From positions 625,522 to 689,521 of the forward strand of contig NZ_KZ454940.1 in NCBI RefSeq assembly GCF_002797355.1: a stretch of DNA of 64,000 nucleotides, read 5' to 3'. This stretch comes from Bacillus xiapuensis. Lineage in GTDB: Bacteria; Bacillota; Bacilli; Bacillales; Domibacillaceae. A program made the position numbers and the translations under genes. This document shows, in pieces, positions 1-64,000 of the stretch; the first letter of the stretch is position 1; the number at the start of each line of letters is the position of its first letter. The notes under the pieces were generated by a model. The model searched no databases. It was not told the origin of the DNA and saw only the letters and a program-made list of their open reading frames with translations.

Positions 1-129
1 CTTTTCTTTTACCATTTCAGACACAAGATCGTTGATTGTTGAAATGTATGTTTTACTCATTTCGGTCAAAGTCAAATCCTGTTCTTTAGTAGGTAGCAAT
101 TTGATTTTTACAGTGATTGTTTGTGACAT
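1..129 (-). CDS. tnpB: TnpB, IS200/IS605 family, N-terminal part (cut by window edge)
   Basis: Reading leftward from an ATG at 129, the frame stays open to the window edge and gives 43 residues starting MSQTITVKIKLLPTKEQ, the usual N-terminus of TnpB, the RNA-guided nuclease that accompanies TnpA in IS605-type elements. The RuvC-like and zinc-finger parts lie outside the window, so intactness cannot be judged. It starts 5 bases after the tnpA stop, so the two are co-transcribed. The guide RNA and right end of the element would also lie outside. The family call rests on a short N-terminus plus its tnpA neighbour. Confidence 0.7.
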   Translation of the reverse strand, partial: MSQTITVKIKLLPTKEQDLTLTEMSKTYISTINDLVSEMVKEK

Positions 130-133
130 GATT

Positions 134-532
134 TCACCCCCTTGTTTTTTGTTGTTCAACATATCGCTTTATAGTTTGACTTGATACGTTTCCAGCAGTA
201 GAAACAAAATAAGAACGTGTCCACAAACTTGGCAGGTGTCGCAGGTGCGGAAATTCTTCTCGCAACTGTTTAGATGTCACTCCTTTGATTTTTGCCATGA
301 TGTTTGCAGGGCTTAGTGTAGGTAGTACATTGAGAAACATGTGTGCATGGTCTTTGTCACATTCTAAAGCAATCACTTGTATTTTTAGTGGTTCGCATAT
401 TTCGTGCACCATTTCTTTGAATCTCTTTTCTACCTTGTTGTCAAGAAATATTTTTCTTCTGTATCGAGGACAAAACACAAAATGATAGTTAATGAATGAT
501 ACGGTTGTAGTAGTTCTTCTATAATCTTCCAT
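134..532 (-). CDS. tnpA: IS200/IS605 family transposase TnpA (HUH Y1 type)
   Basis: About 132 residues, the usual length of the single-strand DNA transposase of IS200/IS605 elements. The HUH motif is visible as H62-A-H64, and the nucleophile is probably Tyr124 in IKRYVEQQ. I chose the ATG at 532 (MEDYRRTTTT): the frame continues 24 residues upstream into a hydrophobic stretch that homologues lack. Hairpins at 612-701 form the element's left end. The gene looks intact, so the element may be active if tnpB is complete outside the window. Confidence 0.88.
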   Translation of the reverse strand: MEDYRRTTTTVSFINYHFVFCPRYRRKIFLDNKVEKRFKEMVHEICEPLKIQVIALECDKDHAHMFLNVLPTLSPANIMAKIKGVTSKQLREEFPHLRHLPSLWTRSYFVSTAGNVSSQTIKRYVEQQKTRG

Positions 533-611
533 GCTTATATTTTTATCAGTTTTCACTATAAACGACAACAAATATATAAAAATAAATATAGTGGAGTTTT
601 CCAATACTTGA

Positions 612-701
612 AGTACCGCAAAACCTTACGGTTAAATGCGGTACTCCGTATTTGACCTCACTATCATCCCACGTCTAAAGACGGTCTGCGACCTGTGTGG
701 G
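612..701. repeat. Hairpins at the left end of the IS200/IS605 element
   Basis: Two imperfect palindromes lie upstream of tnpA. The first pairs AGTACCGCA (612-620) with TGCGGTACT (637-645), nine perfect pairs. The second pairs CCCAC (668-672) with GTGGG (697-701) around an inner CGTCT/AGACG hairpin (672-683). Subterminal hairpins are what TnpA recognises in this family. The exact cleavage point was not determined. Confidence 0.55.
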
Positions 702-802
702 CTTTCTTGTTCGGAAAATCTGTAATTACAATACTTTGTATACTTGCAGGGCAAAATATAAAGGGGACGATATGTATATCTTTTGAAATTGCTTATTTCA
801 AC

Positions 803-1519
803 TTATTTCGTCAGGACCTCATCCTTTTCAATTTTAGTTCCCGTCATTTTAACGAACAAACCAGATATTGATGCAATCACAATGGATGAAACCAATGTGA
901 CAAGCAAATTACTAGCAAAAGACATAGCTAGTATATTACCAAAGACAACCACCAGTACAATTCCTGTAACAATAGTTGCTACCGTCGAGTTTAAGAATAT
1001 ACCAGATATACTTGAAATAATTATGATAGAAATAGTTAATATGACCGCTGATATTGAAGTAACCAAAAATTGAGTTAAGTGCATGAATGCATGGTGTGAC
1101 GTAATCAGTATAGGAAATAGTGACTCCGTTAACAGAAAAATAGCGTTTGATAAAGTGATCCCAAGAAGTTGAAACAAAACGAATGTTCCACAAAATGACG
1201 CAACTTTAGTATAGAATAATTGGGAGCGTCCAAATGGATATAGATAAAATCTTATTTTACTTTCACCTATATAATTTTTGACCAGAAAACGATTTACCAT
1301 AACCGTTCCATATACAACAAGTATACACATGCAGATTGTAGATGCTAAACCTGAGAGCGTCATGTAATTTCTAAGAATATCATCCGACTCAGATGTATCG
1401 AATCGTCCGATAATAGCAAAAAAATAAAGTGATAGTAGTTGCGAAAAAAAAGCCATTAAAACAATAATCCATCTATAACTTTTAAGTTGAGATAATTCAA
1501 ATCTAAAGCTATTTTTCAA
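803..1519 (-). CDS. ABC-2-like transporter permease, last gene of the RiPP operon
   Basis: A 238-residue membrane protein with about six hydrophobic segments, resembling ABC-2 permeases of lantibiotic-immunity type; no closer identity is offered. It uses a TTG start at 1519 behind AAGGAGAC, and the preceding ATPase stop sits two bases away, so the pair is translated together. Together with the ATPase at 1521-2246 it would form the second transporter of the operon, for self-protection or export. No clear terminator follows. Confidence 0.75.
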   Translation of the reverse strand: MKNSFRFELSQLKSYRWIIVLMAFFSQLLSLYFFAIIGRFDTSESDDILRNYMTLSGLASTICMCILVVYGTVMVNRFLVKNYIGESKIRFYLYPFGRSQLFYTKVASFCGTFVLFQLLGITLSNAIFLLTESLFPILITSHHAFMHLTQFLVTSISAVILTISIIIISSISGIFLNSTVATIVTGIVLVVVFGNILAMSFASNLLVTLVSSIVIASISGLFVKMTGTKIEKDEVLTK

Positions 1520-1520
1520 T

Positions 1521-2246
1521 TTATCGATTGTCTCCTTTTAGAAATTGATAATACTCCTGAAGCCCGCCCCCATATTCTTGAATGATGTTTTGAACAGATT
1601 TTTTTTCATAAGTTTCACCATTCATCATGAATACAACACTAGAAGCAAAGTCTTCAAGCTCTGACAAAGAGTGGCTCGTAATAAGTATAGATATACCCTT
1701 TTTCTTCAAATCAGTAAGGACTTTTTTTATTAAGTTTATACCATCAACATCAAGTCCATTAAAAGGCTCATCTAATATGAGTATATTAGGCTGGTGAGAG
1801 AGTGCCATTGCCAATTGAAGACGTTGTTTCATCCCTAAAGACAATTTCCCTATTTTTGTTGTAAGCGGAACTTCTAAATCAAGTTTTTTTAGTATCTCTT
1901 GATATGATCCAGGCTCTTCTAATTGAAGATAATGAAAATGCTCGTTAAATAATTGGGAGATCGTCATGCTAGAAATACTTGAAGGAAATGAAAAAACCGT
2001 CCCTATTTGTTTTAATATTTCAGCACGTGATGATTCTGAAAGCAATTTACCATTTACCTTAATAGAACCTTGATCTGGAAATACTAAACCTAATAAACAT
2101 TTAAGTAGCGTAGTTTTGCCAACTCCGTTCGGTCCAATAAGGGCACAAATCTCTCCTCCATAAATATCCATATTAGCCGATTTTATAATTTGTTTGTCAT
2201 TTATAAACTTTTGAACATTAGAAATATTTATTTGTACCAAAATCAT
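1521..2246 (-). CDS. ABC transporter ATP-binding protein (second pair of the RiPP operon)
   Basis: 241 residues with a complete nucleotide-binding domain: Walker A GPNGVGKTT near residue 37, signature LSLGMKQRLQLA, Walker B ILILDEPFNGLD and a switch histidine in ITSHSLSEL. The ATG overlaps the stop of the upstream permease (TAATG), so translation is coupled. It resembles the ATPases of bacteriocin-immunity transporters. The likely partner is the permease at 803-1519, giving an ATPase-permease pair distinct from 2246-3950. Confidence 0.85.
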   Translation of the reverse strand: MILVQINISNVQKFINDKQIIKSANMDIYGGEICALIGPNGVGKTTLLKCLLGLVFPDQGSIKVNGKLLSESSRAEILKQIGTVFSFPSSISSMTISQLFNEHFHYLQLEEPGSYQEILKKLDLEVPLTTKIGKLSLGMKQRLQLAMALSHQPNILILDEPFNGLDVDGINLIKKVLTDLKKKGISILITSHSLSELEDFASSVVFMMNGETYEKKSVQNIIQEYGGGLQEYYQFLKGDNR

Positions 2247-3019
2247 TACTCCCTTTTAGAAAGTGCGATAAGAGATATTAGAAATACAACAACAGCCCAT
2301 AATATTACAACGAACAAATCAATGAAAGAAAAGGTTCCAAAGTGAAATATGGAAGAACGCAACAAATCCGCTGCTGGTACGAATGGAAGAAATTGATAAA
2401 TATTAGCCGACCATTCTGGAAGCCTGTCTATAGGGTAGGTTATTGGGGAAAAAAGTAATCCCCCTATCATGATCAACTGGGTAGCTAATGCCATAATATT
2501 AGGCGGTAAACAATAAGCAATAGCAAACCCGATACAAATCATAGTTATTTGTGCTACCACAATGATTAGACAACTTAATGGAGTTATATACACATTAATA
2601 TCAAAACGAAGCATGGCAGCTAGACATCCCATGAAAACTCCGGGCAATGATGCAATACACCATATGATGATATCTGAAAGTAATATCGCAGTACGTGCAA
2701 CCGGCAATGTCCTTTGGTATTTAAAAATACCATCCTGTTTTGAGGTACTAACCATTTGTGCTGCTAATACACATCCAACTGCGATAATCCCAAGAGAAAT
2801 GGCTCCTGAAGATAAATATATCGCTGAGGATTCATTAATATCTGGAATTAGCAAGGCAAGACCATAGACAATAGCTAAAGCAAAAGCTGCTTGTATAATG
2901 CTAAAAGTAGGCAACAAATATTTATGCCTAACAAGGCTCCAGCGGATTAAGCCCCAGAGCTTTTTCATGTTAAGAATAAGCCCAGTTTCTTTACTATAGA
3001 TGGGTATATTCTTTTTCAT
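2246..3019 (-). CDS. ABC-2 type permease (first pair of the RiPP operon)
   Basis: 257 residues with six predicted membrane segments and an ABC-2 type layout. I chose the ATG at 3019 because it follows a GGGGGG run at good spacing and overlaps the end of the upstream ATPase gene by 26 bases, typical translational coupling. An internal Met at residue 18 has a poorer RBS. With the ATPase at 2994-3950 it probably exports the mature peptide or protects the producer. Confidence 0.8.
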   Translation of the reverse strand: MKKNIPIYSKETGLILNMKKLWGLIRWSLVRHKYLLPTFSIIQAAFALAIVYGLALLIPDINESSAIYLSSGAISLGIIAVGCVLAAQMVSTSKQDGIFKYQRTLPVARTAILLSDIIIWCIASLPGVFMGCLAAMLRFDINVYITPLSCLIIVVAQITMICIGFAIAYCLPPNIMALATQLIMIGGLLFSPITYPIDRLPEWSANIYQFLPFVPAADLLRSSIFHFGTFSFIDLFVVILWAVVVFLISLIALSKRE

Positions 3020-3950
3020 CTGTTACCCCCCCGTATGACGCTTCCAGTGATGCCGAAGAAAGTTTGTAGTTAACGATTTTCCCTTGTTTAATTAGGCTTA
3101 GCACCCAATCAATTGCATCAGGAATTTGCTGAGATGAAAGAGTAAAGACGACTTGCATTTCATCCTCTATAAATCTAGTCTCAATAGAGTCTGGTAAATC
3201 AGATAAATAATTCCAATCATTCAAAACAACAGAAAGGATATTTGACATCATTTGTCCATTCATTCCTCTAGCGGGCTCATCTTTAATCAGAAGACCGCGA
3301 TCAAATAATAGAAAGCGATCAACATATTGTTCAGCTTCCAATAGATTATGAGTGACAACTATTACAATATGCCCGTTATTGGCCAAATTCCTCATATACT
3401 TCCAAACCAATTTTCGTCTCACAGGATCTACATCATTTGTAGGTTCATCAAGCAAAATAATAGGCGGAGGACATACAACGGCCATTGCGAAAGACGCTAA
3501 TCGTTGTAAACCACCCGAAAGCTTTTCTCCAGGTCTGTCAGCCCACTGTTCAATATTTAAATCCGCTAATATTTCATCAACATATTTTTTATTGTGCTTT
3601 CCAGAAATACCCCGAATATATAAAACTGACTCTATAGATTGACGTAAAGTAACTCCAGATAACGGCGCGTGAAACTGCGGCATCATAGAGACTAGTTCTC
3701 TAGCCAGCTTTGTGTTACGAACAAAAGATTTACCTTGATAAATGATGTCACCGTGATCAGGCTTTACATTACCAATAATTTGGTTCAATAATGTCGTTTT
3801 GCCAGCTCCATTATGACCAATAATAGCTACTATTTCATTTAGATAAAATATAGCTGAAATATCACAATTAGCCTTCACGTTTCCACGTTTATAAGATTTG
3901 GATATTGAATTAATCTGCAAACACTCTGTAGTAATTTTATTTTTATTCAT
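2994..3950 (-). CDS. ABC transporter ATP-binding protein (first pair of the RiPP operon)
   Basis: 318 residues. The ATPase domain occupies about residues 10-235: Walker A GHNGAGKTTL, signature LSGGLQRLASFAM, Walker B IILLDEPTNDVDP and switch region VVTHNLLEAE. A C-terminal extension of about 80 residues, as in ABC-2 drug or bacteriocin exporters, follows. It lies 42 bases after the M50 protease gene and overlaps its permease. The signature LSGGLQR differs from the usual LSGGQ/M but is tolerated in such exporters. Confidence 0.85.
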   Translation of the reverse strand: MNKNKITTECLQINSISKSYKRGNVKANCDISAIFYLNEIVAIIGHNGAGKTTLLNQIIGNVKPDHGDIIYQGKSFVRNTKLARELVSMMPQFHAPLSGVTLRQSIESVLYIRGISGKHNKKYVDEILADLNIEQWADRPGEKLSGGLQRLASFAMAVVCPPPIILLDEPTNDVDPVRRKLVWKYMRNLANNGHIVIVVTHNLLEAEQYVDRFLLFDRGLLIKDEPARGMNGQMMSNILSVVLNDWNYLSDLPDSIETRFIEDEMQVVFTLSSQQIPDAIDWVLSLIKQGKIVNYKLSSASLEASYGGVTDEKEYTHL

Positions 3951-3992
3951 TTTGGCATCACCGTATTGTTATTAATGACCTTTACTATATTG

Positions 3993-4895
3993 CTATGAGA
4001 AAAATTTCGAAAAAACAGCTAAAATTAAGCTCCAGAAAAGAGGGATTAACCAATATACAACTATAATGGCATCGACAAGATACCCAATTATTTTTAACTT
4101 ACGCCATGTCTGAACGTCTTTATCGGCTTCATCTGTCTGCTCTAAAGCAAGCATTGGATTATCTAATACCGATAAAGCAATGAGTTGACCATCACAATTC
4201 TTATGAAAGCGGAATTGCCAAATAATTCTCAACCATAGAATAGAGATGGCTGCAGTTAACATCCAGTTTGTTATTACCAAATTTACCAATGACAGACAAG
4301 CTAATAGAAAGAAATCAAAGATGACTCCGGCAGATAGCGCAGCAAACCTTGATAGAAAAGACCACAACCAAATATGAGTCATAGATACGGTTGCCTTGGC
4401 TTTGGAAAACTGTAAACGAAGCCCTCCTGCTTTGTATCCGAAAGTTCGTGCAAAGATGACATGCATTAATTCATGAACTAAGGTTGTTGATAATGAAAAA
4501 ATCACGATATAAAGTATATTTATTAATAAAGGTACTGAGTCATTGATAATTTTACTTCCACTAGGTACTCCATAAAAAAGTGTTAATACAAGGACCGTAA
4601 TCGAGGAAAGTGCCCCTATGATGAAAAGAATACCTCTTGCAAGTTTCCACTGTAAGCTCGTACTTTCCTTTGGCAGTTTCTTCATTTCAGTAGAAGAATC
4701 TGCATAAAAGCCGTTTTCTTTTAAAATGTTCAAAACATCCTCACTATAACATTCCAGTTCATCCCTAGACTGAGCTAAGCATTTAGCCAATTCTTCGTCA
4801 ACTACCAGAGGAACGGCCTCTTCTGCTAAGACTATCCACTTTCCGCTTTTTAGTTTTCTTGAAAACACAGGTTTAAGAAAAAGTCCCTCTGTCAT
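3993..4895 (-). CDS. M50-like membrane zinc metalloprotease (YydH-like)
   Basis: 300 residues. The first 70 are soluble with a small winged-helix-like composition; several membrane segments follow from about residue 85. HELMH at 141-145 is the HExxH zinc motif of M50 site-2-type proteases, and a later CDGQ near residue 235 may supply the acidic ligand. The arrangement modifying enzyme, M50 protease, ABC ATPase, permease mirrors the B. subtilis yydFGHIJ epipeptide operon, where YydH holds this place. Removal of the leader from the modified peptide is the likely role, by inference. It lies 13 bases after the thiF-like gene. Confidence 0.75.
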   Translation of the reverse strand: MTEGLFLKPVFSRKLKSGKWIVLAEEAVPLVVDEELAKCLAQSRDELECYSEDVLNILKENGFYADSSTEMKKLPKESTSLQWKLARGILFIIGALSSITVLVLTLFYGVPSGSKIINDSVPLLINILYIVIFSLSTTLVHELMHVIFARTFGYKAGGLRLQFSKAKATVSMTHIWLWSFLSRFAALSAGVIFDFFLLACLSLVNLVITNWMLTAAISILWLRIIWQFRFHKNCDGQLIALSVLDNPMLALEQTDEADKDVQTWRKLKIIGYLVDAIIVVYWLIPLFWSLILAVFSKFFS

Positions 4896-4908
4896 TTAAA
4901 ATCAAACC

Positions 4909-6051
4909 TTACTTTTTATTCTCATAATATTGAAATATCTCCCAATCTTCGATGCTCCCTTTTCCGCAAGTTGGGCATTCATCAGCATATCTATGCCATG
5001 ACGGGTGAGTGAATGAAGAAGCATCCTCAAAGTTGATTTCATATTGAGTACTTAGGCTTCTCGGTTCTACGTATCCTGTAATAACTCTTACTGCTTCATC
5101 AACAATAGCAGCTGTAAGTTGGAAAATGGCAGGTGCATATGCAATGGTAGGTGGCGAAAAATTTATCTCTCTAAAAGCCACGAATTGTTCTATAAATTGT
5201 GGATCATTCATACTGTAATGGAGATTTAAACAATCAAAACAACCAGTTTTTCCCGGTATTACAGTAAAAACTCGTCCTCGACTGACTTGAGATGCACCGA
5301 AAACGCATGGGACATTAGCTTTAACTATTGCCTGATTTACAATTCTTTGGGCAACAAATGGTGGCTCATCTATAGCACAAATTACCAAATCAACACCATC
5401 TATGAGTTTCAAAACGTCATCAGGCGTTTTAATCTTTTGGTTATGTGCTTCTATTTCTAATTGTGAATTCATTTGAGAAATTGCTCTTGCCGCTGCTTCA
5501 CATTTAGGAGAACCGATATCTGATTCTTTGTATAACAATTGTCTGCCTAAATTACTTTCCTCCACGTTATCGTAATCAACAATAATGATTTTTTTAGGTC
5601 CCAGACCAGACAAAAGAGTAAGGATGTTCGAACCTCCTCCTCCAAGCCCTAAAAGAAGAATCGTAGTTTCATTGATTTTCTTTTGGGGGTTAAACCGATT
5701 GCCATTTGTTCCAATGAATCTACTAAAATAATTGACGTTTGGCATATAACGTTCTGGAATTCCAGCATTATCCTCATAAATTGTTTCTTCTAAGAATCCT
5801 TCGTTATCTAACAGAGTAACCCCTTCAATGATGTCTTTTTCTGATAATTCCGGAAAAAGTTCTATCATTTCTTGTATAACATTCTCTACGCTTCTTCCGT
5901 CTAAGCGTGATGCAAGCTCCCATAGTTGACCATCTGGATCACCAAACTCAGCGGTGATACCCAATTGCGCACCAATTCTGAACTCCTTTTCATTCAATCT
6001 ATATAGTGGATAGATTGGTTTAATACGAGGTTTATTGTACTTATTATTCAT
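4909..6051 (-). CDS. ThiF/MccB-like adenylyltransferase with RRE-like N-terminus
   Basis: 380 residues. Residues about 14-95 look like a PqqD-type winged helix (RiPP recognition element or MccB peptide clamp). An E1-like domain follows: GLGGGGSN nucleotide loop at 135-142, DYDNVEESNLGRQ at 159-171, and two zinc CxxC pairs, C271/C274 and C359/C362. Enzymes of this family activate a peptide carboxylate with ATP; MccB does so on a C-terminal Asn. The ATG at 6051 follows AGGAGG. It lies 93 bases after a 21-codon peptide gene, its probable substrate, with a hairpin between. The reaction is unknown, because the peptide lacks the terminal Asn used by MccB. Confidence 0.85.
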   Translation of the reverse strand: MNNKYNKPRIKPIYPLYRLNEKEFRIGAQLGITAEFGDPDGQLWELASRLDGRSVENVIQEMIELFPELSEKDIIEGVTLLDNEGFLEETIYEDNAGIPERYMPNVNYFSRFIGTNGNRFNPQKKINETTILLLGLGGGGSNILTLLSGLGPKKIIIVDYDNVEESNLGRQLLYKESDIGSPKCEAAARAISQMNSQLEIEAHNQKIKTPDDVLKLIDGVDLVICAIDEPPFVAQRIVNQAIVKANVPCVFGASQVSRGRVFTVIPGKTGCFDCLNLHYSMNDPQFIEQFVAFREINFSPPTIAYAPAIFQLTAAIVDEAVRVITGYVEPRSLSTQYEINFEDASSFTHPSWHRYADECPTCGKGSIEDWEIFQYYENKK

Positions 6052-6079
6052 ACTAGCCTCCTAAATATTGATTTATAAA

Positions 6080-6119
6080 AACAAAGTCGAGGTTTCAAAT
6101 AACTAACCTCGACTTTGTT
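6080..6119 (-). terminator. Attenuator or terminator hairpin between precursor and enzyme genes
   Basis: AACAAAGTCGAGGTT (6080-6094) and AACCTCGACTTTGTT (6105-6119) form a perfect 15-bp stem with a 10-base loop. On the minus strand it is followed directly by a T-rich stretch. It starts 25 bases after the precursor stop and ends 28 bases before the thiF-like start. Such partial terminators are common in RiPP operons and keep precursor mRNA in excess over enzyme mRNA. Confidence 0.75.
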
Positions 6120-6144
6120 CTGAATTAAGTGGCCGTCAAATACA

Positions 6145-6210
6145 TTAGAAGATGATCCACCATGCTGTAGCTTCAACCTTAACTGCACGACGAACAGTAA
6201 CTTTTTTCAT
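6145..6210 (-). CDS. Putative RiPP precursor peptide, 21 residues
   Basis: A short gene not found by length-filtered ORF calling. It starts with ATG at 6210, preceded by GGAGGTG six bases upstream, the best ribosome binding site seen in this region. The peptide is basic at the start (MKKVTVRRAVK), then VEATAWWIIF and a TAA stop. The basic part would be the leader bound by the RRE-like domain, and the hydrophobic end ATAWWIIF the core. It has no Cys or Asn and only one Glu, so lanthionine, thiazole and microcin C chemistry are unlikely. Position first in the operon, the RBS and the following attenuator support it. Product and modification are inferred. Confidence 0.72.
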   Translation of the reverse strand: MKKVTVRRAVKVEATAWWIIF

Positions 6211-6299
6211 CAAGTTCACCTCCATCTCCACAGTACAAAACAAATAATCGATAATAGTTAAGACTTCAGTAATCAATATATTGTTTTGACTGAGTTTTA

Positions 6300-6315
6300 A
6301 TTTGCTATAGCAAAT
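6300..6315. promoter_or_regulatory. 16-bp palindrome in the RiPP promoter region, possible operator
   Basis: ATTTGCTATAGCAAAT is a perfect 16-bp palindrome, 90 bases upstream of the precursor start and inside an A+T-rich stretch (6224-6364) that must contain the operon promoter. On the minus strand TTTGCTATAGC could serve as an extended -10, with TTTAGC 18 bases upstream as a weak -35. The palindrome would then overlap the promoter and suit a dimeric repressor. No dedicated regulator gene is seen in the operon; the XRE gene at 7606-7809 is the nearest candidate. Confidence 0.4.
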
Positions 6316-6364
6316 ATTTACACTCGAGCTAAATTTATATTACCATTATTTAGTTGCAAAAATG

Positions 6365-6403
6365 AGTGCGGCTTTCCGAAATATTTATTCGGAAAGCCGC
6401 ACT
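6365..6403 (-). terminator. Rho-independent terminator, 16-bp perfect stem
   Basis: AGTGCGGCTTTCCGAA (6365-6380) pairs perfectly with 6388-6403 around a 7-base loop. On the minus strand it is followed by CATTTTTG. It ends the small operon to its right (genes 6423-7363) and insulates the RiPP promoter from it. Confidence 0.85.
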
Positions 6404-6422
6404 TGACAAATTCATAATGATG

Positions 6423-6569
6423 CTAATACAGTTCATCAGGAAGTTCAAAATGTACAGGTGAAAAGCCGTGCAAAGAATTCATCTCTGAATAGGACTTCCC
6501 CCCCTTCCCCGAATGACCGTTTTTCAGTTCAATTTTAGGGAAGTAAATCTTAAATTGATCCATCATCAT
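6423..6569 (-). CDS. Small ORF, 48 residues, unknown
   Basis: Starts at one of three successive ATGs 12 bases after the stop of the membrane-protein gene at 6582 and ends 19 bases before the strong terminator, so it fits as last gene of that operon. The peptide begins MMMDQFKIYFPKIELKNG, has a Gly/Lys/Ser-rich middle and ends PVHFELPDELY. No hydrophobic segment or Cys. No strong RBS precedes the first ATG; an internal Met at residue 30 follows a G-rich stretch. It could be a small protein, a peptide signal or the 3' remnant of a longer gene. Confidence 0.4.
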   Translation of the reverse strand: MMMDQFKIYFPKIELKNGHSGKGGKSYSEMNSLHGFSPVHFELPDELY

Positions 6570-6581
6570 GATTAATACCAG

Positions 6582-6899
6582 TTAAGCACTCATTTTCTTA
6601 GTGTTGATCCAATAGAATACAAAGTAACTTAGAACCAAGATTATTATATATATAAGTTCAGGATAGACAAACTCCACTTGGTCTAAACGGGCATCCTTTA
6701 AATCAAAAAGGTCAAATAGAAAATTGGTTAACAAGAAAAGGAACAGCGTAGCCCAGCTTTGAATAACCGCCTTTTGCTTAATAGTTTTCATTCGCTCATC
6801 GTCTTTTGGACCAAAAAGGAATTCACTGCTGCCTGTTAACCATCCTACAATCAATATCCACATAATTGGTATCACTATGTAAGCTAAAACTAACTCCAT
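6582..6899 (-). CDS. Small membrane protein, unknown
   Basis: 105 residues: an N-terminal membrane segment, a charged stretch with DDERMKTIKQKAVIQSW, then two further segments and a short basic tail. The DER-x-K-x-A-W pattern between membrane segments is seen in small Firmicutes membrane proteins that travel with XRE regulators. It is the second gene of the operon headed by the 131-residue protein at 6971-7363. No function is offered. Confidence 0.65.
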   Translation of the reverse strand: MELVLAYIVIPIMWILIVGWLTGSSEFLFGPKDDERMKTIKQKAVIQSWATLFLFLLTNFLFDLFDLKDARLDQVEFVYPELIYIIILVLSYFVFYWINTKKMSA

Positions 6900-6970
6900 C
6901 TTTGCTCTCTCCTTTGCATGATCATTTCAACATAATTCTTTCTTCAGAGTTGCCAGTTCTTGAAAACAGG

Positions 6971-7363
6971 TTATTTATACTTTCTTGAATAAATAAAAGC
7001 CGTAATGGGCTGTGTGACAAAAGTAAGACCGACTACAATAAGTAAAGGATAGTTCTTTATCTCATTTAAATGACCGACTCCCTCAGTTATAAATAATACT
7101 AGGGCCGACAATATCATTAGAGCATAGTAACCAATTTTCGAACTCTGTGTTTCAATATGCTGTTCCAATTCATCCTTATCCTTATTCCCCTCTAAATCTC
7201 CCCATGTAAGGGCATTAAAAACATACGCCAATGCCAAAAAACTAAAGAATATAGTTGTACCATCAACTTGTCCATATCGTAAATATTTATATATGGAATA
7301 TCCGAAAATGGCTGAAAAAGCAGCAACCGAAATGAAAATTGCCAATTTCTTTGTTTCACCCAT
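6971..7363 (-). CDS. Membrane protein, four predicted segments, unknown
   Basis: The ATG at 7363 (MGETKKLAIFISV) follows AGAGGTGAATAAT and is preferred over an upstream Met at 7405 that has no RBS. About 130 residues, with four hydrophobic segments and an acidic loop (GDLEGNKDKDELEQHIE). It belongs to the broad class of small membrane proteins under XRE control in Bacillaceae. It shares direction and spacing with 6582-6899. Confidence 0.65.
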   Translation of the reverse strand: MGETKKLAIFISVAAFSAIFGYSIYKYLRYGQVDGTTIFFSFLALAYVFNALTWGDLEGNKDKDELEQHIETQSSKIGYYALMILSALVLFITEGVGHLNEIKNYPLLIVVGLTFVTQPITAFIYSRKYK

Positions 7364-7605
7364 ATTATTCACCTCTTTTGTTTGAATTTTATGGTCATAA
7401 GACATTGCTTATTTGCTCTTGTGCTTTTCTATATAAAATGGTTCGCTGCTACTACAATTTAGCAGCACCCATCCATCCTATAATCCCGAATTCTCTAGCG
7501 TAATGGAATCTTAGAATGCCCTAAATCGTAATGCAGCGGTGCAAAGATTAAAAACGGTTCCTTACTAACCAAATATGATCTTGCTAAATACCGCAGTTTT
7601 TACAC

Positions 7606-7809
7606 TCATTTCATCTCCTTCTTAAAAATAAATAATTGATCTACAGTTGTGTTGAGATTATGAGATAGTTTAAAGGCTAACGCTAAGGTAGGATCATATT
7701 TATCGTTTTCAATAGCATTTATGGTTTGTCTGGTAACACCACATCTGGAAGCAAGTTCCTCTTGGGAAATCTTCATGCTTTTTCTTATAACCCTAATGTT
7801 ATTTTCCAT
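7606..7809 (-). CDS. XRE family helix-turn-helix regulator
   Basis: 67 residues, almost entirely one Cro/CI-type domain: VIRKSMKISQEELASRCGVTRQTINAIEN is a typical helix-turn-helix, followed by the conserved YDPTLALAFKLSHNL...VDQLF. Proteins of this size regulate the adjacent membrane-protein operon in many Firmicutes, so 6423-7363 is its likely target; RiPP operon control is also possible. The sequence from 7406 to 7605 between it and the next gene shows no other feature. Confidence 0.85.
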   Translation of the reverse strand: MENNIRVIRKSMKISQEELASRCGVTRQTINAIENDKYDPTLALAFKLSHNLNTTVDQLFIFKKEMK

Positions 7810-8711
7810 TTACATACACCTCTAAAAAAGTAAAAACCTTTTTACATTTTTATTATAAAAAATCTCCTCCAACAATGTCAAATTCTTTTTACATTTTTGA
7901 AGAAGAAAATCTAAAACGGTTATTTAAATGAATCTTTGACGAGATTTCTTCTGCCCGCTCTCTGTTTGATCACTGCTTATCATATGGCCCACCGCATTAT
8001 ACCTAAAATGACAAGCAGACTATAACATTGTGTTTGATTTGAACTCGTTTCTATCCCCTTATTTCTTATTAATCATTTTGATATTTCCTCCATATCTGAT
8101 TAGGTACTGCTTCAATTCCTGATAGAACCGGAAAGCCATTTTGCGGACCATGCTCCGTAAATATGGACTGGCAAGTAACGAGGTTTAATGATTTTGCATC
8201 CGCAATTCCGCTTTCCGGTAATCCTTTTCCCGAAGCTGCATCACTGAACTAAGAACTGAATATTGAAATATTGAAAATTGAAGCCCAACCGCCTGAATGC
8301 TGCTGTAATCCTGCTTATGGTGGCGGCAGTGAACAGGTGATTGGACAGGGGGTCGAGGTTTTAACTGCTGATCGTTCCGGTTTCTCTTACAGAACGTATG
8401 AGGAGACTACAATAAGAAGAAGACATACTGATTTGCCGGTTGTCTTCAATGCCTTATTAGTTAGAGAAAGATAATCAGCTCGTTTCATCTATATCAAGCA
8501 GTTTCATCGTTATGGAGAGCTGTATACATTTAAAGAGGCTGAATTGAAAATATTTTACCGTTTTTGATAATATCTTGTTGTTTCACTAGTGCATCGACCA
8601 TTTCTGTTGTAACGGATTCATAGAGAAGACCTCTTTTCTCGGATTGGTTATGGTACCAGAAAAGAGGCTTCCTTTTTTTGATGAAATTTTTCATTTACAC
8701 AAAGTATTTTG
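7810..8711. other. 900-base stretch with decayed coding remnants
   Basis: No intact gene is recognised. On the minus strand an open stretch without a start (8069-8248; contains SGIADAKSLNLVT and ends QIWRKYQND) has protein-like composition and may be the 3' end of a lost gene. On the plus strand a 67-codon frame (8271-8474) and an in-frame continuation to about 8567 (YGELYTFKEAEL) look like another fragment, ending before the terminator at 8625. I could not identify either. Confidence 0.3.
8625..8679 (+). terminator. Rho-independent terminator
   Basis: GAAGACCTCTTTTCT (8625-8639) pairs, with one mismatch, with AGAAAAGAGGCTTC (8658-8671), followed on the plus strand by seven T. It would end a plus-strand transcript from the decayed region 8270-8570. 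The ABC operon reaches it from the other side at 8712. Confidence 0.7.
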
Positions 8712-10676
8712 CTATTTTGTAAAGATCACTTTATAACAAGTATATTTTGTCATCTGGTAATAAATAATATAAATCAAGGTAAACAGTCCTATTGCTATAA
8801 TTTCTGGTAACCAGAAAGCGCTGCTGTCCCCGATTAAGTTCGGCAGGAGAGCCTTAAAGCATTCTAATGCAAATATACTGTGAATACTTCCGATAACATA
8901 TGGAACAACGAGAGTAATCAAAATCTGATTATTAATAATCGATTTTATTTTCCGTTTTTCGTATCCTAGCTTATTTAATATATTAAATTCACTAATCTTA
9001 GAGTACGCATTAGAAAGATTGGTGAAATATAATATACTGCCCGTAGCAATTAAGAATATAGCACTTGCAAATATTGAAATCAGCAACGATGAGCTATTTT
9101 CTTTAATAAAGGTTGTCTCTCTTCCTATTGCACTTTGAAATCTAGGCTCATCGAAAAAAAAGGAAGACAGTTGTTCATGCAGATCTGCATTATCCCGCAA
9201 TCCCTTTCCATAAACACTTATAACCGTTCGTGTTGGCAGTTCATATCTTGCTGCTTTTTCGTATAACTCGTCTGAAATAATGAGAGTACCAACACTATTA
9301 GCAAAAGATAAAGTGTTATTTAACGTTGTATCTTGAACCGTTATCTTTACTTTCTCGTTTGAAGATAAGTTTAATTGGTAGCTCATTCCTGTTTCATCTT
9401 CCTGATTCTTGTTATACTTAACGAATAATACATTATGATCTGATAAGTCTAATTCAGGTACGTCATCTCCCCTAAGCTTTATTGCTTTTTTATAATCTGA
9501 TTCTGAGACTAGATCAAAACTTGGCTTTTCTTTTATTGAATATTCATAAGGGAGTGACTTGGACGAAGAAGAAACTTCCATTATTTGAGTTGTGTGAGTT
9601 AGAAAATTCGATTTTCCTGCCCCTTTTTCAACCGTATTCAATGCTTTATTCACTAACTCAGAATCTTCTGCAGGAAATTCAAAAGCCGCTGGATTTGTTC
9701 GATCAATAGCTTTCACAGGGTAATAAAATGTGATAACACCAGCACCTAATAAACAAAGTGCCGCTGCTGATATTAATGTAGCGATGATTAATACTCTTGC
9801 ATTTGTATAAACCCTTTGAACAAATTGCGGGATCACAATAATCGACGTATCTCTATAAAAATAGTTTTTATTTAATTTTATTTTTTGTATGGCATACGGG
9901 ATAAAAAATTGTATAGAACAGATTGTTCCAATAACCACCAAAATAAACGTAATCAGAGACATTGGAGAAAAGCCTATCGTTGACCACAATGAATCCGTTC
10001 CTCTTTTTATATCTAAAGCTAATACATAACCGGCCAACAAAGATCCAATTCCCAAAACTGCTTTCCAGAGTTTTAGTTTTATCTGTTTTTCAGCTTTCTC
10101 ATCCGATCTAATTAGGGAAAGAAGGTTAGTTTTTTGGATGAATATATAATTTGAAATAAGCAGCACCAGCATAGCTATACATACAAACAAGCTAGTAACC
10201 ACAACAGCTTTGTTATTTAAAAAGGGGATTTCTGAACTAACGGATAATCCCATTGTATTGATAATAAAGGCCATTAACCCCTTAAATAAAACAGATCCTA
10301 ATAAAACACCCATTACAAGGGAAAAGAGACAAATGAAGATGTTTTCAAAAAACAAAATTTGTATAATTTTCCTCTTTTTAATTCCCAGCAGCGTATAAAT
10401 GCCTAATTCTTTCATACGCCGCTTCATAAAGAAATTATTGGAATAGGACATATAAAACAATACAAATATCATTAATAAAGGAATTACGATATTTACCATT
10501 GATTTTAGTTTATTATCGCCCATTAATTTCTCTAAAATTTGCTCGTTTCCGCCAAAAGAAATAGAAAAGTAGAAAATCATTAAAACAACCGAAACTGAAA
10601 TCAAATATAACATGTAAAAAGAGATATTTTTCTTTAAGTTTTTTTGTACCACAGTGAACACATTCAACCTTATCAC
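8712..10676 (-). CDS. Bce-type ABC transporter permease (FtsX family)
   Basis: 654 residues with the BceB layout: a leading membrane segment, two groups of segments with FtsX-like architecture, and a large extracellular domain of about 210 residues (around 320-525) before the last three segments. This class removes or protects against cell-wall-active peptide antibiotics. It starts 14 bases after the ATPase gene, with which it forms one operon. The usual partners are OmpR-type BceRS proteins; here the neighbouring system is NarL-type with a damaged kinase. Confidence 0.85.
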   Translation of the reverse strand: MIRLNVFTVVQKNLKKNISFYMLYLISVSVVLMIFYFSISFGGNEQILEKLMGDNKLKSMVNIVIPLLMIFVLFYMSYSNNFFMKRRMKELGIYTLLGIKKRKIIQILFFENIFICLFSLVMGVLLGSVLFKGLMAFIINTMGLSVSSEIPFLNNKAVVVTSLFVCIAMLVLLISNYIFIQKTNLLSLIRSDEKAEKQIKLKLWKAVLGIGSLLAGYVLALDIKRGTDSLWSTIGFSPMSLITFILVVIGTICSIQFFIPYAIQKIKLNKNYFYRDTSIIVIPQFVQRVYTNARVLIIATLISAAALCLLGAGVITFYYPVKAIDRTNPAAFEFPAEDSELVNKALNTVEKGAGKSNFLTHTTQIMEVSSSSKSLPYEYSIKEKPSFDLVSESDYKKAIKLRGDDVPELDLSDHNVLFVKYNKNQEDETGMSYQLNLSSNEKVKITVQDTTLNNTLSFANSVGTLIISDELYEKAARYELPTRTVISVYGKGLRDNADLHEQLSSFFFDEPRFQSAIGRETTFIKENSSSLLISIFASAIFLIATGSILYFTNLSNAYSKISEFNILNKLGYEKRKIKSIINNQILITLVVPYVIGSIHSIFALECFKALLPNLIGDSSAFWLPEIIAIGLFTLIYIIYYQMTKYTCYKVIFTK

Positions 10677-10690
10677 CCCTCTCTTAAATC

Positions 10691-11434
10691 TTATTTAAAT
10701 TCTAAATTCGCAATTTCCGCTAATATTTCATCAAAAAATTCTTTCCTTTTTCTCCCGCCCCTTTTTAATTCATTTACAGTACGTCCGTCTTTCAAAATAA
10801 TGATTCGGTTTGCATAACTGGCAGAATAAGCATCATGGGTAACCATTAAGATAGTAGTATTTAACTCTTCATTTACTTCCTTTAATTTCATTAACAATTC
10901 TCTTGCAGAATTGGAATCAAGGGCGCCAGTAGGTTCATCCGCAAAAAGAATCGCTGGTTCTTTTATAATAGCCCTTGCTGCAGCTGCTCTTTGTTTTTGC
11001 CCTCCAGATAATTCGTTTGGATATTTTGAAAGTTGTTTTTCAATTCCAAATCGGGCTGCTAAAGTATAAATAGACTGCTCGATTTCCTTTGGAGTTTTTT
11101 CGAGCAAAGTTAAGGGAACCGCAATGTTTTCCTGTATAGTTAAACTATCCAGTAAGAAATATTCCTGAAAAATAAAACCTAAATAATCTCTTCTAAAATC
11201 ACTTTTTTTGCCATCCCGTAACTTGACAATACTTTGCCCGTTAATATAGATTTCACCGCCAGAAGCTGTGTCTATTGTAGATAAGACATTTAAAAGTGAA
11301 GTTTTACCGGATCCTGAAGAACCCATAATTCCAACAAATTCACCGCTCTGAATTTCTATCGATACATTATCTAAAGCATTAAAACCGCCATATTTTTTTG
11401 TTATATTCCTTGCTGACAATATACTTTCTGTCAT
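10691..11434 (-). CDS. Bce-type ABC transporter ATP-binding protein
   Basis: 247 residues: Walker A GSSGSGKTSLLN, Q-loop FIFQEYFLLDSLT, signature LSGGQKQRAAAARA, Walker B ILFADEPTGALDS and a switch histidine in VTHDAYSASYA. The MacB/BceA-like features and the adjacent FtsX permease make an antimicrobial-peptide transporter very likely. The ATG at 11434 follows GGAGAGAT. A 39-codon ORF and a terminator separate this pair from the regulator genes, so it probably has its own promoter in 11435-11880. Confidence 0.9.
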   Translation of the reverse strand: MTESILSARNITKKYGGFNALDNVSIEIQSGEFVGIMGSSGSGKTSLLNVLSTIDTASGGEIYINGQSIVKLRDGKKSDFRRDYLGFIFQEYFLLDSLTIQENIAVPLTLLEKTPKEIEQSIYTLAARFGIEKQLSKYPNELSGGQKQRAAAARAIIKEPAILFADEPTGALDSNSARELLMKLKEVNEELNTTILMVTHDAYSASYANRIIILKDGRTVNELKRGGRKRKEFFDEILAEIANLEFK

Positions 11435-11883
11435 AACCCTATCTCTCCTTTTATAAGGTAAAATTGAATAAAGAATGTAAGTGTAGAGGTCAAGTTGAAT
11501 TTTTTCCGCTTAGTTATCTGTTGCCTCTTAGTTGATGCACAAAATAAAGTGAGCGGCAAATGGAGCTGAAAAGTGTATGAGGGTGCTTACATCTATACGC
11601 TCCCTATTCTCTGCTCCTTCTTTTACTTCTATTTCTGCTTAGTAAAAATTATAGTGAGTGAATGGCTAAAAAAAATGAGTAAAAGACGCAAACATTCTCA
11701 GGTAATTTATGACAACCCTATAAAAAGTTAAGATGGAGCTTCTGCAGACAGATGAATTTGAAAAGGGCAAAGCCAGCAAGCTTTTCTGGGCTCTAAGCCC
11801 GAGACATAGCTGCCGCCCTATGTAAAACGAAGCGAAATGCAAAAAATATATTGCCCTATACTATATTTTTTAATGGCCGCGAA
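11435..11883. other. Intergenic stretch upstream of the Bce-type operon
   Basis: About 450 bases with no gene recognised. It should contain the promoter of the ABC pair (minus strand). Around 11775-11825 a G+C-richer patch (GGGCTCTAAGCCC) resembles the edge of an insertion sequence or old repeat, but no partner was found. Confidence 0.3.
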
Positions 11884-11913
11884 CAAAAAACAGCCCTTAA
11901 ACTAAAGGACTGT
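11884..11913 (-). terminator. Rho-independent terminator after the response-regulator operon
   Basis: On the minus strand ACAGTCCTT and AAGGGCTGT (11890-11913) form a nine-pair stem with one G-T pair, followed by six T (11884-11890). It ends the transcript of the kinase, response regulator and 39-codon ORF. Confidence 0.75.
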
Positions 11914-11923
11914 CTAGTATGTG

Positions 11924-12043
11924 CTATTTAATAAATTTTTGATCTTTGCGGTTTTCGGTTATGGAACACTTTGCAGGATCCGTACTAGATGTCTTGAAAA
12001 ATCCTTCTTCCATTCCTCCCAATCTGTCAGTAAATAAAAACAT
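11924..12043 (-). CDS. Possible 39-residue ORF after the response regulator
   Basis: ATG at 12043, TAG eleven bases before the terminator stem. The peptide starts MFLFTDRLGGMEEGFFKTS and ends rich in Lys, Arg and Asp with a single Cys. The RBS (GGCGGGG) is weak. Its position between the response-regulator stop and the terminator is its only support. It may be a small protein or simply a 3' untranslated region. Confidence 0.25.
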   Translation of the reverse strand: MFLFTDRLGGMEEGFFKTSSTDPAKCSITENRKDQKFIK

Positions 12044-12074
12044 GTTCCCCGCCTAGATGTTTGTGTTCGGTGTA

Positions 12075-12683
12075 TTATTGTAAATTTTTTACGTATCCTA
12101 ATTTAATTCCCTTTGCAACCGCCTCTAATGAAGAAGTAACTTCGAATTTACTAAAAATGTTTTGGATATGGTTTGAAACCGTTCTTTTACTAATATATAA
12201 TTTCTCCGCAATAGTCTCCCGCTTATTTCCCTCACTAAGTAACTGCAAAACTTTAATCTCCGTCTCAGTTAATTCACAAATATAATCCAAGTTTTTTGTT
12301 AGGAAATATTCATGCCCTTTATTAATTTGTATGAGAATCTGCAACAATTGTTCAGGCAGTATGTTTTTATTAACAAAACCTTTAACACCAGCCTTTTTAG
12401 CTTCATGTCGATAAACTGGCAGGTCATAGCCCGTCAATATAACAATCCGTATGGAAGGATAATGTTCAATAATCATTTTTGATAAAATAATTCCATCCTC
12501 ATCGCTTATATTACTTAAATTAATATCTATTAAAAGGAGATCCGGCTTTTCCCTTTCTATGATTTGCATTATATTATCAACATTTTGTATCGTTTGAAAT
12601 GATTTAATTTCATCATAATCCTCAAAAGCAATCGCCAAACTTTTAGCAAACAACGTATGGTCATCTATTAATAAAATGTTCAT
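12075..12683 (-). CDS. NarL/LuxR-type response regulator
   Basis: 202 residues. Receiver domain 1-120 with the acidic pocket D7/D8, phosphate acceptor D53 in LLLIDINLS and the conserved K in GFVNKNILPEQ. LuxR-type helix-turn-helix about 138-198 (TETEIKVLQLLSEGNKRETIAEKLYIS...). The start overlaps the end of the kinase gene by 23 bases. With an intact kinase it would control the neighbouring Bce-type transporter; with the kinase broken, regulation may be lost or constitutive. Confidence 0.88.
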   Translation of the reverse strand: MNILLIDDHTLFAKSLAIAFEDYDEIKSFQTIQNVDNIMQIIEREKPDLLLIDINLSNISDEDGIILSKMIIEHYPSIRIVILTGYDLPVYRHEAKKAGVKGFVNKNILPEQLLQILIQINKGHEYFLTKNLDYICELTETEIKVLQLLSEGNKRETIAEKLYISKRTVSNHIQNIFSKFEVTSSLEAVAKGIKLGYVKNLQ

Positions 12684-13682
12684 ATGAGTAATCCCCTTTC
12701 ATTGAAAAGTATATCCTTACTTTAAATCCTGAAGGCTTTCCAGAACTAATCTCCATTTTTCCGCCCAGCATATATACCTGCTCTTTTATAGAGGCTAATC
12801 CTTTATGTCCCTTTTTTATTTGATTTAACTCCATTTTTCCTTCCCCATTATCCTCGACGATTAGTTCTACTTCATCCATTTCTTGATGCAAGCGGATCCA
12901 TATTCTGTTTCCTTGAGAATGTTTAAAACTATTTGTTGTTAACTCTTTTATAAAACGATAGACAATTAAATGATATGGTTCTAGTAAAAATATATCTTCT
13001 TCACAAATAAAGGATATATGAATCTGTTTTGATCTAAACGTTTGTTTTATATTATCAATGAGATTGCTGTAGTTTTCTTTTAAAGTTAGCGTCCTTAACA
13101 TAGTCGGATGGTATTCTTCTGTTTGTCTTCTAATTGACTTATTTAAATCATTAAGCGTTTCAACTATTATTTTTTTATCTCCGCCTTATCCGCTTTATTT
13201 ATAATATTTTTTACAGCTAATAAGTCTTGTAATATTTCATCGTGTAAGTAATTAGAAAAGTCCTTTTTTAATTTTTCTTCCCTCGAAATCTGAATAATAC
13301 TATTTATATATGAATTATATTGATGTTTTTCGGTTCCGTTTATCATAGCGTCCTTAACCTGGCTATATATTAAAATGAAATACAAAATGTTAAACCATAA
13401 AATGGCATGCGCAATGATAAAGTACTCAATGGCATCCAAGCCCAAAGAACTTCCAATATACAACATGAAAGGTACGGTCATTACACTGATGATCATTTTA
13501 TTTCTTGAATTTAATTGTTGCCCTATTTTTATTTCCTTTTTAATTTTTTTAACGATTAAATATATACTATATAAAGGAAAAATAAAAATTATATAGAAAG
13601 CTGAATTGGTAAAAATATTTCCCCTTTCATTCAAAAAAATTATAAATGCGATAAAAGGGATAATCGTTATAACAAAGGAACG
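12661..13682 (-). pseudogene. Histidine kinase, 5' truncated by IS3 and frameshifted at an A7 run
   Basis: Two frames together make one sensor kinase of the NarX/DesK class. The upstream frame carries membrane segments and the phospho-acceptor box KDFSNYLHDEILQDLLAV, then stops at 13167. The downstream frame carries the ATPase: N box ELTTNSFKHSQ, G box VEDNGEG, and GHKGLASIKEQV. Between them the second frame reads on without a stop (IIVETLNDLNKSIRRQ), so one -1 shift within the A7 run at 13170-13176 restores the protein. At the other end the frame runs straight into the IS3 end at 13683, so the first membrane segments are lost. A usable TTG exists at 13634. Confidence 0.85.
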
Positions 13683-13761
13683 TGGATAGGCTACACTAAG
13701 TTAGACAACTCTTATAAGGGAATAGTACTCTAAAAGGACTAACCTTAAGGAGCGGGTCAAA

Positions 13762-14043
13762 ATGAGAAGAGAACGTCGAACGTTTACAGCCGAATTTAAG
13801 CTACAAATGGTGAAGCTTTATGAAAATGGAAAATCACGTGCGGATATTGCGAGAGAATATGATATTACGCCTTCTTCATTAGATCGTTGGATTAAAAATC
13901 ACCAGGAAACAGGGTCTTTCAAGGCAGAAGACAATCGTACGACAGAAGAAACAGAATTGCTTGAACTACGCAAAGAAGTGCAACGCCTACGAATGGAAAA
14001 TGATATTTTAAAGCAAGCCGCGCTGATCATGGGACGAAAATAG
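13762..14043 (+). CDS. IS3-family OrfA
   Basis: 93 residues. A helix-turn-helix (FTAEFKLQMVKLYENGKS...YDITPSSLDRWI) is followed by a leucine-zipper-like coiled coil (ELLELRKEVQRLRMENDIL), the usual OrfA arrangement. It ends ACGAAAATAG, and a -1 slip on the A4 run continues into orfB (IDVIRNN...), the programmed frameshift used by IS3 elements to make the OrfAB transposase. Confidence 0.9.
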   Translation: MRRERRTFTAEFKLQMVKLYENGKSRADIAREYDITPSSLDRWIKNHQETGSFKAEDNRTTEETELLELRKEVQRLRMENDILKQAALIMGRK

Positions 14044-14045
14044 AT

Positions 14046-14886
14046 GTGATTCGTAACAACGCTCACAATTATTCGGTATCAGCCATGTGTGACGTCCTAC
14101 AAATTCCAAGAAGTACTTACTACTATCACCTTCACAAGTGTGAAGATGACGAAAAACAAGCGGAGGAAGCAGACTTACAAGAGCGTATTTATACGATTTT
14201 TAAGCAAAGTCGTAATAACTATGGGACACGTAAAATTAAGAAAGAATTAGAGAAACAAGACATGATGGTTTCTAGACGACGTATAGGGGGAATCATGAAG
14301 GATTTAGGTCTTGTCTCGAATTACACGGTTGCTTATTACCGACCACAAAAAAAAACAAAGTAACGAGGCGACAATCGCCAACGTATTAAATCGTGAATTC
14401 CAACAAGAGAAGGAATTATCGGTGTTAGTCAGTGATTTAACGTACGTGCGTATCGGGAAAAAATGGCACTATGTGTGCTTGTTTGTCGATCTTTTTAATC
14501 GTGAATTAGTCGGTGCAAGTGCGGGCCCAAATAAAGACGCAGCGCTTGTCTACAAAGCATTAAGTAGCATTAAAGGCAACCTGACAAATGTACAGTTATT
14601 CCACACAGACCGTGGCTCAGAATTCGATAATCAACTGATGGCAGAAGCAACAGAAGCATTTGGTATCCAGCGTTCACTTAGCGCAAAAGGATGTCCATAT
14701 GATAATGCCGTGGCAGAAGCGACATACAAGAGCTTTAAGATCGAATTTGTGTACCAACGTACTTTCCATTCCCTTGAACAACTAGATCTTGAACTGTGGG
14801 ATTATGTAAATTGGTTTAATCATATTCGGATTCATCAAACACTAGGATATCTGACACCGACTGAATTTAAGCAGCAGTCCTTATAA
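14046..14886 (+). pseudogene. IS3-family OrfB (DDE transposase), frameshifted at an A9 run
   Basis: The first part (HTH_21-like: ISxNAHNYSVSAMCDVLQIPRS...NNYGTRKIKKELE) stops at 14363. The catalytic core continues in another frame from about 14350: SDLTYVR (first D), HTDRGSEFDN (second D) and VAEATYKSFKIEF (E), ending GYLTPTEF. An A9 run at 14347-14355 lies at the junction; with eight A the frame would be continuous through PQKKQSNEAT. The transposase is therefore inactive as read, or the run length is a sequencing error. Confidence 0.8.
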
Positions 14887-15119
14887 AAATTGTTCAGGTT
14901 AGTGTTGACATTCCAGGCTGACCCATAGTAGAATAAAAGACCTTAAATTTTTCAAAGAACTGCCCCCTATAAAATATCTTGATTAATAGATAATTAGGGC
15001 TTTTTACACCTATCTTCATTCCTTTCCATTTATCAACTTTAATTGTACTTTTACGAACACTCGATTTGCTTGTTAGCCGAAACTTTTACGCCTCAGAAAG
15101 TGAATACTTCCTCTTGCCA

Positions 15120-15527
15120 TCATTTATTGATTTTTATGTTTGAATTTATTTTTAAAACCGCCTTAATAAATTTCTCTTTATCTTTTGGAGAGATAGTAAT
15201 AAATTTAAATCCTGAATGTGTTATACCTATCCGATCAACGGATAGTGCTGGACCAACAAATGGACTTTTCATATGATTTATAGTCTGAATTTTATGAACG
15301 TCTATTCGGAATTTTATTGGTCCATATATAATAACAAGTTCATCATTAGTAATTTTATAGCCAGTCCTAAACCACATTAACAAAGAAATTATTCCGGGTA
15401 CAATCAATGTAATTATTAAAATGAAGGAAAATTCTTCAGCTCTTGCAATAGGTACTATAATTAATATGAACACAGCTAAGAGATGAATAGCACCCATCCA
15501 AATATCTCTTTTCGAATTAAAATACAT
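15120..15527 (-). CDS. PH-domain membrane protein (bPH_6 / DUF1200-like)
   Basis: 135 residues: two membrane segments in the first 55, then a small beta-rich domain with the pattern YKITNDELVIIYGPIKFRID and SVDRIGI...FKFITISPKDKEKF typical of bacterial PH-like (YyaB-type) proteins. The ATG at 15527 follows GGAGTGAGGAA. Function unknown. The 200 bases to the IS3 end show no gene. Confidence 0.75.
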   Translation of the reverse strand: MYFNSKRDIWMGAIHLLAVFILIIVPIARAEEFSFILIITLIVPGIISLLMWFRTGYKITNDELVIIYGPIKFRIDVHKIQTINHMKSPFVGPALSVDRIGITHSGFKFITISPKDKEKFIKAVLKINSNIKINK

Positions 15528-15600
15528 TTCCTCACTCCATAATTTTATTTTAGTATTCTTTCATTTAATATAACATTTAATTCACATAATTTCTTTTTGC

Positions 15601-15922
15601 TTAGGTGATACCAATTAATAGAGAGAAAATCATAGATCTTGTTATCTTTGGTATGACATATGCAACATTAAATAGTTTTCCAAATTCAAATAGCTTAATA
15701 ATTGCTTCTGACTCATATTTTTTGTTGTTTGAATAAAATAAGGCTGTTTATATTTGTATTTACTTTATCATTTCGAATTAGTTCACCATAAGACTCTCCT
15801 TTTATATTAGAAAAATATAACATTCTCTTTCTAACCAACTTATTAACCAGTCTAATAAATCTACTACAGACCATAGAATCATTATCATAAAGTAGAATTT
15901 TGATAATTTTACCTCCATTCAA
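15601..15922 (-). pseudogene. DCC-family (DUF393) thiol-oxidoreductase-like gene, frameshifted
   Basis: The first 69 codons (KIIKILLYDNDSMVCSRFIR...) match the N-terminus of DCC proteins, with Ser in place of the first Cys of DxxCxxC. They stop at 15713 after an A6 run. One base fewer there gives a smooth continuation (YESEAIIKLFEFGKLFNVA...) to a stop at 15601, matching the C-terminal DCC helices. About 107 residues in all. It is divergent from sdpA, sharing a 60-base promoter region. DCC proteins often accompany HTTM-domain proteins such as SdpB. Confidence 0.65.
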
Positions 15923-15991
15923 CTTATTTGTATGTTACAATATTGGTAATTTAAATACAAATATTCAAATTAAATTGAAGGGATGTTAAAT

Positions 15992-16522
15992 TTGTACAAA
16001 AAAAGTCCTGCTTTAATTTTCATATTTAGCGTTACAATTGGTTTTTTATTAATATTTCTTTCAATTACTTCCGCTTTGCCTGTAAATACCTTGAATATAG
16101 ACAAGGAATTAAAAGGCGTAATTAATGAAGTACTACCTCAAGGTTGGGGGTTTTTCAGTAAATCCCCTAGAGAGCCAGATTTAAATGCAGTGCCATTAGA
16201 GGAACAAGAAGCATTACAGTGGCCAAATAATTCTTTATCAAATTACCTTGGAATTTCCCGTGAAGGAAGAGCTCAGGGAATTGAACTAGGCTCTATTATC
16301 GGCGCAATAGATGAAGAGAGCTATCAAAATTGCGAGAACGACGTTTATAGTTGTTTTAAAACAACAGAAACTGCTATTAACATAGAAAATACTAATAAAA
16401 ATCCTAGCATTTGCGGGAAATGGGGCGTAGTAAACCAAGAACCGGTTCCGTGGGCTTGGGGGGATCAACTTGATTCAATAATAATGCCGTCAACCATAGT
16501 AAAGGTAGATGTAGAATGTTGA
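15992..16522 (+). CDS. sdpA: SdpA family protein of a sporulation-delaying-protein-like toxin system
   Basis: About 176 residues: an N-terminal membrane segment then a soluble domain with GWGFFSKSPREP, a hallmark of SdpA, and several Cys (NCENDVYSC, ICGKWG). In B. subtilis SdpA with SdpB matures the SdpC toxin. TTG at 15992 sits 8-9 bases after GAAGGG; the in-frame ATG at 15983 touches the RBS and is less likely. The 3' end overlaps sdpB by 7 bases. Confidence 0.85.
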   Translation: MYKKSPALIFIFSVTIGFLLIFLSITSALPVNTLNIDKELKGVINEVLPQGWGFFSKSPREPDLNAVPLEEQEALQWPNNSLSNYLGISREGRAQGIELGSIIGAIDEESYQNCENDVYSCFKTTETAINIENTNKNPSICGKWGVVNQEPVPWAWGDQLDSIIMPSTIVKVDVEC

Positions 16523-17463
16523 ATTCAATAAACGATAGAGTTGTTAACTGGGTAACAGAATATAATCCTTGGACAAATATGTATGGAATGGCAAGGACTA
16601 TTATCGCACTCGCTACTGCCTCTACTCTAATTTTTAACGACGTTGAGGTTTTCTTCAGACCAACTTCCGATTCAAACATATATCCAAATTGCGGGAATAG
16701 TATAGTAACTATATTTTGCTTAGTCCCAAATGACTATACATACTTAAATATAATTAAATGGATTTGTGTGATGATCTTATTATTAGTTGCAAGTGGATGG
16801 CGACCACAAATAACAGGACTTTTACACTGGTGGGTTTCTTACAGTTTTCACCAATCTGCCGTCACAATTGACGGTGGAGAAAATGTTGCAGCTGTTATTA
16901 CGCTATTATTAATTCCGATTACACTCTGTGATCCAAGAAAAAATCATTGGTGCAGAAAAATAGATTTAAATGCAAACTTTATTAATAGAAGGATAATATC
17001 AAAAATTTCATTTATCCTTATCAGAATTCAGGTTGCGATAATATATTTCCATTCAACAGTAGCAAAACTCTCAGTTCCAGAATGGATTGATGGAACTGCA
17101 GTTTGGTATTATATGCAATCCTCAATGATTGGTTTGAACCCTAGAATGATGGAAATATTTGACTTTATTTTATCTTCAAGATTAATAGTGATACCTACTT
17201 GGGGAACTTTAGTTCTGCAAACGGTATTAGTTTTAGCACTATTCGCACCTAAAAATTATTGGTCATACATTTTGTTTTTCGCAGTTTTTATGCATGAGAT
17301 TTTTGCGGTTTTCTTAGGATTATTTTCATTCTCATTAATTATGCTCGGATCATTGTTCCTATTTTTAAGGCCTGCTGAGAAAGAATTTCAATTTAGTAAG
17401 TTCCATGTTTTAAAGTATCCAATCAAAAGGGGGGATATAAAGAGATTGGATCACGCCTGTTGA
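16516..17463 (+). CDS. sdpB: SdpB family HTTM-domain membrane protein
   Basis: 315 residues with about seven membrane segments and the HTTM (gamma-carboxylase-like) features RIQVAIIYFHSTVAKL...W.DGTAVWYYMQ. It partners SdpA in maturing an SdpC-type peptide. An IS4 element has entered exactly at the stop codon: the uninterrupted sequence would read ...RLDHA followed by TGA; with the insertion it gains one Cys before a TGA at 17461-17463. The protein is essentially intact, but no sdpC follows. Confidence 0.87.
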   Translation: MLNSINDRVVNWVTEYNPWTNMYGMARTIIALATASTLIFNDVEVFFRPTSDSNIYPNCGNSIVTIFCLVPNDYTYLNIIKWICVMILLLVASGWRPQITGLLHWWVSYSFHQSAVTIDGGENVAAVITLLLIPITLCDPRKNHWCRKIDLNANFINRRIISKISFILIRIQVAIIYFHSTVAKLSVPEWIDGTAVWYYMQSSMIGLNPRMMEIFDFILSSRLIVIPTWGTLVLQTVLVLALFAPKNYWSYILFFAVFMHEIFAVFLGLFSFSLIMLGSLFLFLRPAEKEFQFSKFHVLKYPIKRGDIKRLDHAC

Positions 17464-18697
17464 TTAACCAAATTTAGACAGACTTCTCCTGCTCTGATCA
17501 AAATAGTGATACAGAAATAAGACCATTCGATCCCACCACTGTAAGGGTAATGCGCCTGTCAAAAGCATGCGCTGAAAAGCCACTGACGACAGGTTCGGTT
17601 TGGAAATGGAGGATTTTGTCTGTTTATATAACCAATGAAGCAGAACATAGGCAATGAAGGCGGCGAAAAGCTGATTAAACACCGCATTTTCGGTCGTACC
17701 AAATAAAACAGGCACATTTAAATTTTGCTTGATCCAGCGAAAAAAGGTTTCAATGCCCCAGCGCGCTTTGTACATGTTGGCGATTTCCTCTGCCGACACA
17801 TGACGTAAGCTGGTCACGACACGAACTTCTCGTCCTTCGTCATCTTTAAAAAACACCACTCGATGACGTTTTTCCGAACGAGATTGAACGGAACCAAGTA
17901 AACAAGTGATATCGTGCGTCACGTTTGAGTCCTTTTGTGGCAGGCGTTGTAAGGATTTTTTATGAGATAACTCTACGTTCTCTTTCATCCGAATCACGAA
18001 ATCTTGTCCTTCTTCGAGAAAGCGATCAATCCGTTGAATGTTAAAATAGGCACGGTCTTCTACTAAAATGAAGCGAGAATCGGCAAGTTGTTCACCTGTT
18101 GGTCCATCGTGTGTCAGACCAGTGGATTCAACGACTTTCAAAGGCATTTGTGTCTCCAATGAAAAACTCACATGAAGCTTGATGCCTGAGCGTTGGCCAT
18201 GATAAACGGCCCAAGGAAGTCGAGTTTTCCCTACGGTGATCGTGGTGGAATCCACAAGAAGCAGATGTTTAGGTATCTTCAACGTGCGACGAGTGGCCCG
18301 GTTACATTTGCGAACAATTAAATCAAATACGTTCTTCATTAATTCGTAATCAAGCTGACTCATCTTTTTTGAAAGAGTGGAATAGTTCACATCGACAAGG
18401 CCGGCCGATGAGCTAACGTCCGCACAGTAGCGTAAGCTTTTCCACTCACAAGCAGCCGCCGTCACGAGATACTGGATCAATGTTTTCACGTCTAGTTTTC
18501 GTGCGGTATCTTCATAACCAACCAGTTCAATCAATGGTTTTAGCTCTTCATCGGAAATAAACTTTTGAATCAAATTCGGGAACATGGTATTCTGTTTCAT
18601 AGGGGACACCTCTTCTCGTTTATGTTTGGTGGTACTTACATTTTACAAGAAGGTGTCCCTTTTTGTCGTCTTTTTATGGAAGATTATGCATAATAAA
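17460..18697 (-). mobile_element. IS4-family insertion sequence with 8-bp target duplication
   Basis: CACGCCTG occurs at 17452-17459 and again at 18698-18705, a clean 8-bp target-site duplication. The element between them is 1238 bp. Its ends are imperfect inverted repeats (left TTGATTAACCAAA, reverse of right TTTATTATGCATA). It carries one transposase gene and a hairpin of AGGGGACACCTTCT type upstream of it (18600-18660). Confidence 0.88.
17464..18609 (-). CDS. IS4-family DDE transposase
   Basis: 381 residues, complete. The first catalytic Asp is in LLLVDSTTITVGK, the second in FILVEDRAYFN, and the YREK signature is visible as YKARWGIETFFRWIKQN, defining the IS4 group. An N-terminal DUF4372-like domain is seen (MFPNLIQKFI...YEDTARKLDVKTLIQYLV). 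No frameshift, and with a perfect target duplication the element looks recent and possibly active. Confidence 0.92.
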   Translation of the reverse strand: MSPMKQNTMFPNLIQKFISDEELKPLIELVGYEDTARKLDVKTLIQYLVTAAACEWKSLRYCADVSSSAGLVDVNYSTLSKKMSQLDYELMKNVFDLIVRKCNRATRRTLKIPKHLLLVDSTTITVGKTRLPWAVYHGQRSGIKLHVSFSLETQMPLKVVESTGLTHDGPTGEQLADSRFILVEDRAYFNIQRIDRFLEEGQDFVIRMKENVELSHKKSLQRLPQKDSNVTHDITCLLGSVQSRSEKRHRVVFFKDDEGREVRVVTSLRHVSAEEIANMYKARWGIETFFRWIKQNLNVPVLFGTTENAVFNQLFAAFIAYVLLHWLYKQTKSSISKPNLSSVAFQRMLLTGALPLQWWDRMVLFLYHYFDQSRRSLSKFG

Positions 18698-18705
18698 CAC
18701 GCCTG

Positions 18706-19383
18706 ATCAAGCACATTTTTTAGGAAAGTATTATGCCGACTGATACAGAACATTTCTGCAAAGTTAATCAAAGCTTGCCTGACCATACATCTGTCTCTTA
18801 ATCACTTTTAGCCTGTTCACTTATCCTTCTACGAGGCTATTGCTTCAGGGAAAACGAAGCGCATTTTTGATAGCTTCCCAATCAGCTTGGAGATAATGAA
18901 CAAATAGTTTGATCTCTACATATTGCTTTTCTCGGCTCCGGCCACCCTGTCATTAGGGCAGCTGCCGTTCTCTTTGTATTCATTAGATATTGAAAGGACT
19001 GAATGAGTACTTTCAATGCTTTTAATTAGCCGTGCTTTTCAAAAAGCGGTTGAAAAGCTACTTCTTCTCTATTCATATTTTCTTGCTTACGAAGTTTCCC
19101 GATATAGTCTCTTAAAGTAGAAAGAGATTGATTGTAACCTTGTTTCTTCAAGGCGAGAAAAATATCGGAAGTTTTTACTTTTCACTGTAGGAGAATAAGA
19201 GTGGTCTCCCGATAGGGATCGGCACTATGATGACTTCTCCTTCCATGGCGAAGATGGGTTTATGATCAGTACCTCCAGAGAGAATGATTTATCAGTATAA
19301 CTAACCTCTGGAGCGATCACCAAAATTACGGGAGAACCTTATAACCGTTGATTACAACTTTTGTAATACGCTTATTGTTATAA
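18706..19383 (-). pseudogene. ISL3-family transposase remnant
   Basis: In pieces on the minus strand: FLALKKQGYNQSLSTLRDYIGKLRKQ near 19070-19170, and near 18770-18850 NSLVEG, a stop, then VNRLKVIKRQMYGQASFD, the characteristic C-terminus of ISL3-type DDE transposases. Several stops and shifts show it is dead. A further motif (ATCACCAAAATTACGGGAGA, about 19312-19335) may be a terminal repeat of that element. It occupies the place where sdpC would be expected. Confidence 0.6.
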
Positions 19384-22300
19384 TTATAAAAGGGAGTTAT
19401 TATTCTCATCTTTCATTTTACAAATAAGTTTACGGTCATTTTCATCTATAACTTGTGCTATATTTTCTATAAGAGTAGAATAGTTAGGTTTCTTAGAAAA
19501 GCGGTTATAATCACCAATTACATATAACTCTTTTTTAGCCCGTGTAACAGCTACATTTATCAAGTTGGGCTTTGAACAAGACCAGTTAGCTGCACCATCA
19601 CTATTTCCATCTGTGCCAGTTACTAAATAAACAATATCAGCTTCTTTTCCTTGAAATGTATGAACAGTATCTACTGAATTTTTCAGCCAATCATTTAAAA
19701 TATCTTTAGATATATTCATGTTTGTTAATCTCTCTTTTAGAATTTTTTTTATTCCGTCTTTTACTGCAGTAAAAGGTGAGATTATATACGCATTAGGTGG
19801 TCCTGAAGCTTTTTTCCATAATTCAATAATATGATCTGCCACCAAATCTCCTTGCTCTTTAACAAATTGGCGGTTTATAGCCGAACCTTTACAGTCCAAC
19901 CATACGCCCTTTCCTCGACCCTTTTTGCCTAATACCATTTTATTATCATAAGCTATTTTGTTTGAAATGGAGAACATTGGATTTGAACACCTTCTATGAA
20001 CCCATAATGGTGTTCCAACTCTTTGACCATAGCTGTTATACATTCCATATGGATTTGCAGCATCTGCCAAAGTTTGAACTGATGCGCCTATTCCAATATA
20101 TTTATCATTTAGTTCGAAGTACTTCTTAATATCCTCTAAAATTGTTTTATCAATTGTTACAACGGGCTCAATTTGAATCGGGTCACCTACTACTATGACT
20201 TTTTTAGATCTCCAAATGGCTCCGGCTGATTGTTGAGGGTTAGCTTGTCCTGCCTCATCTATAAACAAATAATTAATACATTCTTCCTCTATACCCTTAT
20301 ACATAGAACTAAAGCTTGCAAACGTGGTGCTTATCAAAGGGGTAATTAAATGAATAGTTTGCCACATGTTCTTGAGATATTCTCTATGATCCTTATCATT
20401 AAGATCTAAATTTGTACGATTAATTAATAAACGCAAAGTAGACTTAATTGCTTCAAAGTTAAAGGCCAAAATTAACTTATGGATTTTCATGGCCTTTAAA
20501 AATAATAATCCTCTATTGAAGTTTAATTCATCTGTAAGCCAAAGGGTATTTAATTGGCGAAACTCGTATGCCTGTTTCGTATTAGACCAATAATTCTCCT
20601 TCGGTAAGATGAGTCCTTGCTTACTATAATATTTTACTTTTTTTTGTAAAAATAGATATTTTCTCTTTTAATTCCTCTACAGTTTTGTTATCCTCGTTTA
20701 TTTTTTTACTTTTTAAATGTAATTTATTTTCTTCTTCTTTTAAACGCGTGATAATATCATTAAGTTCATTTTTTAGCTCGTTTTTTTTGCTGTTTTTGCA
20801 AAAGATTCTCTCAAAAAGAGAGAGTCTAGGTTGGGATTGAATCTGTTGTTCTGTCAGTTGCTTTTGATGTTCTAAATGTTCCTTCTCATTCTCTAAATTT
20901 ATTTGTTCTTGCTCAAGAATAAGTAACTGATCCTCTAACAATTTTAGTTGATCAGTATAGGCTTTTATATTCCCAAATTCAAAACTAATTTTTTGAAGTT
21001 CTTCCTTTTCTTGTTTTACAATTTTAAAAATATCTATAAATTCCTTTTTTGCATCTTCCCAATCCTTTATGTTTACTTGTTTACTGTCATGTTCCAATTG
21101 TTTAAGAAACGCATTTTCATCGTTATTACTACCATATAATCTCCAACCAAAGGTAGCTATATTATAAGATTTTCCAAGAGCTCCTGAAAAAAGCCCCCAT
21201 GTATCCTCATTGCTCCCTAGAAGATCTTTTGCGGAAGATGGATACATTGATAATTCCTTTGCCTCTTTAGCATATAACTCTTCATATTCTTTAAACTTAC
21301 TTTTAACAGATTGCCGAATAACTTCATCTATTTTAGGAAGATCCTTTGAAATATTTTCTACTGCACCATTATTACTCGAAGCAACAACCATTGAATACTG
21401 ACTTAATTTTAAATCCAATAAATAGATCGGATAATGGAAACCTTCTAAATTGATAGTTTTTGCTCTTGTAAACGCTTCCAATGGGCTATCTAGTTGTATC
21501 ATTTCTTTTGCTCTTTGAACTACAATGTTTGCAAAGATATCTTTTAATAACGTAGTTTTCCCTGTTCCTGGTGGTCCATTCACAGAACTAACTTTTTTAT
21601 CCTTATTTAAAATTTGATTTACTGCTACTTGCTGCATTAAAGACAATCTGTGATCTACAGGTGACGGCCATCGTCCATCTGGTAGGTTTATGGGCTGTAA
21701 AGTCTCTTCAATATATTCTCGGTTCTCATTTATATCCAAGCATTCATCTGTAGGTGTTCCTTCGATAAAACGACGGAGTGTTTCATTCTCTCCTTTTGAT
21801 AAAATAAGTTCTAAGTCATTTATATAAAAGCTATTGAAATTCTTTGATGATGATTGTTGGTCTGCCTTCATAACTTCAATCTCTAGATAATTTAATGAAT
21901 TTTTATCTAATTTATAGAAATATTTCCTGTAAACTTGTTGAATTAAAAGTAATGATTCTTCTGTTACTCCATTAGAAAAAACGGTTTGTGCTTGTTCTTC
22001 AAATAATTTCATTTGATTCCAAAAAGGCGTCTTTAATTGCCCATAAGGTACATTAGAGGTTTCTTCCATAATTTTCATTACATACATCAAAAAAGGAACA
22101 AACATTGAATCTTTTATATAATTACCATTACTATCCACCAAAAAAGAAAGACTAAATAAGGTTTTATGATCCTTATTAATAATCTCATCGTCATTTTTAA
22201 AAATATCACGCATAAAACTGACAAGTTTGTGGTGCTCGAAACACGCTAAGTAATAACGGAATCGAACTTGATGTTTTTTACTATCTTTTATTTTATCAAT

Positions 22301-22468
22301 CTTCCAAGGATTCTCATTTAATTCTACCAACCGCGTTCGGCTTCGATTTTTATTATCTTCGAAGTAACGCTTTTCCAAAACTTCTCCCTTACCTGTAACT
22401 TCACTTGGTGCTAATGCTTCAACTAAGTGCCAAGCTTTCAATACCGACTCTAATTTTGTTTTGTCCAT
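19384..22468 (-). pseudogene. Large SF1 (DNA2/NAM7-type) helicase, frameshifted at an A8 run
   Basis: Start at ATG 22468 (MDKTKLESVLKAWHLVEAL), behind GGGAGTG. The N-terminal part holds Walker A GPPGTGKTTLL and a long coiled coil, then stops at 20624. The C-terminal part, usable from 20490, holds FIDEAGQANPQ (Walker B), VVGDPIQIEPV, DTVHTFQGKEADIVYLV and NVAVTRAKKELYVIGD. The region between is coding in the second frame (YYSKQGLILPKENYW); removing one A from the A8 run at 20638-20645 joins them into about 1030 residues. Such helicases are common in defence islands. The gene is broken as read. Confidence 0.82.
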
Positions 22469-22922
22469 CTTTTCACTCCCACAATATTTACAAAATCTTA
22501 AGTTTAATGATATCATAATCAGAATTTGGAAAGTTTGCTGAATGAATATAAAAAAAGAACAAGCTCCACAATAAAGCTTGCATTAAATGTATATCAATTA
22601 GAATCCTCTAAGTTTCTTTATTATATCAATCTCTATCTTTAGTTCCTTTTTTATTTACCATCACTTATGATACGGTTCGCTGTAACGCATCTAAATGAGG
22701 GGTTTTTATTTTGTTTAACTCTTTAAATTTTTTCGAGGCATCATTAGACTCGTATCTTACAATCAACACTTTTCTTGTTTTTTACTTGAATTATTTTGAA
22801 TTTGTACACTACCATAATTTAAGTAGTTTTCTAGCATTACTAGGGTTACTTTTGACGCCCTATTAGTGCTCCAACTATATCAGTAGCAATTCTATCAACT
22901 CTGCTTACCATTATCAGATTGA
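22469..22922. other. Intergenic stretch with a dispersed repeat
   Basis: No gene recognised. It holds a sequence near 22664-22702 (CTTATGATACGGTTC ... ATGAGGGG followed by T) that recurs at 24176-24214 on the same strand. A 21-codon minus-strand frame (22852-22914) was seen but has no support. Confidence 0.35.
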
Positions 22923-23639
22923 TTAATTAATACTACTTCTTTCAAAGTTCCATATCTGATAATCAAGTAAACGTGGAGTAATGTTTGAATACTGTTCTAC
23001 AAGTATTTTAGTAGTTTCCTCTAATAAACTTTGTGCCTCTTCAATCTTAACCTTTCTCTGAAGCGCCTTTTCTAAAAATCGCACTATCATTCTGTCAGGT
23101 TTTACCCACTGGTCATCCCCAGCTAACATATAAAAATAAACAAGTGAAATACCACTTTTTTGACCTGGTATAGCTTTAATTTCATTTTCAAATTCTTCAT
23201 TACCGTATACTTTCCTTACATCTTGTAAAAAATTCACTCCATATTTATTAAGAACTTTACAGAACAAATAAACTGCTTCTGCTTTTAATATACCGTTAGT
23301 TGGGGAGGTTCTTTGCTTATTTTTGAATACATCACTCACAAATATCTCTAACCCTAAACTTTCAAAAGAGCTTAAAAACTGTTCAATTGAAAATTGTTCA
23401 CTGATAACCGGAAGTTCCGTTCCAGAGCGTTCCTTATTGAGATTAAAATAACTACAAAACCTATTTACTGTATTTCTAACACCTTCATACCGAACCCCTA
23501 TAGAAAATACAGAGTCAATAACACAAATTGAGAGGCTTAAGTAATAGTATTCATCAGGAAGTTTTGCATTTTCTATTTCTAAAACATCCTCACAAAATGC
23601 AGCAATTTTATTATTGTCTGTATGTATTGTCTGTGGCAT
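22923..23639 (-). CDS. HhH-GPD-like DNA glycosylase-fold protein, unassigned
   Basis: About 238 residues from ATG at 23639, which follows AGGAGAAAAGTT; an upstream Met at 23672 has no RBS. Residues around 165-200 (EIKAIPGQKSGISLVYFYMLAGDDQWVKPDRMIVRFL) resemble the helix-hairpin-helix and the catalytic-Asp turn of EndoIII-type glycosylases, where the pattern is PG..G..A...L..........D. No iron-sulfur cluster Cys set is present. It sits alone between a helicase and a Gabija-type pair, so a defence or DNA-repair role is plausible but unproven. Confidence 0.5.
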   Translation of the reverse strand: MPQTIHTDNNKIAAFCEDVLEIENAKLPDEYYYLSLSICVIDSVFSIGVRYEGVRNTVNRFCSYFNLNKERSGTELPVISEQFSIEQFLSSFESLGLEIFVSDVFKNKQRTSPTNGILKAEAVYLFCKVLNKYGVNFLQDVRKVYGNEEFENEIKAIPGQKSGISLVYFYMLAGDDQWVKPDRMIVRFLEKALQRKVKIEEAQSLLEETTKILVEQYSNITPRLLDYQIWNFERSSIN

Positions 23640-24212
23640 AACTTTTCTCCTTATAATCTTTGATTTCTTCAACTTTTTTTACTTTAACATAATTAAAGTC
23701 TGTATCTTTGTAATATTTTAAAAAGTTCTTTACCATTATGGTTAAAGAGTTCTATACTTTGATTATTAAGCTGGCTCAGACTTATTCATTTACTTAATTC
23801 TCCTACATGCCTCATAATACTCATCTATATATTAGTAACTTTATTGGCATAAAGATGATTTCTAAAAGCTTAACATCACTTTCAGCCCATTCATGTACAG
23901 TGGCTAAAGAAACATATATATACAGGAGTATTTTTTCCTTGATATGTTTCTAAACATGTCAGCACTACACGTTCCAATAAATTCCTCACCTTTAACGGTA
24001 ACAAATGATATCAAAATAGGTAATATTTATACCATATACCCTTCCCTAAAATGTCGCTCACTTGAGGAAACTCACTTATGTAGTGCAGTTAATAACTTAA
24101 AAACCTGTTCCATATTTGATATTTGTAGATTTATGTGAAATCCTTTATGAATCAGACTACCACGAAAAACCTCATTTACTTATGGTACGGTTCACCGTGG
24201 TTATTTGAGGGG
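23640..24212. other. Intergenic stretch, no gene recognised
   Basis: About 570 A+T-rich bases. A 64-codon plus-strand frame at 23944-24138 has no RBS and no recognisable features. The second copy of a dispersed repeat (CTTATGGTACGGTTC...) lies at 24176-24214, directly before the Gabija terminator. Confidence 0.35.
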
Positions 24213-24250
24213 CAAAAAAAATAGCATTAGGGGAGATCGCTCCTAATGCT
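24213..24250 (-). terminator. Terminator of the Gabija-type operon
   Basis: On the minus strand AGCATTAGGAGC pairs with the CCCCTAATGCT side (24223-24250), followed by A and eight T (24214-24221). It lies about 30 bases after the helicase stop. Confidence 0.85.
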
Positions 24251-24281
24251 TTTCTTAAATCAAATATAATGTTTATCTAAT

Positions 24282-25298
24282 TTATTTTCTATAGTCGACA
24301 GGAATATCTTTTTCTTTAATAAAATATATATCCCCACTACTTCTAGTACAGGCTACATAAAATTTTCGTAGTGTCTGAGGGGCCAATTCGCCTAATTGAT
24401 TATTTACATATTTTTTAAATGTAGTATCATTTAAAATTACGCAGACATTCTCATAAGTCATCCCTTTAGAATTCCCCCAGTTTTCACCATTTACATTAAA
24501 TTTAACTGATTTTTGATAAAATAGCTTCTTGATATTATTATTTTCAAGTATTTTCTTTATTTTCTCAGCATCAGCGATATACGTTATTTCTGATGTAGTG
24601 TCATTTGCTGATTCTATATTTATTCCTAAATTATCTTTTATAAAATTACAGACAGTTGAGGTGCATCTATGACTTTTTACTAATGTTGTTGTATCAAAGT
24701 AGTATCCTGCTTCTTCAATTATTTCCTTATAGGTTGAGAAATTATTATATAGATTTCCCAAATGATTTCCTCGTCTACTTGAAGCAAAAGTTGATTGGAA
24801 AAAGTCACCAACTAGCGTTACTGGTATTTCTAAATCTTTCAAGGAGAGCATCCATTTAAAATCGTCCGAGGCTAAGTCTTGCATTTCATCAATAAAAACT
24901 TCATCAAAATACCTATCCATTCTTTGTTTGAAACTTAATAAATTTTCTAGTATATATTTTGCCATTCTATTATGGAATATCTTATTTTTATTCCTAGTAA
25001 AAGGACTAGTATTTCTAAAATGCGGTATCTCATAGGATATATCTCTAATTGGATAAGGACATAATGGTTTAATAATGAACTTCAATAAAAACTCAAAATA
25101 TCCATATATGAAAATATTCGAGGGTAGATATCCAAATTTGTTAATTATCTTCTCCTTTAAATTTTCCTGATTTGCTGTTGTATATGTTAGTATTAAACTT
25201 TTTTTACCATCTGATGATAATTGATCAATTATATAGCTTGTTTTACCAGACCCCGCAACCGCATTAATTACTGTTTTATTATTTAACCGGTTATCCAT
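24282..25298 (-). CDS. gajB: GajB-like UvrD-type helicase, short form
   Basis: 338 residues; typical GajB is nearer 500. Walker A AVAGSGKTSYII at about 14-25, Walker B VFIDEMQDLASDD, motif III VTLVGDFFQSTF, motif V-like SKGMTYENVCVIL and motif VI FYVACTRSSGDIYF are all present, so the helicase core is complete but the accessory 1B/2B insertions are small. Its start overlaps the upstream nuclease gene by 16 bases. In Gabija, GajB is thought to sense free DNA ends and activate GajA. Identity rests on the pair. Confidence 0.78.
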   Translation of the reverse strand: MDNRLNNKTVINAVAGSGKTSYIIDQLSSDGKKSLILTYTTANQENLKEKIINKFGYLPSNIFIYGYFEFLLKFIIKPLCPYPIRDISYEIPHFRNTSPFTRNKNKIFHNRMAKYILENLLSFKQRMDRYFDEVFIDEMQDLASDDFKWMLSLKDLEIPVTLVGDFFQSTFASSRRGNHLGNLYNNFSTYKEIIEEAGYYFDTTTLVKSHRCTSTVCNFIKDNLGINIESANDTTSEITYIADAEKIKKILENNNIKKLFYQKSVKFNVNGENWGNSKGMTYENVCVILNDTTFKKYVNNQLGELAPQTLRKFYVACTRSSGDIYFIKEKDIPVDYRK

Positions 25299-26869
25299 TG
25301 AATCGCTTCCTCAATATATGGTGGTATTTTGAATTTTTCCAAATTTGTATCAGGGTTTTCATCAGTGAATAAGCATAATAGTCTGAAGGCAGACTCAGCC
25401 TTATTATTTAGCATATAACTTTGAACTCCGTTAGTCATGGATGCATTCTCTAAATAACTATCTATAAACGAACCGTTATATTTATATAAACTTACTTCAA
25501 AAGTATGATTTAAGTTATCTTTATCAGCAAAAATCTCTACATTATCCGATCTAAAGTCCGAATAGGTTTTAGTTATATTATTTTCATAATCATGGTCATT
25601 ATCTGTGATAACAACTACCTTTTTATTCAACAGTTTTGCTATTTCCAGATACCTTTTAAAAGTCTTACCTCCACAAGATATAATAGATACATTATTATTA
25701 TACGGCTCATCACCAGTCAGGTAATTATAGAATTCATTTAATAGAATATACTCTGCGTCTCCTTCTACTAAAATAGCCTTCTTGGAAAGAATGAAGTTTA
25801 AAACGTTATTATCTGGTGCCTTTTTGAAAAATTTTGCAGTTTCTATTTTTAATTCATTTAAATTCATAATGCGATTTTCGCTAAAAAATATTGCATTCTT
25901 TAAATCTAATCTAGAGGCAATCATATTACTATGTGTAGCTATAAATGTTTGTTTTTCATCACCTGCTGTGATTACTTTATCAATAAGTTTATGCATATTT
26001 AGATGACTTAAATGATTTTCCGGTTCTTCAATAAGGATAATCTCAGAATTATCTCTGGCGTTTGAAAGCAAAAATTCGGTATTAATAAACATCTTTTCCC
26101 CCTGACCCAGATTTTGGATTATAATACCTGATTTTTCAACTGTAATATTTTCTTGAAAACTATCTTCATTTTCGGTGTTTAATTTAATTTTTATATCATC
26201 TGTGGCATCTAAGTTAAACTCTGAGTACAAATTATCTGAAAATTGATGGGTAATATCTCTATATCTGTTATTGATTCTTTGTCTTAACGTTCGATCCGTC
26301 TTACTTTCGTATATACGTTTAATATAATCTTTCATAGCATAACTAGAATTTACTTTTGAACTATCCAGATAAGAGTACTTTATGTGGTCTGGATATCTCT
26401 TATAACTACTATATGCTCGGTCTGAAAAAGTTCGAAATTCAACATTATAATATTCAAAAGGGAATATATTTGTACTTTCTAGTGATTTTATTATTAAATC
26501 TGAATACTCTTCATTCGGACTTATAAGTAATCTTAGGCCGTTCTTTTCTAGATTAGTGGAATTCTTCTTCCCGTTAATTTCATGATTTATTACTTCATCC
26601 GTTATAAATAATTCAACTTCAACCACTGGTAACTTATCATATTTTTTATCACCATTCATAAATTCATTAATTGCATCTATATTAAAAAGATTATGTAATC
26701 CTATTTTTTCTATAGCAGAATAACTGCCACTTAAAACACAGGAAATAGCTAATAAAACTGAAGATTTCCCAACTCCATTTTCTCCAATCAAAATATTTCT
26801 ACCTTTGTTAAAAGGTATTACCTGTTCTTTAAATCCCTTAAAATTATGTAATCTTATTTTCTCTATCAA
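25283..26869 (-). CDS. gajA: GajA-like OLD-family ATPase-TOPRIM nuclease
   Basis: About 528 residues. ABC-type ATPase with Walker A GENGVGKSSVL near 30, signature-like NLGQGEKMF, Walker B EIILIEEPENHLSH and FIATHSNM. The C-terminal TOPRIM has LVEGDAEYILLNEF and VVVITDNDHDYE, the metal-binding acids. Class 2 OLD proteins paired with a UvrD-like helicase define Gabija anti-phage systems. TTG at 26869 stands 8 bases after GGAG; GTG at 26878 overlaps that RBS. Usual GajA is slightly longer (about 580). Confidence 0.82.
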   Translation of the reverse strand: MIEKIRLHNFKGFKEQVIPFNKGRNILIGENGVGKSSVLLAISCVLSGSYSAIEKIGLHNLFNIDAINEFMNGDKKYDKLPVVEVELFITDEVINHEINGKKNSTNLEKNGLRLLISPNEEYSDLIIKSLESTNIFPFEYYNVEFRTFSDRAYSSYKRYPDHIKYSYLDSSKVNSSYAMKDYIKRIYESKTDRTLRQRINNRYRDITHQFSDNLYSEFNLDATDDIKIKLNTENEDSFQENITVEKSGIIIQNLGQGEKMFINTEFLLSNARDNSEIILIEEPENHLSHLNMHKLIDKVITAGDEKQTFIATHSNMIASRLDLKNAIFFSENRIMNLNELKIETAKFFKKAPDNNVLNFILSKKAILVEGDAEYILLNEFYNYLTGDEPYNNNVSIISCGGKTFKRYLEIAKLLNKKVVVITDNDHDYENNITKTYSDFRSDNVEIFADKDNLNHTFEVSLYKYNGSFIDSYLENASMTNGVQSYMLNNKAESAFRLLCLFTDENPDTNLEKFKIPPYIEEAIQWITG

Positions 26870-26976
26870 CTTATTCACTCCAAACTATTTACATTTTATC
26901 CCGGCAACATCCCTCAAATTCACTCTACATATTTATCCTCTGAATATCAAAGTATATAGAGAGGAGTTATTCTACT

Positions 26977-27990
26977 TCACATCAACATCCAAACCCTCTT
27001 AATAGGAATCTCCTTCTTAATTTCATCACTAAGCTTTTCGTAGTTCTCAAAGATTTGTTGAATAATAGTTTTCGAGTCCCAAAGACGAACTTTAAAGAAC
27101 TGCTTAGGAATTTCTTTCGTAACAGATGATTTAAATCCACTCCATGAAACTAACAAGCCGAATTCAGCACTATAATTGCTCATAGTTCCAATTAATTGGT
27201 CCAGAGTAGGTCTATCAAGAGGCGTGTCAGATGTTTTTACTTGAACACAAATTTTTGGATCTCCAAAACCAAGTGTATTGGAAGCCGCTAGTATATCTAC
27301 ACCGTGATCCGCACCCTCTGGACTTCTATACGTAGTAAATCCTTTTGCTTTCAAGATTTCCTCAACCAAGTTTTCCATCTTATGTCCTTTAAATCGTTGA
27401 ATAATCCTCTCAGAAATTTGGTCATAAATATATTCTTCTAAATCAATCGAAACCGTTTCTTCATTCTCCTCTACTAGTTCCTTCACATTCTTATTTTTTG
27501 GTACATACCAATTATTGTTACGCATTGCTCTTATACGTTCTTCTGCATTATTTCTATGTATTTTGCATACCGTCATAAAGGCTCCTAGTGAATATAATAT
27601 ATCCTGATCAAAACGATCCCTTGGTATATCTTTTGCAATCCAGTTTACATTTCGATAATGATAATAGGGACTTCCAAGTAATTCATCATACACATAATCA
27701 CCCGTAACTTCACCTATATGTATAGTACGATTAAATTTAGAGGGCAATACAACTAAATCTCCAAGTTCCATTGAATGTGCTATAGGCCAAATTTGAGAAG
27801 CCCAATTTATTGCTGTTTTTTCTTTATCCAGATCATAATGTTGTATTAAGCTTTTATATAGGCTTTCTTTAGATTCAATTATTTTGAGATTGATATTAAG
27901 GTCATCCCAGGTAAGATAGACTCTTCCATCATCTAGGAATTTATTTTCAAATTCTCCTTGTTTACCTGCACGAAATAACCAAACTGTCAT
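26977..27990 (-). CDS. Mrr-type restriction endonuclease with N-terminal EVE-like domain
   Basis: About 337 residues from ATG 27990 behind GAGGAGG. Residues about 1-140 (VWLFRAGKQGEFENKFLDDGRVYLTW...GDLVVLPSK...IHIGEVTGDYVY) resemble the EVE/PUA-like domains that read modified bases. The C-terminal part is an Mrr catalytic domain: VEEILKAKGFTTYRSPEGADHGVDILAA...KICVQVKTS gives the D-(Q)xK PD-(D/E)xK core. Such proteins act as modification-dependent (type IV) restriction enzymes. It lies upstream of the Gabija pair in the same direction, about 100 bases away, possibly in one transcript. Confidence 0.8.
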   Translation of the reverse strand: MTVWLFRAGKQGEFENKFLDDGRVYLTWDDLNINLKIIESKESLYKSLIQHYDLDKEKTAINWASQIWPIAHSMELGDLVVLPSKFNRTIHIGEVTGDYVYDELLGSPYYHYRNVNWIAKDIPRDRFDQDILYSLGAFMTVCKIHRNNAEERIRAMRNNNWYVPKNKNVKELVEENEETVSIDLEEYIYDQISERIIQRFKGHKMENLVEEILKAKGFTTYRSPEGADHGVDILAASNTLGFGDPKICVQVKTSDTPLDRPTLDQLIGTMSNYSAEFGLLVSWSGFKSSVTKEIPKQFFKVRLWDSKTIIQQIFENYEKLSDEIKKEIPIKRVWMLM

Positions 27991-28638
27991 TTTAAAACCT
28001 CCTCTGATAAACCCATCCAAATCATATTCATTTCCTAAATTTCTTATCCCTTCTTAAATACTATTATAACATTCTTAATAAACCAAATTATGGTATGGGA
28101 GCTATCGCTAAATATTCAAATACTAGAAATACCACTAGAAAGAATACAAAAAGAAGGCAACATCCTGTAAAGATGTCCCCTTCTTATCATTAATTATTAA
28201 GTAAAAGCTCAAGAAATTTCTTTGACTGTCTCTTTAGCACAAACATTTAACACAATTTCATCATTTAAAACCGTATCGATATCCTAATATATTACGTGAT
28301 ACTTATAAGTAGAAAAATTTCTATAGTAGGTTATAATGTATATTACATCTTTAATTAGTTGTCTAATGAATTGCAATAAGCCAGCATTTTAAAATGCTGG
28401 CTGTTGTAATCTCTTCTGATAGTCCGCACGCTTTTGTGAAAGCTAATTAGTATGAGTAGAAAGAAAAAACAAATACGAAATATATTTTTCATCTTTTTAT
28501 ACAAAAACTTTTTTACTTAATTCAGTACGGGATTTGTGTAAAAACTTTAGGTTTAGTTAGGTAATTTATACGAATCGCAAATTCTAATTAGATAAAGAGC
28601 CTAAGTTCTTGTACCAAGATTCTTTATTTCGGGTTTTA
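27991..28638. other. Intergenic stretch with two strong hairpins
   Basis: No gene. A perfect 12-bp stem without spacer, AGCCAGCATTTT and its complement, lies at 28379-28402. A second hairpin (28151-28185, AAGAAGG...CCTTCTT with mismatches) is followed on the minus strand by TTTTTG and looks like a terminator. The rest is A+T-rich and should carry the promoter of the Mrr gene. Confidence 0.5.
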
Positions 28639-28992
28639 TTAATCTTCCTCTGAATTCTGCTTAATACCAATACCATAATGATCTAAACCCATCGTTAATA
28701 AAAGGTTTACAAGCACATTGATTTTCATAGATTTATCTTTGCTTAATTGCTTAATTGTCTTATATAGATTTTCTGTTAAAAAGAACGTCTTTTTTTCTGA
28801 AAGTGAATCTTGATGTATTTCTAAGTAATCCCTAAATAGAGTTAAATACTTATCCCTATTTTCATCGCCGTAATCTCTACGATTTTCCTTTACTTTAATG
28901 TAGGCTATGTTAAAGTTTATTGTTGATATATAGGGTAAAAAATTAGAACTTCCGTTTTTTGGAAGTTCTATTAGTAATAACGTCTTCTTCAA
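28639..28992 (-). CDS. Small protein with ribbon-helix-helix-like C-terminus; start uncertain
   Basis: The frame spans 117 codons, but its first 20 run through a terminator hairpin at 28937-28970, so the true start must lie downstream and no ATG, GTG or TTG with an RBS is obvious there. The C-terminal 40 residues (TENLYKTIKQLSKDKSMKINVLVNLLLTMGL) resemble an RHH/CopG DNA-binding fold. It may be a 5'-truncated gene or use an unusual start. Low confidence in its extent. Confidence 0.4.
   Translation of the reverse strand: MKKTLLLIELPKNGSSNFLPYISTINFNIAYIKVKENRRDYGDENRDKYLTLFRDYLEIHQDSLSEKKTFFLTENLYKTIKQLSKDKSMKINVLVNLLLTMGLDHYGIGIKQNSEED
28937..28970 (-). terminator. Terminator after the 29024-29896 gene
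   Basis: TAGAACTTCC (28944-28953) and GGAAGTTCTA (28961-28970) form a perfect 10-bp stem with a 7-base loop; on the minus strand the stem is followed by six T (28937-28942). It lies about 55 bases after the stop at 29024. Confidence 0.8.
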
Positions 28993-29023
28993 CTAACGCA
29001 CCCGTTACTTTAAGTGCATTAAT

Positions 29024-29896
29024 TCACAATCTCTTTTTATATATTCCGTCTTTACCATATACATATAGAAACATCCCTCGCATAAACACAGGACCAATGA
29101 TAGTTTTGCCTTTTTCATCTGTTAATTGTATTTTTTCCTTTGGAGTGATTGTCCTATTTTTTATTCGAAAACGCATTATTGTATTCATATCTACCTGACC
29201 AATTAAGCCAGTTTGGTCGAACACAAATTGTTGAATTGTATCGTCACCTTCTATACGGTAGCGAATAGTCTCTTTCATCTCATTAAGTTGAACAAGAAAA
29301 AAATCATCATAGTAAAAGAAATTTACGTCCTTTGAACTTACAACATTCAAGGCGTAACAATCAATAATTCCATAATTACCTGCTCCCCACAATTTTTGAC
29401 CATTTATCCCATAAGCAATAAGACCTTCACTACCCATAGGCTGTTCCCATCCAAAATTACCAAATACTCCTTCATCAAAATAACTCACCCAAATTGTATC
29501 TGTTTCATCAATTTGTACGTGTTCAATGCCATCTCCGAGTGTGAAGGCTTCAATTAGTTGCCCGTTTGGGTTGTATCTTCTTGCATTTCGTTCAATATAT
29601 GTACCATCTTTTAAACAACGACCTTGTACAATAAGTAAAGTACCGTCTGAAAATAAATCTACTTCTGTCGGTATAAGAGGAACATTCTTTAATTCAATTG
29701 TTTCTATACTATTGCCTTTAATAATTTGGATGGTCCAATTGTTTTTTGGTACAGGACGTTGAAAGAAATCTAATTCTTGTAAATTACTCTCAATAAGTAG
29801 TAACGTTCCATCTTTTGTTATTTGACCATCTATAAAATTTAAACTTGAGGAATAATCAATACACTTTTGTAATACTAATTTTTCTATTTCAATCAC
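29024..29896 (-). CDS. Beta-propeller-like hypothetical protein
   Basis: 290 residues, no signal peptide. Repeating blocks of about 40-45 residues such as DGTLLLIESN, DGTLLIVQGR, ETDTIWVSYFDEG and DFFLVQL suggest a beta-propeller or WD-like fold. Uses a GTG start. Related hypothetical proteins occur in Bacillaceae. It is monocistronic: a terminator follows and an IS1595-type transposon precedes. No function is offered. Confidence 0.6.
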   Translation of the reverse strand: MIEIEKLVLQKCIDYSSSLNFIDGQITKDGTLLLIESNLQELDFFQRPVPKNNWTIQIIKGNSIETIELKNVPLIPTEVDLFSDGTLLIVQGRCLKDGTYIERNARRYNPNGQLIEAFTLGDGIEHVQIDETDTIWVSYFDEGVFGNFGWEQPMGSEGLIAYGINGQKLWGAGNYGIIDCYALNVVSSKDVNFFYYDDFFLVQLNEMKETIRYRIEGDDTIQQFVFDQTGLIGQVDMNTIMRFRIKNRTITPKEKIQLTDEKGKTIIGPVFMRGMFLYVYGKDGIYKKRL

Positions 29897-29997
29897 CCTA
29901 TTCTAATTGTAAAAGGTATATATTCATTTTAATTTTACATAAAAACCCAACTTCTTGTTAAACATTCCTGCCCCGTTAGTTGAACAAGCATCAGTGT

Positions 29998-31047
29998 TTA
30001 TACAGCAAATTTATTTAACCTAAGTGTATCATAGGTTTCTGAATTCTGTACTAAATTCCCTTTAATAATCAAGTCATTCATTGTTACTTCATTTCTTTGG
30101 TGATGGATACTTTCCAAGACCTGAAACCAAGTAAGGTAATTGTTTAAATACTTGGTCGCAACACCATTAAATCGTTGCATCCAACCTTTTAGTCTTCTAT
30201 GATAATTATTCACGTTCTGGATGTGATAAAGCCCCTTAGTACGAATCTTACCATCGGACTTGAATTGGTAAATATCCATTCCTTTTTCAGCAGCATATGT
30301 TTTAAATGCACGCCAAGAATCCGTGCATAGTATATTTTCACTTGAAAGCCTATGCCCGATGGCTTTGTCTAATTGGTCTTTGGTTAACCTACCCATACCT
30401 AATATCTGCGAAAAGGTGGTTTTATCACGGTCTCTTGCAACCAACACGCAAACTTGTTCATTGCTTATACCACGTTTCTTCGCAGAACCACCACGCTTAC
30501 GTGGTTTTCTACCTTTAATTTTTCTTTGTCCTTTTTCTGAGTACAAGAAATAGGTCTCGTCCATTTCAACGATACCTTCAAAATTTGGTATTTCCATTTT
30601 TTTTAACGATGATAGTAGTTTGTGCCTCCAATAAAATAAAGTGACGTGAGTAATGTTGCCAATTAAGTTAGCAGACTTTCGAAGAGAATAACCTTCAATC
30701 ATACACTCAATAAATTTAATCCACTGGTTAAGGTGACGAGTTCGATAAAGAACTGTATTTGTGAGGTCAGTGAATGTCTTTTTACAAGCCTTACAGCGAT
30801 AGCGTTGCTTTTTGACCTCTTCGCCATCAACAATTGTTGTATATTTGCCAAATCGAACAATATGTTCTGATGTACAATCAGGGCATTCATAGCCATTCTT
30901 ATTCTTACGTTCAGATATTTCGTGAAGAACGGTTCCAGTCGAACTTGAAGCAGTGAGTGCATCAATTAAATATTCGCGTAACCTGTGCTTCTCTGCGGGA
31001 TTTAGTTTTTGAATGGCTTTAAGGATTTCAGTCGCTCTCACAATCAT
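29998..31047 (-). CDS. IS1595/ISXO2-like transposase
   Basis: About 349 residues from ATG 31047 (MIVRATEILKAIQKLNP). An N-terminal zinc ribbon (CPDCTSEHIVRFGKY...RYRCKACKKTFTD) is followed by an ISXO2-type DDE domain: EMDETYFLYSEKGQRK, NILCTDSWRAFKTYA and HNVNNYHRRLKGWMQRFNG-like end. The frame extends 18 codons further upstream to overlap the previous gene. No inverted ends or target duplication were found, so element boundaries are unknown. Confidence 0.85.
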   Translation of the reverse strand: MIVRATEILKAIQKLNPAEKHRLREYLIDALTASSSTGTVLHEISERKNKNGYECPDCTSEHIVRFGKYTTIVDGEEVKKQRYRCKACKKTFTDLTNTVLYRTRHLNQWIKFIECMIEGYSLRKSANLIGNITHVTLFYWRHKLLSSLKKMEIPNFEGIVEMDETYFLYSEKGQRKIKGRKPRKRGGSAKKRGISNEQVCVLVARDRDKTTFSQILGMGRLTKDQLDKAIGHRLSSENILCTDSWRAFKTYAAEKGMDIYQFKSDGKIRTKGLYHIQNVNNYHRRLKGWMQRFNGVATKYLNNYLTWFQVLESIHHQRNEVTMNDLIIKGNLVQNSETYDTLRLNKFAV

Positions 31048-31097
31048 CACCAACCCTATTGTAGTTAGTTCAATTATAGAACATTTGTTCTCGGAAT

Positions 31098-31367
31098 TCA
31101 ATTATCAACAACTAACTTTAACAGAGCCTTAATGTAAGGTTTATCTTCTTTTAACCGCTTAATCGTTTTAGTAATATCTCTTGTTAGTGATTTTTCTTTG
31201 ACAATACCTCTATACACCCACTCAAAACTTTTTTCATCGTATTCAACAGCTGCATTAGTTAATTTTAATTTTAATTGTGTTGGACTCATTCCTAGTTGTT
31301 CTGCTAATTCTTCCAATTTTTGACCTTCGTTCAGTCTTTCAATAACCTCTTCAATTAACATTGACAT
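31098..31367 (-). CDS. Small helix-turn-helix-like protein linked to the IS1595 transposase
   Basis: 89 residues. LNEGQKLEELAEQLGMSPTQLKLKLTNA is a plausible helix-turn-helix; the rest is Lys-rich. The ATG at 31367 follows GAGGTATG, and its end abuts the transposase reading frame, so the two are one transcript. Probably an accessory or regulator of the element; I do not recognise the family. Confidence 0.6.
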   Translation of the reverse strand: MSMLIEEVIERLNEGQKLEELAEQLGMSPTQLKLKLTNAAVEYDEKSFEWVYRGIVKEKSLTRDITKTIKRLKEDKPYIKALLKLVVDN

Positions 31368-31374
31368 ACCTCCT

Positions 31375-31399
31375 CAAAGTTTTAAATATTATAACTTTG
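31375..31399 (-). promoter_or_regulatory. Inverted repeat at the promoter of the IS1595 operon
   Basis: CAAAGTT (31375-31381) and AACTTTG (31393-31399) flank an A+T-rich core that on the minus strand contains TATAATAT, a possible -10. The dyad sits just upstream of the RBS of the 89-residue HTH-like protein and may be its autoregulatory site. Confidence 0.35.
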
Positions 31400-32045
31400 A
31401 AAAGGTCATATTCTAATAATTATTGTTGATTTATTTGAATAAATGCACTTTATATTCCTATCGATTTCCCATTAAATACTTTTATTATGACGGTCAAATT
31501 CTTTTCAAGTTTGGAATGAATTTTTGTCCTATTCCGATAATAATCCATTCCTAATCTACATTCGATCGTAATTGGAATAAATTTCAATCCAATTTATGTT
31601 TGATTCTCAGTAACCTATAGTCTTTCTTGTGTTTCTAATTACAGTTTCATAACCTTAATTGGGTATACCATAACATACCCAATTGAGGTTATGAACAAAC
31701 TCATAGCCCTTACATCGAACAATCCCTGATATTATCGCTTTTTTGCAATATAAATCCGCACGAAATACACAACAATAATACTCTAAGAAAATCTAAAATG
31801 ACTTAATATCAATGATTTTTTTGGACCAATTTTGACAATAGTCTTACGATAGTAAAACAGATTTAAAACCACTCAATATATTTATAACTTTTAGAGTGTG
31901 CTTGTTCTCTTTGAAACAAAAAGAATTATTTTAGACAAAACTATGAGAGCTACAGCACATACTGGAACAGTTACTGGCAATAGAAATAGCGTATAAATTG
32001 ACGCCCGCCTTATATTTCGACAAATTTTATACGAATTATAGAGAG
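31400..32045. other. Intergenic stretch with a long inverted repeat
   Basis: About 650 bases, no gene supported. A 19-bp stem with one T-G pair lies at 31648-31693 (left arm starts CATAACCT, right arm ends AGGTTATG). A 60-codon minus-strand frame (31891-32073) overlaps the end of the next gene and has no RBS; it ends in a hydrophobic segment and could be a remnant. Confidence 0.4.
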
Positions 32046-32342
32046 TCAAGGACCAAAAATGAATGTTCCCCAAAAATGGAAGAGTGGCGGAAAAAATAAA
32101 ATGACAACGGTTAAATTACCTAACAGGCCAAGTTTCCCAACTATTTTAGTAATTGAATCAACTTCATTAAACCTTAATAAAACCCAACCCATACACGCGA
32201 CAATTAAACCTATAACACTAATTAAATAAAAAGTAATAAATGGTGAACTTAGTAAGGAAACGCCGATAAAATCACTTGATACCGCAAGCAATAAGAGTAT
32301 AAATCCTAACCAACTACACAATCTCACAAATATCTTTTCCAA
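32046..32342 (-). CDS. Small membrane protein, three or four segments
   Basis: About 98 residues from TTG 32342, which follows GGGGTGAG at good spacing; the frame extends to 32363 without a better RBS. Hydrophobic segments: WLGFILLLLAVSSDFIG, ITFYLISVIGLIVACMGWVLL and LGNLTVVILFFPPLFHFW. No family recognised, no operon partner. Confidence 0.5.
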   Translation of the reverse strand: MEKIFVRLCSWLGFILLLLAVSSDFIGVSLLSSPFITFYLISVIGLIVACMGWVLLRFNEVDSITKIVGKLGLLGNLTVVILFFPPLFHFWGTFIFGP

Positions 32343-32472
32343 AAAACTCACCCCATTAAGCAAAAGTCAATCTTTTTGTTTTTTCGCTTGTTTGAATTAA
32401 ACAAATTTTTTTCTATTGTAGCATACGTCAAATAAAAAATCTTTCCGGTTAATAACTAGAAAGCTATTTCAA

Positions 32473-32499
32473 ATGTTTAGGACACTATGTCCTAAACAT
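32473..32499. repeat. Perfect 12-bp inverted repeat with 3-base loop
   Basis: ATGTTTAGGACA and TGTCCTAAACAT flank CTA. No T-run follows on either strand, so this is not a plain terminator. The surrounding stretch 32343-32627 has no gene. It may be an operator or the trace of a small mobile sequence. Confidence 0.5.
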
Positions 32500-32627
32500 C
32501 CTCGTTACTAGGACTAGTTACTATCATCTATAACGTTTACCTAAGTCTATTTTTATAGGATAAAGAGAGCTTGTTTGATATAGACAAATTTAATAGGAAA
32601 CGATTAATAGTATCCAACATTCGAAAC

Positions 32628-32666
32628 AAAAAGAGATGACCACTGTCCTTTGACAGCAGCCATCTC
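32628..32666 (-). terminator. Terminator after the 32679-32918 gene
   Basis: GAGATGACCACTGTC-type arms (32633-32647 and 32652-32666, with G-T pairs) make a long stem; on the minus strand it is followed by TTTTTG. It begins 12 bases after the stop of the 79-residue protein. Confidence 0.85.
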
Positions 32667-32678
32667 CTATTCTGTTTC

Positions 32679-32918
32679 TTATATACTATGCATACCAATC
32701 ATTCCCCCGTCTGGAAAGATTAATCGATTACTTTCATCAAACTTTAACTCCTCTTTTGCAGAGAAAAAATAGAAGGAATCACCACTTCCCATCTTCTCTA
32801 CTTCCTCTTTGTACCGGATTCGAAAAATAGCTTGTACCTCCTCTAAAGACTCTGCATCAATTACTGTAAATAATTCATCCTTTTCCTTCGTACTTTTTAC
32901 GACGTAGTAAGATTCCAT
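32679..32918 (-). CDS. Small soluble hypothetical protein
   Basis: 79 residues, acidic (YYVVKSTKEKDELFTVIDAESLEEVQAIF...GDSFYFFSAKEEL). The ATG at 32918 follows GGAGGAGTAGAAC, a strong RBS, and a strong terminator follows, so this is a real single-gene unit. No family recognised. An upstream hairpin at 32960-33007 may regulate it. Confidence 0.65.
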   Translation of the reverse strand: MESYYVVKSTKEKDELFTVIDAESLEEVQAIFRIRYKEEVEKMGSGDSFYFFSAKEELKFDESNRLIFPDGGMIGMHSI

Positions 32919-32959
32919 GTTCTACTCCTCCATTTCATTCATTTTTATAAAATAAAAAA

Positions 32960-33007
32960 CATCGATAAGAGTGCTAACGATCGTAATCGCCGCACATCTT
33001 ACCGATG
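32960..33007 (-). terminator. Hairpin with T-run upstream of the 32918 start (possible leader attenuator)
   Basis: CATCGATAAGA (32960-32970) pairs with TCTTACCGATG (32997-33007) with one mismatch; on the minus strand it is followed by TTTTTTATTTT. It lies about 40 bases upstream of the 79-residue gene, and no minus-strand gene precedes it, so it either attenuates that gene's leader or belongs to a lost gene. Confidence 0.45.
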
Positions 33008-33473
33008 ATTTTTAACCAATTCTATGGACCCAAAAGGCCTTTAATTTTGTTATTGATTAAGTAAAAGTAAATAAAAATATCATTACATTATTATTCTAAC
33101 TTGTAACATTCTGTATTTTAAGCCTTCTTGTAACTATCTTCAAAATCTATTTTTTTAAAACATCTTTGAATTTGAATGATATGAAAGTATAAGATTAATT
33201 GAAAGAAGGAAAATGCTAGTGTAACTAAATAACGCTTCACTTAACAATAACGCAGTGGGAGTAAAAATAGGCTAAACAAACTGTATAACCCACTCCATTC
33301 CACTAAATATCAAGCATTGTTCTTATTCATGCCTTTAAATTGGACATTTATGACCATGAACTGCCCAGTTAAGGAAATGGAGTATACATTTGATATTTAT
33401 TGATTCATAATAGATTGTAAATAGCTTAGTATGTAATAATGAAATCATACGAATCCAAAGCAAGGTGAAGTTA
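33008..33473. other. Intergenic stretch, nothing recognised
   Basis: About 460 A+T-rich bases between divergent genes. I see no gene, repeat or RNA; promoters for both neighbours must lie here. Confidence 0.35.
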
Positions 33474-33683
33474 ATGGACTTCTTTAAACTTATTTTTTAC
33501 ATCAATGCGATGGCAATCAGTCTGAATGTAGCAGCAACCTATTTAGTTATTGTAAATCTGATTTTAAATCAACCAATACACCCTTTTTTAATTTTAGGTT
33601 TAATTGTTGGTTATGGAGTGATGATTAAGTACAACTTCGTGTTTCATGAACTGTGGGATAAATGGTTTAATCATAAGAAGTAA
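33474..33683 (+). CDS. Small membrane protein, unknown
   Basis: 69 residues from ATG 33474 behind AAGGTGAAG; an upstream GTG at 33465 falls inside that RBS. Two hydrophobic segments, then the short motif MIKYNFVFHELWDKWFNHKK at the end. The same 15-residue motif occurs in a gene fragment at 53221. A hairpin with CTCTTTTTC follows at about 33688-33716 and looks like its terminator. Confidence 0.6.
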   Translation: MDFFKLIFYINAMAISLNVAATYLVIVNLILNQPIHPFLILGLIVGYGVMIKYNFVFHELWDKWFNHKK

Positions 33684-33749
33684 GAGTGGAATAGTATCCA
33701 ATAATACTCTTTTTCTTAGATTTATTGAAAGTGAAAGAGGTGTTCAGAA

Positions 33750-34095
33750 GTGGACTATTTCATGCTGTTGCGAAATGAAAATGTATCAGATTTAGACGTA
33801 TTTTTAAAAACACATGACGTGAATGAGGAAATAAATGAACAAAGCCTCTTATATTGGGCGGTTCATGAAAATAATTTCACATAGGCTTATTCATCATGGT
33901 GTCGATGTCAATAAGAAAGATAAACTAGGTAGAACTGCACTTCACATTGCCTGCTATTTTGGTTTTGATGATATTGCAGAACTTCTATTACAACATGGTG
34001 CAGTAGCAGATACTACCTGTTTTAAAAGGGCATCTAGTGGCTGGGATGGCCATTATCAATCAGAAATAATAGAATTGCTTAAGGAGTATGTTTAG
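33750..34095 (+). pseudogene. Ankyrin-repeat protein, frameshifted
   Basis: GTG at 33750 behind AGAGGTG starts a frame (MDYFMLLRNENVSDLDVFLKTH...LLYWAVHENNFT) that stops near 33885. The next frame continues at once with RLIHHGVDVNKKDKLGRTALHIACYFGFDDIAELLLQHGA, a classic ankyrin repeat, to 34095. Together they form a short protein of about 115 residues with two or three repeats. The shift, near 33875-33885, is not at a homopolymer and a few codons seem missing, so a real small deletion is likely. Confidence 0.65.
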
Positions 34096-34194
34096 TAACT
34101 AAATCAGAAGCTAAAATTACCGATATAATAGTATAACAAGGAAGTGGGAGAAACACAGTTATCAACAACTCTACATATGAAAGGTGGGTAATTG

Positions 34195-34392
34195 ATGAAT
34201 AAACCTAGAGATAACAAAGAGTTCTGTCCATATTGCAATGCTGATCTGCAAGGAAAAGATATCCCGGAAAAAATACGTCATCACTATGGTAGTGCGACGC
34301 ACGGTTCACGAAAGATTGCAATTTATAGTCGTGAGGAAGACCGAACCCTGAAGTGGCAGTGTCCTGATTGTGGAGGGGAATGGGAGCAATGA
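34195..34392 (+). CDS. Small zinc-ribbon protein
   Basis: 65 residues from ATG 34195, behind AAGGTGGG. Two CxxC pairs (FCPYCNADL near 12-15 and WQCPDCGGEW near 55-58) make a four-Cys zinc ribbon. Family and role unknown; plausibly nucleic-acid binding. Confidence 0.6.
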   Translation: MNKPRDNKEFCPYCNADLQGKDIPEKIRHHYGSATHGSRKIAIYSREEDRTLKWQCPDCGGEWEQ

Positions 34393-34448
34393 TTGGAGAG
34401 ACTACATCTCAGCTAACAAATGTGAAGGCCGGCTTTTACTTGTTGTAT

Positions 34449-34736
34449 TCATAATTGAACAGCTTCTGCTAATATAGCTTGTCTTATAGTCCAATGAAGG
34501 GCATTTTTTGTAACTACATCAATACTTATACCAAGCATATCTTCCAGTTCATGCTTAAACCGAATCAGATCAAATAAACTTCTTTCTGGATCAATATCAA
34601 CTAGAAAATCATGGTCGCTATTTTGTCCACCTTCCAATCTTGCTACCGAGCCAAATACTCGTATGTTATCAATCCCATGCTTCTTTCCAATTTTTATGAT
34701 TAATTCACGCTTTTCTTTAAGAACGTCACATAACAC
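34449..34736 (-). CDS. Minimal nucleotidyltransferase (MNT), MntA-like
   Basis: 95 residues: FGSVARLEGGQNSDHDFLVDID is the GSxARGExxxxSDxD motif of polymerase-beta-type minimal nucleotidyltransferases, followed by the usual C-terminal IDVVTKNAL. Such proteins are antitoxins that modify HEPN toxins. No HEPN (DUF86) gene is adjacent, so the pair appears incomplete. Intact as read. Confidence 0.8.
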   Translation of the reverse strand: MLCDVLKEKRELIIKIGKKHGIDNIRVFGSVARLEGGQNSDHDFLVDIDPERSLFDLIRFKHELEDMLGISIDVVTKNALHWTIRQAILAEAVQL

Positions 34737-34761
34737 CGTTCATCCCTCATTTTTTGCCCAC

Positions 34762-35007
34762 TTAAACCTGTCCATTCAATTCTACGCTACCTATAAATTC
34801 CTCATACTCCATGTCATCTTTATCTTGATTGCACTTAATGCAAGTACAAACACAGTTTTGTGGGGTGCTTAAGCCGCCTTTTGCTCTGGAAACTTTGTGA
34901 TCAATTGTATCAACGTATGCGATGTTCTTTATAATCCCGGCAAAATAATTTCCATTCCAATTATCTTCCAATACGCAATAATATGTTTCAAAATATGGTT
35001 TACTCAA
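34762..35007 (-). CDS. Small HNH-like endonuclease domain protein
   Basis: 81 residues. TIDHKVSRAKGGLSTPQNCVCTCIKCNQDKDDM is an HNH core: D-H, then N, then CxxCN. The first CxxC zinc pair that most HNH proteins carry before the DH is missing (N-terminus YFETYYCVLEDNWNGN has only one Cys), so it may be degenerate. It lies 25 bases upstream of the MNT gene in the same direction; a functional link is unlikely. Confidence 0.55.
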   Translation of the reverse strand: MSKPYFETYYCVLEDNWNGNYFAGIIKNIAYVDTIDHKVSRAKGGLSTPQNCVCTCIKCNQDKDDMEYEEFIGSVELNGQV

Positions 35008-35065
35008 TATTAATACTAAATTTTTCTGAGGATATTATATCAAAAATGGCGGTAATGGTGTGTTA

Positions 35066-35363
35066 TTGCAGCAAAAAACCCTTGCTGAATTATCAAGAAA
35101 CTTGAACAAATGGAAACAAAAATATGGCGTCAAGCGAATTGAGTTGTTCAGTTCATATAGTCGCGAAAAGCAAAATGAATCAAGCATATTGATTTAATCG
35201 TTGAGTTTAACGATTCGGACCTATCTTTTGATCATATATAGAATTAAAATTTGAACTTGAGGATTGTTTTCAGAAGTCGATAGATTTGATGATAGTAAAT
35301 GATATTAAACCTGCTTTAAAACAGAGTATTCTAGGGAGTGCAATATTTGCAGAAGAAGCCTAG
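35066..35363 (+). pseudogene. Second MNT nucleotidyltransferase, disrupted
   Basis: Translation in three frame segments gives LAELSRNLNKWKQKYGVKRIELFSSYSREKQNESS, then DLIVEFNDSDLSFDH, then ELKFELEDCFQKSIDLMIVNDIKPALKQ. This closely parallels the intact MNT at 55649-55957, segment by segment. Two small deletions destroy the frame, and the catalytic GSYSR has become SSYSR. It is on the opposite strand from its homologue, at the other side of the BREX region. Confidence 0.75.
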
Positions 35364-35503
35364 ATTGTCATGGAATTATTAGCAAACCTAGATAGTAAAG
35401 AGATCCAATTACTGATAAGATTCATTCGAGAAGAAATGGAATACTATTAAACTCAAAAGTCTTTGAAGAAATTTCTTTAAAGTCTTCTATGTCATTTATT
35501 TCG

Positions 35504-35746
35504 CTACTTGCGTTCGTTAAGAATATAAATATACATACATGCAGAAAATATCAGCATTCCAAAACTAATAACACCTAACCCCATTCCAATCCATCTACCG
35601 ATAAAAAAGGAACTAAGTAAAACGGACACAAAGAATACAATTGTTATATTTGCAGCTCTTGTTTTGTCTTTTACTATTAGTAAACTAAATACAAATACCA
35701 CCATATTCGCAAGAAAGCCTATCAAAATTGGTATTAAAATATCCAT
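35504..35746 (-). CDS. Small membrane protein (YesK-like, tentative)
   Basis: 80 residues forming three hydrophobic segments (ILIGFLANMVVFVFSLLIV, ITIVFFVSVLLSSFFIGRW, MGLGVISFGMLIFSACMYIY). The ATG at 35746 follows AGGAGAAAG. Size and pattern recall YesK-type Bacillus proteins, but no motif proves it. Confidence 0.5.
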   Translation of the reverse strand: MDILIPILIGFLANMVVFVFSLLIVKDKTRAANITIVFFVSVLLSSFFIGRWIGMGLGVISFGMLIFSACMYIYILNERK

Positions 35747-35987
35747 TTTATCTTTCTCCTACTTTTATTTAAAATATATATACTTACTTCCATACTAAAG
35801 TATAAATAATGGGTAGTGAAGATATATATCTAAGATTAGAGCCTTGTTGAAATCTAGCGTTATGTGTATTCAATTCCAACTCTTATAGTTAAAAATAGTA
35901 ATAAATATCTATAAATATGATGTTGAAAATATAAATAAATTTTGAAATAATGAAGTTTGCAAATCTGGAAAGGAGTCGTGATAGATC

Positions 35988-36524
35988 TTGAAGAAAAAAA
36001 TCTTTCTAGCTGGATTAATAGCGATGATTTTAGCTGTTATGACCGCATGTGGTTCTGAACCTAGTAGTGATGCAGCAAATGAACAGGACACAGAAGAAAC
36101 CGTAGAAGAACAACCAAATGATTATTCTACAGATCCAGAAAAACCAATTGTATCGAATGGATCTAGTTCAAACAGTGAAGACACCACTGTAAATAAAAAT
36201 AGCACCCAGTCCATTGAAAATGATACTAATACGTCCGAAACCAATGATAGTAATATAGAAGCAGACCCTTCGAATAATCAAATAAAGGAAGAAAGCATTC
36301 ATCTTTCTAGCGGAAGTGAAGCAATTCAATATTTGGCAAAGGAATTAGAAATGGAAAATAATGAGGATATTATTTTTGATGACATGGGTGGTTCCTTAGA
36401 AGATGATGCACAAGGTTCTTATTACACGATAACATTATATTCAAAAGAACTGAAAGAAGCTGGTGGTTCTGGTACCCTCGAAAGTTATAAAGTGTATCAA
36501 AACGGAAAATATGAACTACAATGA
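35988..36524 (+). CDS. Lipoprotein, unknown
   Basis: 178 residues from TTG 35988, with AAGGAG about 12 bases upstream. A signal peptide with lipobox VMTAC (Cys at about 21) predicts a lipid-anchored surface protein. A long Ser/Thr/Asn/Glu-rich linker (about 25-105) is followed by a small domain (SGSEAIQYLAKELEMENNEDIIFDDMG...YYTITLYSKELK). Similar tethered domains are common in Bacillaceae. A bidirectional terminator follows. Confidence 0.75.
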   Translation: MKKKIFLAGLIAMILAVMTACGSEPSSDAANEQDTEETVEEQPNDYSTDPEKPIVSNGSSSNSEDTTVNKNSTQSIENDTNTSETNDSNIEADPSNNQIKEESIHLSSGSEAIQYLAKELEMENNEDIIFDDMGGSLEDDAQGSYYTITLYSKELKEAGGSGTLESYKVYQNGKYELQ

Positions 36525-36558
36525 TGTTTCTGTTAGAATGGAACTATAGGTGGATCAA

Positions 36559-36603
36559 AAAATCCACCCTAACTTCTCCTACAAAGTTAAACGGGTGGAT
36601 TTT
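36559..36603. terminator. Bidirectional terminator between lipoprotein and BREX operon
   Basis: AATCCACCC (36561-36569) pairs with GGGTGGATT (36593-36601), with an inner TAACTT/AAGTTA stem. T-runs follow on both strands, so it ends both converging transcripts. Confidence 0.88.
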
Positions 36604-36637
36604 ATTTTTCTTTATTGAATTCATGGACAACTAACTA

Positions 36638-39600
36638 TTATAAAAGCAGTTTCTGTTGGACAATTCGAATAAAGTGATGTTCTCTTACTTTATTATCTAC
36701 GATTTCATAGACATACACTTTACTCTTAATAGCCTCATAATCCCCTTCTACCGATTGTCGTTGGAATTGTTTGATATCATTCGTTACGACAATTAAACGA
36801 CTTTCTCCATCTGCTTCTTCACTAATAAAATCAATCAATCCATAAGAAGGCTGTTTTCTAACATTCATTCTACCTTGACTTAATTCGTATTCTTCAATTA
36901 CATGTAAATAGTCATCTGATATAACTCGACCACATTCTACATTAGTAGGCTTTACTTTAAATTGAGCAATTCGCTTTACTGGTTTTAATTGAATGGAACG
37001 TTCTCGATCTATCTCATTCAAACGTTCTTTACTTCGATCTTCCATCTCATCTATTTGAGCATAGGTTTGATTAATTAAAGCACTGTTTTTACCACCGATA
37101 TTTTCCTCTTGATATTTTTGTAAACGTTCTTGCAGAGTCTCCATTTGATCTTCAAATGATTTTCTAAGGAAAACACGTTTTCTATTAGTGTATTCCTCGC
37201 GCTTTCTTTGTGTAGTTTTTAGTAATTTTCTTGCTTGTTGAATGACATAACGTTTAATATCTTGATCCTCTTTCTCATAGATCTTGATTACTTCTAAGGA
37301 TTGGTGAAAAAGTAAGTATGGTGATATTTGTACAAACTTACCATTTTCACGTTTACCGGTTAACATCAAATTCTGCTCCAGCTCTCTACCATTACCGTCT
37401 ATAATAGAAACTTGATCTAACTCCATAATCATTGGTTCCGTTATGGAAGCATTTACTTCATATAACGGCAGTATGGTTTGCTGCATTTCTTTTGCGGTTA
37501 ACTTCATGACTAAGTTAAACAATGGATCATCGTTCTCGATCATTGGGAGTTTATCCGTTTCTTTTGCTGAGGTGAGAGCAAATCGTATGGAGTTATCAAA
37601 TTGAAACATCAACTTTTGGTCACGAGCAAAGTCACGAATACGTTTTGGGAAACGATCAATCCGAGCTATGGTTTGGTCATTCGATACACTCATTCGTGTT
37701 CTAGTATTTTTTAATCCATTCACAACAAAACGTCCATAAAAGCGTGTTGGAACACTATGCATGGATACTTCATCAAACGAACGCTTTGCACCTGGCAAAT
37801 CAAAATTGTCATCTAAACGTTCATTTTGGGCAAGTTCAAGCAGTCGCTTATGTTCTTCTGATAACGTTTTCTCCATATGTTCGATAATTTCATCCAAATT
37901 TTCACGATCTAAGATGGCTTTTTCCATGACGGAAGATAAATCTGCTTGTTTATCCTCTAGAACTTCGCCAACAAAGTCATAGACTAGATCTTGTCCAAGG
38001 TCTTCACGCATTTGTTCCATTTTTGTTAATAACCTCGTTAACACATCACCTTCACGTGTATTGGTAGCAACTAAGTTAAATACAAACACCTCATTCTTCT
38101 GACCAATACGATGAATACGCCCCATCCGTTGTTCCAATCGATTTGGATTCCACGGAATATCATAATTTATCATTTGGTTACAAAATTGTAGGTTGATGGA
38201 TTCACCACCTGCATCGGTAGCAATCATAATTTGAACGTCATTTCGGAACTTCTCGACTTCCTCTTGTCTTCGGTCCATCGAAAAGTCTCCAACGATTTTA
38301 GCTATATCCGGTACATAGGCTTTTAGTTTCTTCTCTAGATAATTTAATGTATCTTTGGATTCGGTAAAAATTAAGATTTTTTCACCTTTTGCCAATAAAC
38401 CGCCTGCACCAAACAATGTCTTTTCTAGCTCTAAATATTTTCGTTCATTTTCATTTTGTCTGATTACATTTGCTTTGCGAATCAATTGATCCAGCATTTC
38501 GATTTCTGTTTGTAATTCATCATAATCTAGTTCTTCAAATTCACCCTCGGCATATTCCTCTAGTAATTCCTGTTCTTCTAACGATATATCTTCATAATCT
38601 TCATATTCTAGCATGATTTGTTCTGCTTTTTGCCCTGTTTCTAATACACGTTGTAGTCGTTCTTTTCGTCGTACTAAAGATAGATAAATTGCTTCGGTTG
38701 AAGAACTTAGCCGTCTTTGTAAAATCATCATAGCAAAAGCAACATTAGGTTTATTGTTTTTCTTCGCACGATTAAAATAGTGCCGAACATATTCTGTTAC
38801 CGCATCATATAAATCAATTTCTGCTGGACTTAAGTTAAATCCTAGTGTTTTTGTCGTACGTTTAGGGAACAACGGCGTGCCATCAAAATTAACCATGTTT
38901 TCCTTTAAACGACGAATGACATAAGGGTTACTTTTTTCAAAAATGGAGTCCCCTCGATTGAGATTAGAAAATATATCCGGATCAATTAGACTCATTAAGT
39001 GACGAAAGTTCTCTTTGTCTCCTTTATGCGGAGTTGCGGTTAATAGCAAGGTGTGTTCTGTATGCCTTAATAAAGTTTCTCCAAGTTGAAACATTTTTGT
39101 ACGCTTCACTTTTCGTTTCTTTTGACCAACGGTATATGCTGCCATTTTATGCGCTTCATCCACAATCACTAAATCAAAATGAGCATTTATAATCATATTT
39201 TTAATGTCCTCACGAGAAGCCCAATACATCGAGACAATGATTTGTTGGTGCATCTCAAATGGATTCATCTCTCCGGATGCTTTTAAATAATCACGGGTAA
39301 TGATTAAAAAATCCTCATCAAATTTTTCTTTTAACTCTGCTTGCCACTGTTTCAACACAAGAGGTGGTACTAAAATTAATGTTTTTCGAACCATATTTCG
39401 GGCTTTTAGTTCTCGGATTAGCATTCCTGACATAATCGTTTTACCAGCACCAGGGTCATCTGCTAGCAGATATCGTACTTGTGGAGCTTGAAGCATTTTG
39501 CTATAGACGGCCTCGATTTGATGTGGAAGAGGGATCATATTCTTATTCCCACGCGCTCTTGATTGGGAATATTCTCGTTCCGTTTTTAATACATGATATT

Positions 39601-39826
39601 GCAAATAATGCTGAAAACGATCCTTTAAATTATCCGATGCGTCTTCTTCAGAATATCGCTCCACTTCATACAGCTGATAACTCTCCAGATAGTTTTCAAA
39701 GAATTGATTGGATTCTCGTCCAACTGCTTCTACTAAATATAAATCTTCATCTATCGTTTCGATATGTTTAATCTGAACTGGCTCTGGCCAAAAGGAAGCT
39801 CCTACAATTTCCCCTTTTTTAAGCAC
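36638..39826 (-). CDS. SNF2-family helicase, terminal gene of the BREX operon (BrxHII/DrmD-like)
   Basis: 1062 residues. SF2 core: motif I GAGKT at 126-130 (LLADDPGAGKTIM), motif II VIVDEAHKMA, motif III LLLTATPHKG, motif V-VI ATDAGGESINLQF and QRMGRIHRIGQ. The last 350 residues are a family-specific, partly coiled-coil region. It starts 27 bases after pglZ and shares its transcript. Similar proteins are BrxHII of BREX types 3 and 5 and DrmD of DISARM; drmA, drmB and drmC are absent here. It probably acts as a translocase in the BREX complex, taking the genomic place of BrxL in type 1 systems. Confidence 0.8.
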   Translation of the reverse strand: MLKKGEIVGASFWPEPVQIKHIETIDEDLYLVEAVGRESNQFFENYLESYQLYEVERYSEEDASDNLKDRFQHYLQYHVLKTEREYSQSRARGNKNMIPLPHQIEAVYSKMLQAPQVRYLLADDPGAGKTIMSGMLIRELKARNMVRKTLILVPPLVLKQWQAELKEKFDEDFLIITRDYLKASGEMNPFEMHQQIIVSMYWASREDIKNMIINAHFDLVIVDEAHKMAAYTVGQKKRKVKRTKMFQLGETLLRHTEHTLLLTATPHKGDKENFRHLMSLIDPDIFSNLNRGDSIFEKSNPYVIRRLKENMVNFDGTPLFPKRTTKTLGFNLSPAEIDLYDAVTEYVRHYFNRAKKNNKPNVAFAMMILQRRLSSSTEAIYLSLVRRKERLQRVLETGQKAEQIMLEYEDYEDISLEEQELLEEYAEGEFEELDYDELQTEIEMLDQLIRKANVIRQNENERKYLELEKTLFGAGGLLAKGEKILIFTESKDTLNYLEKKLKAYVPDIAKIVGDFSMDRRQEEVEKFRNDVQIMIATDAGGESINLQFCNQMINYDIPWNPNRLEQRMGRIHRIGQKNEVFVFNLVATNTREGDVLTRLLTKMEQMREDLGQDLVYDFVGEVLEDKQADLSSVMEKAILDRENLDEIIEHMEKTLSEEHKRLLELAQNERLDDNFDLPGAKRSFDEVSMHSVPTRFYGRFVVNGLKNTRTRMSVSNDQTIARIDRFPKRIRDFARDQKLMFQFDNSIRFALTSAKETDKLPMIENDDPLFNLVMKLTAKEMQQTILPLYEVNASITEPMIMELDQVSIIDGNGRELEQNLMLTGKRENGKFVQISPYLLFHQSLEVIKIYEKEDQDIKRYVIQQARKLLKTTQRKREEYTNRKRVFLRKSFEDQMETLQERLQKYQEENIGGKNSALINQTYAQIDEMEDRSKERLNEIDRERSIQLKPVKRIAQFKVKPTNVECGRVISDDYLHVIEEYELSQGRMNVRKQPSYGLIDFISEEADGESRLIVVTNDIKQFQRQSVEGDYEAIKSKVYVYEIVDNKVREHHFIRIVQQKLLL

Positions 39827-39853
39827 AATTACACCTTCTTTTCCTTCTCAAAC

Positions 39854-42349
39854 TTAATACAATGCCTCGTATAAGCGTAAAACAAACTCTTCTTCTAAAT
39901 AAGGCTCTGTTCCTTTCTTCGTAACATGCTCGATTCTTAATGTACACGTCTCACCAATTTTATAATGTTTTTCAATCAAACTAAATTCAACTTGTCTATT
40001 TCGGTCCTTATTTTCTCCTTTTAAATCAAATACGAGTTCCACTTCATTTGAAATACGTTCATCCCCTTGATAGAACGCTGCACGCACTTTACGTGATGTA
40101 TATTCATCGGACACACTCTGCTCTTGATAAAAGGAAATCGGCACACGGTAGTTTGTAATTACTTTTTGTACCATCGCAACTGCAATATCAACAGGCTGTG
40201 CTTTTTCAATACGGCGATAGTCGATTAATGGTACAACAGCTTCTTGTGGTAATGCACCGCCATGAATGAATTGTAGACCGCCACCTGTTTTAAATCGGTT
40301 CAACCCTTTTGCTAAAACGACTTCAACATTTTTTAATGGGGTTTGTTCTTCCTCTAACTTTATTGCTCCTTCAGGAATGGATAGTTGGTTTCCAATCGCA
40401 AATCTACGATTACCGTCCATCACTTGACCTTCCACAGCTGGGATTTTCCCATATTCTTCAATTTGTTTAAATTGAAATAAAAAACCGTGATCTGCGGTTA
40501 TAAAAATCCGTTTTGCTTGCAGTCGTGATAACCGATCAACCGCATAATTTAGATCTTGAATGGCCTGGTGAACCGCTTCATAGGTTTCTCGTTCTGACTT
40601 CGCTGAATCTCCTAATGCATCTATATGGTCATGGTATAAATAAACTAACCGTTTTCCTCTTAATACCTGTTCAGCTTCAGTCGTTTTCATATCGAGTAAT
40701 GCTTTTAATTTAAGTACTTCGGTTTGTGGTTCAACAGATTGTAAGATTTTACGTCGGTTATCCAAACCCTTTGTTGATTGACCGTCTGCATAAACTACTT
40801 TATTCTCATCCACGGTTAGTTCTCGATGTGGTAATAGAGACGCCATCCCTAGTTGTGTATATGTTGGATAGCTGGCAGCCATCGGTTGGATCGTGGATGT
40901 TCCATTTTCCCTTTCTTCTAATTGGGTATGTAGTTCATGGGCTGCTTCGTATCTTAAAGCATCGGAAATAATAACAAATACCCTTGTTTGTTCTTTTTCC
41001 AATATAGGACGTATGTGTTGGGCAAAAAACCTTCGTTGTTGCATCAAAGTTGATATATAACCTTCCGTTAGCTTATAGTTTATCTCTTCTGATATATGAC
41101 GTAAGAACTTATTTTCGTACCAATTTGTTAATCGACTTGCAATCTCTTCTAACATTTCCTTTGATTCTAGTTTAGTAAAATCATACATAAAATGACGATA
41201 TGCTTGATCAACTTCAAATACGTATGCTGCGTAACTTTCGTATAAATCATCTTCCTGATACATACGTTTAATGGTTAATTTCAATTGCTCCAGCCGTATT
41301 GCTTGATATAAGGTGTTATATACGGCATTTAATTGGCCTTTTGATCCCCAATGGGTTGGTAACCGTTGTTCAATTAAAGATAATCGATTACTTACATGAA
41401 TGGTTTGATGAAGAAGTTCATCGATACATTTTTCTATAATAAATGCATCGACAACAGGGAAAGTATCTACCATTGTGAAATTATCTAACTCTTGTTGTGA
41501 AAGGACTTCTCTTAATCGATTTACTCTTTCCCAATCTATAATGTGTTCTTCTAATACTTCTTTGTCACTACGTTGTAGCCATTCTTCAATAAATAATGCA
41601 CAGACGTTAGGTGAGGATGAGGTCCACTTATCTTCCCACTCATCTACAGAAAACTGCGCATTTCGCCTAAAATGTTGATAGATTAAGACATTCATTAATT
41701 CGACTAATGGTTCTTCCGCCTGTTCTAATGATATACCGAAATATCTACCAATAATCTCAAATGCTCGTTCTAATGAAAAATTACGCTTTAATTGTTTCAT
41801 CAAGTCATTTTCTTGTATGTGTAATTCTTGTAAAAGAAGTTGGCGTGTAATTAACCGAATATCTGGCACAGGCGCTTTGGTTAACACCGCCATCATACTC
41901 AATTCAAATTGGTTTTGGTCAGCTTTTTGAGGTAATACTTTTGCCAATCTTCTTTTCCGTTCTTTACTTCCAAAGAACAAAGGATATTGTTCCATCATTG
42001 GACGTAAAACATGATCTGACACTTGTAAGGTTTCGGATAACAAAGCAGTTTCATCTGCTTTAAATTCAGCACTATATAACAAGATATCCAACAACATATT
42101 ATCTGCATCTTCCGGTCTTGGCCCATCGGTATAGATTAGAAATGATTGATTTGGTTTCTCTAGTTCTATTTCAACTTTTAATTGGAAAAAGTTACGTTCA
42201 TTTACATACCTTACTTCTACCTCTTCTAATTGTTCTTTAAGTTCTTCCACATCCACTTGAGCTTGTGCATCATACCAAAATACTATGGCACGCCCTTTTG
42301 TTTCTTTCTCTTGCTGTATTTTTTCTTGTAATTTCTCTATTACATTCAT
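39854..42349 (-). CDS. pglZ: BREX phosphatase-domain protein PglZ
   Basis: About 831 residues from ATG 42349, behind GAGGTGG; a GTG three codons upstream overlaps that RBS. The alkaline-phosphatase-like PglZ domain is visible at RVFVIISDALRYEAAHEL (metal-binding Asp), LVYLYHDHIDALGDS and FITADHGFLF. Length matches BREX-1-type PglZ. It scaffolds or activates the methylation and exclusion functions. Confidence 0.93.
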   Translation of the reverse strand: MNVIEKLQEKIQQEKETKGRAIVFWYDAQAQVDVEELKEQLEEVEVRYVNERNFFQLKVEIELEKPNQSFLIYTDGPRPEDADNMLLDILLYSAEFKADETALLSETLQVSDHVLRPMMEQYPLFFGSKERKRRLAKVLPQKADQNQFELSMMAVLTKAPVPDIRLITRQLLLQELHIQENDLMKQLKRNFSLERAFEIIGRYFGISLEQAEEPLVELMNVLIYQHFRRNAQFSVDEWEDKWTSSSPNVCALFIEEWLQRSDKEVLEEHIIDWERVNRLREVLSQQELDNFTMVDTFPVVDAFIIEKCIDELLHQTIHVSNRLSLIEQRLPTHWGSKGQLNAVYNTLYQAIRLEQLKLTIKRMYQEDDLYESYAAYVFEVDQAYRHFMYDFTKLESKEMLEEIASRLTNWYENKFLRHISEEINYKLTEGYISTLMQQRRFFAQHIRPILEKEQTRVFVIISDALRYEAAHELHTQLEERENGTSTIQPMAASYPTYTQLGMASLLPHRELTVDENKVVYADGQSTKGLDNRRKILQSVEPQTEVLKLKALLDMKTTEAEQVLRGKRLVYLYHDHIDALGDSAKSERETYEAVHQAIQDLNYAVDRLSRLQAKRIFITADHGFLFQFKQIEEYGKIPAVEGQVMDGNRRFAIGNQLSIPEGAIKLEEEQTPLKNVEVVLAKGLNRFKTGGGLQFIHGGALPQEAVVPLIDYRRIEKAQPVDIAVAMVQKVITNYRVPISFYQEQSVSDEYTSRKVRAAFYQGDERISNEVELVFDLKGENKDRNRQVEFSLIEKHYKIGETCTLRIEHVTKKGTEPYLEEEFVLRLYEALY

Positions 42350-42372
42350 GGCTTCCACCTCGTTATGTAAAG

Positions 42373-42397
42373 AGAAAGAGGGAAATTCCCTCTTTCT
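42373..42397. repeat. Hairpin between pglX and pglZ
   Basis: AGAAAGAGGGAA and TTCCCTCTTTCT form a perfect dyad with almost no loop in the 49-base gap between pglX and pglZ. On the minus strand it is followed by CTTTAC rather than a full T-run, so partial termination or mRNA processing is more likely than a full stop. Confidence 0.55.
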
Positions 42398-42398
42398 G

Positions 42399-45300
42399 TT
42401 ATTTAATCTTTGCTAGAACTTTATCGAATTTGGCATAGTTGACTTTCACACCATCATCTAAATCAATTTCGATTTGTTCATTTGCATATACTGCTAAATG
42501 CTTATCAAATTCTTGGAGTTCTTCTATCTTCTTTTGATAAGAAATTTTAGCTTTTTCAAGGTTACGTCTATCTGTAGCAGATAGACTTGGATTTGCTAAC
42601 CGTGTATCGATCATTTCAATCTCATTTTGATATTTCGCTTGAATCTCCTGCAAATGATCAAAACGAATCGTTGCCATCGTATCAGGCTGATATCGATGCA
42701 TATAAATGAGCGTCCGTAATCCTTTTTGTTTACCAGAATCAACTAACCAATAAATTGGTCGTTTTTGATACGTTTTACAATGGTCTTTGAAAAATTCATC
42801 TAAGAAGTAACGCCGTAACCGTTCTTCTGGAGATTCATTCTTTTTCATCTTTAATGATTCAGCTAACCAGCGTAAATTCTCTTCTACCTTATCAGGGCTA
42901 AATGCTGCGGATAAAAATTCCCTTAGACGGACAATAATATCATTTTCAAAATAGTGGTCATCTGTTAAGAGAATAAGACTATTTGGGTTTGGCTTAAAAG
43001 TCTTATACTTCGATTCATCAAATTCTCCACCAGCATAAGCTAGGCCTTCTACGTCTAATGAATAACGACCCATTAAACAGCCAATAAAGTACGAGATAAA
43101 AGATTTTGTATCTCTTTCACGATCTCCTAAACTAACTGTAATTTCCTTATCGTTTACCTCAAAAGAAAGCTCTTTCTCTAATCCAAATAATTTAATAAAA
43201 AAGTCATTAATTAGTTCTTCATTTTTTTTCATATTGCTAAAACGCTTTTGAGTAATCATTACCCATTCATTAAAGGCATCTTCTAATAATCGAAGCTGAG
43301 GTTCTTTAATTATGAAAGGATGTTTATTAAAATTCCAAGATATTTCAAAAGAATCCCAATCTGCTTCAGAGATTTTTATGTTCTCTACTACAAAGTTGAT
43401 AACCTTATTACTCTCCCAAAATTTAATCGGTAGATTGCTGATGTTACCGGGTTGAAAATTTAATGTTGGATTAATAATTTTTAACAGTTTTGAGGCTACT
43501 ATTGAGTTTAAAAAACCCAGTATATAAATATTTTTTTCCTTAGTATCAGAAACTAAGAATGCATTTGCATCATCATATAAGTATCCATAGTCCACAAATC
43601 TAGCTGAAAAATCTGCTGATGTAATCTTATTCCATACAATTGCTGGTTTAAAAATATATTCTAGATTATGATTAGTGGATCCAACTTTATATCCTTCAGA
43701 TTTCATATTTAATAATTCATAACCATCCTTTTCCCAGTTAACAACCGATAGTTTACTTCCACCCCATTTTCTAAATCCACCACCCTTCATATAAGGAAAC
43801 CATTTAGCTTTACATTCAATAGCCTCTTTCCTGCTTTTCGACTTTGTATTAAATTTGTTAACAGAAACTTCGTACCAAAATCTAATAAATCGGTCGTTAT
43901 CCGCAGTTACCATTCCTTTTCTTGTCGTCGAGTAATCTGATATTTTATTAAAATCTACAAATATGTTCCTAATCTCCTCACTTATCCAATAAGCTATAGG
44001 TGATGTTGGTATATGGCTAAAATCTTTTGAGCTAAAAGTAAATCTATAGCCGATACTTTTATTTATTACTGCTTCTCTTACTTTTTGAGACTGACTTCCG
44101 GTAAACTCAGTTAAGTTTAAATATTCTCCTTCTCTGTTGATATTCTGATATTGTATTACAAATGTACAAATAGGTACCGTTGCTTCTTTAAATGCTGAAT
44201 ATTCAAGCTGAACTAAACTAGATATGCTAGTATTTAATAGTATATATTTTCTTAATTTTTCATGCCGTGATATAAACATCCATGTAAAAGGCGTCATTAA
44301 TCCAATATATCCATTTCTATTAACCATATCTGTTGTCCTGTAAATAAATGCTGAATATAGATCAGATTTATACTCTCTATAACTCTGGTTAATAAACTTT
44401 TTTAATAAAGGGTTAAACTTATTATGATATGGCGGATTAGTCACAACTACATCATATTTTTGATACAACAGATAAGCTTGTATCAACACAGGTAATAGTT
44501 TCTCTTTTAATTCTTTATAATAAGATTCTTCAATTAAATCGTTTAGTTTATTTTCCAATTCTTTTATCCGATTCATCCATTCTTCATAAGGAAGTTCGAT
44601 AGGGTTAATTAACGAACCAAATTGTTTCCCATTTTCAAATTGACTCATTAATTCGTTAATTAGTGATTTTTCGGTTACATTCTTCACAAAATAATTAATT
44701 GCTTCTTCAGATAATGTTTTGTCCGAATCAACAATTTCGTATACATTTAGCTTTGGAGTTTCCCCTTTACGACTTAACCTAGAAATAAAACGTGGTTGTT
44801 TTTCAGCTGCCTTCATTATTAAAGCAAAATTTGCAATTTGTTGCGCACGTTTATCAATATCTAAACCATATAAGTTATTTTCTAAGATTAACTGAGGTAT
44901 CTCTCTAGATGGATATCCTGCTTCTTCATACATGTCATACAACAAATCGAAAGCATAAAGCAAAATATGTCCTGAACCACAAGCAGGATCTATTATTTTC
45001 AAATCCTCAAGTGAATCAAATTCTGGATATAAATGATGGTTTTCCTCATGTTTTAAATAATACTCCCAATGCTGGGCTAGCTGATTATCTTCATACTTTT
45101 CATCGTATAGTTTTCCTAATGAATTTTGTACCATATATTGTACAATCCACTTAGGCGTGAATAATTGGGTAACGACTGGTAGATCTTCCTTTTTTACAGC
45201 AGTGTTTTTAAGTCCCCCCACTTTCTCCTTCTTCTCTGACATGTAATATTGATAAAGCCATCCTAAAACTTCCACATTATCTTTTGGAGAGCCATCTTCT

Positions 45301-45911
45301 TGTACTTGATAAAAGTTCTCATCAGATAATTCATTGACAATTTTACGGATGATGGATTCCTGATCCAATAAATAATCAGGAAGTAATAACTCCGTATAAT
45401 CTTCAATTTTTTCAAATAGAAACGGTAGCAATTGATTTAATGCATTACATTGTGCAATAAACAATTTCCGGTAAGCTTGTTCATTATCTCCTTGATGAAT
45501 TAAATCTTTTATTTGTTTTTCATCTATATCCAAATTCATCGTTTCATATTGAAGCAAGATATCCGGTTCGTTCTTACCAGAGCTACTGGATAGTACATTG
45601 ACACGGTCAGGCAAGTAATTATTCACTTCCATATATCGAATCGCTATAATCCGGTTAAACCATGTATAAGCCACTTCTTCAATTAATTGTTCATAACCAA
45701 CCGTATTTAAACGGTTTTGTAGTGTCCGTAAGGCGTGCTTTAGGTCTTGAGGAAATGTCTTGCCGTTGACAATTAATTGTCCATAATTCTCTTCAATTGT
45801 TAGCTCAGAATTTTCTTTCGTAATCCCATATTGTTCTGCCTTCAATGCCACTTTTTCAAGTAAGTCACGTCTCGCTTCTACAGCAAATTTTTTTAACTCT
45901 GCTTTATTCAT
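42399..45911 (-). CDS. pglX: BREX adenine-specific DNA methyltransferase PglX
   Basis: 1170 residues, the usual BREX-1 length. N-terminus MNKAELKKFAVEARRDLLEKV is typical. SAM-binding DPACGSGHILLYAFDLLY near 310 and the catalytic NPPYH (VVVTNPPYHNKF) near 495 identify an N6-adenine methyltransferase; the rest recognises DNA. It marks host DNA at a non-palindromic site and is required for exclusion of unmarked phage. ATG follows AGGGGTGAAA. Confidence 0.95.
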   Translation of the reverse strand: MNKAELKKFAVEARRDLLEKVALKAEQYGITKENSELTIEENYGQLIVNGKTFPQDLKHALRTLQNRLNTVGYEQLIEEVAYTWFNRIIAIRYMEVNNYLPDRVNVLSSSSGKNEPDILLQYETMNLDIDEKQIKDLIHQGDNEQAYRKLFIAQCNALNQLLPFLFEKIEDYTELLLPDYLLDQESIIRKIVNELSDENFYQVQEDGSPKDNVEVLGWLYQYYMSEKKEKVGGLKNTAVKKEDLPVVTQLFTPKWIVQYMVQNSLGKLYDEKYEDNQLAQHWEYYLKHEENHHLYPEFDSLEDLKIIDPACGSGHILLYAFDLLYDMYEEAGYPSREIPQLILENNLYGLDIDKRAQQIANFALIMKAAEKQPRFISRLSRKGETPKLNVYEIVDSDKTLSEEAINYFVKNVTEKSLINELMSQFENGKQFGSLINPIELPYEEWMNRIKELENKLNDLIEESYYKELKEKLLPVLIQAYLLYQKYDVVVTNPPYHNKFNPLLKKFINQSYREYKSDLYSAFIYRTTDMVNRNGYIGLMTPFTWMFISRHEKLRKYILLNTSISSLVQLEYSAFKEATVPICTFVIQYQNINREGEYLNLTEFTGSQSQKVREAVINKSIGYRFTFSSKDFSHIPTSPIAYWISEEIRNIFVDFNKISDYSTTRKGMVTADNDRFIRFWYEVSVNKFNTKSKSRKEAIECKAKWFPYMKGGGFRKWGGSKLSVVNWEKDGYELLNMKSEGYKVGSTNHNLEYIFKPAIVWNKITSADFSARFVDYGYLYDDANAFLVSDTKEKNIYILGFLNSIVASKLLKIINPTLNFQPGNISNLPIKFWESNKVINFVVENIKISEADWDSFEISWNFNKHPFIIKEPQLRLLEDAFNEWVMITQKRFSNMKKNEELINDFFIKLFGLEKELSFEVNDKEITVSLGDRERDTKSFISYFIGCLMGRYSLDVEGLAYAGGEFDESKYKTFKPNPNSLILLTDDHYFENDIIVRLREFLSAAFSPDKVEENLRWLAESLKMKKNESPEERLRRYFLDEFFKDHCKTYQKRPIYWLVDSGKQKGLRTLIYMHRYQPDTMATIRFDHLQEIQAKYQNEIEMIDTRLANPSLSATDRRNLEKAKISYQKKIEELQEFDKHLAVYANEQIEIDLDDGVKVNYAKFDKVLAKIK

Positions 45912-45933
45912 TTATTTCACCCCTACTATGTAG

Positions 45934-45958
45934 AGGAGCAGATAATATACCTGCTCCT
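45934..45958. repeat. Hairpin between brxC and pglX
   Basis: AGGAGCAG (45934-45941) and CTGCTCCT (45951-45958) form an 8-bp stem in the 51-base gap between brxC and pglX. No T-run on the minus strand. It parallels the hairpin between pglX and pglZ and may tune relative expression. Confidence 0.5.
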
Positions 45959-45962
45959 GAAT

Positions 45963-48900
45963 TTAAGATTTTACAAAGTAATGTGTCTGCAATTCTTTTA
46001 ATAATTCTCGTTTTAGCGAATCAATTGCTCGTTCCAAGTCTTCTTCCGTTTCGATCGTATCTACGTGACTGAAAAACTTATCATACAAGTCTTTACCTGT
46101 AATTGGTTTTGGATCTCTTTCTACCGTATCTGTTTCTTCTCTTATTTCTTTCAACATTTGTCGTGCTTTTGATTTTGTTAAGTCAACCAGTTCACCAAGC
46201 TGTTGTTGATTAATACGAGCGCTTGAAATACGTTCACTGTTCTTTATCTTTTCATATAGTTGAGTTGCATGGTCTATTCTCGACTGAATATAAGCTGTAA
46301 TTGTTTCATATTGGGAGTATTGTTCATATAAATCTTTTAATTGTCCTATTGATTTATCAGATTGAACCAAAACAGCTTGTTTTTGTTTGTCTGTTTCTTC
46401 TTGGATGATGTTCTTTAAATCATCGGTTAGCTTTGGTAATTGACTAATATCTTTCGATGGTTCTTCTTGCAATAAAATCTGTTTCATTCGTTGAGCAATA
46501 TCTTCCAGTTCTTCATTATGAATGATTTCTAAGTCCTGTTGATGATTTTTTAGAACTTGCACTGCTTCATCAAACTTTACAATTGGATTTCCTTCATAGA
46601 ATCCTTGAAGCATTTCGATAATATCAAACCATTCCTCCATATCATCTTCATACTGAATGAAGGTGCGACAGAATTGTTCTGGGTCACGTATCGATAACAA
46701 TTTTTGTGTATCTGTTACGACTCGTCGAATATGACTCTCGCCAGGATATGGATAGTCACTAGTAGGATCTTGTTGACGTCTTCTTTCACGAATCTTCTCA
46801 ATCGGCTCAACAAACTCCTCATGTACTTTTTCACGGATGATTTCTTCATACGCATCGTACGTATCGAAAATCTGTGTTAACGAGAAGAAATCACGCACTA
46901 GTACAATAAGTTCCTGTTTAACTTGTCCATCCATCTCAACAATTGGCATTACGACAATCCGATCACGTTCAGATATCCTTTCCAATCTATCGTAGAACCT
47001 TTCTGAATTCGGATTAAATGGTTCACCTGCATAAGTAAATCGGACTTTTCCTGCATTCATCAGGCCTAACAAGATACCAATTGTGTCTTGTTCTTCCCAT
47101 CCATAAGGCACTGCTTCATATTTTTGTACAATCTCTTTTAATGTTCGTTGATCATGATAACGTTCCAGTTCTTCGATGAAGACTTTTACTTCATCGACTG
47201 CATTTTTATTTACATCACTGAAAAGGTTTTGTTGTCCTAAATTTTCCGCAACCTGTTGCCATTCTTGTTTACTATTTCTAAAAGAGATTGGTTCTTCTAT
47301 ATAATGAAATTTTGTAAATGTATTTCGAATGAGCATATCCATTGCTTGATTCACTTTATGTTCAAAATCTCCATTAAAGTCTCGGCGCTGACTATGGATA
47401 TAGAATTCCGCATTTTCACATGCTTTAGCTAACAATTCTTCTGCTTTTTGAGAATACTCATCCACTTCTGCTAGTTTTGCTTCAAAAATCCGTTTCTGTT
47501 GTTGCGTTGTAGTACTCGATTGTTTTCGACGAACATAACTGTCAACTTGCTGGATATATGCTAATGCTTTTTCTGCTTCTGCCACGTATTCTTTATCTAA
47601 TAAAATAATCAGATAACCAGAATTCGCTTGCAGTGCTGCCTCCGAATCCGTCATTCCTTCTGTATACACTTGCATTGTTAATTCATGATTCATTTGACCC
47701 TTCACGTAATTATCGAAGCGTTTATTATAATCAAAGTGTTTGGTTAGTTCGTTATGTTTGTATTCGTATTTTGGATGACGATACATCACGTTGAAAAACA
47801 GATTTGCTAACCGCTCTTTAACTGCAGCTGAATTATAATCTTCCGCACGTATTTCACGATTAATTTCTTGTTCTTCATCGGATAAGAAAGAATAGGTTCC
47901 ATCAGCATGTTGCTCAATGAACATCGCAGTTTGCAGACGGTTTAATGATTCTTTGATCTTATACTCTAAAGGCTGACGTTCGTCATATACCGTCTCCACC
48001 ATCAAGGTAGCAATATTACTTGGAGTGGATTTGATTGCATCTATTCCTTTTATTAAATAGAGAACTTGTAATACTTGTACATCATATTCTGTTAATCCTT
48101 CGTCATTTCTGGCACGGTCTGCTGCTCTTGCAATCGTGCTTGTAATGGATGATTCTAAATAATCTCGAATTGATGGATAAAATTCAGCCATGGTGACCAT
48201 ATTGTCTACATTTTCACTCGCATTTAGTTGAGCTGCTTCTTGGAAAGCTTTTAGTAATGACCGTTCACCACGTGATGTATGTTGTCCTCCTTCACCCAGG
48301 TTACGAATCTTTGTGAAAATCATTTGTAATAATTCAATTTGATAAGGAACAAATGGATAAAAGGAAACAAATTCATCGATGCTACGATAACCTGAACGGA
48401 GTTGAGTGTTTTTTGGATCAAAAGCTAATCGATTTTGAATTAGTTTTCCTTCTTGGTCATGTATGGTTTTTAATGTATCTTCTCCAACTTCTGTTTTCTC
48501 TAAGAGACGCTTTTTAATCACCTCATCGGTATTCGCACTTGATAGGTTAATTTTTGTTTCAAAGCGACCTTGAATTTTCGAAAAGTCCTTTGTACTATCT
48601 AAGTCTGATACAGTTGCTTCTAGCTTTTCTTGTGATGTAACAATAACCCAAGCTTGTCCTTGACACAAATCACCCAATTTTTCTGTAATCGTTTGTAGAT
48701 TTAGCATTAAGCTCGTATTATTACCGATATATTGTCCAATTTCATCCGCTAGGAACACAATGCGATAATCTGGGCCTTGTTTTTTACAATAATCGGCAAC
48801 TAGTTCCGCTACACGTTGTGCATCAATCGAAAACCATTCTCTACTTACATCAAAAAAAGTTTCAGCTGTATCCCGATCGTATCCTACTGTTTCTAATGCT

Positions 48901-49526
48901 TGAATTACCTTCTTTTTACGTAGTAATATTTTTAATCGGAATTCTTCCCACGGTTTACCATTTTGGTCAAAAATCGCTTGTTTAAATTCCTCATACTTTC
49001 CATCTTCATCTAATTGGCGTTCCATTTCTGCAACCCAAAGTGTATCAGAATACCCTAAATGGTTATTAAACACTCGTAGAAACACCTCAATGATACGCTC
49101 TTTTTCAGCATCTTTTGACGAAGAGGTGGAACGTGAATCAATATTAAATAATAATGCATCTGTTTTTTTCTCAGATACCTTTTTCATCATGTTCAGTAAT
49201 TCTTGATTATTGGTCTTGTCTTCAAAATATTCGGCAGGAGTTTTTCCGGCAATGGATTGATTATGTAATAAATAAGATAAAATCTTTAGGAAGTGAGATT
49301 TACCAGATCCAAAAAAACCTGAAATCCAAACACCTACTTTTGTTGAAGGCTGGTCATATACTGCTAAATAATTTCGATAGAATCGTTCTAAGTAGTGTTC
49401 ACTTTCTTCTGTCAGTACATATTCATCTAATTCTGTTTTTACTACCTCTTCGTCCACTTGCTCTGCTTGAACAACATTGTTTATTGGACGAAAAATATCT
49501 TTTTTAAATAGTTCTTTAATTTGCAT
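45963..49526 (-). CDS. brxC: BREX ATPase BrxC (PglY-like)
   Basis: About 1187 residues from ATG 49526 (MQIKELFKKDIFRPINNVVQ), behind a G-rich RBS; upstream in-frame starts overlap brxB. AAA-type ATPase with Walker A ISGFFGSGKSHFLKIL near 72-80 and Walker B VFLADEIGQYIG near 260; long alpha-helical C-terminus. N-terminus and length match BrxC. It starts 13 bases after brxB. Confidence 0.93.
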   Translation of the reverse strand: MQIKELFKKDIFRPINNVVQAEQVDEEVVKTELDEYVLTEESEHYLERFYRNYLAVYDQPSTKVGVWISGFFGSGKSHFLKILSYLLHNQSIAGKTPAEYFEDKTNNQELLNMMKKVSEKKTDALLFNIDSRSTSSSKDAEKERIIEVFLRVFNNHLGYSDTLWVAEMERQLDEDGKYEEFKQAIFDQNGKPWEEFRLKILLRKKKVIQALETVGYDRDTAETFFDVSREWFSIDAQRVAELVADYCKKQGPDYRIVFLADEIGQYIGNNTSLMLNLQTITEKLGDLCQGQAWVIVTSQEKLEATVSDLDSTKDFSKIQGRFETKINLSSANTDEVIKKRLLEKTEVGEDTLKTIHDQEGKLIQNRLAFDPKNTQLRSGYRSIDEFVSFYPFVPYQIELLQMIFTKIRNLGEGGQHTSRGERSLLKAFQEAAQLNASENVDNMVTMAEFYPSIRDYLESSITSTIARAADRARNDEGLTEYDVQVLQVLYLIKGIDAIKSTPSNIATLMVETVYDERQPLEYKIKESLNRLQTAMFIEQHADGTYSFLSDEEQEINREIRAEDYNSAAVKERLANLFFNVMYRHPKYEYKHNELTKHFDYNKRFDNYVKGQMNHELTMQVYTEGMTDSEAALQANSGYLIILLDKEYVAEAEKALAYIQQVDSYVRRKQSSTTTQQQKRIFEAKLAEVDEYSQKAEELLAKACENAEFYIHSQRRDFNGDFEHKVNQAMDMLIRNTFTKFHYIEEPISFRNSKQEWQQVAENLGQQNLFSDVNKNAVDEVKVFIEELERYHDQRTLKEIVQKYEAVPYGWEEQDTIGILLGLMNAGKVRFTYAGEPFNPNSERFYDRLERISERDRIVVMPIVEMDGQVKQELIVLVRDFFSLTQIFDTYDAYEEIIREKVHEEFVEPIEKIRERRRQQDPTSDYPYPGESHIRRVVTDTQKLLSIRDPEQFCRTFIQYEDDMEEWFDIIEMLQGFYEGNPIVKFDEAVQVLKNHQQDLEIIHNEELEDIAQRMKQILLQEEPSKDISQLPKLTDDLKNIIQEETDKQKQAVLVQSDKSIGQLKDLYEQYSQYETITAYIQSRIDHATQLYEKIKNSERISSARINQQQLGELVDLTKSKARQMLKEIREETDTVERDPKPITGKDLYDKFFSHVDTIETEEDLERAIDSLKRELLKELQTHYFVKS

Positions 49527-49539
49527 CCCTTTTACCCCC

Positions 49540-50088
49540 CTAGGAAATACGTGATAATTGATAGTCGTCTTCATAGTCCAAAATGCCAAATAGTTTTAGT
49601 CGCAGCCCTGTAAATTCACCAGGATAAAACAAGACAATCGGTTTTTTATAGCCTTTACTGGAAACAATTTTTAGTAATTGACTTGAGCGTAGAAACGGGT
49701 GAGCAGTACCAACACCTGTAATAAAAATTAAATCTGCTTCCTCCGTTTTTTCTTTAAACTGTTGGAACATAATATTACCCTCATTTAAAATCGGGTCGAT
49801 GACATCTATTAATCCACGCATCCCTTCACTTTCTGTTAACTCATATAGTTCTTCTAGTTCATCTTCGTCAAAGAATGAAAGTAAGAATTCAAACAGATTT
49901 ACTTCCTTTATCTTAAGGGGCGTGCGTTTCAACATATTTTTTACATAAACACGCACTTGCAGCTCATCTTTCGCTGGATAATCCAATACAAAATGAGGGA
50001 TATCGCTCCCAATACCTTTTGGTTGGGTAAATCCGTCTTGGTTAATTCGCTTTTCCATTTGTTCTAATCGTTCATATGTAGACTTCAT
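49540..50088 (-). CDS. brxB: BrxB, small BREX protein
   Basis: 182 residues, matching the DUF1788/BrxB family in size and pattern (RLEQMEKRINQDGF...NLFEFLLSFFDEDEL...FITGVGTAHPFLRSSQLL...IVLFYPGEFTG). Function in BREX is not established. The ATG overlaps the brxA stop (ATGA), so the two are translationally coupled. Confidence 0.9.
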   Translation of the reverse strand: MKSTYERLEQMEKRINQDGFTQPKGIGSDIPHFVLDYPAKDELQVRVYVKNMLKRTPLKIKEVNLFEFLLSFFDEDELEELYELTESEGMRGLIDVIDPILNEGNIMFQQFKEKTEEADLIFITGVGTAHPFLRSSQLLKIVSSKGYKKPIVLFYPGEFTGLRLKLFGILDYEDDYQLSRIS

Positions 50089-50687
50089 GACTCATTCACC
50101 TTTTCTAAAACTGAAAAAGAATACAACAATGGCATATTCTTTTCAGCATAAGTTTTTAAATCTCGGCTTATATGTATCGGGTTAATGGTGTATTTTGTCT
50201 GGTCAATTTGTTCAATCATTTTTGCCTCTTTAAAAAATAACATTAAGGTACTAATTAGTCGTTTAATCGTCTCAGGTCTCCACCCTATAACCCGTTCGCT
50301 TACTCTTGCTTTGTCTTCAAAGAAGTAATGAAAATCATTGCGATACAGTGGTTCCTGTTGTTCATACTTATAAACAATAACTTCTATATAAAATTCTAAT
50401 GGTATTCGGTAAACTTGAAGAAAGGTATACAACGTTAATGCCTTTCGATCATAATCATTCGCTCGTAAAAAGTGCTGTTTCATTTCATCGTCTAAGGAAG
50501 CTGCACGATTATATACCATGTTAAATCTATTTTTTATACTCAAAGGACTTCTTAATTGAAATAAATTATTCTCCGTCACTTCTTCTAAAATCTCTTTCTT
50601 ATTTTTCCCTTGCAGAATAAGATCGATTACTACCGCAATGTCATTCTCTGACCATTTTTCTTTCGTGAATCCTGCTGAATATTCCAT
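50085..50687 (-). CDS. brxA: BrxA, small DNA-binding BREX protein
   Basis: 200 residues with the DUF1819/BrxA pattern (YSAGFTKEKWSENDIAVVIDLILQGKNKKEI...RLISTLMLFFKEAKMI). BrxA is a NusB-like DNA-binding protein. The ATG at 50687 follows GAGAGGAGGAAT. First of the core BREX genes. Confidence 0.9.
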   Translation of the reverse strand: MEYSAGFTKEKWSENDIAVVIDLILQGKNKKEILEEVTENNLFQLRSPLSIKNRFNMVYNRAASLDDEMKQHFLRANDYDRKALTLYTFLQVYRIPLEFYIEVIVYKYEQQEPLYRNDFHYFFEDKARVSERVIGWRPETIKRLISTLMLFFKEAKMIEQIDQTKYTINPIHISRDLKTYAEKNMPLLYSFSVLEKVNES

Positions 50688-50705
50688 TTATTCTATTCCT
50701 CCTCT

Positions 50706-50954
50706 CTATTGTGTTTTATTTATTTGGTTGATTACTTTATCAACTACTTCAAGTCTACGTTTTCCACATTGTTGACGAATTATCGTGGTATAACTCCCAT
50801 TCTTCATAAGTTTATTCGTATTATTTATGTACAACTTTTGAATCAAATCCATCATTGCTACTTCATCAATTTCATCTTCCCAATATTTATCGATAACTTG
50901 GTTAATAGATGCTGCAAGATCACGTTGAGTTCGTTGAAATATTTTAATTTCCAT
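50706..50954 (-). CDS. Small protein preceding brxA (TIGR04540-like, tentative)
   Basis: 82 residues, helical and charged (IFQRTQRDLAASINQVIDKYW...VAMMDLIQKLYINNTNKLMK...QQCGKRRLEVVDKVINQI). The ATG follows AGGTGA and the gene ends 18 bases before brxA, so it heads the BREX transcript. Comparable small proteins precede brxA in other Firmicutes; a regulator role is a guess. Confidence 0.6.
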   Translation of the reverse strand: MEIKIFQRTQRDLAASINQVIDKYWEDEIDEVAMMDLIQKLYINNTNKLMKNGSYTTIIRQQCGKRRLEVVDKVINQINKTQ

Positions 50955-51036
50955 TTAAGAGTCACCTACTCTTACTTTTTTTATACTTTATCTTTATTTT
51001 ATTCTACCACGAAAGTACCATAATAGAATAATAAAA

Positions 51037-51063
51037 TTGAGCCGCTACCAAAGGTAACGGCCC
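51037..51063 (-). terminator. Terminator after the dnaC-like gene
   Basis: GCCGCTACC and GGTAACGGC (51041-51061) form a stem with a 3-base loop; on the minus strand AATTTTATTATT follows. It separates the replication genes from the BREX operon, whose promoter must lie at 50955-51035. Confidence 0.7.
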
Positions 51064-51080
51064 ATTATTAATTGACAGAC

Positions 51081-51932
51081 TTATTCATCTTCAAAAAATA
51101 ATTTAGCAACTTTATCATTCTCTTGTTTGGATAGGGTGCTACGTACAGATTCTTCAGGCATGGGAATTGGAAAAGTCATTTTTTCCACCCGACTCTTTAT
51201 ACGACCGCTTGGGTATTTTCGGTCTAACTCTGTAATTGGCATATTTGAAGTTATAATGGTTGGTTTATTATCCATCATTCGTTCATCTAAAATCTGAGTT
51301 AAGATTTCTTCCACCCAATCCGTAGTTTTTTCCACACCTAAATCATCCATAACTAAGATATCTGCTTCAGTTAAAGATCGAATGATATCGTATGAATTTA
51401 CCTCTTTTTGATGAAAAGTATTCTTCAATTCACTTAATATATTTACCACTGAAATATAAAGTGGATTTATTTGATATTTCATCATTAGTTCATAGATGAT
51501 AATGATAGATAATAGTGTTTTTCCTGTACCTTTTGTCTTGCTATAAATGTAGAGACCCTTTCCCATATCATTCATTGTTTCAAAAGATTTGATAAATCCA
51601 GATGCTACCTTTTGCGCATATTTTGCATGCTTTATAGCATCTTTACTTTGATAATGGTTAACGTTAAAATCTTCTAAGCTCTTATGATGATATTCTTTCG
51701 GAATTCTAGCAGTTTTAATAGAATTTAGTAATTGTCTTTGCTCTCTACACTTGCAAAATGTCATCGCTTCTGTCCCATCTTCTCTGCGATAATGAATCAT
51801 ACCACTTCCATCACACTCATTATAAATACACTTATTTGACGGCTTAGTGATTTTCCCTGGCTTTTTCAACGACAAATCACCCATATCGTTCGAAATATTC
51901 ATCTTCGACATAATCTCCTGTATTCTGTTCAT
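51081..51932 (-). CDS. DnaC/DnaI-like helicase loader (ATPase)
   Basis: About 283 residues from ATG 51932 behind AGGAGGTTG. An N-terminal Cys cluster (CIYNECDGSG...FCKCREQ) may bind zinc, as in DnaI. AAA+ domain: KTKGTGKTLLSI (Walker A), ILVMDDLGVEKT (Walker B) and a sensor region ITSNMPITEL. It resembles helicase loaders of phages and mobile elements rather than the chromosomal DnaI. Overlaps the DnaD-like gene by 56 bases. Confidence 0.82.
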   Translation of the reverse strand: MNRIQEIMSKMNISNDMGDLSLKKPGKITKPSNKCIYNECDGSGMIHYRREDGTEAMTFCKCREQRQLLNSIKTARIPKEYHHKSLEDFNVNHYQSKDAIKHAKYAQKVASGFIKSFETMNDMGKGLYIYSKTKGTGKTLLSIIIIYELMMKYQINPLYISVVNILSELKNTFHQKEVNSYDIIRSLTEADILVMDDLGVEKTTDWVEEILTQILDERMMDNKPTIITSNMPITELDRKYPSGRIKSRVEKMTFPIPMPEESVRSTLSKQENDKVAKLFFEDE

Positions 51933-52800
51933 TGTTAACAACCTCCTGAAAAAAATAGTTTTTATGCGCTTGATCAAAAATATAGTTTGTTACATATCGA
52001 AAAGAACGAATTTGATCGTTTTTGTGTTGTGGCTTAAACTGGCGAAAACAATCCTCAATCCATTTCAGAACTAGGTTAGTGTTCCATTGCTCTTTGACTA
52101 CTTCTAAAATAGCTTTATAGTCATTAGATGATATTTTGGACTTTCCACTAAGCTTCAAATAAAGTTCACATATTTTATTAAATTGTTTAGAATCATTGGA
52201 TTTCATATCATCATCAATTGACAATGAAGATGATATTTCTGATAAATTATTTGTATTAGTATCTGTAGTAATCTCTGGTATTGCAGTAATACCTGTGCGT
52301 TTCGAAAACTCATTATAATTATTCAACTGTTCAGTATTTGTTTCTCGAGCATCAAAATCTGCGCTTCCAGTTAACAAATTTTCATCTTCGAAACGGTATC
52401 CAATCTTTTTAAAATCTGATGTCACTTTTACTAGATTTACGCGATATTGAAATGTTTTATCCCATCTATAGATAGGATTGCTTCTTTTATTTAGATATCC
52501 CTTTTTTACCAGTTGATTTATGTGCTTCCGCACTGTATTTACAGATACGCTAAGCATCACTTCTTCTTTTAACTCTTCTGCCTTCTTATAAATCCATCCA
52601 TATTTTAGGGAAACATCACCTTCCTTACTGCCATTTTCTAACCTTGTTTTTTCTTCTAGTAAATATTTACTTACATCCTTGGTACGTTCACTCCAGTAAA
52701 TAAACTGATTTAGTATGATTGCTTCTTCTGTGCTGCCTGTTAATTTGACGTACTCCTCTTTAATTACAGCTCTTTTTAGTTTCTTTTTAATTTCTATCAC
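51877..52800 (-). CDS. DnaD-like replication protein
   Basis: 307 residues from GTG 52800. N-terminal winged helix (VSVNTVRKHINQLVKKGYLNKRSNP), a Ser/Thr/Asn-rich linker, then a DnaD/DnaB-type C-terminal domain (YKAILEVVKEQWNTNLVLKWIEDCFRQFKP...IRSFRYVTNYIFDQA). DnaD-like plus DnaC-like pairs serve replication initiation of phages, plasmids and integrative elements, which suggests that this region once replicated or still does. Confidence 0.78.
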   Translation of the reverse strand: MIEIKKKLKRAVIKEEYVKLTGSTEEAIILNQFIYWSERTKDVSKYLLEEKTRLENGSKEGDVSLKYGWIYKKAEELKEEVMLSVSVNTVRKHINQLVKKGYLNKRSNPIYRWDKTFQYRVNLVKVTSDFKKIGYRFEDENLLTGSADFDARETNTEQLNNYNEFSKRTGITAIPEITTDTNTNNLSEISSSLSIDDDMKSNDSKQFNKICELYLKLSGKSKISSNDYKAILEVVKEQWNTNLVLKWIEDCFRQFKPQHKNDQIRSFRYVTNYIFDQAHKNYFFQEVVNNEQNTGDYVEDEYFERYG

Positions 52801-52923
52801 CTTCCTCTCCGTTTTAATTGAATAATTTTTAGTCCTGTTGCTTTATCAACGATAAAGCCTAAATATTATAAAGTGGTGTTTTTCATATTTTAATAGGTTA
52901 GATAAAATTTTTTTATAAATTTA

Positions 52924-52958
52924 AAAAGATCACTACTGAAGCCCAGTAATGACCTTTT
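52924..52958 (-). terminator. Hairpin upstream of the DnaD-like gene
   Basis: AAAAGATCACTACTG (52924-52938) and CAGTAATGACCTTTT (52944-52958) pair with two G-T pairs; on the minus strand five T and A+T-rich sequence follow. It lies in the 52801-53220 stretch, which shows no gene, and would shield the DnaD-like gene from upstream transcription. Confidence 0.6.
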
Positions 52959-53220
52959 AAATGAACGTTATTTAAGTTTGTCAAAAAGATAATAGTCTCT
53001 TTTTTCATTTGATCTGTGATTTGATTAGATTGATATATAACTTTAAAAATCCTAAATATAAACATGACTCTAAATTGACCGTTTATGATTATTATCTACC
53101 CGGTTATAGACAAAGTGTATATTTCTTACATGAGTATCGCTATAATAGTTTCATTAGATTAAAGGGAGGTCCGTAATCGTATATTTAAAATCTAAATCAA
53201 CTGAAACATCACATCAGACA

Positions 53221-53328
53221 ATGATTAAATACAACTTCGTATTTCATGAGTTATGGGACAAATGGTATAGAAATGGAAATAACAAAAATTTTTCTTTACA
53301 TAATACTGCAGAAATGCCCAAAATATAG
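53221..53328 (+). pseudogene. Fragment duplicating the 3' end of the gene at 33474
   Basis: The frame encodes MIKYNFVFHELWDKW exactly as at 33621-33665, then diverges. Nucleotides differ at about 6 of 46 positions, nearly all silent. No start or membrane segments precede it, though the frame is open from about 53175. A gene remnant. Confidence 0.6.
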
Positions 53329-53366
53329 AAGTATATATGAAAAGAATATAAAAGGAGATTTTATTA

Positions 53367-53624
53367 GTGAGAGCATTTGATAGAACGGGCTTTTTTATCC
53401 ACCAGACAACAAAGGTAAGAATACGTAAGTTCTTAGACAAAGGAATAGAGGTATATACCTATTCGAAAGATGGTAAATTAGGTTTCATACCATATTGTAA
53501 CTTAGTAACCAATATAGATAATCTTTATGAAGGAAAATCACTTTATGTCCACTTTCTTGGATATAAAAAACCCCATCTCTTTTTTACCGAAGAGGGAACA
53601 GTATTATTTCCTGATCTTCCGTAA
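53367..53624 (+). CDS. Hypothetical protein, 85 residues
   Basis: GTG at 53367 follows AAGGAGATTTTATTA, a good RBS, and a strong terminator follows the stop. Soluble, aromatic-rich (RTGFFIHQTTKVRIRKFLDKGIEVYTYSKDGKLGFIPYCNLVTN...YVHFLGYKKPHLFF). No family recognised. Confidence 0.6.
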   Translation: MRAFDRTGFFIHQTTKVRIRKFLDKGIEVYTYSKDGKLGFIPYCNLVTNIDNLYEGKSLYVHFLGYKKPHLFFTEEGTVLFPDLP

Positions 53625-53663
53625 CAGGAATATTAATTAAAGACCAAAATACTACAATTATTC

Positions 53664-53700
53664 AAAGCTTGAGGAGTTTGAACATACCTCAAGCTTTTTT
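53664..53700 (+). terminator. Rho-independent terminator
   Basis: AAAGCTTGAGG (53664-53674) and CCTCAAGCTTT (53687-53697) form a perfect 11-bp stem followed by T. Ends the 53367-53624 transcript. Confidence 0.88.
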
Positions 53701-53890
53701 GTGTAATTAAAAACTGTAAATGATATAGCTACTCTAAATGATCGATATAAAATTTCAAGTTGCAAAAAAAAAAGTTTTTATTTCCTCTTAAAATATCATT
53801 TTTTCGCGGTTATCATATTTCAGCAAATGACTAGCCGGCTGTTATTTGTGTGTTTAATCCACAAATAGATAAGGGGAGAGTTCATTCATT

Positions 53891-54055
53891 ATGATAAAAA
53901 ACGAAATTTTAGATTTTGATAAGCATTACAAACTTAAACTCGCAACAAATAAAGAGTTAACAAAAATAAAAGGCTATGACTTTCTAAACTTCCTAACAGA
54001 CTTAATGATTAAATACTCGGATACTTTTATTACTGAATTGGAGGATGAAAGATGA
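53891..54055 (+). CDS. Small ORF leading the serine recombinase
   Basis: 54 residues (MIKNEILDFDKHYKLKLATN ... FITELEDER), ATG at 53891 with AGGGGAGAG upstream. Its stop overlaps the recombinase start (ATGA), so the two are coupled. Similar short ORFs precede large serine recombinases of integrative elements; an accessory or regulatory role is a guess. Confidence 0.6.
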   Translation: MIKNEILDFDKHYKLKLATNKELTKIKGYDFLNFLTDLMIKYSDTFITELEDER

Positions 54056-55548
54056 TAACTAAATATACAAGAGCATACGCCTATGTTCGTATTAGCACAA
54101 ATAAACAACTAGATAACACATCTATTGAACAACAAATTGAAGCAATAGAAAAGTATTGTAAGGAAAATAATATTATTCTTGTAAAAACATATGTAGAGGA
54201 ACCAGCATCCGGGGAGAGTTTTTCAAATAGACCTGAGTTTAAAGAGATGTTTTATAATGTTTTCCAAGAGGAGAATAATATTGATTCCGTCATCGTATTT
54301 AAACAAGACCGCATATCACGCAATTCTTTAGATTCTCAATATATCTTTAACCGTTTAAAAAAGGCTAACAAGAACCTAATTTCAATAGCTGATAATATCG
54401 ACACAAACGATCCTAACTCAAAGCTTATTTATCAGATATTAGGTATTATTGCAGAAGTCGAAAAAGATCTAATCGCTTTTCGTACATCACTAGGTATGGA
54501 AAAAACCTTTGAAAATGGAGACTTCAACGGTGGAAGGGTATTTGGATATAATTTAGTAAATAAGAAATTAGTTATTAACGAAGATGAAGCAAGAGTAGTG
54601 AAATACATTTTTGATTGTTACTCTAACAAAATGTGGGGTTATCGAAAAATAGCTAGTAGTTTAAATATGCAAGGTATCAAAACCAAAAAGGATAATTATT
54701 GGTCTATTACTGCTGTTAGAACTATTCTCAATAATAAAATCTACAATGGTTATGTTAAATGGAAAGGTAAATATAAAAAAGGGAATCATTATCCTATTAT
54801 TAGTGAAGAGCTTTGGGAAAAAACCCAAAAGCTTTTATCACTACGTAGTTATACCCAAGAAAAAAAACACAACGGCTCTTTTCCGTTATCAGGTCTATTA
54901 AAATGTCCTACTTGCGGAGGAGCGATGGTACAAGGAAATGCAAACAAAAAATACAAATATTACGTGTGTAGCCGTTTTAAAAACAGTGGCTCTAAAGCAT
55001 GTAAGTCGAATCTTGTAAAAAAGGAGTATGCAGAGCAAGAGGTTTTATCACAGGTTATGAATTACCTTAACGATTTAAACCTCTCTGTACCATTACAAAC
55101 AGTTGTTATGGATAACCTAAAAAGTGAACTTGAACCAATTGAAGAGGAACTTAAATTACTAGAAAAAAATTTAAGAGAACTAAAAAGAGAGAAGCAGGAT
55201 CTCATACAACTTTATACGAAGAAAATAATCGACATTGATACACTTAGTGATGAAATGAAAAGAGTTCAGAATCAAGAAAGTGAACATAAGGAATTTAAAA
55301 TACTACTAACAAATCAGATAGAATTAAAGAATAACAATGACTTATTACCAGTAATTAACCGCATTGCTAATGATTTTAATTCATTTTTTAACTTATTAGA
55401 CGACTTTGATAAGAAAGAATTACTTCGGTTGCTTATCAAAGAAATTCAAGTAAATACTGGAGAAAAGCCTAAAGATCGAACCATCAAAAAAATAGTCTAC
55501 GAGTTTGATCAGAAGTTATTTAAAGAGATAAATAATGAACTTGTTTGA
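54052..55548 (+). CDS. Large serine recombinase / integrase
   Basis: 498 residues. Resolvase domain with catalytic Ser15 (YAYVRISTNKQ), VIVFKQDRISRN and DTNDPNSKLIYQILGIIAEVEKDL; recombinase domain (GRVFGYNLVNKK...GYRKIASSLNMQGI); a zinc ribbon CPTCGGAM...YYVCSRF; then a coiled coil (EEELKLLEKNLRELKREKQDL). Such enzymes integrate and excise elements at attP/attB. It is the only intact integrase in the window and lies beside replication genes and BREX. Confidence 0.92.
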   Translation: MITKYTRAYAYVRISTNKQLDNTSIEQQIEAIEKYCKENNIILVKTYVEEPASGESFSNRPEFKEMFYNVFQEENNIDSVIVFKQDRISRNSLDSQYIFNRLKKANKNLISIADNIDTNDPNSKLIYQILGIIAEVEKDLIAFRTSLGMEKTFENGDFNGGRVFGYNLVNKKLVINEDEARVVKYIFDCYSNKMWGYRKIASSLNMQGIKTKKDNYWSITAVRTILNNKIYNGYVKWKGKYKKGNHYPIISEELWEKTQKLLSLRSYTQEKKHNGSFPLSGLLKCPTCGGAMVQGNANKKYKYYVCSRFKNSGSKACKSNLVKKEYAEQEVLSQVMNYLNDLNLSVPLQTVVMDNLKSELEPIEEELKLLEKNLRELKREKQDLIQLYTKKIIDIDTLSDEMKRVQNQESEHKEFKILLTNQIELKNNNDLLPVINRIANDFNSFFNLLDDFDKKELLRLLIKEIQVNTGEKPKDRTIKKIVYEFDQKLFKEINNELV

Positions 55549-55601
55549 CAACTTGCTGGCATTTTACTGTAGATTTGAACAATTTTTAGTAGGAAGCTCA
55601 A

Positions 55602-55635
55602 TTAGCAGTCTATTTTCTAGCAAATAGACTGCTAA
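55602..55635. terminator. Bidirectional terminator between recombinase and MNT gene
   Basis: TTAGCAGTCTATTT (55602-55615) and AAATAGACTGCTAA (55622-55635) form a perfect 14-bp stem with a 6-base loop between convergent genes. Confidence 0.8.
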
Positions 55636-55648
55636 AATTATAATCTTA

Positions 55649-55957
55649 TTATTTTCCCTCTTCTACAAATGTAGTAGTCAATAGAAACTCTGACTTTAAA
55701 GCAGGTTTAATATCATTTAATATGACTAAATCTATCGGCTTCTGAAAGTGATCTTCTAGGCTTATTTTTAAGTCCATGTAATTATCAAAAGATAAATCCG
55801 AGTCGTTAAATTCTACTATTACATCAATATCACTGGATTCTTTTTGTTCATCGCGGCTGTAAGAACCAAACAAACCAACTCGCTTAACACCGTGTTTATC
55901 TCTCCAAGTATTTAGGTTTTTTGATAATTCATCAAGGATTGCTTGTTTCGATAACAT
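55649..55957 (-). CDS. Minimal nucleotidyltransferase (MNT)
   Basis: About 102 residues from ATG 55957 (MLSKQAILDEL), which follows GGTGATG; a Met at 55981 is an alternative. FGSYSRDEQKESSDIDVIVEF is the GSxxR...SDxD motif of MNT proteins, and IDLVILNDIKPALK the usual end. No HEPN partner is adjacent. A disrupted homologue lies at 35066-35363 in the opposite direction. Confidence 0.82.
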   Translation of the reverse strand: MLSKQAILDELSKNLNTWRDKHGVKRVGLFGSYSRDEQKESSDIDVIVEFNDSDLSFDNYMDLKISLEDHFQKPIDLVILNDIKPALKSEFLLTTTFVEEGK

Positions 55958-56166
55958 ATTATCATCACCATTTTCCGACATTGGTTTTTTATTTTCGTTA
56001 TAATTCCGAACCCATTAACAAATGATATAAGTCCTAATAATACTCTACCATTAATTACACATTCTACTGAACCGCAACCAGCCAAATTACTATTAAATTG
56101 CTGTTATTCCTGTAAAGGGTGAGATAGTTTAAGTGTATTAATTAAAGCTCCTATAAATAAGGAGCT

Positions 56167-57807
56167 TTATCCTGCACAACAAGATAATTTTGATACATCC
56201 TTATCAAATGTAAGGGCAGCTAATTTTATTCCCTCTGCCGATGTTAAATATGGAGCAAAGCTTTCTTTTAAATCCTCTACGGTTAAGCCAAATTTAACGG
56301 CTAATGTCGCTGCATAAATCACATCTCCTGCATTTTCAGCTACGATATGAACCCCTAATACTTTTAACGTTTTTGCATCAGCTACAAGTTTAAATACACC
56401 TGTTGTTTCCCTATTTACTATCGCTCTTGGGACTGCATCTAACGGTAATACTGATGTTTTTACTTCATAGCCTTTTTCTTTTGCTTGTTCTTCCGTTAAA
56501 CCAACTGTTGCAATCGATGGATTTGTAAATATAACGCTTGGAACAACGGATAAATCTATTTTTTTATTTAATCCACCATCTGCATTATCTGCAACAACTC
56601 CACCTTCATAGGCTGCTACATACACAAATTGCGGTCCTAATGTCACATCTCCTGCTGCATAAATCTTTTCATTACTTGTTTGAGCAAATTCATTTATCAG
56701 TATTTCCTTTTGTTTTCCAACATCAACACCTGCAGCACGTAAATTTAAAGAATCCGTATTTGGTTTTCTTCCTGTTGCAATAAGTAACTGCTCTGATTCA
56801 ACGACTTTTTTCTTACTGTTTACAGTTAGATAAACCTTTTTTATCTCCCCATCTTGTTCGACACACTCATATGTTGCTCCTTTGATAAGGTGTATACCCT
56901 GTTCGATTAACATTTTTTCTACTGTTTCAGAAATTTCCGGGTCATACTCTTTTAATAATCGCTCACTTCTTTGTATAAGTGTTACTTCTGAACCTAAATG
57001 ATGGAAGAGTTGCCCAAGCTCAATCCCAATATATCCTGAACCTATCACCGTTAAACGTTTTGGAACTTTCTTTAATTCAAATAGCGTTGTACTTGTTAAA
57101 TAATCAACTTTATTAAGTCCAGAAATCGATGGGATAGAAGGAGAGGCCCCTGTTGCAATTAAAAAGCGTTTTGCAGAAAGTTTTGTTCCATTTACCTCAA
57201 TTGTATTTTCATCAACAAAGCTTGCTTCTCCCTCAATTAAATCAAATCCATATTCGTCTATTAAATCGACATATTTTTGATTCCGAAGTTCACTCACTAA
57301 TTCGTTCTTTTGCTTGATTAAAGGAGCCAATTCCACTTCTCCAGCAGATGTTTGTAAACCTATAAACGGATTTATCTTAGCTAAATGATTGATTTCCCCT
57401 GCTCTAAGAAGGGTCTTGGATGGAACACAGCCAATATTCACACAGGTCCCTCCAATCGTTCCACGCTCAATCATTCCAACTTTTGCACCGTATTCAATAG
57501 CTTTAATTGCAGCAGAAAAAGCTGCACCACCAGAACCAATAATAAGAAGATCATAATTACCTTTAGTACCTAACACCACATTTTCTTGTTGTAGTAACTC
57601 TTCAATTTCTCCAGTTTGATAATTTGCTTCGTTAATTGCCCTTTTTGCACTTTCAACCTCTATACCATTAGGCAATTCAAATACTACTTCACCGCGACGG
57701 AAATTTGCTTCAGTATTTTTAGCACCTATACTTTCAAGTGCTGACTCTACGTGTTTTTCACAGCCTGTACAAGTCATTCCTTCAATATTTACCTTATATT
57801 TATTCAT
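56167..57807 (-). CDS. merA: Mercuric reductase MerA
   Basis: 546 residues. N-terminal heavy-metal domain ([16 protein letters not shown]), then an FAD/NAD disulfide oxidoreductase: [13 protein letters not shown], redox pair [29 protein letters not shown], and a C-terminal SCCAG whose Cys pair delivers Hg(II) to the active site. It reduces Hg2+ to volatile Hg0 with NADPH. It lies 24 bases after merR in one transcript. No merT, merP or merB is adjacent. Confidence 0.96.
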
Positions 57808-57831
57808 AATAAAGCTCCTTTCATTAATCTC

Positions 57832-58224
57832 TCATGTTAAAGTTTCTATTATTGGACACGCATGTAATTGCTTTTCATCAGGACATCGTTGTTTCAAGTC
57901 ACCTAACATAGTTTCAATTCGTTTTAAATCCTCTATTTGCTTTTGAACTTCCTCTTGTTTTCTAGAAACAAATTCAAACATATCTTGGCAACGGACTTCA
58001 TCTTTATCTACAACTCCAAGTAACTTGTAGATTTCACCTAAAGAAAAACCAAGCTCTTGTATTCGCTTGATGAATCCTACACGCTTAACGTCATAATCTG
58101 AATATAAACGATAACCAGTTTTTGTTCGGGAAGGTTCCTTTAGTAAATTTTTTCGTTCGTAATATCTAATCGTCTCTTTGTTAACTCCACATTTATCTGC
58201 AAACTCACCAATGCGATAAATCAC
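57832..58224 (-). CDS. merR: MerR, mercury-responsive regulator
   Basis: About 130 residues from GTG 58224, behind AGGTGAAAATA; the frame extends upstream through the -10 region and is not used. Winged HTH (IGEFADKCGVNKETIRYYERKNLL), and the three Hg-binding Cys: VRCQDM, RCPDEKQLHAC. Binds the dyad at 58250-58271 and twists the promoter when Hg(II) is present. Confidence 0.93.
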   Translation of the reverse strand: MIYRIGEFADKCGVNKETIRYYERKNLLKEPSRTKTGYRLYSDYDVKRVGFIKRIQELGFSLGEIYKLLGVVDKDEVRCQDMFEFVSRKQEEVQKQIEDLKRIETMLGDLKQRCPDEKQLHACPIIETLT

Positions 58225-58242
58225 TATTTTCACCTCAATAAA

Positions 58243-58274
58243 ATTATAAACCATGTACTACAGTACATGGTCAA
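58243..58274 (-). promoter_or_regulatory. mer promoter and MerR operator
   Basis: On the minus strand TTGACC (-35) and TATAAT (-10) are separated by 20 bases, the over-long spacer of MerR-controlled promoters. Between them ACCATGTACT and AGTACATGGT form perfect 10-bp arms two bases apart (58250-58271). Confidence 0.93.
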
Positions 58275-58378
58275 GTAGATATATATTATTAAAATTTCCC
58301 TACTAAAGTATTCTCCTTCAATGAAAAGTGGTTATTTATTATAAAATTGCCCCCACTAGTAAATGGTTAAGATAAATT

Positions 58379-58408
58379 TAAAAAGGTTGGAAGTTCTCCC
58401 TACCTTTT
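58379..58408 (-). terminator. Probable terminator of the ars operon
   Basis: AAAGGT-GG arms (AAAAAGGTTGG and CCCTACCTTTT) form an imperfect stem; on the minus strand TTTTTAAAT follows. Located about 25 bases after the arsD stop. Confidence 0.5.
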
Positions 58409-58433
58409 ATTTCACTTATCAGTCGTTTTATGA

Positions 58434-58667
58434 TTATTGTTTTCCCTTTTTAAAACTCTGATAATTCTTATTCCCACCAGACAGGTTAAATACCTCTTTA
58501 AAACTCATATTAATTAATACATTCTGAGCCGCATTACCAGTAACACCCTTTTGTTCAAGGGAATAAACAGCTGATGCAACTCTAGTTAAATCTGGATCGA
58601 CACTCGGTCCACAAACACCTGTAGAACAACATTTTGCTGGGTCAAACATTTCTACCTTTTTCATCAT
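58434..58667 (-). CDS. arsD: ArsD-like arsenic metallochaperone, short and divergent C-terminus
   Basis: About 77 residues; ArsD is usually near 120. The N-terminus (MKKVEMFDPAKCCSTGVCGPSVDPDLTRVASAVYSL) is typical, with the CC...C arsenic-binding Cys. From GVTGNAAQNVL onward it does not follow ArsD: the AFV..N..V segment and the LP-V part are missing. A deletion or fusion is likely; it may be inactive. Last gene of the ars operon. ATG at 58667. Confidence 0.7.
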   Translation of the reverse strand: MMKKVEMFDPAKCCSTGVCGPSVDPDLTRVASAVYSLEQKGVTGNAAQNVLINMSFKEVFNLSGGNKNYQSFKKGKQ

Positions 58668-58756
58668 GAACAACTTCTTTATTGATGTATAGTTATATAC
58701 TTATATAGAAACCGAAAAGATAAGGCTTGCGTATCAACATGCCTCATCATTCCCTA

Positions 58757-59176
58757 TTATTCACCTGTTTCAGCAAATCGCTTAATCCGTTCACCTATTT
58801 CATCACGAACGCGCTGAAACACTTTCCAAATTTCTTCTTCCGTACCTTCAGCCTTGGCTGGATCGTCAAAGCCCCAATGTTCACGTTTTACATGAGGTGG
58901 TGTCACTGGACAGCGGTCTTTGGCATCTCCACATAATGTTACCGCCAATGTTGCGTTATTTAAAAATTCTTGATCAATGGTTTCCGATTTTTGAACAGAA
59001 ATATCAATTCCAGCTTCCTTCATTGCTTTTACCGCATTTGGGTTTAGTCCATGTGCCTCAATCCCTGCACTTCTAACTTCCCATTCATCTCCGAGATATT
59101 TTTTCGCCCATCCCTCTGCCATTTGACTACGGCATGAGTTCCCTGTACATAAGAAATAAATTGTTTTTTTAGCCAT
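58757..59176 (-). CDS. arsC: Arsenate reductase ArsC (thioredoxin-coupled)
   Basis: 139 residues, pI258 type: phosphatase-like loop CTGNSCRS (Cys10, Cys15), and redox Cys82 and Cys89 in [12 protein letters not shown]. Reduces As(V) to As(III), which ArsB exports. ATG follows AAGGAGAAT. Confidence 0.96.
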
Positions 59177-59191
59177 AATTCATTCTCCTTT

Positions 59192-60490
59192 TTAAAATAG
59201 TAGAAGTGTTAGATAAAGACCTACTAAAGTAATAAAAAGTATTGGGATAGTTAAAACAATCCCGGTTTTAAAATAGGTTCCCCATGAAATTTTAATTCCT
59301 TTTTGGGAAAGTACATGGAGCCACACTAAGGTTGCTAGTGAACCAATTGGCGTAATTTTTGGTCCTAAATCCGAACCAACTACGTTAGCATAAACAAGCG
59401 CTTCTCTTAATACACCAGAAGTATTCGTTTCAGCAATGGCTAATGCATCAATCATTACGGTTGGCATATTATTCATAATCGATGACAGGAAAGCAGCTAT
59501 AAAACCCATTCCAACTGTAGCAACGAATAATCCTTGTTCAGCCACAGTTTGAAGAACACTTGCGAGCGCAGAGGTCAGCCCGGCATTTCCCAATCCATAT
59601 ACGACGACATACATTCCAATTGAAAAAATAACGATATTCCACGGAGCGCCTTTAATAACTTTTTTCGTATTAACAGCGGCACTACGTCTGGCCATTATGA
59701 TAAAGAATATAGCTATGGCCCCAGCAATAATAGATACTGGTAAATTTATGAATTCGCTACTAAAATAGCCAATTACTAATAATCCGAGAACATACCAAGA
59801 AAGGCGAAACATCTTTATATCGTTTATTGCTTCTTTCGGTTCCCTAAGTTTCGATAAATCATAATTCTTAGGGATACTTTTTCTAAAGTAGATTAGTAAT
59901 ACCGAAATGGTTGCAATTAGTGAAAATAAGTTCGGAATAATCATCCGCGAAGCATATTCAACAAATCCAATGCCAAAGAAGTCTGCAGAAACGATATTTA
60001 CTAAGTTACTTACAATAAATGGTAATGAAGTTGTATCCGCAATAAATCCACTTGCCATAATAAAAGGGAATATCATTTTTTCTTTAAAATTCAAATTTCG
60101 CACCATTGCAAGAACAATCGGTGTTAGGATAAGTGCCGCTCCGTCATTCGCAAATAATGCTGCAACAACTGCACCTAAAATACTAATGTAAACAAACATT
60201 TTTATTCCATGACCTTTTGCTACCCGTGCCATGTGCAGTGCTGCCCATTCGAATAATCCAATCTCATCTAGTATTAAAGAAATAAGGATAATTGCGACAA
60301 AGGATAGCGTTGCATTCCATGTGATGTCAATTACTTCAAGAACATCACTGAATCCTACTACCCCTACTAATAAGGCAATTACAGCTCCACCCATTGCGGA
60401 CCAGCCAATGTTTAAGCCCTTTGGCTGCCATATTACTAGTACTAGGGTTGCAATAAAAATTAATATTGCGAGTATAAGCGTTGTAGACAA
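59192..60490 (-). CDS. arsB: Arsenite efflux permease ArsB
   Basis: 432 residues with about 11-12 membrane segments and the ArsB/NhaD pattern ([77 protein letters not shown]). Exports arsenite. Lies 15 bases after arsR and before arsC. Confidence 0.95.
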
Positions 60491-60505
60491 AATAATACCT
60501 CCAAT

Positions 60506-60850
60506 TTAACAACAAGAAATTCGTGTACCATTTTCTTCAAGTTCTTTTAATTTGTAATCTTGATTAGGTAATTGATCAAGAATAGGTTTAATAAATGAAT
60601 AATATTCATTTTCCTTATCTACGGAGTAAAATATCCATTGCCCTTTTCTTTCTTCCTTAACCAATCCTAAGTCTTTCAACTTACGTAAATGCTGACTAAT
60701 CGATGGCTGACTGACTTGAAATATTTCAACAAATTCACAGACACAACAAGCTTGATTATCAATTAATTTCATAATCGTTAATCTTGTTTTATCACCCAAT
60801 AATTTTAAAATAACTGCAGCCTTTTCCATTTCAATGGTTGTTTGCAGCAC
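60506..60850 (-). CDS. arsR: ArsR-family arsenical repressor
   Basis: 114 residues from GTG 60850 behind GGAGGAG. Winged helix with the metal-binding ACCVCEF (Cys pair of alpha-3) and VSQPSISQHLRKLKDLGLV recognition helix; C-terminal SCC. Represses the operon arsR-arsB-arsC-arsD until As(III) or Sb(III) binds. Confidence 0.93.
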   Translation of the reverse strand: MLQTTIEMEKAAVILKLLGDKTRLTIMKLIDNQACCVCEFVEIFQVSQPSISQHLRKLKDLGLVKEERKGQWIFYSVDKENEYYSFIKPILDQLPNQDYKLKELEENGTRISCC

Positions 60851-60883
60851 ATCATCTCCTCCTTATAATTTCATTACAACATT

Positions 60884-60912
60884 AGTATATAACTATTTGC
60901 TTATATATACAA
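60884..60912 (-). promoter_or_regulatory. ars promoter with ArsR-type dyad
   Basis: On the minus strand TTGTAT (-35, 60907-60912), a 17-base spacer and TATACT (-10, 60884-60889). TATATAA and TTATATA (60886-60907) flank eight bases and overlap both elements, as expected of an ArsR operator. Confidence 0.8.
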
Positions 60913-60985
60913 TAAAATATTTCATTAAAATGTGACATTTAAATAAATGTTTAATTAAACAAACCTGTATATACTTTGTAATAAA

Positions 60986-61222
60986 TTTTATCGCTGGTCG
61001 AAAAGTTGGGCAGCTTCTGAAATTCTCGCAATCTGATAAAGTCAGTTTGAATATGACCACTTTAGCTAGAAATTCACCTATAGCTTTAGCAATTGCTATG
61101 ACAGCATTTCAGGATCAACCTTTAATTGCTTTAACATTAGTATAGGCCCATTATTGGAATTACCTATACTAGCTATTATCACTCAGATTTTATTGTTTAT
61201 CTCTATAGGTAAGACCGCATAA
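60986..61222 (+). pseudogene. ACR3-type arsenite permease, 3' remnant
   Basis: The plus strand encodes SLNMTTLARNSPIALAIAMTAF, LIALTLV, then after a one-base loss GPLLELPILAIITQILLF to a TAA at 61220. This is the C-terminal segment of ACR3/BASS-family arsenic permeases. The 5' part is gone, and the frame is broken. A strong terminator follows. Trace of a second, older ars system. Confidence 0.75.
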
Positions 61223-61228
61223 AAGAAA

Positions 61229-61264
61229 AAGAACACATCAGATTTTAGTTTATGATGTGTTCTT
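61229..61264 (+). terminator. Rho-independent terminator after the ACR3 remnant
   Basis: AAGAACACATCA (61229-61240) and TGATGTGTTCTT (61253-61264) form a perfect 12-bp stem; T-rich sequence follows on the plus strand. Confidence 0.85.
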
Positions 61265-61347
61265 TCTTATTCTATCTTGTGTCTACATATTAGATAAATT
61301 GTTTTACATCTTCTTTAAAGATTCTCCTTTTAATTATCGGATATATT

Positions 61348-61962
61348 TTAAAGTAGTGAAAATAAAGCGTTGAATGTACCATTCTCAAACATGATATAAA
61401 TCCCTAGCCCTATAAATACAATAGGGACAATCCAACGTTCATATTTCTCAATTTTTTCTGATACAAAATCCAAAGAAGCTAAGCGATAGCTGACATAACA
61501 TAGAACCCCAACCATAATGAAAAAGACAATACTAGCAATAAGGATTTCAACCGCATTTAATGCTGTGAAATATGGTATATAAATAGAGAAGTCATCTGCA
61601 CTGGAGGACAGCACAATAAATATAACCGTTAAATATAATTGATTAAAACGATTAGATGAAAATAAAGTTAAAATATTGCCTCCATCTTCATCCTCCTCAC
61701 CCTTAATCCAAATCTTAATCCCCAGATAAAGCGGTATAAGCCCAAGAAGACCTAAAACCCATTGCTGAGGAATTAACCATGTAATACCTAGAGCGACTAA
61801 AAGACTTGCTGCTATAATAATTGCTGTACCTATGTATTGTCCTATCCATATATGTTTTGCTTGACCTTTTTTTATTTGCGAAAACAAGAGGGTCAATATA
61901 ATAAGATAATCAATTCCTGTTGCTACATAAACTGCAGCTGATGTAAGTGCCGTTGTAATCAT
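61348..61962 (-). CDS. cadD: CadD-family cadmium resistance transporter
   Basis: About 204 residues from ATG 61962 behind GGAGATG; an upstream Met at 61998 lacks an RBS. Five to six membrane segments with the CadD pattern (AAVYVATGIDYLIILTLLFSQ...IWIGQYIGT...LLGLIPLYLGIKIW...SSSADDFSIYIPYF). CadD exports or sequesters Cd2+. Same direction as and just downstream of the cadA gene. Confidence 0.92.
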   Translation of the reverse strand: MITTALTSAAVYVATGIDYLIILTLLFSQIKKGQAKHIWIGQYIGTAIIIAASLLVALGITWLIPQQWVLGLLGLIPLYLGIKIWIKGEEDEDGGNILTLFSSNRFNQLYLTVIFIVLSSSADDFSIYIPYFTALNAVEILIASIVFFIMVGVLCYVSYRLASLDFVSEKIEKYERWIVPIVFIGLGIYIMFENGTFNALFSLL

Positions 61963-62032
61963 TTTTTCATCTCCAAGTTTTGGGGTAGGGCTTTTCAATG
62001 AGAAGAAAAGCCCTTAGATTATATGTTAATAT

Positions 62033-64000
62033 TTATTTCTCTTTTACTCGCATAAGTCGTAAACCATTTAACGCAACTAAAAGAGTTGCTCCCATATCAG
62101 AAAGGATGGCAATCCAAAGTGTTAACCAACCGGGGATAACCAATAACAAAGCAATGAATTTGATAGCGAGTGCAAAGGTAATGTTTTGCTTAATTATGGT
62201 AAGAGCTTTTCGACTTAATTTAATGGAGAATGGAAGTTTTCTTAAATCGTCTCCCATTAAAGCAACGTCTGCCGTTTCTAGTGCTGTGTCTGTACCAGCC
62301 CCACCCATCGCAATTCCAACGGTAGAAGCAGCTAATGCAGGAGCATCATTGACACCATCTCCAACCATTGCTACGTTTCCGTATTTAGATCTCAATTTTT
62401 TGATAAATTCTAATTTGTCTTGTGGCAATAGTTCTGCCTGAATATCCGTTACCCCAACATGACCTCCAATAGCATCTGCCGTTCCTTTGTTGTCTCCCGT
62501 AAGCATAATGGTTTTTTTAATTCCAAGTTGATGTAACTTTTGAATAACTTCTTTACTTGATTCACGTACTTCATCAGCTACTGCAATGACAGCAAGTATT
62601 TCTTTTTCAGTTCCAACCACCATTGCAGTTTTACCTTGATTTTGAAGGGCTGTAACTAGTTGATCTTGTTCGTTATTAAAATCAACTGATAGATTCTCAA
62701 ATAATTTTGGATTTCCAATGTAGTAAGTCGTACCGTTGATAGTCCCCTTAATTCCTTTTCCTGTGATAGAAGAGAAATCATCCACGATTACATGAGTGTA
62801 GGAAATGTTCTCCTCATCTGCTTTTTTCATAATAGCTGAAGCTAGAGGATGCCCGGAACGATATTCTAATGCAGTAATGATAGACAACATATCTTCTGCA
62901 TTTACCTGATTGTTCAACATTTTAAAATCTGTTACAACTGGAACTCCTTTTGTAAGTGTACCCGTTTTATCAAAAGCTATTGCTTTTAAAGCACCCATTT
63001 CTTCTAGATAAATTCCGCCTTTGATAAGCACACCTTTTTTAGCTGCATTTCCAATTGCTGAAACAATAGAAATAGGAGTTGAAATAACTAATGCACAGGG
63101 ACAACCAACGACCAATACTGCTAGCCCTTGATAAACCCAAGTTCCCCAGCTGCCACCAAATAATAATGGTGGTACTACAGCTACCAGCCCTGCGATAATC
63201 ATAATAATAGGCGTATAATATTTTGCAAATTTATCTACAAACGCTTGAGAAGGCGCGCGTTCCCCTTGAGCTTCTTCAACAAGGTGAATGATTTTGGAAA
63301 TTGTTGTATCTTCAACAAGCTTTGTTACTTTAACCTCAAGTATTCCCTCTTCGTTTAATGTACCTGCAAAAACTTCATCATCCACTGTTTTCTCAACTGG
63401 GACTGACTCGCCTGTAATAGTTGCTTGATTAACAGCCGAGTAGCCATTTACTACTACACCATCCATAGCAAGCTTTTGACCGGGTTTCACAATCATAATA
63501 TCGCCAACAGCAATATCATCAACATGAATCATCATTTCTTGCCCATTTCTTCTAACAAGCGCCTCTTTCGGAGCAATATCCATTAAAGATCGAATTGATT
63601 GTCTTGCTCGGTCCATAGAGAAACGTTCTAAAGCTTCACTAATTGCAAAGAGAATAACAACAATTGCACCTTCTGCCCATTCTCCAATAATAGCTGCTCC
63701 AATAATAGCCACTGTCATAAGAGTTTTCATGTCAAATTCAAAATGTAGTAAGTTTTGAAACCCGACTTTAAAGAGTGAATATCCCCCAATAACGATGGCT
63801 GCTGCAAACAATAGGGAGGTAATAATATTTTCTTCCCCATTAACAAACTGAGAGATATAACCAAAAACGATTAATAAAGAAGCGTATAGTAATGTGCTGT
63901 GTTTTTTATAAAATGGCTCTTTCCCTTCTTTAACCTCTTGTTTCTCTTCCCTTAATGGTTTATCTGGAGCGACTTTAAGGTTTTCAAAAGCACCAGCTTT
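62033..64000 (-). CDS. cadA: Cadmium/zinc P-type ATPase CadA, C-terminal two thirds (cut by window edge)
   Basis: The frame is open to the right window edge, so about 655 residues are visible and the N-terminal metal-binding domain lies outside. P1B-type motifs: TGES ([13 protein letters not shown]), CPC in [22 protein letters not shown] (phosphorylated Asp), HP in SGHPLASAI and [11 protein letters not shown]. Exports Cd2+, Zn2+ or Pb2+. It precedes cadD by about 70 bases; a cadC regulator may lie beyond the edge. Confidence 0.95.

Follow-up and report, generated by a model that had tools for sequence, protein, structure and literature searches.

Enterofaecin, from Enterococcus faecalis, is described as the product of a 21-residue precursor, EnfA, which has Trp17 and Trp18 and a WWIVI end, and whose C-terminus is cyclised by EnfB (PMC12250964). 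The same review gives a leader motif of (V/I)RKA, the EnfB residues Arg167, Lys180 and Asp225, and four transporter proteins, and it mentions regulators. The product is reported there as a macrocyclic imide on the Ile19 amide nitrogen, a structure said to be backed by mass spectrometry and NMR; EnfB is also reported to amidate its substrate in vitro, and Trp17 and Trp18 are both given as crucial for the enzyme. The authors of the work on IndF, from Streptococcus pneumoniae, hold that the exact structure of enterofaecin still needs detailed NMR (PMC12150305). IndF itself forms an indolylamide, proven by NMR, in which the indole nitrogen of the Trp at position -4 of the precursor is joined to the C-terminal Ile; a W-to-A substrate was not converted, and Tyr228 and Lys256 were proposed to activate the indole. 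Adenylation of a peptide C-terminus with cyclisation is known from both enzymes (PMC12250964, PMC12150305).

The window, a stretch of 64,000 nucleotides from Bacillus xiapuensis, contains the following features, all on the minus strand.

6217..6223, minus strand: ribosome-binding site GGAGGTG, six bases 5' of the precursor ATG
6145..6210, minus strand: precursor peptide gene, MKKVTVRRAVKVEATAWWIIF (21 aa), with leader motif VRRA and C-terminal WWIIF; kin peptides at 17 other loci
6082..6117, minus strand: predicted hairpin with a T-run after it, resembling a partial terminator, in the interval from precursor to thiF, 13 pairs, -17.9 kcal/mol
4909..6051, minus strand: ThiF/E1-like adenylyltransferase, EnfB-type (PF00899, E 1.3e-54), with R170, Q171, K183 and D228 at the ATP site
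3993..4895, minus strand: membrane metalloprotease with HExxH (HELMH), M50/YydH-LiaK-like by weak family matches, putative leader peptidase
2994..3950, minus strand: ABC transporter ATPase 1, putative exporter (family matches and synteny)
2246..3019, minus strand: ABC-2 type permease 1 (family match and synteny)
1521..2246, minus strand: ABC transporter ATPase 2, best NCBIfam model TIGR03740 (lantibiotic-protection ABC) at 153.3 bits, below the cut-off of 309.75
803..1519, minus strand: membrane protein presumed to be the permease that pairs with ATPase 2, with syntenic homologues and no Pfam or NCBIfam match

Judged by sequence comparison, this locus is a RiPP operon of the published enterofaecin (WWIII-type) family and not a new kind, because the precursor length, the Trp17-Trp18-Ile19 arrangement, the positions of EnfB R167, K180 and D225, and the four transporter proteins match those reported, and the leader motif is similar (VR(K/R)A). 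It differs from the enterofaecin cluster, as the review describes it, in that the precursor ends in Phe, the leader has VRRA for (V/I)RKA, regulator genes are absent beside the cluster, and the host, though of the same class as the Streptococcus locus, belongs to another order. The original prediction had announced a candidate new RiPP locus with the short gene as its precursor; the RiPP locus and the precursor stand, but the family had already been published (PMC12250964), and a wholly new RiPP class is ruled out by the match to the enterofaecin features. The operon appears to be complete, with genes for the synthesis, trimming and export of a tiny, Trp-containing, probably cyclic peptide, and its gene order is kept among homologous loci. 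With those loci the family, a group of ThiF RiPPs described in lactic acid bacteria, also takes in the Bacillales, Clostridia and Actinomycetota.

The 21-codon open reading frame is, on comparative grounds, a real peptide gene of the enterofaecin family, and it has a good ribosome-binding site. The original prediction had named a lack of conservation of the short gene beside homologous thiF genes as counting against it. We found the reverse, since a kin peptide sharing both leader and tail lies 5' of a homologous thiF at 17 other loci (18 including the window), which span the Bacillales, Clostridia, Lactobacillales and Actinomycetota. At four of these loci the thiF is broken or partial (L049, L056/L066 and L072, with internal stop or frame change; L049 a fragment). 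The VRRA motif of the window is a conservative change from (V/I)RKA, and VRKA occurs in L052, L053, L054, L056 and L072. Among ten precursor pairs compared, synonymous change clearly exceeded non-synonymous change in eight, as between the window and Amphibacillus (pS 0.57, pN 0.04). The two kinds of change were about equal in the L052-L054 pair (0.11 and 0.10), and synonymous change was the lower in the near-identical L041-L049 pair (0.00 and 0.02). A chance open reading frame is ruled out by the kin peptides at 17 loci together with the synonymous excess in eight of ten pairs. The promoter scan returned 30 candidates where chance alone would give 28.2, and the search for LytTR-type repeats 5' of the precursors gave only scattered matches and low-complexity noise.

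The original prediction also spoke of an attenuator; a 13-pair hairpin with a T-run is indeed predicted at 6082-6117, but it is missing from the terminator scan, which admits loops of up to 8 bases where this one has 10. Among the 18 loci, such a hairpin was found 3' of the precursor in 14, two of these being weak (L006, L040), and in four none was found. In trp operons the leader carries adjacent Trp codons and, after them, a terminator hairpin. The two Trp codons of the window, about 39 bases 5' of the hairpin, resemble this arrangement, and the short gene could on that account be read as a Trp attenuation leader rather than a precursor. We regard this as very improbable and have rejected it: the entire peptide is conserved beyond its Trp codons, with the synonymous excess described above, WW is replaced by RW in L053 and by LW in L050, the hairpin sequences are unlike between most loci where they are not absent, and the kin peptides are reported enzyme substrates (PMC12150305, PMC12250964).

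The E1-like enzyme of the original prediction is borne out by the PF00899 match. By alignment, its R170, K183 and D228 correspond to EnfB R167, K180 and D225, the EnfB positions being taken from the residue numbers in the review (PMC12250964); the homologue at L054 has the EnfB numbering itself. PaaA (5ff5), the pantocin A enzyme, carries a RiPP recognition element at its N-terminus, and a profile match to it covers residues 5-346 of the window ThiF, including the N-terminal part; pantocin A has another precursor and another core chemistry, its core being reported as bicyclic (PMC12150305). In the position of IndF Tyr228 and Lys256 the window has Phe232 and Arg260, both changed, whereas IndF Thr298 is kept as Thr302; the equivalents of Phe232 and Arg260 are invariant across a 13-row alignment of WWI-type enzymes. 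The motif DEP[PA][FY] occurs in all WWI-type and IndF-type ThiFs examined except that of L069 (DFPPY); it is absent from the remaining RiPP ThiFs examined and present also in L083; the survey left out the ThiFs of L049, L070, L071, L072 and L080. In unrooted trees a branch supported at 95/92 (51 rows) and 97/95 (38 rows) places the WWI-type and IndF-type ThiFs together on one side. The larger tree omits L010, L055, L009 and L056 from 55 rows; the smaller consists of chosen rows, from which near-copies, fragmentary and broken genes, and the longest branches were excluded; L083, L071 and L072 are in neither. The two groups are distant from one another, and the 51-row tree carries a long-branch warning.

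All 25 intact precursors found have Trp at -4, the IndF-type NWYFI peptides and the window precursor among them, and at L071 the core of IndA, EDTTNWYFI, is found in a peptide adjoining an IndF-type gene. Position -5 varies (W, R in L053, L in L050, N, Q and S), as do residues -1 to -3 (I, V, F, A, Y, N and G). In this count one place was counted once (L009/L050/L067, L061/L070 and L071/L080), and it was made without L048, whose contig starts 141 bases upstream, the decayed L065 and L055, and L051 (a 35% match). The precursor script listed no candidate for L024, L026, L027, L031, L034, L035 and L037. The ind cluster shares with the window the side of the trees on which its ThiF falls, Trp at -4, a hydrophobic C-terminal residue and the C-terminal adenylation predicted for the window; unlike the window, it is described with a longer, acidic IndA ending in NWYFI, an M16-type protease and one transporter (PMC12150305).

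We consider it reasonably probable that the operon makes an enterofaecin-type RiPP by closure of a ring at Trp18, removal of the leader and export. The N-terminal domain of ThiF would bind the VRRA leader and the enzyme would adenylate the Phe21 carboxylate at the C-terminus; AMP would then be displaced by the Trp18 indole nitrogen, with loss of water overall, to give a four-residue Trp-Ile-Ile-Phe indolylamide ring. After ring closure the HELMH protease would cut off the leader, the first ABC pair would export the cyclic core, and the second would be another exporter or an immunity pump. Gene content, conservation, family placement, the ATP-site residues and Trp at -4 in all intact precursors support this at the sequence level. 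We favour the indolylamide over the imide reported for enterofaecin because Trp is constant at -4 while -5 varies, the WWI-type and IndF-type enzymes group together in the trees, and IndF, whose ring is one possible model here, is proven by NMR to join the Trp(-4) indole nitrogen to the C-terminus (PMC12150305).

The same activation could instead be followed by attack of the Ile19 amide nitrogen on the activated Phe21 carboxylate, giving a backbone imide. Such a ring is the one described for EnfB on the strength of mass spectrometry and NMR, and the WWI clade does not keep the IndF residues proposed to activate the indole. The role reported for Trp17 (PMC12250964) is unexplained by a ring at Trp18, and the distance between the two ThiF groups, the long branches and the unrooted trees also tell against carrying the indolylamide over from IndF. 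The imide alone, however, leaves unexplained why Trp(-4) is constant while -1 to -3 vary, and the enterofaecin structure itself is said by the IndF authors to need detailed NMR (PMC12150305); we hold the imide to be rather unlikely here. The two rings have identical mass. It is more doubtful still that activation of the C-terminus by ThiF leads to an intermolecular product (an amide, nucleotide or thioester) with no ring. Amidation of its substrate by EnfB is reported in vitro (PMC12250964), MccB of microcin C is the best PDB sequence match of the window ThiF (E 8.6e-36), and microcin C shares with the reaction predicted for the window E1-like adenylation of the C-terminus of a ribosomal peptide (MccA in microcin C). 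The window precursor lacks the C-terminal Asn of microcin C, however, no nucleotide-tailoring or immunity-peptidase genes were recognised among the proteins of the operon, and a nucleotide product of that kind was set aside as a first choice. Both characterised relatives, IndF and EnfB, are reported to cyclise (PMC12150305, PMC12250964), and activation for cyclisation rather than nucleotide attachment, as the original prediction suggested, is most likely.

More widely, all ThiFs of the DEP[PA][FY] clade, EnfB included, may close the same ring between the Trp(-4) indole and the C-terminus, and would then define a mobile class of exported four-residue indolylamides, partly Agr-like pheromones, across the Bacillota and Actinomycetota. 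This is a tentative proposal, to which we give slightly less than an even chance. If EnfB does close such a ring, the imide structure of enterofaecin would need revision. The corresponding sequence rule pairs a ThiF having DEP[PA][FY] with a precursor having Trp at -4; if it reflects chemistry, the ring is predicted for the two dozen clusters collected, and the choice between imide and indolylamide for enterofaecin, called unsettled by one group, becomes directly testable.

Agr-like genes adjoin nine of 20 such clusters. The window cluster is not among these; its operon contains no regulator gene, no Agr-like pair flanks it, and a search of its genome found no near relative of the Niallia kinase. 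We have treated regulators as accessory because they were also unseen beside several other clusters of the clade.

The predicted HELMH membrane protease is present, with a weak likeness to YydH. It matches PF02163 at E 0.011 (15.5 bits, below the cut-off of 27.2) and the NCBIfam YydH/LiaK model NF058609 at E 1.3e-10 (41.4 bits, well below the cut-off of 225, and so outside the family as defined); five of nine aligned homologues match NF058609 at E <= 0.01, and a search of solved structures with the protease profile gave no match at E <= 0.1. The epipeptide system YydFGHIJ likewise has a membrane protease and an ABC pair (PMC7026026), but with a radical SAM epimerase and no ThiF. Homologues of the HExxH protease occur at related Lactobacillales-type loci, whereas the review's account of enterofaecin does not mention one (PMC12250964). 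The two predicted ABC ATPase/permease pairs were located at 803-3950, the fourth protein (803-1519) being assigned by synteny. The second ATPase possibly serves immunity, because its best NCBIfam model is the lantibiotic-protection ABC.

The short gene, ThiF enzyme, HELMH protease and two ATPase/permease pairs named in the original prediction are all present at 803-6210 on the minus strand, arranged as listed here.

Features of the window operon
6145-6210, minus strand: precursor gene of 21 codons, MKKVTVRRAVKVEATAWWIIF
6082-6117, minus strand: 13-pair hairpin with a T-run, separating the precursor from thiF
4909-6051, minus strand: thiF, downstream of the precursor
3993-4895, minus strand: HELMH membrane protein, a putative protease
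2994-3950, minus strand: ATPase 1
2246-3019, minus strand: permease 1
1521-2246, minus strand: ATPase 2
803-1519, minus strand: permease 2

A ribosome binding site, GGAGGTG, lies six bases ahead of the precursor ATG on the same strand. The window terminator scan omits the hairpin because its loop exceeds the limit of the scan. Included in that scan is a palindrome upstream of the precursor (6365-6403, with a 16-pair stem and a T-rich tail), which comes directly after a 48-aa ORF (6423-6569) and is probably the terminator of the upstream transcript. An IS200/IS605-type transposase gene (134-604) adjoins the operon's end.

The locus had been proposed as a new RiPP type, but its sequence features place it in the recently described enterofaecin family. 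According to a review, EnfA is a 21-residue peptide that contains Trp17/Trp18 and ends in WWIVI, the leader motif is (V/I)RKA, EnfB requires Arg167, Lys180, and Asp225, and the cluster encodes four transporter proteins and regulators (PMC12250964). Among the thiF loci collected for comparison (L-numbers), L054 (precursor MKKVNVRKADTVDATAWWIVI) has a ThiF with R167, K180, and D225, numbered identically to the EnfB residues; their counterparts in the window ThiF are, by alignment, R170, K183, and D228. Since the sequence features tested match, including the Arg/Lys/Asp set, we count the window as an enterofaecin-family member on sequence grounds, save for the exact leader motif and the regulators: the window has VRRA instead of (V/I)RKA and has no regulators. 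It is a real, complete-looking member of this family in a new host group. A partial literature survey found, in titles and abstract openings, no account of the window locus or of the family outside lactic acid bacteria; given the survey's partial nature and that the network built by the IndF authors covered every bacterial RefSeq protein (PMC12150305), we claim no priority.

A profile search of genome contigs with an alignment of three ThiFs gave 14 loci, and a plasmid collection and other genomes gave more. Similar short ORFs beside thiF homologues, the search proposed with the original prediction, were found: 18 intact WWI-type precursors (most with a tryptophan pair near the C-terminus) were compared, from the window, Amphibacillus jilinensis, a Niallia taxi megaplasmid, Falcatimonas, Acetivibrio, two Lactococcus, a Defluviitaleaceae MAG, Corynebacterium, Tessaracoccus, Actinomyces, Nonomuraea, Streptococcus, and five further genomes. 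Most approach the consensus MK-[VI]-VR[RK]A-K-V-[ED]AT-[AV]-WWI[IV][FIV], the more divergent being L042, L047, and most of all L050 (MRQAKVREPIQAGDVLWVVF). Synonymous change clearly exceeded non-synonymous change in 8 of 10 precursor pairs; the two were about equal in L052-L054 (0.11 vs 0.10), and synonymous change was the lower in L041-L049 (0.00 vs 0.02). A hairpin with a T-run lies 3' of the precursor in 14 of the 18 loci (weak in two), and none was found there in L039, L044, L046, and L047. At L065 (reverse strand, about 4900-6130) the precursor is truncated ahead of its tryptophans, and an internal stop interrupts thiF, so the two genes decay together.

The window cluster yields a testable rule on the ring. 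Trp occupies position -4 from the C-terminus (Trp18 in the window) in all 25 intact precursors found (the 18 WWI-type, then L045, L057, L059, L061, L069, and L071, and finally L083, a 19-residue peptide with a WGII end), with W, R, L, N, Q, or S at -5. Streptococcus pneumoniae IndF attaches the C-terminal Ile to the Trp(-4) indole nitrogen, as proven by NMR (PMC12150305). The IndF-type loci in our set have NWYFI, NWNFI, and WQWYFI ends, and L071 has an IndA-like precursor ending in EDTTNWYFI. In two unrooted trees, a branch supported at 95/92 (51 rows) and 97/95 (38 rows) has the WWI-type and IndF-type ThiFs together on one side. Neither tree contains L071, L072, or L083, and the 51-row tree carries a long-branch warning. 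On the other side are ThiFs with no listed Trp(-4) precursor candidate, seven of these loci having no candidate of any kind. Both types contain DEP[PA][FY] (DFPPY in L069), and every other ThiF in the motif comparison lacks it. Conservation of the target Trp argues for an IndF-like ring, and we consider it reasonably probable that the window ring is an indolylamide.

For enterofaecin, the reported ring is instead an imide, closed through the Ile19 amide nitrogen and backed by mass spectrometry and NMR according to the review (PMC12250964); the IndF authors state that the exact structure needs more NMR (PMC12150305). The review also describes Trp17 as crucial for EnfB (PMC12250964), a role that a ring at Trp18 leaves unexplained. 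IndF residues Q167, K179, Y228, K256, and T298 fall exactly on L069 positions by residue spacing, and their window equivalents, by spacing and alignment, are Q171, K183, F232, R260, and T302; F232 and R260 are invariant in a 13-row WWI alignment. The replacement of Tyr and Lys argues for either a different mode of indole activation or a different ring. We regard the reported imide as rather unlikely in the window product.

Gene content was counted in 20 distinct loci from 21 entries (L050 and L067 are one place), with genes hidden by the non-overlap filter recovered from a separate synteny comparison. All 20 have ATPase 1 (a weak match in L047) and a ThiF homologue, the latter broken or partial in L049, L065, and L066. 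Nineteen carry the protease, which is missing from L050 and reduced to a fragment in L049, and 19 carry permease 1, for which L047 gave no match. The second ATPase/permease pair was counted in 16 loci; it is broken or incomplete in L049 and L063, and in L039 and L040 it precedes the precursor. In four actinomycete loci a TetR-type gene sits between the protease and ATPase 1 on the opposite strand, verified by Pfam in both loci tested (L043 and L046).

The protease retains H141-E142-xx-H145 and D235-G236 in 9/9 aligned members, and 5/9 weakly match the YydH/LiaK epipeptide protease at E <= 0.01. For Bacillus subtilis, YydH is presumed to free YydF, and immunity was postulated for YydIJ, yet they proved a minor determinant (PMC7026026). 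By analogy with YydH, to which the window protease bears a weak sequence likeness, the HELMH protease would remove the leader. The best model for ATPase 2 is lantibiotic-protection, with a score below that model's cut-off.

Beside the cluster, 9 of the 20 loci encode an Agr-like sensor kinase, a LytTR regulator, or both (in L041 just part of the regulator, where the contig ends). In L006, L049, and L050, Pfam searches with three kinases and two regulators identified GHKL, response-regulator, and LytTR domains; the other Agr-like calls were judged from first residues. The GHKL kinase and LytTR regulator together span 5519-7521 in L006 and 7673-9611 in L050, and the kinase lies at 8592-9878 in L049. 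This suggests that the peptide is a signal in these three hosts, where Agr-like genes lie by a WWI-type cluster. The window cluster has no adjoining Agr-like kinase or LytTR regulator, and a search of its genome with the Niallia kinase gave no close relative, the one match being 28% across the kinase domain. Four clusters with LytTR regulators (L052, L053, L054, and L056) share, by eye, a TTACAT-containing stretch that precedes the precursor by some 120-160 bases and is a candidate operator.

The enzyme occurs at E <= 1e-30 in 1 of 24 genomes of the window's family, namely its own, and at E <= 1e-40 in 1/391 genomes of the class of Falcatimonas (Falcatimonas itself) and 2/394 of that of Actinomyces (Actinomyces itself and L083, 41%). 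Two clostridial homologues share 81% identity with the window ThiF, versus 76% for that of Niallia. Horizontal spread of the cluster is likely.

L012-L022 and L028 form a separate ThiF RiPP group whose precursors, encoded upstream of thiF, resemble MKIQAKKVESVRTTAVAA; L028 has five of them in tandem. Trp-free short peptides such as MKKIKIKKVEKLVALVNHHA, MSIKKIATPATVVEGR, and MLKQKRVHSASIAGIAVEG adjoin ThiF in L029/L030, L032, L033/L078, and L074/L075, which are apparently distinct subfamilies.
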